A stretch of DNA of 33,257 nucleotides from Flavobacteriales bacterium (GTDB taxonomy: Bacteria; Bacteroidota; Bacteroidia; Flavobacteriales_D; Sanyastnellaceae): assembly GCA_947448135.1 (NCBI GenBank), contig CANFLZ010000025.1, positions 1 to 33,257 on the forward strand, given 5' to 3'. This document shows, one piece after another, positions 1 to 33,257 of the stretch (the first letter of the stretch is position 1; every line of letters begins with the position of its first letter). Made by a program: the position numbers and the translations under genes. The notes beneath the pieces were generated by a model. The model was not told where the DNA came from. It searched no databases and worked only from the letters and a program-made list of their open reading frames with translations.

Positions 1-678
1 CGAAAGCAAAGACTCAAATATCAAGCGACCATCGGTGTTGGTCAATTCAAAATCAGAAGCTCTTTCCGGATGTGGCATCATTCCGAAAACATTTTTCTGT
101 GCATTGCAAACACCAGCGATGTTGTTCAGAGCGCCATTGGGATTGCTTTCAGGAGTCACATTACCCGCCTCATCGCAATAACGGAAAAGCACTTGACCAT
201 TGTCCTCAATTTTTTTGATTTCGTCAGCACTTGCAAAAAAGTTCCCCTCGCCATGTGCAATAGGTACTTTGTAAGCAGTTGTCAGGGAAAGGTCTTGCGT
301 TAATATGTTGGTATTATTATCCGCCTTTAAATGGACATTTTTGCAAATGAACTTTCTAGATACATTGTGCAGCAATGCACCTGGAAGCAATTTGGCCTCA
401 GTTAGAATTTGAAAACCATTGCAAATACCCATCACATATCCACCTCGGTTGGCATGCGCAATTACCTCGTTCATGATCGGTGAAAAACGAGCAATAGCGC
501 CGCTGCGCAAATAATCACCGTAAGAAAATCCACCTGGAACCATGATGAAATCACAACCCAGTAAATCAGTATCCTTGTGCCAAAGTTTGGTGACATTTTG
601 TTGCAATACTTCGCCCAAAGTGTAGACCAAGTCTTCGTCACAATTGCTTCCTGGAAAAACGACAACACCAAATTTCAT
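1..678 (-). CDS. purQ: Phosphoribosylformylglycinamidine synthase, glutaminase subunit PurQ (3' end cut by window edge)
   Basis: This is the class I glutamine amidotransferase subunit of FGAM synthase in de novo purine synthesis; it makes ammonia from glutamine for the PurL subunit in the cytosol. The translation opens MKFGVVVFPGSNCDED. It holds the nucleophile motif GICNGFQIL (Cys86), the oxyanion region VPGGFSYGDYLRSGAIA, and near the C-terminus the His/Glu motif MMPHPERAS. The frame runs open through base 1, giving 226 codons, close to the usual 225-230 residues for stand-alone PurQ, so only the last few codons and the stop are missing. The ATG at 676-678 is chosen because the family begins directly with this beta strand. 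The next minus-strand gene upstream ends 47 bases away. Identity is firm; the end is unknown. Confidence 0.94.
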   Translation of the reverse strand, partial: MKFGVVVFPGSNCDEDLVYTLGEVLQQNVTKLWHKDTDLLGCDFIMVPGGFSYGDYLRSGAIARFSPIMNEVIAHANRGGYVMGICNGFQILTEAKLLPGALLHNVSRKFICKNVHLKADNNTNILTQDLSLTTAYKVPIAHGEGNFFASADEIKKIEDNGQVLFRYCDEAGNVTPESNPNGALNNIAGVCNAQKNVFGMMPHPERASDFELTNTDGRLIFESLLS

Positions 679-725
679 AAGATTGTTTTTGGCAAAAGTA
701 CAATTGATTCAATAAAAAATCGACT

Positions 726-1664
726 TCAAATCCAGTGGAAATAACTGGAAATGGAAAAAATCATCAAGATGTAAAAAATGAAAGGTGCAAGCAGGCTGGT
801 TCGGTAGTGTGTCCAATAGTGACCTACCAATAAAATCCATGGCAAGAAGGGGAGTAAAACAAAATTGGGATGAAAAAATACCGAAATGATGATGAAATAA
901 ATGGACGAGAGCAGTACCAAAATAAGAATCAAATTTTTACTGTGCTGGGTTTTGTTGGTTTGGCGATCATCTTTTTGCATCAATCCCCAAAGTCCCAATA
1001 GAACGGCCAGAGTCCAGACCCAAAATTGCCATTGATTCAAAAGGGAATTGCCTGAAGGCAAGGTTTGGTGCAACGAAAAATTCCATTGATCTACTAAATT
1101 GTATTGGAACAAAAAGGCCCAATAATAGGCGCTGGGCAAAACAAAGCCCACACAGAGTAGCCCGAACTCACGCAGAGAGAATGGACGAGATAAGTTGAAA
1201 GCCACAAGGAATACAATCGGATAAATAAAAGTGTGGATATCCAATAAAAAAGCAAGTCCTGATGAAAGTCCGGACAACAGTATTAAGTGGTGCGCGCGTT
1301 TCTGACGGAAAACTTTAAAAGCAAAAACGAAGGCCAGGATACAAGCTGATTGAGCCAACCAAAATTCCAATTGAGGAAAATGTACCAAAGCAATAGAGGC
1401 GAAAAAACTGTAGACCCAGCCCATCAAATAGGACGGTTGAGCAAACAATTCGTTGTCGTTGTAAATGGTGTTGATCATCATGGAATTGAAGACTATCAAT
1501 CCCCAAAAGACAAAAGGCCACGATTGATCCCAAGCGTGGTTGGGATTGATCAAATTCCATTGATAAGCGATTTCACCCCACCCACAAAAAATCATTGCCG
1601 CAGCTGTGATGGGATACAATCCAATCAAAAATCCTGAGTTTTGGGTAAGCGTTCTTAAAATCAC
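726..1664 (-). CDS. DUF6427-like integral membrane protein
   Basis: This 312-residue polytopic inner-membrane protein has about nine hydrophobic segments and short, mostly basic loops (for example around FRQKRAHH and LMQKDDRQTNK). I see no catalytic motif. Its length, topology, the N-terminus MILRTLTQNSGF, and its position beside a tiny one-helix protein near purD match the flavobacterial DUF6427 family, whose function is unknown as far as I know. The start is a GTG at 1662-1664. The next in-frame ATG lies 22 codons in, inside the first membrane segment, so GTG is preferred. It is transcribed away from the small plus-strand gene at 1734, and the two promoters would share only 69 bases. The family assignment rests on recalled context and topology rather than a search. 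Confidence 0.75.
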   Translation of the reverse strand: MILRTLTQNSGFLIGLYPITAAAMIFCGWGEIAYQWNLINPNHAWDQSWPFVFWGLIVFNSMMINTIYNDNELFAQPSYLMGWVYSFFASIALVHFPQLEFWLAQSACILAFVFAFKVFRQKRAHHLILLSGLSSGLAFLLDIHTFIYPIVFLVAFNLSRPFSLREFGLLCVGFVLPSAYYWAFLFQYNLVDQWNFSLHQTLPSGNSLLNQWQFWVWTLAVLLGLWGLMQKDDRQTNKTQHSKNLILILVLLSSIYFIIISVFFHPNFVLLPFLPWILLVGHYWTHYRTSLLAPFIFYILMIFSISSYFHWI

Positions 1665-1687
1665 ATTGCAAAAATGAGAACTATTCG

Positions 1688-1717
1688 TTTGTTTTTTATC
1701 AATGTTTCTTATTTTTG
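1688..1717 (+). promoter_or_regulatory. Bacteroidota-type promoter for the DUF6341-like gene
   Basis: A TTTG at 1688-1691 is followed after 18 bases by TATTTTTG at 1710-1717, a full match to TAnnTTTG. This leaves a leader of roughly 10 bases before the ATG at 1734. The spacing fits the known 17-23 base range for the primary sigma factor of this phylum. It is a sequence match only. Confidence 0.55.
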
Positions 1718-1733
1718 CTAAAAATCAATAGAG

Positions 1734-1922
1734 ATGAACTTACAATCGATTTTAGCTCCTATCGTGGATATTGCACAATGGTTATTCAAACACATTTTGG
1801 TTCCATCATTGTCACCTATGAACATCTTGTGTATCATCGGAGGATTTGTTGGATTGGGATTGTGGTTGAAAATGCAAAAAGATTTTACAGCCAAAGCCAA
1901 GAAAGACGGGACGATTGTTTAA
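1734..1922 (+). CDS. DUF6341-like small membrane protein
   Basis: This 62-residue protein starts with an amphipathic stretch (MNLQSILAPIVDIAQWLF), has one hydrophobic segment at about residues 27-45 (SPMNILCIIGGFVGLGLWL), and ends in a charged tail (KMQKDFTAKAKKDG). Size, single-helix layout and position next to the DUF6427-like gene and close to purD fit the flavobacterial DUF6341 family, of unknown function. The gene is well framed: a consensus promoter lies just upstream and a strong hairpin with a T run follows the stop, so it is probably a monocistronic transcript. A longer overlapping open frame starts upstream but has no such features. The conserved pairing with the DUF6427-like protein suggests that the two work together in the envelope; that is inference. 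Confidence 0.75.
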   Translation: MNLQSILAPIVDIAQWLFKHILVPSLSPMNILCIIGGFVGLGLWLKMQKDFTAKAKKDGTIV

Positions 1923-1968
1923 TCTCCTTTTGGGCGAAAGCCTTTGATACGCAAGCCTAGCTTGATTC

Positions 1969-2012
1969 ATCACGAATATTCCACTTTACTAGGTGATATT
2001 CGTGATTTTTTG
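1969..2012 (+). terminator. Rho-independent terminator after the DUF6341-like gene
   Basis: An 11-base stem (1969-1979, ATCACGAATAT) pairs perfectly with 1996-2006 (ATATTCGTGAT). The 16-base loop can extend the stem by a CAC/GTG step. Six T residues (2006-2011) follow at once. It ends the small gene and separates it from gmd, which starts 42 bases later. I found no clear TAnnTTTG promoter in the gap before gmd. Confidence 0.82.
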
Positions 2013-2053
2013 TTTTATAACGGGTTCATTGGATTGAATAAAATATAGCGAAC

Positions 2054-3205
2054 ATGAAAAAGGCATTGATCACAGGTATTACGGGGCAGGACGGCGCCTA
2101 CTTAGCGGAATTTTTGTTGGAGAAAGGGTATGAAGTTTGGGGAATGAAACGTCGCTCATCCATATTCAATACCGCTCGTATAGACGGATTGTTTGCCAAG
2201 GATAGACAAGAAGAAGATGCTCGTTTCCATTATTTCTACGGTGATTTAACGGATAGCAGTAACATCATTCGCTATATCCAAGAAATCCAGCCCGATGAAA
2301 TTTATAATCTTGCGGCCATGTCGCATGTCAAAGTTAGTTTTGATATGCCGGAGTATACCGGGAATGCAGATGGGTTGGGGATGTTGCGCATATTAGAGGC
2401 TGTCAAGATGCTGGGTCTAAAAGACAAAACACGAATTTATCAAGCCTCAACTTCTGAGTTGTACGGATTGGTGCAAGAGGTACCTCAAAGCGAACGAACT
2501 CCGTTTTATCCTCGTTCACCATACGCAGTAGCCAAGATGTATGCCTATTGGATTACGGTGAATTATCGAGAAGCTTATCAAATGCATGCCAGCAATGGAA
2601 TTCTTTTCAATCACGAATCGCCACTTCGCGGAGAGACATTTGTAACCCGAAAAATTACCAGAGCAGTTGCCAATATATCATTGGGATTGCAAAAAGTTTT
2701 ATCACTCGGAAACTTAGATGCTCAGCGAGATTGGGGTCATGCGAAGGATTATGTGGAGGCGATGTATTTGATATTGCAACAAGATCATGCAGACGATTAT
2801 GTCATCGCTACGGGCAAAACAACCAAGGTGCGCGATTTTGTATTAAAAGCCTTTTCGGAAGTGGGGATTCAATTGGAATTTACAGGGCAGGGTGTTGATG
2901 AAGTTGGACGAGTGGCACATTTGGATATGTCATTGTTTCAAAAGATATCCGGTAAGGATGAAGCGCCTTGTAAAACGGGGGACACACTGGTCATGATTGA
3001 CCCCTATTATTTCAGACCAACCGAAGTGGAATTGCTCATTGGTGATGCAACCAAGGCCAAGCAAGTATTGGGTTGGGAACCCAAAATATCTTTGGATAAC
3101 ATGATAGCTGAAATGGTACATTCAGATGTATTAAATGTCCGAAAGGATCTGGTGCTAAAGGATGTCGGATTTGACATCATTGGCAGAATGGAAGATATCG
3201 TGTAA
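2054..3205 (+). CDS. gmd: GDP-mannose 4,6-dehydratase
   Basis: The enzyme converts GDP-D-mannose to GDP-4-keto-6-deoxy-D-mannose, the branch point to GDP-L-fucose, GDP-D-rhamnose and GDP-perosamine, in the cytosol. The extended SDR fold is plain: the NADP-binding motif GITGQDG (residues 8-14), the catalytic STSELYG with Thr133 and Glu135, and YAVAK (Tyr157, Lys161) following YPRSP. The substrate-binding stretch [15 protein letters not shown] is also present. At 383 residues it is full length. It stands alone: no GDP-fucose synthase or GDP-keto-sugar reductase follows, and it is about 10 kb from the polysaccharide cluster. Its TAA (3203-3205) directly abuts the purD stop on the other strand with no base between. 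Its final product therefore depends on a partner outside this window. Confidence 0.97.
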
Positions 3206-4501
3206 TTATTTGGTGGTAAATTTCATCAAATCCTCACCAATATCTTTCCTGAAATACTTTCCACTGTATTTGATGCTATTGGCACTTTTCATACTTTGAA
3301 AAATGGCATCTTCCAATCGGAAAGCCAATGAGGTGATGGCCATCACTCGCCCACCATTGGTGACCAATTTTTGATCTTTACCACTGAGTTTTGTACCAGC
3401 GTGAAATACGAGGCTATCCTGAATTTCCTCCACTCCTTTGATTTCCTTTCCTTTCTCAAAATCTCCCGGATAACCTTCTGATACCATCATCACGCATGCG
3501 GCAGAGCGTTCATCCATGTGCATGTCGTATTCTCCTAATGTTTCCGTTGCGACACCTTCGAATAGGTTGAGCAAGTCTGATTTCATTCGCGGTAAGATGG
3601 CTTCTGTTTCAGGGTCGCCCAATCGGCAGTTGTATTCTATGACATAAGGCTCATTGCCCACTTTCATGATACCGAAGAAAATAAACCCTTTGTATTTCAA
3701 TTTGTCGGCATGCAGTCCCTTCATGGTGGGAATGATGACCTGTGTTTCGATTTTATCTAAAAATTCAGGAGTGCAAAACGGAACAGGTGAAATGGCACCC
3801 ATACCTCCTGTGTTCAGCCCTGTATCGCCCTCTCCGATTCTCTTATAATCTTTGGCTTCTGGTAAGATCTTGTACGATTGTCCATCGGTGATGATGAATG
3901 CAGAACATTCTATCCCTTTTAAAAACTCTTCAATGACAACTGTTTTTCCGGCATCTCCAAAAGCTTTTCCGTTGAGCATGGCTTTGACTTCTTCTTTGGC
4001 TTTTTTGGGATCGTCAAGAATGAGAACTCCTTTGCCGCTGGCCAAACCGTCCGCTTTTAAAACAATGGTTTTTTTAAGGGTATCAATAAAGGCTTGCGCT
4101 TCTTTGATTTGATCACTTCCAAATGAAGCGTATTTGGCGGTTGGAATGCCATGACGGATCATGAATTCTTTGGCAAACTTTTTACTTCCTTCTAATTGAG
4201 CGCATGTTTTATTAGGTCCAATGATGGCTACATTTTGAAGTTGTTTGTCCTGTTCAAAAAAGTCGACGATACCTTCCACCAAAGGAGTTTCAGGTCCAAC
4301 AACAACCATGTTGATGTTTTTTTCGAGCACGAATTTTTTGACGGCCTTGAAATCCAAATTGTCAATGTTGACATTTTCGCCGAAACGCGCTGTACCTCCA
4401 TTGCCAGGGGCAATGAATAAGCTTCTCAATAAAGAGCTTTGTGAAATTTTCCAACAAATGGCGTTTTCTCTTCCGCCGGATCCCAATACCAATACGTTCA
4501 T
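3206..4501 (-). CDS. purD: Phosphoribosylamine-glycine ligase (GARS)
   Basis: This ATP-grasp ligase joins glycine to 5-phosphoribosylamine in the second step of de novo purine synthesis. The N-terminal nucleotide-fold motif is LGSGGRENAICW (residues 6-17); most homologues have GREHAL, so Asn13 replaces the usual His. The ATP-grasp core follows: VVGPETPLVEGIVDF, KADGLASGKGV, the glycine-rich GEGDTGLNTGGMGA, and the metal-binding EYNCRLGDPETE. The C-terminal domain ends GRVMAITSLA. At 431 residues it has the family length. The ATG start sits directly before the first beta strand. It is 80 bases downstream of polA in the same direction, and its stop touches that of gmd. It is near purQ but not contiguous with it. 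Confidence 0.97.
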   Translation of the reverse strand: MNVLVLGSGGRENAICWKISQSSLLRSLFIAPGNGGTARFGENVNIDNLDFKAVKKFVLEKNINMVVVGPETPLVEGIVDFFEQDKQLQNVAIIGPNKTCAQLEGSKKFAKEFMIRHGIPTAKYASFGSDQIKEAQAFIDTLKKTIVLKADGLASGKGVLILDDPKKAKEEVKAMLNGKAFGDAGKTVVIEEFLKGIECSAFIITDGQSYKILPEAKDYKRIGEGDTGLNTGGMGAISPVPFCTPEFLDKIETQVIIPTMKGLHADKLKYKGFIFFGIMKVGNEPYVIEYNCRLGDPETEAILPRMKSDLLNLFEGVATETLGEYDMHMDERSAACVMMVSEGYPGDFEKGKEIKGVEEIQDSLVFHAGTKLSGKDQKLVTNGGRVMAITSLAFRLEDAIFQSMKSANSIKYSGKYFRKDIGEDLMKFTTK

Positions 4502-4581
4502 AATACTTTACTCTATCAAGCAAAGTAAAGAGAGTAAGTGGAAATAGAAAAAACGATTTACCAACAATTTGTTGAATTGCC

Positions 4582-7350
4582 TTAGTGGGCTACCAACCAA
4601 TTGTCGCCAAGACCATATTCTGCTACCAGCGGTACATTCAATTGCACTGCGTTTTGCATGCAGTCTTGTACAATCGAAACCACTTTTTCTTGTTCGTCTT
4701 TGCGCACATCAAATACCAATTCGTCATGTACTTGAAGAATCATTTTGGATTGAATTCCTTCTTTCTGAAACGCTTGGTAGATATGAATCATAGCCACTTT
4801 GATGATGTCAGCAGCTGAACCTTGAATGGGTGCATTGATGGCATTTCGTTCTGCAAAACCGCGTACGATGGCATTGCGACTATTGATATCGGCAAGATGT
4901 CTTTTTCGATGTAAAATGGTTTCAACAAATCCCTTCTCTTTGGCCAATTCAATTTGGTCTGCTTGGAAATTTTTTAGTGTTGAAAATTGTTTGAAATAGG
5001 AGTCGATAATTTCTTTGGCTTCGGTTCTGCTGATTCCCAAATTTTGCGCAAGTCCAAAGGCTCCTTGTCCGTATATGATTCCGAAGTTGACTGCTTTGGC
5101 CTTGCTTCTCATTTCTTTGGTTACTTCTTCCAAAGGCACATTGAAAACCTTGGCCGCTGTGGCTTGGTGAATGTCTTTTCCAGAAACAAATGCTTCACAC
5201 ATATTCTTGTCTTCGCTCAAACTGGCGATTACCCTCAATTCAATTTGCGAGTAATCCGCAGAAAGAATGGTGTGGTTTTCATTTCGAGGTACAAATGCTT
5301 TGCGAATTTCTCTACCTCTGATGGTTCTGATCGGAATATTTTGGATGTTGGGATTGTTAGAACTCAATCTTCCTGTAGCCGCCACAGTTTGCATAAATGA
5401 AGTATGCAAGCGATGTGTTTTGGGATGAACCAAACTAGGAATGGCATCGACGTAGGTTGATTTTAATTTGCGCAATTCGCGGTAATCCAAAATCAGATTT
5501 ACAATGGGATGGGCATGCGCATATTTAGAAAGGACGTCTTCTGAGGTACTGTATTGGCCTGTTTTTGTCTTCTTGATTTCATCCGTTATTTTTAGTTTCT
5601 CGAACAAAATGGGACCCAATTGCTTGGGCGAATCCAAATTAAAAGTTTCGCCCGCAATTTCAAAAATCTGCTGCTCGAGTTGAGTCAAATCATGCGCTAA
5701 TACGGCACTATAATCTTGGAGAAAAGGAACTGCGATATTTACTCCTTCCCATTCCATATCAGCGAGAATAGGAATCAATGGAATCTCAACGTCGTTGAAC
5801 AAAGAAAGAAGTCCTTGCTCTTCTAATTGCGGATAGGTTTTTTCAAATAATTGAAAAGTGATATCGGCATCTTCACAAGCGTAGTCTTTGATTTCTTCTG
5901 CACTGAGATCGGCCATGCTGCCTTGATTCTTTCCTTTCTTTCCAATCAGTTCAGTGATGCTAATAGGCGTGTAGTGCAAAAGATTTTGAGCCACGTCGTC
6001 CATGCCATGTTTGCTGTCAGGATGAAGCAAATAGTGGGCAATCATGGTGTCGTATAATTTGTTTTGAATTACAACACCGTAGCTACGCATGAATTTCCAG
6101 TCAAATTTGATATTGTGACCAATCAATGTTTTGCTGGGGTCATTAAAAATCGGCAGGAAATGACTGAGCCATTGCAGGCAAGTCTCTCTATTTTCAGGCA
6201 AATGCACATAATATGCTTGATTGGCTTTGATCGCAAAGGATAGGCCTACCAACCGACTTTCAAATACGTCCAAGTCTGATGTTTCTGTGTCGAAACAATA
6301 ATGGGAATGTTGGGATAGAATGTTCTCTAAATCGATACACCCTTCTTCTGAATCGATCAGATGGTATTCGTGTTCGACATCTAAAATTGTTTTGTATTCC
6401 GTTACTACTGTTTCTTCCAAACTTTCGACGGCAAACAATTCCCCTTGAACGGGCTCTGATGGCTCTTCTCCGAGGATTCTTTTGCTCAAAGTTTTAAATT
6501 CCAGTTCGTCAAAAATGGTTTTCAATTTTTCTTTGTCCCATTCTTTTAGTTTAAGATCTTCTTCATCAAAGGGAACCGGAGCGTCGAGTAGGATAGTGGC
6601 TAATTTTTTGGAGAGAATTGCCTGGTCTTTAAAATTTTCTACGTTCTCTTTTAATTTGCCTTTGAGTTGGTGGGTGTTTTCGAGTAAACCTTCCAGCGAT
6701 CCAAATTCTTTGCAAAGTTTTTGAGCGGTCTTTTCACCAACACCTGGAATTCCTGGAATGTTGTCTACCGCGTCTCCCATCATTCCCAGAATGTCGATCA
6801 CTTGATCGATTCTTTCGATATTGAATTTTTGAAGTACTTCTGGAATGCCTAAAATTTCTGCGGGACCACCTTGGTAACCTGGTTTGTAGACGAAAATATT
6901 TTCAGAAACCAATTGACCATAATCTTTGTCACTGGTCATCATGTAGGTTTGAAAGCCTTCTTTTTCTGCGATTTTGGCCAAAGTTCCAACGACATCATCT
7001 GCCTCATATCCCTCTTTCATCAAAATGGGAATTCCAAATCCGCGAATGATATCCATGATAAACGGTACACTGAGTTTGATGTCTTCAGGGGTCTCTTCGC
7101 GATTGGCTTTGTACGCTTCGTAATCAATCTCACGAAGAGTCTGCGCGGGGGCATCGAATACAACAGCCAAATGGGAAGGCTGTTCATTTTTCATGATGTC
7201 CAACAACACATTGGTCATCCCAAACATCGCGGAGGTATTTAATCCTTTGGAGTTGATTCTGGGATTGCGAATGAAAGCGTAATAGGCTCTGAATATGAGG
7301 GCGTATGCGTCGAGCAAGAACAACTTGCGTGGATGTGGTTTCGAAATCAT
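4582..7350 (-). CDS. polA: DNA polymerase I
   Basis: A full-length 922-residue polymerase for Okazaki-fragment maturation and repair gap filling. Three parts are seen in order. The 5'-nuclease domain (about 1-290) has FDAPAQTLREIDYEAYKANR, EADDVVG and GDAVDNIPGIPGVGEKTA. The 3'-5' exonuclease (about 340-530) keeps all acidic motifs: FDTETSD (Asp354, Glu356), LIGHNIKFDWKF and YACEDAD, so proofreading should be active, unlike in Taq-type enzymes. The polymerase domain has motif A SADYSQIELR (Asp699), motif B RSKAKAVNFGIIYGQG and motif C QVHDELVFD (Asp876). The ATG at 7348-7350 is chosen over later sites because the family N-terminus (KLFLLDAYALIFRAYYAF) follows directly. Nine bases upstream of it lies a strong hairpin (7360-7385). 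Confidence 0.98.
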   Translation of the reverse strand: MISKPHPRKLFLLDAYALIFRAYYAFIRNPRINSKGLNTSAMFGMTNVLLDIMKNEQPSHLAVVFDAPAQTLREIDYEAYKANREETPEDIKLSVPFIMDIIRGFGIPILMKEGYEADDVVGTLAKIAEKEGFQTYMMTSDKDYGQLVSENIFVYKPGYQGGPAEILGIPEVLQKFNIERIDQVIDILGMMGDAVDNIPGIPGVGEKTAQKLCKEFGSLEGLLENTHQLKGKLKENVENFKDQAILSKKLATILLDAPVPFDEEDLKLKEWDKEKLKTIFDELEFKTLSKRILGEEPSEPVQGELFAVESLEETVVTEYKTILDVEHEYHLIDSEEGCIDLENILSQHSHYCFDTETSDLDVFESRLVGLSFAIKANQAYYVHLPENRETCLQWLSHFLPIFNDPSKTLIGHNIKFDWKFMRSYGVVIQNKLYDTMIAHYLLHPDSKHGMDDVAQNLLHYTPISITELIGKKGKNQGSMADLSAEEIKDYACEDADITFQLFEKTYPQLEEQGLLSLFNDVEIPLIPILADMEWEGVNIAVPFLQDYSAVLAHDLTQLEQQIFEIAGETFNLDSPKQLGPILFEKLKITDEIKKTKTGQYSTSEDVLSKYAHAHPIVNLILDYRELRKLKSTYVDAIPSLVHPKTHRLHTSFMQTVAATGRLSSNNPNIQNIPIRTIRGREIRKAFVPRNENHTILSADYSQIELRVIASLSEDKNMCEAFVSGKDIHQATAAKVFNVPLEEVTKEMRSKAKAVNFGIIYGQGAFGLAQNLGISRTEAKEIIDSYFKQFSTLKNFQADQIELAKEKGFVETILHRKRHLADINSRNAIVRGFAERNAINAPIQGSAADIIKVAMIHIYQAFQKEGIQSKMILQVHDELVFDVRKDEQEKVVSIVQDCMQNAVQLNVPLVAEYGLGDNWLVAH

Positions 7351-7359
7351 TGAACAAAG

Positions 7360-7385
7360 ATAAGCCCTCGTTTCCGAAGGCTTAT
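7360..7385 (-). terminator. Strong hairpin between lepA and polA; terminator or polA leader structure
   Basis: On the minus strand, ATAAGCCTTCG (7385-7375) pairs over 11 bases with CGAGGGCTTAT (7370-7360) with one G-U pair, closed by a GAAA tetraloop. It begins 26 bases after the lepA stop and ends nine bases before the polA start codon. The following bases (CTTTGTTC) are only moderately T-rich, so termination may be partial. The sequence TATCTTTG (7362-7355), which fits the TAnnTTTG promoter core, overlaps the hairpin foot, but I see no TTG at the right spacing upstream. It could act as a lepA terminator, an attenuator, or a structure limiting polA translation. Confidence 0.55.
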
Positions 7386-7411
7386 TAGGTTCAAATAAGA
7401 AGTTGTGAGAA

Positions 7412-9202
7412 TTATGAATTCAATTTCAACACGGCCAAAAATGCTTCTTGCGGAACTTCAACAGAGCCTACTTGACGCATTCTCTTTTTCCCTTCTTTTT
7501 GTTTCTCTAAAAGTTTACGTTTACGAGAAATATCACCACCATAACATTTGGCAGTAACGTCTTTTCTCAAAGCCTTGATTGTTTCACGAGCGATGATTTT
7601 GGCTCCAATTGCGGCTTGTAGCGCAATTTCAAATTGTTGTCTTGGGATCAACTCACGCAATTTGATACAGATTTTTTTGCCCAAATCAAATGCATGGTCT
7701 CTATGAATCAAGGCGCTCAAGGCATCCACTTGATCTCCGTTTAACAAGATATCCATTTTCACCAAATCAGATTGTTGCATTCCGATGGGGAAGTAATCAA
7801 AAGAAGCGTAACCCTTTGAGATGGTTTTTAGGCGATCATAGAAGTCGAAAACAATTTCTGCCAACGGCATTTCAAAAGTTAGTTCGATACGATCGGAAGT
7901 CAAGTAAACTTGATTGGTAAGCATACCCCGCTTTTCGATACACAATGTCATAACAGACCCAATATATTCTGATTTTGTGATGACTTGCGCTTTGATGTAT
8001 GGCTCTTCTACGTATTCTAATTTGTTCGGATCGGGTAATTCAGAAGGGTTGTGGATTTCATGATTGGTTCCGTCCTTCATGTAGGCGATGTAACTAACGT
8101 TGGGAACAGTAGTAATCACAGTCATATTGAACTCACGTTCCAATCTTTCCTGGATAATTTCCATGTGCAACATTCCCAAGAAGCCGCAACGGAAACCAAA
8201 TCCCAATGCTGCAGAGCTTTCGGGCTCGAATACCAAAGAAGCATCGTTCAATTGCAATTTTTCCATGCTGGCGCGAAGCTCTTCATATTCATCGGTATCA
8301 ACAGGATAAACACCTGCGAATACCATGGGTTTTACATCTTCAAAACCTTTGACGGCATCGGTGCAAGGATTGGCTACTGTAGTGATGGTATCTCCAACTT
8401 TTACTTCTGAGGCGGTTTTAATTCCGGAAATAATATAACCAACATCACCCGCTTTTACTTCAGTGCGCGGCATTAAATCCAAACCCAGTACGCCAATTTC
8501 GTCCGCGATGTATTCCTTGCCATTACTCAAGAATTTTACTTTGTCTCCTTTTTTCAAGGTTCCATTTAGGATTCTATAATAGGCGATAATTCCTCGAAAG
8601 GAGTTAAACACAGAGTCAAATATCATGGCCTGTAATGGAGCGGCAACATCACCTTTAGGAGAAGGAATTCTATCGCAGATGGCCTCTAAAATCAAGTCAA
8701 CACCTTGACCTGTTTTTCCACTGGCAATCAAAATTTCATCACGCTCACAGCCCAATAATTCCACCACTTGGTCTTTCACCAATTCTGGTTCAGCATTGGG
8801 CAAGTCGATTTTATTGAGGATGGGAATAATCGTTAAGTCATGCTCCATGGCCAAGTATAGGTTGGAGATGGTTTGCGCTTGAATCCCTTGCGTACAGTCC
8901 ACGATTAATAAAGCGCCTTCACATGAGGCAATGGACCGAGATACTTCGTAGCTAAAGTCGACGTGGCCGGGTGTATCAATCAAATTGAGGACATAGTTTT
9001 TTCCTTTGTGCTCATGTTTCATTTGAATCGCATGGGCTTTGATGGTGATTCCTTTTTCACGCTCAAGGTCCATGTCATCAAGTGTTTGGGCCACTAATTT
9101 TCGATCATCAATGGTTTTGGTAACTTGAAGCAGGCGATCTGCCAAGGTACTTTTTCCGTGGTCGATGTGTGCAATGATGCAAAAATTTCTAATGTGATCC
9201 AT
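7412..9202 (-). CDS. lepA: Elongation factor 4 (LepA), ribosomal back-translocase GTPase
   Basis: This translational GTPase binds stalled or mis-translocated ribosomes. The G1 motif AHIDHGKST spans residues 11-19, the switch and G3 motif DTPGHVDF starts at 76, and NKID at 130-133 is G4. The signature C-terminal half follows: the EF-G-like domains ([23 protein letters not shown]) and the LepA-specific C-terminal domain ([21 protein letters not shown] ending before [15 protein letters not shown]). The length of 596 residues is typical. The start [18 protein letters not shown] is the standard LepA N-terminus. It diverges from the metalloprotease gene at 9304, with 101 bases between them. Confidence 0.98.
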
Positions 9203-9255
9203 AGTTCATTCTGTGAGGTTGGCGAATTTACAACCCTTTTAACCAAAAAAATGGC

Positions 9256-9284
9256 TTGTGATGCCCATATTTCAGATATTTTTG
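9256..9284 (+). promoter_or_regulatory. Bacteroidota-type promoter for the M43 protease gene
   Basis: TTG at 9256-9258 is separated by 18 bases from TATTTTTG at 9277-9284, a full match to TAnnTTTG. The expected transcript would start about 12-15 bases before the ATG at 9304. The arrangement closely matches the promoter proposed at 1688-1717, which makes a chance match less likely. Confidence 0.6.
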
Positions 9285-9303
9285 TTGACCTTCAAAAAAA
9301 GAA

Positions 9304-11370
9304 ATGAGAAAAAGATTTTTATTGAGCGCGATGATGGCATTGGTGATGACCAGTCAATATGCTCAGCAAGTCAAGCCGTGTGCGCAAGCACATCAGATGG
9401 ACGGGTATTTTTTATCCCATCCGCAAGATCGTCAACTGCGCGATGATGCAGCTCGACTTTTGGAAAATCGCACCAAAGAAATTGCAGCAGACAGAGGAAG
9501 CAACATGACCATTTACACCATTCCGGTGGTTTTTCATGTCGTGCACAATTATGGTACAGAGAATATTTCAGACGAGCAGATATTGGATGGATTGTCGATT
9601 TTGAATCGTGATTTCAGGAAAATGAATCCGGATACAGCAGTAGTGGTTGATGCGTTTGATCAATTGGTGGCCGATATCGGAATTGAATTCAAATTGGCTT
9701 CGAAAGATCCTGATGGCAACTGCACGTCGGGAATAACTAGAACGGTGAGTGATTTGACTTCGGTTGGTGATCAAGGTGTAAAAGACTTGATCATGTGGCC
9801 GCGAAATAAATACTTGAATATTTGGATTGTACAAGATGCCAACGGGGCTGCTGGGTATTCTAATTTGCCGCCTAACGTAGCCGGCAATTGGGGAGCAGGA
9901 ACCGATGGAATTGTGGTCCGTTCAGATTATGTTGGCTCAATTGGAACGAGTAGTTCGTTGCACAGCAGAACATTGACGCATGAGACAGGGCATTGGTTGA
10001 ATTTGATGCATACATGGGGCGATAGCAATGATCCAGCTGTTGCCGCCAATTGTGATATGGATGATGGTGTAACCGATACGCCGAATACCATGGGATGGAC
10101 AACGTGCAATTTAAACGGGGCCACTTGTGGAAGTCCTTTGGACAATGTGCAGAATTATATGGAATACAGTTATTGTTCGCGCATGTTCACATTGGGTCAA
10201 GCGGATAGAATGAGAGCCGCAATCACTTCTTCTGTTGCATCGCGAAATCAATTGATTACAGCCTCTAATCTTGCGGCCACTGGCGTTACCAATCCAGCAT
10301 TGTGCGTGGCCGATTTTGATGCAGATAGAACGATTATTTGTGTGGGAGATTCAGTTGTTTTTAACGACAACAGTTACAACGCACCTACCAGCTGGAATTG
10401 GAATTTTGGCGATGGAGTAACACTTTCAGGCGTTGATCCATTGATCCATCAGAATCCAGTTCATTATTACACGACATCAGGTACGTATAATGTAACCTTA
10501 ACAGTCTCAAACTCTACGGGATCATTGATCAAAGTGAAAAACAACATGATCAAGGTTTTTGATGCACCTGGACAAATGCAGGTGATTTCTGAAGGATTTG
10601 AGACTTGGCCGAACGATGCAACATGGGGTGTTTTCAATCAATACGGAGACGAAGGCTTTATTGCGACATCGGCGGCTTCAGCTTCTGGAACCAAGAGTTT
10701 GATGTTGCAAAACGGAAACACCACCATAGTGGATGGTCGTGATGAGTTGGTCTCTATTCCTTTTGATTTCACTGGTCAAGATTCGATTATTATTTCTTAC
10801 AAATGGGCGTTTGCGCAGAAAACAACGAACACCAATGATCGCTTTAGAATTTCAGGTTCCAGTGATTGCGGAAACAACTGGGGATTATTGAAAATACATC
10901 AAGGTGTTTCTAATCTTCCAACAGCTCCAGATACCGATGGGAATTTCGTTCCTACTGCTGATCAGTGGATGCAGAACACAATCATTTTAACCAATCTCAA
11001 TTACATGACAGATCATTTCCAAGTAAAATTCGAATTTGTTGGCAAAGGCGGCAATCATTTTTATTTAGATGACATCAATGTATACACCCCAGGAGGCACT
11101 GGCATTTCGGAATTAGATGCACAGATGAATGCATTTTTATTCCCCAATCCCAGTCAGCAAGAAATGAAATTACAATTGGACATGCCCAATGCCGAGATGG
11201 TGGATATTCAACTTTTGGATGCTACAGGAAGAAGTGTTTGGAATCAATCTGAGACATGGATGAATAAGGGAGAAAACCTATTTTCGATCCCTCAACAAGC
11301 AGCGGGACTTTACGTTTTGCGTGTCAAAAATCAAAAAGGAACTTTAGTTAAAAGAGCAATATTTAAGTGA
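9304..11370 (+). CDS. Secreted M43-type (pappalysin-like) zinc metalloprotease with PKD domain and T9SS sorting domain
   Basis: A 688-residue exported protease. Residues 1 to about 22 form a signal peptide (MRKRFLLSAMMALVMTSQYA). The catalytic domain carries the metzincin zinc motif HETGHWLNLMH with His226, Glu227, His230 and His236, and a Met-turn at YMEYS (Met286). Flanking cysteines (CDMDDGVTDTPNTM...TCNLNGATC) are typical of M43B enzymes. A PKD domain (about 336-412, with WNWNFGDG) and a jelly-roll-like region (about 425-595) follow. The last 85 residues (FLFPNPSQQEMKLQL to the end, with GLYVLRV) are a type A sorting domain, which directs export through the type IX system to the cell surface or medium. 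Substrate is unknown. The stop TGA shares its last base with the ATG of pepA. Confidence 0.93.
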   Translation: MRKRFLLSAMMALVMTSQYAQQVKPCAQAHQMDGYFLSHPQDRQLRDDAARLLENRTKEIAADRGSNMTIYTIPVVFHVVHNYGTENISDEQILDGLSILNRDFRKMNPDTAVVVDAFDQLVADIGIEFKLASKDPDGNCTSGITRTVSDLTSVGDQGVKDLIMWPRNKYLNIWIVQDANGAAGYSNLPPNVAGNWGAGTDGIVVRSDYVGSIGTSSSLHSRTLTHETGHWLNLMHTWGDSNDPAVAANCDMDDGVTDTPNTMGWTTCNLNGATCGSPLDNVQNYMEYSYCSRMFTLGQADRMRAAITSSVASRNQLITASNLAATGVTNPALCVADFDADRTIICVGDSVVFNDNSYNAPTSWNWNFGDGVTLSGVDPLIHQNPVHYYTTSGTYNVTLTVSNSTGSLIKVKNNMIKVFDAPGQMQVISEGFETWPNDATWGVFNQYGDEGFIATSAASASGTKSLMLQNGNTTIVDGRDELVSIPFDFTGQDSIIISYKWAFAQKTTNTNDRFRISGSSDCGNNWGLLKIHQGVSNLPTAPDTDGNFVPTADQWMQNTIILTNLNYMTDHFQVKFEFVGKGGNHFYLDDINVYTPGGTGISELDAQMNAFLFPNPSQQEMKLQLDMPNAEMVDIQLLDATGRSVWNQSETWMNKGENLFSIPQQAAGLYVLRVKNQKGTLVKRAIFK

Positions 11371-12812
11371 TGAAAACCAAGAAAAATTCGGCCATTGATG
11401 CCAAGATTGAAGTTGTTCTTTGGAACAAGAAGAATAATGCGGCGTTGAAAGGATTGAGCAAAGAGTTGGCTGCCTTTATTCAGGAAGAAGCCAAGGCAGG
11501 AAAGGATCGTGTTGTGGAACAGAACGCAGGTAAGTCCAAGTATTATTTTATCGTTGATGCTGAGGATAAAACCGCCAGAACAATTGAGAAGTGGAGAACA
11601 GCAGGAAATGAAATTCAAGCCACTGCCAATGCAGTCAAAGCGGAATCAGTTGTCGTGAAGAGTGAAGGAGTAGATGAAGAAATTACCTATGCATTTGCAG
11701 AAGGAATGGCTTTGGGAAATTATAAGTTTACCAAGTACTTCAAAGACGCCAAGAGCAAGCAACCTGCATTGAAGCAGTTGTTTATTCAGGACACCCATTT
11801 GTCAGAAAGCAAACAGCGCGAGTTGTTTACCGTGGTCAATGCAACCCATTTGAGTAGAACATTGGTCAACGAACCTGTTTCTTATTTAACTGCCGAAAAG
11901 TTTTCTGAAGAGATGATCAAAGCAGGTAAAGAAGCTGGATTTAGCGTCAAGGTATTACACAAAAAGCAAATCGAGGCGTTGAAAATGGGCGGTTTATTGG
12001 GTGTAAATAAAGGTTCCATCGATCCCCCCACCTTTACAATTATGGAGTACAAGCCTGCTAAGGCCAAGAATAAAAAACCGTTGGTTTTGGTTGGTAAGGG
12101 AGTTGTATTTGACACAGGCGGATTGTCTTTAAAACCAACCCCTGGTTCAATGGATGAAATGAAATGCGATATGGGTGGGGCAGCAGCAGTTGTTGGAGCC
12201 ATGTATGCGGTAGCAGCAAACAAACTCCCCGTTCATGTCATTGGTTTGGTTCCTGCCACCGATAATCGACCAGGAATGAATGCCATCGTTCCTCAAGATG
12301 TATTGACCATTTCCGACGGAACCACTGTGGAGGTAATGAACACTGACGCAGAAGGAAGGTTGATTTTGGCGGATGCCTTGGTGTATGCCCAAAAATACAA
12401 TCCAGACTTGGTCATTGATTTGGCTACCCTTACAGGCGCGGCTATTCGTGCAATCGGAACGTATGCATCTGCAACCATGGGAACGGCTTCAGTTGAAGTG
12501 ATGAAGAATTTAGAAGAGGCCGGAAATGAGGTGTGGGAACGCACCATTCAATTCCCATTGTGGCCTGAGTTTGCAGATGAATTGAAAAGTGATGTTGCTG
12601 ATATGAAAAATTTGGGAGGGGGAAATGGAGGACATATGTCGGCCGGTAAATTCTTGGAACATTTCACCAAATACCCTTGGATTCATATTGACATTGCTGG
12701 AACAGCTTGGAATGGTGCCGCACAGTCATACAGAACCAAAGGCGGAACAGGCGTTGGCGTTCGAATGTTGTATAATTTCATTCAAAAGCAATATTTAAAA
12801 TCGAAGGGTTAA
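11370..12812 (+). CDS. pepA: M17 leucyl aminopeptidase
   Basis: A cytosolic di-metal aminopeptidase of 480 residues that removes N-terminal residues from peptides. The conserved C-terminal catalytic domain is complete: VGKGVVFDTGG supplies metal ligands Lys243 and Asp248, MKCDMGGAAAV follows, and NTDAEGR (residues 324-330) supplies Asp326 and Glu328 plus the catalytic Arg330. The N-terminal domain is divergent, as is usual. A GTG at 11367 is in frame one codon earlier, but the ATG at 11370 overlaps the upstream TGA by one base, which fits translational coupling. No signal peptide is visible, so the protein is cytosolic whereas its upstream neighbour is secreted. The pair suggests peptide use after external proteolysis (inference). 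Confidence 0.95.
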   Translation: MKTKKNSAIDAKIEVVLWNKKNNAALKGLSKELAAFIQEEAKAGKDRVVEQNAGKSKYYFIVDAEDKTARTIEKWRTAGNEIQATANAVKAESVVVKSEGVDEEITYAFAEGMALGNYKFTKYFKDAKSKQPALKQLFIQDTHLSESKQRELFTVVNATHLSRTLVNEPVSYLTAEKFSEEMIKAGKEAGFSVKVLHKKQIEALKMGGLLGVNKGSIDPPTFTIMEYKPAKAKNKKPLVLVGKGVVFDTGGLSLKPTPGSMDEMKCDMGGAAAVVGAMYAVAANKLPVHVIGLVPATDNRPGMNAIVPQDVLTISDGTTVEVMNTDAEGRLILADALVYAQKYNPDLVIDLATLTGAAIRAIGTYASATMGTASVEVMKNLEEAGNEVWERTIQFPLWPEFADELKSDVADMKNLGGGNGGHMSAGKFLEHFTKYPWIHIDIAGTAWNGAAQSYRTKGGTGVGVRMLYNFIQKQYLKSKG

Positions 12813-12852
12813 AATTTTCCATCTTTGGTGGAAGGGAAATCGGTCATTCAAT

Positions 12853-12886
12853 TTTGCTGATTTTTAGAATAATACCTTTAAATTTG
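12853..12886 (+). promoter_or_regulatory. Possible promoter of the polysaccharide cluster
   Basis: TAAATTTG at 12879-12886 fits TAnnTTTG, and TTTG at 12853-12856 lies 22 bases upstream, at the long end of the accepted spacing. The core ends only four bases before the ATG at 12891, so the transcript would be nearly leaderless. A second, weaker core (TACCTTTA, 12873-12880) overlaps it. This is the only candidate I see for the long operon that follows. Confidence 0.32.
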
Positions 12887-12890
12887 TGAG

Positions 12891-13712
12891 ATGAATTGGG
12901 TAATCAGGAAGGCAGGACTTGGGAAAGTGACATCTTATTATTTGTTGATGTGGATGTTCATTGCCATGATGGGCTCTGGGTGTTTGCAACCCAGAGACGT
13001 GTATTACTTGAATGGCTCTGGCAGTCAAGAGATCTCGGTTTTAAAAGAATTTCAGGACCCAAAGGTGAAAATTGGAGATCAGTTGAGCATCTTTATTTCT
13101 AGTTCCAATCTGGAGTCTGTGGTTGTTTTTAATTTACCCAACTTCTCTTCGACACAGCAATCCAATAACATGAATGGTGGCGGTACCAATACCAATCCAT
13201 TGTTGGGTTTTATTGTCGATGCCAGCGGCGAAATCAATTTGCCCAAAATTGGAAAAGTGAAAATTGAAGGGTTAACTTTCAGCGAATCCAAGTCAACATT
13301 GGAAGGAAAGCTCAGAGAATATGTCAAGGATCCAATTGTGCACATCCGCTATCTCAACTTTAGGGTCTCGGTTTTGGGGGAAGTGCAGAGTCCTGGAACA
13401 TTCAATGTTACTTTTCAAGACATCAATATTTTTCAAGCTGTTGGACTTGCAGGTGACTTGACCATGTTTGGAAAAAGGAATTCGGTGATAGTCATGCGCA
13501 ATGTTGGAGACAAGTGCCAATTGGCTAGATTGGATTTGACTTCTTCGGATATTATTAAATCACCATTTTTTCACTTGCAATCGGGTGATGTGATATACGT
13601 AGAGCCCAATCCAACCAAATTGAAAGTGAGTAGTAGTTTTTACCAAACATGGCCTGCGATTACCTCAGGAACTACGTTATTTGTTTTATTATTGACTTTA
13701 TTCTTGAAGTAA
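12891..13712 (+). CDS. Wza-like polysaccharide export lipoprotein (Poly_export/SLBB)
   Basis: A 273-residue outer-membrane export protein for surface polysaccharide. The N-terminus is a lipoprotein signal peptide with lipobox GSGC (Cys31). The export domain starts at about residue 60 (KVKIGDQLSIFISSSN) and continues through GEINLPKIGKVKIEGLTFSE. A soluble ligand-binding (SLBB) beta-grasp segment follows at about 155-200 (VSVLGEVQSPGTFNV, INIFQAVGLAGDL). A hydrophobic C-terminal helix (about 255-272) could be the membrane-spanning segment of the oligomer. It is shorter than E. coli Wza (379 residues), a common feature in Bacteroidota. The Wzc-like kinase begins one base after its stop, so the two are certainly co-transcribed. 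Later in-frame starts would destroy the signal peptide. Confidence 0.92.
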   Translation: MNWVIRKAGLGKVTSYYLLMWMFIAMMGSGCLQPRDVYYLNGSGSQEISVLKEFQDPKVKIGDQLSIFISSSNLESVVVFNLPNFSSTQQSNNMNGGGTNTNPLLGFIVDASGEINLPKIGKVKIEGLTFSESKSTLEGKLREYVKDPIVHIRYLNFRVSVLGEVQSPGTFNVTFQDINIFQAVGLAGDLTMFGKRNSVIVMRNVGDKCQLARLDLTSSDIIKSPFFHLQSGDVIYVEPNPTKLKVSSSFYQTWPAITSGTTLFVLLLTLFLK

Positions 13713-13713
13713 G

Positions 13714-16149
13714 ATGGCGATAGAAACGTATGAGTTCAAAGAAAACTATGCATTAGATCGTCAGTTCAATGTATTCACATATTTCCGCAAAATATTGCTC
13801 ATTTACTGGGTTTATTTTGCGATTAGTTTCACGGTTTGCTTCTCGGCGGCCTACGCCTATTTGCGCTACACACCCAGAACTTTTGAGGTGAACAGCAAAG
13901 TTTTGATCAAAGATGATTCCAGTCGTCCCATGAATGGTCAAGATTTGTTGAATGATTTGAATTTGATTAATTCTGGATTAAAACTGGAAAATGAAATTGA
14001 GATTATTCAGTCTCCTGAGATTATCGAAAAGGCGATTTTGAGCACGGGTTCCCAAGTCAGAATTTCGAGACATAAATCGATCAATGAAGAAGTGGTGGAT
14101 TTTCATTTTCCAGTACGTCTCATGCCTTTGAAAGCAGACTCGATTGAATCAGTAGCGGAAATTGCGATGCGATATAGCGTTGATTCCTCTTTGATTCATT
14201 TGGCTGGAAACATCTATCCCTTGAAAGATGGCTCTGTGCTTCAGGTACCGGGTGTGGGTTCATTCTATTTGTTTTTGGAGGAGCCGCAATTGAGACAGTG
14301 GGATATTTATGATTATACCATTTCTATTTCCTCATTGTCTGACGAGATAGCGCGCATCCGAAATTCTTTAACCGTTAGTCCCGTAGGAAAGAACAACAGT
14401 GTTATTCAGTTGTTTTTGCAAACAGAAAATCCTTCCAGAGGAAATGATTTGTTGAATGCGATCATCAACGAATACGGCCAGGCTAGCATTGAAGACAAGC
14501 GTAAAATGGCCGAGTATACGCTTAATTTTATCGAGCAGCGTTTGTTGGTCGTCTCCTCAGAGTTGGATAGTGTGGAGAGAAACATCGAACATTTCAAGCA
14601 ACGCGAAAATGTAGTTGACTTACAGGCACAAAATCAATTTTACTGGGAAGGATTAAAAAGTAAAGACATCAATTTGGCGCAATTGAAAATTCAATTGGCT
14701 GTCTTGGACGAAGTGGATCGTTATATCAAAAGCAATGAAAACGCTGTCGGTCTTGCACCTTCCATGATGGGAATTGATAATGATCTATTACAGATTTTAC
14801 TGCCCAAATTGTATGCAAAGGAAGAGGAGTACAACAAGCGTAAAATGCAATTCTTGCCCAATGATGACATGCTTCAAATCTTGGCAGGAGAGATAGACGT
14901 ATTGAAGAAAAGCATTTTGGCCAATGTTCGTGAGATTCGCAAATCCATCAATATTGGTATCAATAGTCAAGAGCGGGACATTCAAAATCAATTAGCGGCT
15001 TTGGGCAGTTTGCCACAAAAAGAAAGAATGTTGTTGGATATTAGTCGTCAACAGTCCATTAAAAATGCCATTTATAGTTTCTTATTAGAGAAGCGAGAGG
15101 AAGCAGCGATTTCAGTAGCTTCAACCGTTAGTGATTTGCGTATTATTCAAAAGTCGCAGGCCAATTACAATCCGGTTAGTCCGAAGAAAAAGTTGATTTA
15201 TAGTATTGCGGCATTGTTGTCGATAGTTGTTCCTTTTGTCGTTGTTTTGATGAAGGAGCAATTGAATACAACGATACAATTTAGATCGGACATTGAGGCA
15301 AGAACCAAGTTGCCCATCATTGGAGAAATTGTCTTGGACAATGATGAATCGGGATTGATTCGAATGGAAAAAAATCGATCTTTCATTGCCGATTCAATTC
15401 GCGCAGTAAGAACGAAATTGGGTTATTATTTGAATGATGACAGTAAGAAAGTAGTTCTCATTTCTTCCAGTATATCGGGAGAAGGAAAATCATTTTTATC
15501 AGCCAATTTGGCCCAGAGTTTTGCCATCATGGGCAAGCGCACTTTGGTAGTCGGGGTGGACTTGCGCAAGGGGATTATTCATAAAATATTCAAGGTTTCG
15601 GCCAAGGTGGGATTGTCCAATTACTTGATCAACAAGTTGGATTGGAGAGACGCATTGCAAACAGGAGAAATCCCCAACTTATATATTCTTCCTTCTGGCC
15701 CAGTTCCGCCAAATCCAGCTGAATTGCTGAATACGGGAATGTTTGACAAATTCATTGAAGAGGCAAGAAATGAATTTGATATCATTATCATCGACACACC
15801 GCCACTCGGATTGGTGCCTGATGCAGAAATTATATCACATTTAGCAGACGTCTCATTGTTTTTGATTCGACATGACCATTCCCCAAAAGATGCAGTCTTG
15901 CGTGTAGTTGGTGAGGTTGATGAGAATTCAAGTTTTTATCCTGCTGCAGTGGTGTTCAATGGAATCAAAAAGCGCGGATTTGGTTTTGTTTATGGCTATG
16001 GCTATAGCTATGGTTATGGCTATGGCTATGGCTACGGGTATGGATATGGTTATGGGGAGGAAGATAAAAACGATCCGGCGTGGAAGAAACGTTGGAAGAA
16101 AATCAAGCGAAATTGGATGGGGCTATTTAACTATTTCTTCAAAAAATAA
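13714..16149 (+). CDS. Wzc-like polysaccharide co-polymerase and tyrosine autokinase
   Basis: An 811-residue inner-membrane protein that controls chain length and export by cycles of tyrosine autophosphorylation. A Wzz-type domain is bounded by membrane segments at about residues 26-50 and 492-512, with a long coiled-coil-rich periplasmic region between them. The cytosolic BY-kinase has Walker A SGEGKS (Lys592), Walker A' VGVDLRKG (Asp616) and Walker B IIIIDTPP (Asp694). The C-terminus has eleven Tyr-Gly or Tyr-Ser dipeptides (residues 760-781), which serve as the phosphorylated tyrosine cluster in this family, then a basic tail. Both halves are fused, as in Gram-negative homologues. No separate phosphatase gene is visible in the window. 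The flippase gene starts two bases after the stop. Confidence 0.95.
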   Translation: MAIETYEFKENYALDRQFNVFTYFRKILLIYWVYFAISFTVCFSAAYAYLRYTPRTFEVNSKVLIKDDSSRPMNGQDLLNDLNLINSGLKLENEIEIIQSPEIIEKAILSTGSQVRISRHKSINEEVVDFHFPVRLMPLKADSIESVAEIAMRYSVDSSLIHLAGNIYPLKDGSVLQVPGVGSFYLFLEEPQLRQWDIYDYTISISSLSDEIARIRNSLTVSPVGKNNSVIQLFLQTENPSRGNDLLNAIINEYGQASIEDKRKMAEYTLNFIEQRLLVVSSELDSVERNIEHFKQRENVVDLQAQNQFYWEGLKSKDINLAQLKIQLAVLDEVDRYIKSNENAVGLAPSMMGIDNDLLQILLPKLYAKEEEYNKRKMQFLPNDDMLQILAGEIDVLKKSILANVREIRKSINIGINSQERDIQNQLAALGSLPQKERMLLDISRQQSIKNAIYSFLLEKREEAAISVASTVSDLRIIQKSQANYNPVSPKKKLIYSIAALLSIVVPFVVVLMKEQLNTTIQFRSDIEARTKLPIIGEIVLDNDESGLIRMEKNRSFIADSIRAVRTKLGYYLNDDSKKVVLISSSISGEGKSFLSANLAQSFAIMGKRTLVVGVDLRKGIIHKIFKVSAKVGLSNYLINKLDWRDALQTGEIPNLYILPSGPVPPNPAELLNTGMFDKFIEEARNEFDIIIIDTPPLGLVPDAEIISHLADVSLFLIRHDHSPKDAVLRVVGEVDENSSFYPAAVVFNGIKKRGFGFVYGYGYSYGYGYGYGYGYGYGYGEEDKNDPAWKKRWKKIKRNWMGLFNYFFKK
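15991..16056 (+). repeat. In-frame hexanucleotide tandem repeat coding the Tyr-Gly tail
   Basis: Eleven consecutive six-base units based on TATGGC (variants TATAGC, TATGGT, TACGGG, TATGGA, TATGGG) encode alternating Tyr and Gly, one unit with Ser. The third-base variation shows that the tract is not freshly expanded. Because each unit is two codons, gain or loss would change the tyrosine count without breaking the frame. Confidence 0.9.
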
Positions 16150-16151
16150 GA

Positions 16152-17450
16152 ATGAGGGAAAGTTGGTTGTCTCACTTTAAATCTGCTTTTTTCAAGAATT
16201 TCTACATGGTGTTGTCCGGTAGTGTTCTGAGTCAAATAGTAGTGATTTTTACAACGCCTATTCTTTCTCGAATATACGCTCCTGAGGATTTTGGTGCGGC
16301 CAGTGTATTTTTCTCTGTAGTTGGATTTTTCACGATTTTGTCTACGTTTCAATATGAAGGTGCGATCATGCTTCCCAAGCGTAATATTGATTCTTTGGCG
16401 TTGGTCATTTTATCGACGATGCTTGCTTTTGTTTCGAGTATTTTTATTGGTATTTTACTTTTTTTCTATCACGATGTGGTATTTGGATGGTTTCATATGG
16501 AGTCTCAATCCAAGTTTTGGGAGTGGATTCCGCTGGCAATAGTTGTCTACGCGGTTTATTCCATATTGAGTCATTGGGTAACTCGTTTGGGACAATACAA
16601 AACAATTGCTTACCGACAATTTTTTCAAAGTGTTTCTCAATCGGTTACCAAAATTGTTTTGGGTAAATTGTCTTTTGTGTCCACAGGTTTGGTGGTTGGA
16701 ACATTGCTAGGAATTGTGGCGTCGATATCGATTTTGATCAAAGGAAGGGTAAAGGATTTGTTTCGCTCTTTTCGTTTGATTACGTGGGATCGGATAAAGG
16801 ATAATGCTAAGCGCTACCATAAGTTTCCCAAGTACACCATGATCCAAGGATTGATGGATACTTTTCAAGAGTCCTTGCTGTTATTGGTTATCTCGGCGTT
16901 GTATGGCAATGCCAAATTGGGTATGTACACATTTACATTGGCATTGTTGCAAAAGCCATTGCAAGTCATAGGAGCATCATTGGGTCAAGTGTATTTTCAA
17001 GATATCAGTAAGAAATTTGCTAATGAGCAAGAGATATATTCTGACACCATCAAGTTGATCAAGATATTATTGGCTGTTGCTCTGGTTATATACATACCCG
17101 TGGTGATTTTTGGTCCGTGGATATTTGATTTTTTCTTTGGCGATAATTGGTGGGAGAGCGGTGAGATTGCTCAAATTATGTCGCTTTGGCTCATGCTCAA
17201 GCTGATCAGTTCTCCCATTTCTTCCATTCCCAATGTGACGGGGCATCAAAAAAATTATGTTCTCTTTACACTCATTGGGAACGTTTTGCCTTTGTTGATT
17301 GTGTTTATGGGTAAGCAACTCAATTGGGATTTTCATCGGGTGTTGATTGTGAATTATTTCTTGTTGAGTGGATTGTTGTTGGTATATCTGCGATGGATAT
17401 TGCGATTGACAAAAAGAACCAAGTTGATGTGGCCCAATCAGGCACCATGA
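16152..17450 (+). CDS. Wzx-type polysaccharide flippase (MOP superfamily)
   Basis: A 432-residue polytopic membrane protein with about 12 hydrophobic segments. The N-terminus has the flippase pattern NFYMVLSGSVLSQIVVIF followed by TPILSRIYAPEDFGAASVFF, characteristic of PST/Wzx transporters. It should flip undecaprenyl-diphosphate-linked repeat units from the cytosolic to the periplasmic face of the inner membrane. The context between the Wzc-like kinase and a run of glycosyltransferases with a Wzy candidate supports a Wzx/Wzy-dependent pathway. The ATG at 16152 is two bases after the preceding stop. The stop overlaps the next ATG by four bases. Confidence 0.9.
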   Translation: MRESWLSHFKSAFFKNFYMVLSGSVLSQIVVIFTTPILSRIYAPEDFGAASVFFSVVGFFTILSTFQYEGAIMLPKRNIDSLALVILSTMLAFVSSIFIGILLFFYHDVVFGWFHMESQSKFWEWIPLAIVVYAVYSILSHWVTRLGQYKTIAYRQFFQSVSQSVTKIVLGKLSFVSTGLVVGTLLGIVASISILIKGRVKDLFRSFRLITWDRIKDNAKRYHKFPKYTMIQGLMDTFQESLLLLVISALYGNAKLGMYTFTLALLQKPLQVIGASLGQVYFQDISKKFANEQEIYSDTIKLIKILLAVALVIYIPVVIFGPWIFDFFFGDNWWESGEIAQIMSLWLMLKLISSPISSIPNVTGHQKNYVLFTLIGNVLPLLIVFMGKQLNWDFHRVLIVNYFLLSGLLLVYLRWILRLTKRTKLMWPNQAP

Positions 17451-18646
17451 AGAAAGTAAACGAATCGGATTATCGGAAGTTGTATCTTTTTACAATTTCA
17501 TTCCCCTATGACTCGGCTCAAGAAGTCAATTTTATTTTGCCTGAGTTATCCAGATTGAGCGATAGTTATCAACAGATCATTTTTGTTCCGGCGCAAATGA
17601 AAGGAGTAATGACATTTGAATTGGGACCTCAAATGTCAGTGGACAATCGACTTGCATCCGCTTTCGAGCACCGCAATCGATTGATTAATTTTGTCTCTTT
17701 TCAATTCTTGTTGAACTGGATTCTCATTTGTTTTCAAATTTTATTTTCGAAGGCATCTGGTAAATTAAAGTTGTGTTACAATGCACTTTTTTTTGCTCTT
17801 CGAATGAATTTATCTCATCGGTATTTGAGCGGCTTGTCTCGAAATGTTGATTTGTATACATTCTGGAATACATACGTAACTGCCGCGATGGTGAATTTAT
17901 CCAGTTTTAAAGGACGTCGTTGGACCAGGGTTCACGGTGATGATTTGTATCCCGAAAGACAAGGTGGAGTGATTCCTTTTGAAGCAAAGACCTATCGGAA
18001 ATTGGATGAAATTGTTTTTGCGTCTTCTGTGTCCAAGGCCTTTTTTATGAATCGTCATCCAAACATTCAGACGAAATTGAGTATACAATATATCGGAGTT
18101 GTCATTCCCAAAGATTGGTCAAGCAAAGTGTCCATACCCAAACTAAATCCAATGCACTTGGTCACATGTTCTGGACTCAATCCCATCAAGCAATTGCATT
18201 TGGTGAATGAATGGATTGGTCGTTGGAATATTGAAAACCCGAACAGAGAGATCATTTGGCATCATTTGGGTGCATCCACTGTGGAGATTGAAAAGCACAT
18301 TCAATCGACTTGTATTGCAAAGGGACATGCATGGATGAATCAGCACGCCGTGCTGCATTGGTTGCAGGACAATCAACCATTTGCATTTTTAAGTTTGAGC
18401 AAATCAGAGGGAGGCTTTCCTGTGAGTATGCAAGAAGCCTTGATTTGCGGAATTCCAATAATAGGAGCGGCAAATGGAGGCGTTGTTGAAGCTTTAAAAA
18501 TATCAGGAGGTTTTAAGTTGCCGGAAACGCCGACTTATGAAGATTTTCGATACATCATTCAACACTTGTATACTTTGACAGACAGCGAAATTTTGCAGAT
18601 TCGCCAAAAAGCAATGGAAGTAGGTAAGACCCATTTTTTGCGCTAA
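17447..18646 (+). CDS. GT4-like glycosyltransferase
   Basis: A 399-residue retaining glycosyltransferase with GT-B fold, presumably adding one sugar to the lipid-linked repeat unit at the membrane. The C-terminal donor site is clear: SEGGFPVSMQEALICGIP (Ser320 onward), then GGVVEAL. The start is the ATG at 17447, which overlaps the flippase stop in an ATGA; the frame is open further upstream but that part lies inside the flippase gene. The donor sugar cannot be named. The C-terminus is abrupt: the protein ends HFLR just after the helix where family members usually continue for 15-25 residues, and the stop follows a run of six T (18634-18639). A frameshift, natural shortening, or sequencing error in that run are all possible. 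Confidence 0.85.
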   Translation: MKKVNESDYRKLYLFTISFPYDSAQEVNFILPELSRLSDSYQQIIFVPAQMKGVMTFELGPQMSVDNRLASAFEHRNRLINFVSFQFLLNWILICFQILFSKASGKLKLCYNALFFALRMNLSHRYLSGLSRNVDLYTFWNTYVTAAMVNLSSFKGRRWTRVHGDDLYPERQGGVIPFEAKTYRKLDEIVFASSVSKAFFMNRHPNIQTKLSIQYIGVVIPKDWSSKVSIPKLNPMHLVTCSGLNPIKQLHLVNEWIGRWNIENPNREIIWHHLGASTVEIEKHIQSTCIAKGHAWMNQHAVLHWLQDNQPFAFLSLSKSEGGFPVSMQEALICGIPIIGAANGGVVEALKISGGFKLPETPTYEDFRYIIQHLYTLTDSEILQIRQKAMEVGKTHFLR

Positions 18647-18674
18647 TTTTACGCTATTCGGAGAATGGCATAAA

Positions 18675-19784
18675 ATGGGAGTTTGCAGCAGATGTTTAAT
18701 GGATAGTTCGGACATTGAAATTGTTTTCAATGACTTGGGGCATTGCAATCACTGCACGGCGTCCATCGCAAGATGGAATTCTTCTGAATTCCAAGATCAA
18801 ACGTCACGAATGGCTCAGTTGAATCAATGGCTCGATCGAATCAAAACCGATGGGAAAGGAAAGGAGTACGATTGCATCATTGGGTTGAGTGGTGGAGTGG
18901 ATAGTAGCTATGTTGCTTATTTGGTCAAGAAGGTTTATGGTTTGCGACCATTGGCTGTTCATTTGGACAATGGGTGGAACTCTGAGTTAGCGGTACGAAA
19001 TATTGATAAAATTCTGGATCGATTGGAAATTGATTTGGTGACGGATGTTTTGGATTGGGAGGAGTTTAGTGCATTGCAAAGGTCTTTTTTAAAGGCCTCT
19101 GTTTTGGATATGGAATTGCTAACGGATCATGCGATTGGTGTGGCACTTTGGAAAATATCCCAACGATTTCAGATTCCTTATTTTATTTCAGGCTTCAACT
19201 TTCAAAGTGAAAATGTAATGCCTCCAACATGGATCTATCCTTTTAAAATGGATAGCTTGAACATTCGTGATATTTATAAGAAGTTTGGAGAGGGTAAGCC
19301 ATTGAAGTCTTTTGAGTTTTTGTCATTTCGCGAATTTCTGTTTTTCGGAAAAAATAAAATGACCCTTTTCCCGATTTTAAATTTTGTAGATTATCACAAA
19401 GAATCTGCAATCAATGTCATCACACAAGAATTGGGATGGCGCAATTATGGCAACAAGCATGACGAGTCTGTATTTACCAAGTTTTATCAAGACATTTTGT
19501 TGTTCGAGAAATTTGGAATAGACAAACGCAAAGCACATTATTCCAGTTTGATCTGCACGGGTCAAATAACACGTGAGGAGGCATTTCAAAAGATTCAAGC
19601 GCCACCTTTAAATGCGGAAGCAAGGCAGAAGAGCATTCAGTATGTCTTGAAGAAATTGGATATGACTGAATTGGAGTTTGATCAAATTTTAAAATCAGCT
19701 CCAAGGAAACATTGGGATTTTTCATCCTACGCCAAGAGGAAGCAGCAAGTTGGAAATTTTTTAAGAAAATTGAAGCTGCGATGA
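18675..19784 (+). CDS. N-acetyl sugar amidotransferase, stand-alone PP-loop type (WbpG/PseA-like)
   Basis: A 369-residue PP-loop ATP pyrophosphatase-fold enzyme. WbpG-family proteins use ammonia to turn an N-acetyl group on a sugar into an acetamidino group, or act on related sugars. The N-terminus has two CxxC pairs (Cys4/Cys7 and Cys24/Cys27), probably a zinc site. The PP-loop is LSGGVDSSY (SGGVDS at residues 72-77). The C-terminal part ends with the family pattern TREEAFQKI. In Pseudomonas aeruginosa, WbpG works with HisH- and HisF-like partners that deliver ammonia; here such partners lie 12 kb downstream in the same operon, after a second, fused paralogue. It starts 28 bases after the preceding gene, the largest gap within the cluster. 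The exact sugar substrate is unknown. Confidence 0.88.
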   Translation: MGVCSRCLMDSSDIEIVFNDLGHCNHCTASIARWNSSEFQDQTSRMAQLNQWLDRIKTDGKGKEYDCIIGLSGGVDSSYVAYLVKKVYGLRPLAVHLDNGWNSELAVRNIDKILDRLEIDLVTDVLDWEEFSALQRSFLKASVLDMELLTDHAIGVALWKISQRFQIPYFISGFNFQSENVMPPTWIYPFKMDSLNIRDIYKKFGEGKPLKSFEFLSFREFLFFGKNKMTLFPILNFVDYHKESAINVITQELGWRNYGNKHDESVFTKFYQDILLFEKFGIDKRKAHYSSLICTGQITREEAFQKIQAPPLNAEARQKSIQYVLKKLDMTELEFDQILKSAPRKHWDFSSYAKRKQQVGNFLRKLKLR

Positions 19785-20944
19785 GGGTATTGTTTATTCA
19801 ACAAGGCCTGGGTTACGGCGGCGCTTCACAATCGTTGATTCAGATGCAAAAGTGTTTGAAAGATGATGTTGAAATGTATACCATCCTCAAGCGCAATCGC
19901 AGATTGAATCAAAAGCTCAAGCATCTTTTGCAGTACTCCAAAATGGTGGCTGAAATGGATATTCCTGGAATTTATAGCTACTCTGAAGGAATTTCGACAC
20001 AAGAGGATTTGGATTTGGCGTTGTCCTATGATGCAAAAGAGGTGATTGATTTTATTGCGGAGAATGAGATTGATATCGTTCACGTTAATGCCTCTGTTTT
20101 TAGCAATTTGTATGCAGCAATCAAATCAAATACTTCGGCAAAGATTGTTACGCACGTTCGAGAGGTCATCCCACAATCGGATGATTTGATTACACAATTT
20201 ATTGTCCGAGAGATTAGAAAATTTTCCGATTGGGTTGTGCCAATAGCAAAGGAAGAGATGCGTCATTTTTCTGATTTGAGCAATTGCACAATGGTAATTA
20301 ATCCGGTAGACACAACGGTATTTCAGCCTATTCAAAAGCGAGATAATCAAGATGTGCTAACCATTGGCATGATGGCCAATTTTAATCCGCTCAAAGGTCA
20401 TCTGTTATTTTTGGAGGTAGTCAAAGATCTAATACTGCGCAATAATGGAAAGCAAAAATTGCAATTCCAATTGTTGGGATTGCCATCACCGGGCTTATTG
20501 CACTATAAGCAGTGGATGCCTTTGCAGCGTTTCGCTTATTATCAAGAAGTAATGAAGCAGGTGAAGGTCATTGGGAATGATCAGTTGACCTGTATTCCTT
20601 TTTTGGAAAATGTCGAGGCTGTTATACAGAATTGGGGAATTGGATTGCGTTTGGAGAAATCCATGATGCCTTGGGGTCGCGATATTCTTGAGCTGATGGC
20701 CGTTGGTGTTCCTGTGGTGGCATTGGGAGTGGATGAAGTGATTATTCAAAATAATGAGACTGGAATTTTGGTTAATGCTATCGACGTAGATTCAATTGTA
20801 CATGCGATTCAAGAATTAATCGATCATCCGCAGAAGCGCGAATCGATGGGTGCAAAGGGACGCGAATGGGTTGAAAAGAATGCTGGAGTGGAATCATATC
20901 GGAAAACGATCGTTTCCATTTATCAAAATGTAATGGCCTCATGA
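19781..20944 (+). CDS. GT4-like glycosyltransferase
   Basis: A 387-residue GT-B fold enzyme. The N-terminus MRVLFIQQGLGYGGASQSL is the typical acceptor-domain opening with the glycine-rich loop. The Rossmann-like donor domain includes GMMANFNPLKGHLLF and the C-terminal MMPWGRDILELMAVGVPVV, followed by NNETGILV, as in GT4 enzymes, although the first Glu of the usual E-x7-E motif is not evident. The ATG at 19781 overlaps the TGA of the amidotransferase gene by four bases; a longer open frame extends upstream but would overlap that gene by more than 70 bases. The stop overlaps the next start in the same way. Donor and linkage are unknown. Confidence 0.85.
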   Translation: MRVLFIQQGLGYGGASQSLIQMQKCLKDDVEMYTILKRNRRLNQKLKHLLQYSKMVAEMDIPGIYSYSEGISTQEDLDLALSYDAKEVIDFIAENEIDIVHVNASVFSNLYAAIKSNTSAKIVTHVREVIPQSDDLITQFIVREIRKFSDWVVPIAKEEMRHFSDLSNCTMVINPVDTTVFQPIQKRDNQDVLTIGMMANFNPLKGHLLFLEVVKDLILRNNGKQKLQFQLLGLPSPGLLHYKQWMPLQRFAYYQEVMKQVKVIGNDQLTCIPFLENVEAVIQNWGIGLRLEKSMMPWGRDILELMAVGVPVVALGVDEVIIQNNETGILVNAIDVDSIVHAIQELIDHPQKRESMGAKGREWVEKNAGVESYRKTIVSIYQNVMAS

Positions 20945-22212
20945 ATACACTTTTCTTTGATAGTAAGCGGAATCAGTGGATCATGACCATCATCGCGATT
21001 TTATCGATGAATGTTACATTCCAAACGTATGGCGCTTTTATCATAGGTACGGTTGTTGTGACATTTTACTTGTATATACTGAATCACGGAAACGTGGATA
21101 ATTTGTTTTCCAATATTATTTTTTTAGTGCTGTTGGTGAGTGGTGGTCAAGCATTGGTTTTTGAGTCTTTCAATTGGTACAACTTCGGAGGAGTATTTCT
21201 CATTTTTTTGATGCCCTATTTTATCTACGGTAACAATGGGCTTTCTTTTTTCAAACAGTATGTTCGGCTGATGTACATTTTCTGTGTGATCTCTTTGTTT
21301 TTTTGGATCATTCAGAATTTGATACCTGGCAGTGACGTATTTCTTTCCAGCATATCTGCGGCGCTGGGATTGGATCCAGGAAGTAATGAAAGTTTGATTA
21401 TTTATAATGTTGAGCACAGTAAATCTGCTTTGGGATTGTACAAGAATCCTGGTTTCTTGGCCGAGGGTGGAGTTTTTGCGGCTTTGATTATTCCTGCTTT
21501 GTATTTCGACAACATTCGAAAGATCAATTTCTTCAGTCGCGAGTCAATTGTATTTGTATTTACGCTTTTAACGACAGCTTCGACAGCAGGATACTCCGCA
21601 TTGATTTTCTTTTTGGTCATGGTCATGTGGGAGTATCGTAAGAGAAGCATTTCTTTCTTTTTGATTCCCATCATGGTCTTCTCTATTTATTACGCTGTTG
21701 TTGAATTGCCTTTCATGTATGCCAAGGTGACCAAGATGTACAATGATGAAATGAACGTGTATGAAGACAATAGCAGAGCTACTCGAAAAGGAAGATTTTT
21801 GAGTGCGCGTGTGGACATTGATCTGATCATGGAGTATCCACTTTTTGGAAAGGGAATTTATATGGAATCGCGCTATTTGACCGAAGAAGAAAGGGAGATT
21901 GGATACAGCAATAGTTACATGGGGGTTATCGGAATGGCCTCGCGGTATGGATTGATATTATGGGTAGTTTATTTTTATTTCTTTTTTGCCTTTTTAAAAC
22001 GGTATTTCTTTATTCGAAATCCCAATCCTTCTGGAGGGCATCGAATTTTTAAATTGTGCTTTACTCTTTCGGTACTCATGGTTTCCATGGGACAAAATCC
22101 ATTCCCGTCACCGATTTATTTGGTTATGGTATATTGTGGTTTTTATTTGACACGCCCGCAGTTAAACCTTCGTAAACTTGCTATTAGTGAAAATAAGCAT
22201 TATAACGCCTAA
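20941..22212 (+). CDS. Wzy-type polysaccharide polymerase candidate (O-antigen polymerase/ligase-like)
   Basis: A 423-residue polytopic membrane protein with about 10-12 hydrophobic segments and one large periplasmic loop between about residues 255 and 330 (MYNDEMNVYEDNSRATRKGR, then SARVDIDLIMEYPLFGKGIY). That loop pattern, with Arg and a PLFGKG-type motif, is characteristic of the Wzy/WaaL superfamily. It would polymerise flipped repeat units at the outer face of the inner membrane. It is the only such protein in the window, which supports the Wzy role. It begins within an ATGA overlap with the upstream glycosyltransferase. Confidence 0.82.
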   Translation: MNTLFFDSKRNQWIMTIIAILSMNVTFQTYGAFIIGTVVVTFYLYILNHGNVDNLFSNIIFLVLLVSGGQALVFESFNWYNFGGVFLIFLMPYFIYGNNGLSFFKQYVRLMYIFCVISLFFWIIQNLIPGSDVFLSSISAALGLDPGSNESLIIYNVEHSKSALGLYKNPGFLAEGGVFAALIIPALYFDNIRKINFFSRESIVFVFTLLTTASTAGYSALIFFLVMVMWEYRKRSISFFLIPIMVFSIYYAVVELPFMYAKVTKMYNDEMNVYEDNSRATRKGRFLSARVDIDLIMEYPLFGKGIYMESRYLTEEEREIGYSNSYMGVIGMASRYGLILWVVYFYFFFAFLKRYFFIRNPNPSGGHRIFKLCFTLSVLMVSMGQNPFPSPIYLVMVYCGFYLTRPQLNLRKLAISENKHYNA

Positions 22213-23035
22213 CTACAATTACGAAAAGTACCTGCCAGAACTTCTCAGCAGCGTGGCGATGCAGGACTTTCCGGAGATTGAGCATGTCATTGTTGACGAT
22301 GGCTCAACGGACAATTCTGTTCAGGTCATACAAGAATTTGCCCATCAGTTCCCTCATCGTTTTAAATTGATTCAACAGGCCAATGCGGGGCAGTCTGCAG
22401 CATTGAATACAGCTTTAAAATCGGTGACAGGTGACTTGATCGTTTGGATCAATTCAGATGATTATTTTACCGAAAACGTATTCTCTAAAATCGCGAAGTA
22501 TTTTAATGAAAATCCTTCAGTGGATATTCTTTTTGGCGATATCAATTTTGTGGATTTGAACAGTCAATTTATTTTCACTCATCGCAACCAATCATTCCGT
22601 TATACCGAAGCAGCCTTGTTGGGATTTACGATGTTTTTAAGTTCCAATGCGGTGGTTTGGCGGAGTGAGATTATGGAAGGAATTGATGGTTTCGATTCAA
22701 ATTTGAAATGCAATATGGATGGCGATTTTTATTCGCGATTGTTTTACAACAACAACTTTTCATACGCGCCATTGCCCATTGCCAATTTTAGAAAACAACC
22801 ATTTTCCAAAGCAGCAGAAAATGATGACAAATGGACTGTGTTGATGTACCGGGAAATTGCCGATGAATTGAAAGCAAACATCGCTCGGATTAACGCTGAT
22901 CAATGGCCGAAAATTGTGCTGGTCTTGTTGAAGAATATTTTGCGAATGAAAAGAGGTTTGACTCGAATTGTCACATTAAGAAATTGGCGAAAAAGTCAAC
23001 AAATGAAATCGTATCAGCGAAACCAAACGGTATGA
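22187..23035 (+). CDS. GT2 family glycosyltransferase
   Basis: A 282-residue inverting GT-A enzyme. The N-terminus KISIITPNYNYEKYL and VIVDDGSTDNS form the nucleotide-binding region, VWINSDDYF holds the metal-binding acidic motif, and GFDSNLKCNMDGDFYSRLF carries the ED-like acceptor region. The start is taken as the GTG at 22187, which places MKISIITPNY at the N-terminus; a TTG lies three codons earlier. The gene overlaps the polymerase gene by 26 bases, the longest overlap in the cluster. The last 25 residues are basic. The ATGA overlap with the next glycosyltransferase indicates coupling. It is the only GT2 member in the cluster. Confidence 0.88.
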   Translation: MKISIITPNYNYEKYLPELLSSVAMQDFPEIEHVIVDDGSTDNSVQVIQEFAHQFPHRFKLIQQANAGQSAALNTALKSVTGDLIVWINSDDYFTENVFSKIAKYFNENPSVDILFGDINFVDLNSQFIFTHRNQSFRYTEAALLGFTMFLSSNAVVWRSEIMEGIDGFDSNLKCNMDGDFYSRLFYNNNFSYAPLPIANFRKQPFSKAAENDDKWTVLMYREIADELKANIARINADQWPKIVLVLLKNILRMKRGLTRIVTLRNWRKSQQMKSYQRNQTV

Positions 23036-24111
23036 AAAAGGCGATTATTTTCACTTACATTCCATCACCATACCGAACCATCGTTTTTGATGAGTTGGAG
23101 AAGATGGATGCTTCCGCACTGCAAGTGGTGTATATGTCAAAGGGTGATGCCAAGTTCGCATGGGAGAATCAACAATATCAGCACAACCCTATTTTTTTAC
23201 AGGATAAAATTTCAGGAAAAGGAAATTGGGCGAAACTTCGCGGTATTTGGAAATTATTGAACGATCAAAATCCACAAGCTATTATCACTTGCGGTTTTAC
23301 GTGGCCCATGTTATTGGTGATGTTCTGGGCCAAATGGCATGGGAAAAAGAGATTGGTGAACACAGATGCGTGGGAGAAAATAGAAAGTGCTTATTCTGGA
23401 ATTCACAAGCTCATCCGAAAAATTATTTATCCTTCCGTTCATGCCGCAATTCCCGTGAGTGAAAAAGGGAAGTTGATGTTTCGAAACTACGGGATCGATG
23501 AGAAAAAAATTTTCATTTCGCACTATGCCATAGACAACGACCGCTATCGCTTGTTTTCATCGGATGAAAAAACTTTTGATCTGATTTTTTCGGGACAGAT
23601 GATCGAGCGAAAAATGCCTTTTTTCTTTACGGCTGTTGTCGCAGAGTTGATGAAGAAAAAGCCTGATTTGCGGGTTTTGATTTTAGGAAGTGGTGAACTG
23701 AAAGAAGCGTTTATCCAAAGTTTGAAGGATGTCGGAGTGGATTGGGAATATCCCGGGTTTATTCAACCTCAAGAATTGCCTCGTTATTATTCATCCAGCA
23801 AAATTCTTTTGTTTCCGACTCAATCAGATTCCTGGGGAGTTGTAGCCAATGATGCCATGGCTTCGGGAACGGTAGTGCTAACTTGCGACAACGCAGGTTG
23901 CGCCAATGAATTGGTGCGACACAACCAGAATGGTTGGGTATTGCCGCTTGATGCAGTTGTCTGGGCCAATCAAATCGAAGGTTTCCTGAAAGATGAATTG
24001 CAGTATCAAAAATTAAGAGCACAAGCCATAAAAGACGTCGAGAAGTACCATCCGAAAAAGTCCGCTGAGATGTTAAAAGCGGCTATTTCGTTTGTACTTT
24101 TACACGAATGA
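23032..24111 (+). CDS. GT4-like glycosyltransferase
   Basis: A 359-residue GT-B fold enzyme beginning MKKAIIFTYIPSPYR, a common opening in GT4 enzymes. The donor-binding half has FDLIFSGQMIERKMPFFF, VLILGSGELKEAF, YPGFIQPQELPRYY and FPTQSDSWGVVANDAMASG; the usual E-x7-E is replaced here by a D-containing variant, which some subfamilies share. The ATG at 23032 overlaps the previous stop in an ATGA. The frame is open about 130 bases further upstream, but that region belongs to the GT2 gene. The donor is not predictable. Confidence 0.85.
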   Translation: MKKAIIFTYIPSPYRTIVFDELEKMDASALQVVYMSKGDAKFAWENQQYQHNPIFLQDKISGKGNWAKLRGIWKLLNDQNPQAIITCGFTWPMLLVMFWAKWHGKKRLVNTDAWEKIESAYSGIHKLIRKIIYPSVHAAIPVSEKGKLMFRNYGIDEKKIFISHYAIDNDRYRLFSSDEKTFDLIFSGQMIERKMPFFFTAVVAELMKKKPDLRVLILGSGELKEAFIQSLKDVGVDWEYPGFIQPQELPRYYSSSKILLFPTQSDSWGVVANDAMASGTVVLTCDNAGCANELVRHNQNGWVLPLDAVVWANQIEGFLKDELQYQKLRAQAIKDVEKYHPKKSAEMLKAAISFVLLHE

Positions 24112-24962
24112 AAAGTGTCTACTATTCAGTCCTGCACATCCTCCGAAATCAATGGGTCTCCAATATCAAGGGAGTCTTCTTGTATGTGATTTGGCAATTT
24201 GTGAGACGTTTTTCAAAATATCCACTGCGCATTCAGATTGAAAAAGGAATTCAGATCGAATTGGCCAATTCGACCTTGGCCTTGGAAGGTGGAACCAAGT
24301 TGTTTACCCAAGGGTTGTATGATGGCAACAATATGCGATTGGTGAAGCGTTATTTCCAATTGAACAATGCACTTTTTTGGGATGTTGGGGCTAACTTGGG
24401 ACTTTATTCTTTGGTTGCATCCAAAAACAACCAGTCGCGCGTTGTGGCCTTCGAACCGCATCCTTTCACCTTTCACCTTTTGAATCGACAAATTGAAATT
24501 AACGAGAGAAATAACATCACGGCGGTTAATCTGGGACTGAGTGCCATGGATGGTGATGTGCGGTTTTCAAACGTGGATGGAAGTAGCACCAATTCTATCG
24601 TTGAGGAGTTTGATCATACATTATCGACTATCATTGTACCGGTAGTTCAGGCGGATCATTTTATTCAGGATGAAGTGCCGCACATGGTGAAAATTGATGT
24701 CGAAGGTTTTGAAAGAGAAGTATTGTTGGGATTTCAAAACCGCATAAAGGAGGTGAAGTTGATGATTGTGGAAGTTTCAAGAAATGAGCAGGAAGTAGAG
24801 AATATTTTGGAATCAAATGGTTTTGAAGGGCCATTTGAGATAGATTTAATTAACGGTCAATATCGGCCATACAAAAAGGGCGTTTCATTGGAAGATCCAG
24901 TTTGGATTCATGAAAATAGTATTTCAGAAATAGCCGAATTGATTCAGCGATATGAAGAGTGA
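24108..24962 (+). CDS. FkbM family methyltransferase
   Basis: A 284-residue SAM-dependent methyltransferase. The SAM site is FWDVGANLGLYSLVA, followed by VVAFEPHPFTFHLL (ribose-binding acid) and the FkbM-specific MVKIDVEGFEREVLLGF. Such enzymes often O-methylate sugars in surface polysaccharides, so one residue of the repeat unit is probably methylated (inference). The first 45 residues are hydrophobic and basic (ILRNQWVSNIKGVFLYVIW) and may bind the membrane. The start lies in an ATGA overlap with the preceding gene, and its end overlaps the next gene by 11 bases. Confidence 0.88.
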   Translation: MKSVYYSVLHILRNQWVSNIKGVFLYVIWQFVRRFSKYPLRIQIEKGIQIELANSTLALEGGTKLFTQGLYDGNNMRLVKRYFQLNNALFWDVGANLGLYSLVASKNNQSRVVAFEPHPFTFHLLNRQIEINERNNITAVNLGLSAMDGDVRFSNVDGSSTNSIVEEFDHTLSTIIVPVVQADHFIQDEVPHMVKIDVEGFEREVLLGFQNRIKEVKLMIVEVSRNEQEVENILESNGFEGPFEIDLINGQYRPYKKGVSLEDPVWIHENSISEIAELIQRYEE

Positions 24963-26070
24963 CGGGGCAACAGTTCTGGCGATCTTGAAAGTAGCACCTC
25001 CACTAACGGGTGCCACCGCAATCAACCAATCTATTGTCGACAGTACGCAAAAATGGTTGGGTGGTAAAATTGTCTTTAAAACCATCAGCTACGCTTCGAG
25101 TATTCAAGATTTGGGTAGTTTTCACCTGAGAAAGTTCTTTAGATTTTTCATCTTCTTTCTGTCGATTGCCAAGAGTTTGATCATTCAAAGACCACACTTG
25201 GTTTATTTTCAAATGTCGATTTATGGAGCTTCTTTTTATCGCGACTCTTCCATTTTATTGATGGCTAAATTGACCGGTAGAAAAGTGTTGGTGCATCTCC
25301 ACGGAAAAGGTTTGAGATCATACGGAGAACGTCATTTTTTTTACCGATTTTGGATTTCCTTTTTGCTCAAAGGTCAATTTGCCGTTGTGTTAACGGAAGG
25401 CCAGAAGTCAGATGTAGATTGGATAGGGTTCCGCGACACAATGGTAATCCCCAATGGCATTGCGTTGCCTCAGGGTATGGAAAAGAAGTGGGAGAGGAAA
25501 TCAGAAAATCAACCAATTCGGTGGTTGTTTTTGTCCAATCTTTTACTGGCAAAGGGAATAGATGATGCGCTGCAATTAGCGCTCGAGTTAAAGCGAAACA
25601 AGATTCCATTTGAAGGGGTTTTGGTGGGTAAGGAAGGAGATCGAGATGCAGCCATGATTGAGGCATTCATAAAACAAAATGAACTCGAACGGAATTTGTT
25701 TTATCGAGGGGCACTGTATGGTGATGATAAATGGGGGGCTATCTCGGATGCAGATGTCCTTATTTTTCCAACATACAATGAGGCTTTTGGGATTGTCGCT
25801 ATCGAGGCAATGGGAATTGGAATTCCCGTAATCGCCTATCGTGAGGGTGGTTTGGTTGAGATAATTGAACCCGGTAAGAATGGTAAACTAATCGACAAAG
25901 GAGATATTCAAGGATTGTATCAAAGCCTGGTGGATTACCAGCGTAATCCTGACGAATTGCAGTGTCAAGGAAACGAGGCGAGAAGGTTATTTTTCAGTAA
26001 ATTTACTTCGGATACTTTTATAACAAAACTCTACGGAGAGTTTGATCGCGTAATCGCACTTAAAAAATAG
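24952..26070 (+). CDS. GT4 family glycosyltransferase
   Basis: A 372-residue GT-B enzyme with the clearest GT4 signature of the cluster: NEAFGIVAIEAMGIGIP with the two glutamates at 277 and 285 in exact E-x7-E spacing, then REGGLVEII. The acceptor-side N-terminus (ILKVAPPLTGATAINQSI) and the loop VHLHGKGLRSYG are also family features. The ATG at 24952 lies 11 bases inside the methyltransferase gene. Its product is followed closely by the sugar nucleotide genes for N-acetyl-L-fucosamine, so a FucNAc donor is possible but unproved. Confidence 0.9.
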   Translation: MKSDGATVLAILKVAPPLTGATAINQSIVDSTQKWLGGKIVFKTISYASSIQDLGSFHLRKFFRFFIFFLSIAKSLIIQRPHLVYFQMSIYGASFYRDSSILLMAKLTGRKVLVHLHGKGLRSYGERHFFYRFWISFLLKGQFAVVLTEGQKSDVDWIGFRDTMVIPNGIALPQGMEKKWERKSENQPIRWLFLSNLLLAKGIDDALQLALELKRNKIPFEGVLVGKEGDRDAAMIEAFIKQNELERNLFYRGALYGDDKWGAISDADVLIFPTYNEAFGIVAIEAMGIGIPVIAYREGGLVEIIEPGKNGKLIDKGDIQGLYQSLVDYQRNPDELQCQGNEARRLFFSKFTSDTFITKLYGEFDRVIALKK

Positions 26071-26072
26071 AA

Positions 26073-27083
26073 ATGGGGAAGAGACTTTTAATAACGGGTG
26101 GTACTGGTTCTTTTGGCCAGGCAGTATTGAATCGATTTATACATTCGGAAGAATATTCGGAAATTAGGATTTTTAGTCGTGACGAAAAAAAGCAGGATGA
26201 TTTGAGAAAGAAGATCAATCATCCGAAAGTAACCTTTTACATCGGAGATGTTCGTGATGAGCGCAGTGTCGCTGATGCTATGGTGAATATCGACTTTGTA
26301 TTTCATGCAGCGGCTTTGAAGCAAGTTCCTTCGTGTGAGTTTTTTCCGATGGAAGCTGTAAAGACCAATATCCTCGGAACAGAGAATGTTTTGAATGCGG
26401 CCATTCAAGCCAAGGTAAAAAAGGTAGTGGTACTCAGCACCGATAAGGCTGCATATCCGATCAATGCAATGGGAATGTCCAAGGCATTGATGGAAAAAGT
26501 AATGATTGCCAAATCGCGCAATCTCACCGATTCACAGACCGTCCTTTGTGGAACACGTTATGGAAATGTGATGGCCTCTCGCGGATCTGTGATTCCTCTG
26601 TTCATTGATCAAATGAAAAAAGAACTTCCATTGACAATCACCAATCCCAACATGACTCGTTTCATGATGACATTGGAAGATGCGGTGGATTTGGTTTTGT
26701 TTGCTTTCGAACATGCCAAGCAAGGTGATCTTTTTATTCAAAAATCCCCAGCTTGTACCATTGAGACTTTGGCCAATGCCATGCTTTCTCTTTATCAATC
26801 AGAGGTGGGGATCAAGTTGATAGGAACCCGACATGGAGAGAAGTTGTTTGAGACGTTGGTCAACAAAGAAGACATGGTTGTGGCGGAGGATTTTGGAAAG
26901 TATTATCGTATTCCGGCGGATTCAAGAGATTTGCGTTACGATGATTACTACTCGACAGGAAATGAAAAAATTGACAAGGTAGAGGAGTATAATTCGCACA
27001 ATACTGTCCAATTGGATTTGGAGCAAACCAAATCTTTGTTGATGAAATTGACAGAAGTTGCTTCAGATGTAAAAAATCAATGA
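26073..27083 (+). CDS. capE: UDP-GlcNAc 4,6-dehydratase/5-epimerase, CapE/WbjB type
   Basis: First enzyme for UDP-N-acetyl-L-fucosamine: it dehydrates UDP-GlcNAc and inverts C5 to give a 4-keto-6-deoxy-L-sugar. The 336-residue protein has the NAD(P) motif TGGTGSFG (8-15), IFSRDEKKQDDLR, and the catalytic stretch STDKAAYPINAMGMSK. At the position of the usual YxxxK tyrosine stands Met133 (with Lys137), as I recall for CapE/WbjB-type enzymes, while Asp124 and Lys125 are kept. GTRYGNVMASRGSVIPLF is typical of the FlaA1/CapE family. The next two genes supply the remaining steps, which makes this assignment strong; a PseB-type dehydratase is less likely because it would have Tyr at 133. Confidence 0.93.
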   Translation: MGKRLLITGGTGSFGQAVLNRFIHSEEYSEIRIFSRDEKKQDDLRKKINHPKVTFYIGDVRDERSVADAMVNIDFVFHAAALKQVPSCEFFPMEAVKTNILGTENVLNAAIQAKVKKVVVLSTDKAAYPINAMGMSKALMEKVMIAKSRNLTDSQTVLCGTRYGNVMASRGSVIPLFIDQMKKELPLTITNPNMTRFMMTLEDAVDLVLFAFEHAKQGDLFIQKSPACTIETLANAMLSLYQSEVGIKLIGTRHGEKLFETLVNKEDMVVAEDFGKYYRIPADSRDLRYDDYYSTGNEKIDKVEEYNSHNTVQLDLEQTKSLLMKLTEVASDVKNQ

Positions 27084-28216
27084 GCAAAATGAAAATTGGA
27101 GTCACGGGAGCGGAAGGTTTTTTGGGAAAGGCGCTGCTTCGTCAATTGAAATTGAACGAAGCATTTGATGTTGACGTTTGTCTCCGAGAATATTGGCATT
27201 CAGAACAACAGTTGGAGAGCTGGGTAAGTGGATTGGATGTTTTGGTTCATTTGGCAGGAAAGAATCGTTCCAGTGAACCCCAAGAAATTTATGATGTCAA
27301 CATCGGATTAACGACTCAGTTGATTCAAGCTTTGGAAAAGTCCTCTTCAAAAGCAAAGGTGATTTTTTCTTCATCGATTCAGGAGGAGAGGGACAATATA
27401 TATGGTCAGTCTAAAAAGGAAGCTCGAATGCTTTGGCAAGATTGGGCGGATCGGAATGACACATATTTTGTTGGTCTTTTGATTCCCAACTTGTTTGGGC
27501 CTTTTGGTCAGCCTTTTTACAATTCAGTAGTAGCCACATTTTGTCACCAGATTTCCAATGGCGAATCGCCGAGCATTCAAGTAGATGCCATTTTGCCATT
27601 GATCTATGTAGACGATTGTGTGCGGCATATCATCCAATGGATTGTCAATTCCGATCGTGTCAATACAGCGTGGATAATGCCACATGAATTTGATGTCAAG
27701 GTGTCTGAAATATTGGCGCAACTCCAGTCTTTTCAGGAGGCCTATTTAAGTCGCGGTGAAATGCCAGACTTACGCTCAAAATGGACATTGTATTTATTCG
27801 CAACTTTCCAATCGTATTTGAAATGGGAAAACTTTTTTCCATTTTCACTCAAGAAAAACACCGATCCTCGCGGATCATTTGTAGAGATAATCAGGCTCAA
27901 TAGTGGTGGTCAAGTTTCATTTTCTACGACGGTTCCGGGTATTACGCGAGGCAATCACTTTCATACCCGGAAGATGGAACGTTTTGCGGTCATCAGCGGA
28001 AAGGCAAAAATCGCTTTTCGAAAAGTGGACGAAGATGTCATCCATGAGTTTGATTTGGATGGCGATCAACCGTCATTTGTTGACATGCCCGTTTGGTACA
28101 CCCATTCGATTACCAATGTAGGTGACCAAGAGTTGCTGACCATGTTTTGGATCAATGAGCATTACAATGCAGCAGATCCTGATACTTATTTTGTGAACGT
28201 TTATCCATCAATATAA
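27080..28216 (+). CDS. capF: UDP-2-acetamido-2,6-dideoxy-L-hexulose reductase/epimerase, CapF/WbjC type
   Basis: Bifunctional second enzyme of the UDP-L-FucNAc route. The N-terminal SDR reductase domain (about 1-250) has GVTGAEGFLGKALL and the catalytic IYGQSK (Tyr and Lys in YxxxK spacing), preceded by SSSIQ. The C-terminal cupin domain (about 265-378) has GNHFHTRKMERF and DMPVWYTHSI, with histidines for the zinc site that supports C3 epimerisation. The two-domain structure is diagnostic of CapF. Length 378 compares with about 369 in Staphylococcus aureus. Its start overlaps the capE stop in an ATGA. Confidence 0.94.
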   Translation: MSKMKIGVTGAEGFLGKALLRQLKLNEAFDVDVCLREYWHSEQQLESWVSGLDVLVHLAGKNRSSEPQEIYDVNIGLTTQLIQALEKSSSKAKVIFSSSIQEERDNIYGQSKKEARMLWQDWADRNDTYFVGLLIPNLFGPFGQPFYNSVVATFCHQISNGESPSIQVDAILPLIYVDDCVRHIIQWIVNSDRVNTAWIMPHEFDVKVSEILAQLQSFQEAYLSRGEMPDLRSKWTLYLFATFQSYLKWENFFPFSLKKNTDPRGSFVEIIRLNSGGQVSFSTTVPGITRGNHFHTRKMERFAVISGKAKIAFRKVDEDVIHEFDLDGDQPSFVDMPVWYTHSITNVGDQELLTMFWINEHYNAADPDTYFVNVYPSI

Positions 28217-28219
28217 AAT

Positions 28220-29353
28220 ATGGAAAAAATCAATTTTAAATTGGCTGTAGTCGTTGGAACTCGTCCGGAGATCATTCGACTTTCTCGTGTTCTGGATTTG
28301 GCCAATAGCATGGTCAATTTGGTTTTGATTCACACGGGTCAAAATTATGACTACGAATTGAATCAAATCTTTTTTGACGAATTGGGTGTCCGCAAGCCAG
28401 ACTACTTTTTAAATGCAGATGTTTCGAGTTTGGGCAATACCGTTGGCGATATTTTAAAAAAGGTGGAACCCATTCTAAGAGATGAGCGTCCAGATGCTTT
28501 TTTGGTTTTGGGAGATACCAACTCTTGTTTGTCTGCTTACATCGCTAAGAGATTGAAGATTCCTGTGTTTCATATGGAGGCCGGGAATCGTTGCTTTGAT
28601 TTTAACGTGCCTGAGGAGACCAATCGAAGAATCATCGATCATATCGCCGATTTTAATTTGGTTTACACCGAACATGCACGTCGACACTTGATTGCAGAAG
28701 GACTTCCGCAGCGCAGAATTTATTTGACGGGTTCACCTATGAAAGAGGTCCTCAACGCTTATGCGGATAAAGTTGACAAGAGTTCTATTTTGTCAGAATT
28801 GAAATTGACTCCAAAAGGCTACTTTGTATTCTCCATCCATCGTGAAGAGAATGTGGACTATCCTTCACAATTGGAACGAATCGTGGAGTCGATGCATCAT
28901 TTGGCGGCGCATTATTCAATGCCATTTGTTTTCTCTTGTCATCCAAGAACTTTAAAGCGAATCGAAGCATTAAAATTGGAATTGCCATCCAATGTTTTGC
29001 TATTAAAACCATTTGGCTTCTTTGATTACATCGCATTACAGAAAAGTGCAAAATGTGTTGTTTCAGATTCAGGAACGATTAGCGAAGAATCTTCCATGTT
29101 GTCTTTCCCTGCCATTTCTATTCGTGAGAGTATGGAGCGTCCTGAGGCGCAAGATGTTGGAACCATCATTTTGTCAGGCATCAAAAAAGAAGGTGTTTTA
29201 AATGCTGTTCAATTGGTGATAGAGGAGTTTGATCGCAACCAGCAGTATGCTGCAATAGCGGATGATTATCAAATTGAAAATACCTCGTGGCGAGTTATGA
29301 AGTTGATTGTAGGTAATGCAGGGTTGAATGCCAAGTGGAATAATTTATTGTGA
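28220..29353 (+). CDS. capG: UDP-N-acetyl-L-fucosamine synthase (C2 epimerase), CapG/WbjD type
   Basis: Third enzyme of the route: it inverts C2 to yield UDP-L-FucNAc. The 377-residue protein belongs to the UDP-GlcNAc 2-epimerase fold: VVVGTRPEIIRLSRVL, VLGDTNSCLSAYIAKR, HMEAGNRCFDFNVPEETNRR, SIHREENVDYPSQLE, and SDSGTISEESSML. The EAGNRCFD variant, in place of EAGLRT in WecB/MnaA, is the mark of the CapG/WbjD branch. It lies three bases after capF and four bases before the GT26 gene. Confidence 0.94.
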   Translation: MEKINFKLAVVVGTRPEIIRLSRVLDLANSMVNLVLIHTGQNYDYELNQIFFDELGVRKPDYFLNADVSSLGNTVGDILKKVEPILRDERPDAFLVLGDTNSCLSAYIAKRLKIPVFHMEAGNRCFDFNVPEETNRRIIDHIADFNLVYTEHARRHLIAEGLPQRRIYLTGSPMKEVLNAYADKVDKSSILSELKLTPKGYFVFSIHREENVDYPSQLERIVESMHHLAAHYSMPFVFSCHPRTLKRIEALKLELPSNVLLLKPFGFFDYIALQKSAKCVVSDSGTISEESSMLSFPAISIRESMERPEAQDVGTIILSGIKKEGVLNAVQLVIEEFDRNQQYAAIADDYQIENTSWRVMKLIVGNAGLNAKWNNLL

Positions 29354-29357
29354 GAAC

Positions 29358-30152
29358 ATGCAACACCTCTATCCTATTGGTCTAAAAGTTTCTGATTTTT
29401 CGCAAGAAGAATTGGAAAACTATGTCGATCAAGTGATGCAGAAAAAATCGGAGACAATCGTCTTTGGATATAGCTTGGGATATGTAACCTTGTACAAAAA
29501 ATATCCAGCTTTGTATCGGGAGGTCAATGAATTTGATTTGATGTTGTGCGATGGTGTTCCTTTTCATTGGTTTCTTAATTCAATGGGCATTCGATTAAAA
29601 CGCGTTATTTCGATTCCGGAATTCAGTGAATGGATTGTGGAACGATGCGCACAAAAGGGTTGGACGTTGATGATTATCGGCGGAACTACTGAAATAAATC
29701 AGCGCGCGGCAGAAAATACCCGAAAGCGATTCCCTTCGATTCAAATCAAGGAAGGCCGCGATGGGTATTTTAAATTGGAGGAAGAGCAAAGTGTGGTAGC
29801 GCACATTCAATCAGCGAAGCCCGATGTTTTATTGGTAGCCATGTCGACACCTAAGAAAGAGGAATTTGTGATTCGGAACAAAGGGAAGTTGGGCGCGACG
29901 ATGGTCATTCCGTGTGGCGGAATGGTAGATGTATTGGCAGGAAAGACAACGCGTAGCCCTCGTTGGATAAAAAAAATGGGGTTGGCTACATTTTACAGAA
30001 TAGCGCAAGAACCCAAGCGGTTGATGCGCGCGCACATGAAAATGGTGGTGGAATCAATCTTTAAATTGATGCCCATTGCCTGGTGGAATATGATAACCCG
30101 AAAAAGAAGGGGAGTGCAAATTCTTGAACGTTATACCCAAAAAAGCTTGTAG
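29358..30152 (+). CDS. WecG/TagA/CpsF family glycosyltransferase (GT26)
   Basis: A 264-residue inverting transferase that usually adds the second sugar (an N-acetylmannosamine-type residue) to the polyprenyl-linked primer. Motifs are MLCDGVPFHWFL with Asp65, which lines up with the Asp proposed as catalytic base in TagA, then MIIGGTTEINQRAAE, PDVLLVAMSTPKKEEF, and VIPCGGMVDVLAGKTTRSPRW. The basic C-terminal tail (RIAQEPKRLMRAHMKM) matches the membrane-docking appendage of the family. The ATG at 29358 is used; an in-frame start 30 bases earlier lies within capG. The presence of this family suggests a ManNAc-like or mannuronic acid sugar in the repeat unit, but the donor here is unproved. Confidence 0.9.
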   Translation: MQHLYPIGLKVSDFSQEELENYVDQVMQKKSETIVFGYSLGYVTLYKKYPALYREVNEFDLMLCDGVPFHWFLNSMGIRLKRVISIPEFSEWIVERCAQKGWTLMIIGGTTEINQRAAENTRKRFPSIQIKEGRDGYFKLEEEQSVVAHIQSAKPDVLLVAMSTPKKEEFVIRNKGKLGATMVIPCGGMVDVLAGKTTRSPRWIKKMGLATFYRIAQEPKRLMRAHMKMVVESIFKLMPIAWWNMITRKRRGVQILERYTQKSL

Positions 30153-30155
30153 GAT

Positions 30156-32090
30156 ATGTGCGGAATTTTTGGAGTAATTACGAAAAAAGAAAAAACTTTC
30201 AATGCCGCGATGGTCAAGAGAGATTGGGTAGCACTCAATTCTCTTTCTTCATCTCGTGGAAAGGATTCTTCTGGTGGTGTTTTTTATAACGACGCAGCAA
30301 AGAAAATCACTGTCGTCAAGGGTGATGTCCCTGTCACATCGATCATGAAAGAAAAGTCATGGATCAATGCTCTGGATAAATCATTAAATGCGAAGCGTTT
30401 CTTGGCTATCGGCCATACAAGATTGGTGACGAACGGATCGCAGCTAGACAATACCAACAATCAGCCCGTCATCAAAGATGGTGGTTTGCTTGTGCACAAT
30501 GGTATCGTTGTCAATCACGAGGATCTTTGGAAAAGTGAAATGGGTCTTCGTCGTGATTTCGAAATTGATTCAGAAATCATTTTGGCTTTGATACAAGCCA
30601 ATCTGAAATTAGGTATAGAGGAGTCGGTGAGAAGGTGCAATGAAAAATTGCAAGGAACATTTTCGTATGCATGTATTCTGCCTGCTCAAGGGTGTTTTGT
30701 TTTGTCTTCAAACAACGGCTCTTTGTATTGTTACGAGGATGAAAATGTGGTCGTTTTTGCAAGTGAAAGAAGTTTTTTGATCGAGTTGCAAATGGTTACA
30801 GATCATTCTCTCATACATCACATATCGGGAGGTGAAGTCAAAGTTTTTGCATTTGAAGATTTTATCGATAACGCCGTCTCGACGGAAGTGCAAGAGGTGA
30901 TTGGAGAGAACCATGACTTAAAAGTTTTGGATTCCTCTGCCTTCATGGACAACAAGTTTTCGGGAGAAAGAAAATTATTGGAATTTAACTGGGAGGAAAT
31001 CAGCGCGCTCAAGCGATGTTCCAAATGTGTTTTGCCAGAAACTTTTCCTTTCATCGCCTTCGATCAAGAGGGCGTATGCAACTATTGTCATTCTAGTAAA
31101 CCCATTCAGGTTAAAGGAAATTTAGATGATTTAATGACCACCATTCAACCATTTATCAAGAGGGCGGATGACAATTGCATTGTGCCATTGAGTGGCGGAC
31201 GAGATAGTATCTTTTCTCTGCACTTGGTCAAAGAAGTGATGGGATTAAAACCGGTTACAATGACCTACGATTGGGGAATGGTAACAGATTTGGCCAGAAG
31301 AAACATTGCCAGAGCGTGCGGAGAGATGGGAGTTGAGAACATCATTTTTGCTGCGGACTCAGATTTTAAACGAAGGAATATTCGATTGAATTTAGAGGCT
31401 TGGTTGAAACAGCCGCATCTGGGCATGGTTCCTTTATTTATGGCCGGCGATAAGTACTTTTTTCATTATTGTTCTGAATTACAAAATAAGTTGGGTGTCG
31501 ATTTAAATATTTGGGGCGCGCATCAGTATGAAAATACCGATTTTAAAATCGGATTTGCCGGCGTAAGTCCCAATTTTGAAAAAGAGAAAATCTATTCGCT
31601 ATCCATGCAGCAAAAATTGAAGTTGATGGGATTTGTCGGTAAACAATTCATCTCAAATCCATCGTATTTCAATTTATCATTGATGGATACGTTGGGCGCT
31701 TACAAAGCGAGAGACCAATTCAACTTCAATGGCCATTTTCAAATTTTTGATTATTTTGATTGGGATGAAAAAGTGATTTTAGATACCATCGAAAGCAAAT
31801 ACGGTTGGGAACGCGCCATTGATTCAGATTCGACATGGCGGATAGGAGATGGTACAACGAGTTTCTATAATTACATCTATTTTGTTGTAGCAGGATTTTC
31901 TGAAGTTGAAACATTCAGAAGCAATCAAATTCGAAATGGAAAATTAACCCGAGAAGAAGCCATGAAACGAATCGAGCAAGAGAACCATCCGCGTTTTGAG
32001 TCGATCAAATGGTATTTGCACATGATTGGGTTGGATTTCGAAACGGTAATCAAACGAATCAATCAAATTCCAAAATTGTACAGAAAGTGA
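30156..32090 (+). CDS. Fusion of class II glutamine amidotransferase and PP-loop N-acetyl sugar amidotransferase
   Basis: A 644-residue two-domain enzyme. Residues 1 to about 215 are an Ntn-type glutaminase: MCGIFGV with nucleophile Cys2, SSRGKDSSG, GHTRLVTNG (Arg89), HNG (Asn115, Gly116) and DSE (Asp138), all intact. After a linker come two CxxC pairs (Cys288/Cys291 and Cys308/Cys311), then the PP-loop PLSGGRDSIF (SGGRDS at 346-351) and a C-terminus with KLTREEAMKRI that mirrors the stand-alone paralogue at 18675. It should hydrolyse glutamine and pass ammonia to an ATP-activated acetamido sugar. Neither AsnB nor GlmS fits: the synthetase half is WbpG-like with a zinc ribbon, and there are no SIS domains. 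It begins three bases after the GT26 stop and overlaps hisH by four bases (GTGA). Confidence 0.9.
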   Translation: MCGIFGVITKKEKTFNAAMVKRDWVALNSLSSSRGKDSSGGVFYNDAAKKITVVKGDVPVTSIMKEKSWINALDKSLNAKRFLAIGHTRLVTNGSQLDNTNNQPVIKDGGLLVHNGIVVNHEDLWKSEMGLRRDFEIDSEIILALIQANLKLGIEESVRRCNEKLQGTFSYACILPAQGCFVLSSNNGSLYCYEDENVVVFASERSFLIELQMVTDHSLIHHISGGEVKVFAFEDFIDNAVSTEVQEVIGENHDLKVLDSSAFMDNKFSGERKLLEFNWEEISALKRCSKCVLPETFPFIAFDQEGVCNYCHSSKPIQVKGNLDDLMTTIQPFIKRADDNCIVPLSGGRDSIFSLHLVKEVMGLKPVTMTYDWGMVTDLARRNIARACGEMGVENIIFAADSDFKRRNIRLNLEAWLKQPHLGMVPLFMAGDKYFFHYCSELQNKLGVDLNIWGAHQYENTDFKIGFAGVSPNFEKEKIYSLSMQQKLKLMGFVGKQFISNPSYFNLSLMDTLGAYKARDQFNFNGHFQIFDYFDWDEKVILDTIESKYGWERAIDSDSTWRIGDGTTSFYNYIYFVVAGFSEVETFRSNQIRNGKLTREEAMKRIEQENHPRFESIKWYLHMIGLDFETVIKRINQIPKLYRK

Positions 32091-32698
32091 AAGTAGGGGT
32101 TGTGCAATATGGCAATGGAAATGTTCATGCAGTGATGCGTGCTTTGAATCGTTGTGGTGTTCAACCACTTTTGGTAGATTCCCCGCAATTGGTGGATCAG
32201 TGTGACAAATTAATTTTTCCGGGTGTTGGGCATTTCAAAAATGCCATGGAAGCATTGCAGTCAGGTAATTGGATTAATGCATTGAGAAAATTCGCTTTGG
32301 AAGACCACAAGCCGTTTTTAGGAATTTGTTTGGGAATGCAATTGTTATCTGATTGGAGTGAAGAGGGCGATGTTTCCGGATTGGGCTGGATTCAGGGTAA
32401 GGTGATCAGAATGCAGAAAGGAGAAAGTCAGATTAAAATTCCGCACATGGGATGGAATCAACTGAGTTACCGAAATGGAACGATTTTACAAAATGTCACG
32501 CAAGAAGATTTCTTTTATTTCACACACAGTTACCATTGGTCAGAAGTTGCGTCTGACGAAATATTGTGCAAGACAATCTATGGAGTCGAAATAATTACCG
32601 GCGTAAAAAAGGGAAATGTTTGGGGGGTGCAATTTCATCCTGAAAAGAGCTACGAATCTGGGAAAGAAGTTATTCAATCGTTTTTACAAATTGCTTAA
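32087..32698 (+). CDS. hisH: HisH-like glutaminase, polysaccharide-associated type
   Basis: A 203-residue class I glutamine amidotransferase. The nucleophile elbow is GICLGMQLL with Cys81, and VQFHPEKS supplies His184 and Glu186, so the triad is intact. The start is the GTG at 32087, which overlaps the TGA of the fused amidotransferase; longer open frame upstream lies inside that gene, and the protein then opens MKVGVVQYGNGNV as the family requires. Housekeeping HisH feeds ammonia to HisF in histidine synthesis. Here the neighbours are a sugar amidotransferase upstream and a HisF-like protein upstream of the edge that lacks Asp11, so the role is ammonia supply for sugar amidination, as for the HisH2 protein beside WbpG in Pseudomonas. 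Confidence 0.92.
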   Translation: MKVGVVQYGNGNVHAVMRALNRCGVQPLLVDSPQLVDQCDKLIFPGVGHFKNAMEALQSGNWINALRKFALEDHKPFLGICLGMQLLSDWSEEGDVSGLGWIQGKVIRMQKGESQIKIPHMGWNQLSYRNGTILQNVTQEDFFYFTHSYHWSEVASDEILCKTIYGVEIITGVKKGNVWGVQFHPEKSYESGKEVIQSFLQIA

Positions 32699-32700
32699 TC

Positions 32701-33257
32701 ATGTATAGGCCGCGACTCATCCCTGTATTGTTGTTAGACAGAAATGGTTTATACAAAAGTCAGCGATTTAAAGATCATGAATACGTCGGCGATCCTATCA
32801 ATGCGGTGAGAATTTTTAACGATGCACGAATTGATGAATTGGTTGTATTAGATATCAATGCGACCCGAGAAAACCGTTGCGTCGATTTGGATTGGGTGAA
32901 AAAGATTGCTGAAGAAGCGGATATGCCTTTGGCGATTGGAGGCGGAATTTCTACTGTGGAGCAAATGAAAGCCATGATAGCATTGGGTGTTGAAAAGGTA
33001 GTGCTCGGAACTTTGCCCATTGTTAATCCAGATGAAGTGAAAAAAGCAGTCGAAGTTTTGGGTTCAAGTTCTGTTGTCGTATGTGTCGATGTGAAGAGGA
33101 ATAGCGCTGGAGAATGGAGCGGATATTTTGCCAATGGTCAACGGAGCATACATCAGGACGTGCCGACCTATTTGCGCCAATTGCAGGATTTAGGGGTTGG
33201 CGAGATTATCATACAAGACATGGATGCCGATGGACGTCAATGTGGATATGATCAAGA
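32701..33257 (+). CDS. hisF: HisF-like ammonia-channel subunit, polysaccharide-associated type (3' end cut by window edge)
   Basis: The first 185 codons of a TIM-barrel HisF homologue; about 65-70 more are expected. Numbering matches Thermotoga HisF for the first 130 residues. The general acid/base Asp11 is Leu (PVLLLDRNGLYK), while Lys19, Asp51 and Asp130 are kept. The ring that gates the ammonia tunnel is present: Arg5, Glu46, Lys99 and a Glu at 168. The protein should therefore bind HisH and conduct ammonia but not act as imidazole glycerol phosphate cyclase. This pattern agrees with HisF2-type proteins of O-antigen clusters. It starts two bases after hisH, completing the amidotransferase-HisH-HisF order. 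Confidence 0.93.
   Translation, partial: MYRPRLIPVLLLDRNGLYKSQRFKDHEYVGDPINAVRIFNDARIDELVVLDINATRENRCVDLDWVKKIAEEADMPLAIGGGISTVEQMKAMIALGVEKVVLGTLPIVNPDEVKKAVEVLGSSSVVVCVDVKRNSAGEWSGYFANGQRSIHQDVPTYLRQLQDLGVGEIIIQDMDADGRQCGYDQ

Follow-up and report, generated by a model that had tools for sequence, protein, structure and literature searches.

A glutaminase-fused WbuX-like amidotransferase and a stand-alone WbuX with HisH-HisF in one putative polysaccharide cluster of a Flavobacteriales bacterium

The known sugar acetamidino systems are WbuX-WbuY-WbuZ of Escherichia coli O145 and WbpG-HisH-HisF of Pseudomonas aeruginosa O5. In addition, King and colleagues are said to have reported in 2008 that LfnA of P. 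aeruginosa O12 is required for 2,6-dideoxy-2-acetamidino-L-galactose. The motifs of the NASAT enzymes are given as CXXC...[GN]XCXXC and SGGXDS (PMC10607449), and in a Sphingomonas screen the adjacent wbuX, hisF2 and hisH were all hit (PMC11340318). The locus described here lies in a window of 33,257 nucleotides, the whole stretch of DNA that was analysed, which is one entire contig (C25) of a Flavobacteriales bacterium. Like the two acetamidino systems, the window holds genes for a PP-loop NASAT with the tetracysteine motif, for HisH and for HisF2, and its stand-alone WbuX with HisH-HisF is of the same kind. Unlike them, it also encodes a fused enzyme with a class II glutaminase of its own.

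The fused gene (30156-32090, forward strand, as are all window genes with coordinates below) encodes a protein of 644 aa, assigned from profile matches, kept residues and an AlphaFold2 model. The N-terminal third is a class II glutaminase domain which passes the Pfam gathering scores, with GATase_7 at residues 87-208 (52.4 bits, cut-off 25) and GATase_6 (47.4 bits, cut-off 27). Cys2, Arg89, Asn115, Gly116 and Asp138 do not vary among the 86 fused frames that reach 590 aa; the Cys after Met1, the Arg, the Asn-Gly and the Asp are the active-site residues of class II glutaminases. The preliminary description had named Cys2, Arg89, Asn115 and Asp138 as marks of a complete domain, and all four stand at these positions. 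An inactive domain finds no support in the sequence, the key residues being kept throughout. The second domain, at residues 286-626, scores 134.7 bits against TIGR03573, under the curated cut-off of 203.2, and the protein is therefore named WbuX-like and not assigned to that family. In the alignment both NASAT motifs are present: cysteines 288, 291, 308 and 311 and the SGGRDS stretch (346-351) are identical in the same 86 frames.

The model of the fused protein (pLDDT 90.7, pTM 0.90) has two halves, which match PurF/GlmS (Z 23.8) and LpNASAT of Legionella pneumophila (PDB 8wex; 312 residues, Z 23.2, rmsd 4.3, 20% identity). The 8wex chain covers only residues 284-644 of the model, and a term search of the LpNASAT paper found no mention of a glutaminase. 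By E-value, the top Foldseek hit is 1ct9, asparagine synthetase B, which likewise joins an N-terminal class II glutaminase to a PP-loop synthetase half in one chain. Unlike asparagine synthetase B, the fused protein has a WbuX-like synthetase half, PF00733 is absent from its Pfam matches (E <= 0.001), and 1ct9 aligns with residues 2-234 only. In the proposed mechanism, the N-terminal Ntn-type domain would act as a glutaminase, hydrolysing glutamine at Cys2, and the ammonia would move inside the protein to the C-terminal tetracysteine/PP-loop domain. There, the N-acetyl group of the putative sugar substrate would be activated by ATP and its oxygen replaced by NH, which would give an acetamidino sugar.

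It is unlikely that the fused enzyme forms some other product, e.g., a uronamide, with nothing but the fold in common with WbuX. Such a product would be consistent with the score under the family cut-off and with the tree, in which the PP-loop domains of the fused proteins form one clade of their own on a long branch (built from 45 of 88 fused and 42 stand-alone rows, with SH-aLRT as the sole support measure; four rows dropped out because they were too short, and the long branches of L011 and L020 are unreliable). Against it stand the NASAT-family hallmarks, tetracysteine motif and PP-loop, which are intact in all 86 frames, and the resemblance of the C-terminal half to LpNASAT. A separate AsnB-type group of proteins (PF00733, by representative), present at 18 of the clustered loci, offers another candidate for uronamide formation there.

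The next gene encodes a HisH-like class I glutaminase of the WbuY type (32087-32698, 203 aa). It starts with GTG at 32087, overlapping the stop of the fused gene by 4 bases, and belongs to TIGR01855 (207.4 bits, cut-off 105.4), with the triad of Cys81, His184 and Glu186 present. The intact HisH, the overlap and the HisF-like protein that follows had all been noted beforehand, and each was confirmed. The latter is a predicted ammonia-channel subunit of the HisF2/AglZ type (32701-33257), which runs off the contig end after 185 aa without a stop. These residues reach 225.7 bits with NF038364 (HisF2) over model positions 2-183 of 248, and a partly overlapping piece on a second contig, C37, scored separately, reaches 193.5 bits; the cut-off of the model is 310. 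The first 350 bases of C37 match the last 350 bases of the window with 3 mismatches, and on C37 the HisF gene runs to L054:561, with a sugar transferase (PF02397) next. Asp11 of the Thermotoga maritima HisF, a catalytic residue, aligns with Leu in the HisF of the window and with residues other than Asp in 20 of 22 rows. A role of this HisH-HisF pair in histidine biosynthesis was rejected, since the genome (96% complete) has no match to histidinol dehydrogenase, an enzyme that the same search detected in 13 of 14 controls, and lacks a further HisF at E <= 1e-20.

Upstream of the fused gene lie an FnlA-like UDP-GlcNAc 4,6-dehydratase/5-epimerase (26073-27083; TIGR04130, 526.7 bits, under the cut-off of 730), an FnlB/WbjC-like reductase (27080-28216; NF047837, 281.5 bits, under the cut-off of 500; PF14667), an FnlC/WecB-like non-hydrolysing UDP-GlcNAc 2-epimerase (28220-29353; TIGR00236, 243.4 bits, cut-off 210.15) and a WecG/TagA/CpsF glycosyltransferase (29328-30152; TIGR00696, 103.5 bits, cut-off 69; PF03808). 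The product of the cluster would be a cell-surface polysaccharide, and the sugar family expected from FnlA-C is the one to which the LfnA-dependent sugar of P. aeruginosa O12 belongs. The neighbours were tried as a guide to the substrate and rejected, as the trio FnlA, FnlB and FnlC stands ahead of the fused gene at just five loci, the window included. Of the 76 scored loci, 40 have a sugar transferase of group c0 or c1 no more than three genes from the fusion (79 minus 3 in which the fused frame was lost to the overlap filter; groups are named by one tested representative), which therefore makes no firm rule. The stand-alone paralogue mentioned in the preliminary description is present at 18675-19784: a WbuX-type N-acetyl sugar amidotransferase of 369 aa (TIGR03573, 286 bits, above the cut-off of 203.2).

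The cluster is likely to comprise two sugar amidotransferases that work independently, with a separate source of ammonia for each. The fused enzyme probably supplies itself in the manner of AsnB, and HisH-HisF probably feeds the stand-alone WbuX, a division which the analysis derives from the co-occurrence of HisF2 and from synteny. In this scheme, as in the known acetamidino systems, the stand-alone WbuX would receive ammonia released by HisH through the HisF2 barrel as putative binding partners, and the place of HisH-HisF beside the fused gene would reflect gene order only. This is the first of three readings offered beforehand, and the genome-wide co-occurrence supports it well. The other two, in which the sources serve successive steps on one sugar or one of them is regulatory, are less likely but may still apply at this locus. 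It is not necessary to assume that both ammonia sources meet in a single reaction.

The fused architecture, described beforehand from this window alone, recurs across genomes and is not rare, with both domains in a single frame at 79 of 80 retrieved loci. These loci come from 79 genomes, chosen as the top matches to a single protein, many of them MAGs of unstated completeness. A stand-alone WbuX, defined as a TIGR03573 match above the curated cut-off, which none of the fused genes reaches, is found in 32 of the 79 (PP-loop frames below the cut-off in G569, G570 and G574 were left out). HisF2 at 300 bits or more, a line chosen by the analyst below the curated cut-off of 310, occurs in 26 of these 32 genomes and in none of the 47 others (Fisher 1.7e-15); at 310 bits the counts are 23/32 and 0/47. 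The addition of three lower-scoring HisF adjacent to WbuX gives 29/32, a count which is partly circular, being made by WbuX adjacency, as that of 26/32 is not. On the partly circular 29/32 set, a tree pair test gave 10 independent pairs, with a mean of 8.4 concordant, 0 opposite and a median p of 0.008. The HisF2 model also matches ordinary HisF (13 of 14 controls), and it has zero matches in 13 of the 47 genomes lacking a stand-alone WbuX (G514, G521, the Taylorella asinigenitalis genome G546 and ten more). Against the preferred reading, three genomes (G536, G579, G585) carry a stand-alone WbuX with neither HisF2 nor an adjacent HisF, and of 12 same-family genomes that have a stand-alone WbuX, 5 give no match to the model.

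It is quite unlikely that HisH-HisF is shared, supplying both the stand-alone WbuX and the fused PP-loop domain, with the class II domain as a back-up or regulatory source. Sharing would explain the operon position and the 4-base overlap of HisH with the fused gene while the stand-alone WbuX is 12 kb off, an arrangement which counts against the separate supply favoured here. There is also a second case (L141 in G544), in which HisH-HisF stands immediately before the fused gene in a neighbourhood as here; a stand-alone WbuX is present in that genome too, 17-19 kb away. In a mirror-tree test over 13 clusters, the Pearson and Spearman correlations of HisF were 0.42 and 0.06 with the stand-alone WbuX vs. 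0.47 and 0.48 with the fused protein, and those of HisH were 0.54 and 0.30 vs. 0.58 and 0.53; subsamples favoured the stand-alone WbuX in 33%. This result is weak and, if anything, leans slightly toward the fused protein, against the preferred reading. Sharing is opposed by the absence of HisF2 from all 47 fusion genomes without a stand-alone WbuX and by the class II residues, whose conservation disfavours a merely regulatory domain.

Gene order elsewhere bears on the preferred division of suppliers. The order FnlA-FnlB-FnlC-WecG-fused gene-sugar transferase is found in four further clusters (L074, L078, L081, L095) with no HisH-HisF between, so that among the five syntenic clusters only the window has the pair between the fused gene and the sugar transferase. 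Each of the four also carries the same stand-alone WbuX, roughly 9-11 kb away from the fusion, as does the window, whose copy clusters with theirs at an SH-aLRT of 100. In G516, HisH-HisF lies upstream of a stand-alone WbuX of this syntenic type, and the pair directly adjoins a stand-alone WbuX in L057, L077, L099, L180, L183, G528 and G584. Against that division, WbuX lies near the fused gene in L105, L107 and L126 and the flanks are without HisH-HisF. The preliminary description had raised the question whether the pair always accompanies the fusion, and the answer is negative: HisH or HisF occurs in the fetched flanks of 9 of 80 fused loci (up to 10 kb per side; 33 loci shorter).

A further alternative, rather unlikely as well, is that one di-N-acetyl sugar is modified by first one and then the other amidotransferase, or that they act on two sugars of one repeat unit. 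The two genes are present together in each of the five syntenic clusters, and PglD-like and DegT aminotransferase groups (by representative), which resemble diamino-sugar genes, are both found in the flanks of 17 of 76 scored fused loci. Nevertheless, neither enzyme requires the other, because a stand-alone WbuX over the cut-off is missing from 47 of the 79 genomes that hold the fusion, while 12 of 114 same-family genomes carry the stand-alone type with no fused-type match. The nucleotide-sugar genes of the window also argue against it, being FnlA-C, a pathway whose product has one N-acetyl group. Successive action is compatible with the ammonia supply of the preferred reading.

Beyond this genome, there is a reasonable though far from certain case that the fused proteins are an unnamed, widespread family, in which a class II glutaminase and a NASAT-type PP-loop domain were joined once and spread over many bacterial phyla and archaea as an alternative to WbuX-HisH-HisF, with some clusters running both. 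Unlike the WbuX/WbpG systems, 47 of the 79 fusion genomes are without both the stand-alone WbuX over the cut-off and HisF2. Class II proteins of about 300 aa (G434, G505, G268, G485 [C16], G228, G465, G182) were considered as two-gene ancestors and rejected, as none has a neighbour resembling the WbuX of the window in the fetched stretches. Relatives are also present on three viral-labelled contigs. Homologues of the fused protein include Chryseobacterium and Polaribacter proteins, and Pseudoalteromonas sp. SMS1 (L118) carries both systems. Of 398 Pseudomonadaceae genomes searched for a counterpart of LfnA, 7 have the fused type, 2 of them previously in the set and none identifiable as serotype O12; among the five new loci, HisH-HisF and a stand-alone WbuX were seen in L180 and L183 and not in L179, L181 and L182 (in L179 and L181 the overlap filter removed the fused frame itself). 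If LfnA bears a glutaminase domain, the fused type has already been characterised genetically. In the titles and abstracts of the literature searched, which mostly excludes subscription papers, no description of the fused enzyme was found.

The three plasmid records that match over the full length carry the names glucosamine 6-phosphate synthetase, hypothetical protein and 7-cyano-7-deazaguanine synthase, an example of how poorly this large group of polysaccharide enzymes is named in public records. The analysis tells apart two routes of feeding ammonia to what is apparently the same chemistry, and co-occurrence pairs each supplier with its enzyme. It also offers a marker for surface glycans with possible amidine groups.

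The window spans all of C25, a contig in a 2.5 Mb genome, and its polysaccharide cluster extends from 12891 to the end, with neighbouring genes overlapping or at most 28 bases apart. The third from last gene encodes the fused amidotransferase (30156-32090), in which a class II glutaminase is joined to a WbuX-like PP-loop domain. It is followed by HisH (32087-32698, GTG start), with a 4-base overlap, and by HisF, which starts at 32701 and is truncated by the contig end. A stand-alone WbuX lies at 18675-19784, and FnlA-, FnlB- and FnlC-like genes, the first two scoring below their curated cut-offs, are found with a WecG-type transferase upstream of the fused gene. The last 350 bases of C25 match the first 350 of C37, another contig of the same genome (L054:1-350), and the cluster therefore most likely carries on there. 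In C37, the end of HisF is followed by a PF02397 sugar transferase and then by genes unlike the rest of the cluster. The shared 350 bases contain 3 mismatches, probably reflecting an assembly break at strain variants.

The glutaminase residues named in the preliminary description (Cys2, Arg89, Asn115 and Asp138) are all there. They show no variation across the 86 fused frames that are 590 aa or longer (the window's, those of five phylum relatives and 80 from the 80 genome-contig loci), and neither do the tetracysteine motif and SGGRDS. The AlphaFold2 model, built on an alignment of 53 sequences, is confident (pLDDT 90.7, pTM 0.90). Its N-terminal part resembles PurF and GlmS (Z 23.8), and its C-terminal part matches LpNASAT (8wex; Z 23.2 over 312 residues). 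AsnB is the top Foldseek match by E-value, but residues 2-234 alone align with it in structural comparison. The fused enzyme should hydrolyse glutamine, as is established for class II amidotransferases, and should then convert an N-acetyl to an acetamidino group at the expense of ATP. The latter step follows the NASAT reaction (PMC10607449). FnlA-C point to an L-FucNAc-type precursor, a candidate substrate for either amidotransferase.

The HisF of the locus lacks the catalytic Asp11 of the cyclase, and histidinol dehydrogenase was not detected in the genome (96% complete), so that histidine synthesis is probably missing. On both grounds, HisH-HisF appears to be devoted to supplying ammonia. 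Constant co-occurrence with the fused architecture, raised in the preliminary description, does not hold, since HisH or HisF occurs in the fetched flanks of just 9 of 80 fused loci. Stand-alone WbuX is present in the flanks of 12, in 7 of them together with HisH or HisF.

The preferred reading is that the fused protein feeds itself and HisH-HisF feeds the stand-alone WbuX. The WbuX and HisF2 models were applied to each of the 79 genomes from which these loci (best 80 of 524) come. In 32 of the 79, WbuX is matched above the curated cut-off, a score that none of the fused genes attains. HisF2 reaches at least 300 bits in 26 of these 32 genomes versus none of the 47 others (Fisher, 1.7e-15), and the curated 310 bits in 23 versus none; in 13 of the 47 the HisF2 model has no match (E <= 1e-20 or 1e-30). 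A lower-scoring HisF adjoins WbuX in three further genomes (G519, G520, G540). A test on pairs taken from the tree of fused proteins retains the association (median p 0.008), with partly circular labels that count these three among 29 of 32. Twelve same-family genomes carry stand-alone WbuX and no fused-type match; HisF2 reaches at least 300 bits in 7, and the model has no match in 5. In a Sphingomonas screen, adjacent WbuX, HisF2 and HisH genes were all among the hits (PMC11340318).

Among side observations, L171 (genome G104) has a HisH-like gene in the neighbourhood of its stand-alone WbuX, and the HisF2 model has no match in that genome. Two open frames, of 806 and 775 aa (G524:C1:112303, G568:C5:28329), contain WbuX-type matches, and one of 625 aa (G519:C8:88002) contains a HisF match; these are possibly additional fusions.

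Synteny agrees with HisH-HisF as putative partner of the stand-alone WbuX. FnlA-FnlB-FnlC-WecG-fused-sugar transferase is also the gene order of four other clusters (L074, L078, L081, L095), three of which have an additional small frame 3′ of FnlA, and in all four the same stand-alone WbuX is located some 9-11 kb from the fused gene. Compared with these four, only the window has HisH and HisF separating the fused gene from the transferase, which is located on C37. In G516, HisH-HisF lies upstream of the stand-alone WbuX. In G511, G513 and G522, no HisH-HisF is found within the fetched part of the cluster, and HisF2 is located on a separate contig, which also bears a second stand-alone WbuX.

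Alternatively, HisH-HisF might serve the fused protein. The mirror-tree comparison for HisF leaned this way and gave no support to the preferred reading, with a Spearman coefficient of 0.48 for the fused protein versus 0.06 for stand-alone WbuX in a small set with large distances. L141 is a second case of HisH-HisF adjoining the fused gene, and HisF is absent for some stand-alone WbuX. The genome sample is weighted to the nearest relatives of a single protein and takes in MAGs.

The fused protein was found in five further genomes among 395 sampled from the phylum (G244, G354, G485, G236, G163; 42-55% identity), and its PP-loop part alone in G148. The genome-contig scan yielded 524 stretches encoding relatives, of which the best 80 were retained. 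Both domains share a single open frame at 79 of these; at L135 the frame is cut by the contig end. Taxa named in the record titles include Bacteroidota, Pseudomonadota, Campylobacterota, Gemmatimonadota, Planctomycetota, Bacillota, Actinomycetota and two archaea. Against 42 stand-alone rows, the PP-loop domains of fused proteins fall on one side of a branch (SH-aLRT 100). The own genome is the sole one with a fused-type match among 114 of its family, and neither type was detected in its six congeners, some incomplete, which suggests horizontal acquisition. A single in-frame stop separates the two domains at L069:9995-12037, and L165:5847-7064 encodes a 405-aa fused-type PP-loop protein with no glutaminase domain detected; its genome has the fused form as well. 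Three IMG/VR contigs (L149, L150, L151) encode relatives.

Members of two protein groups are often encoded directly 3′ of the fused gene. The first, roughly 200 aa long, occurs at 10 loci (e.g., L112:12041-12628), without a match in Pfam (two members) or NCBIfam (one member). The second, with a length near 420 aa, occurs at 6 loci (e.g., L122:11853-13121), and its representative has no match in either. The fused protein itself scores below the TIGR03573 cut-off, three plasmid records spanning the full query carry other names, and no description of it was found in the openly accessible literature. The puzzle of two ammonia sources at one locus is largely explained.
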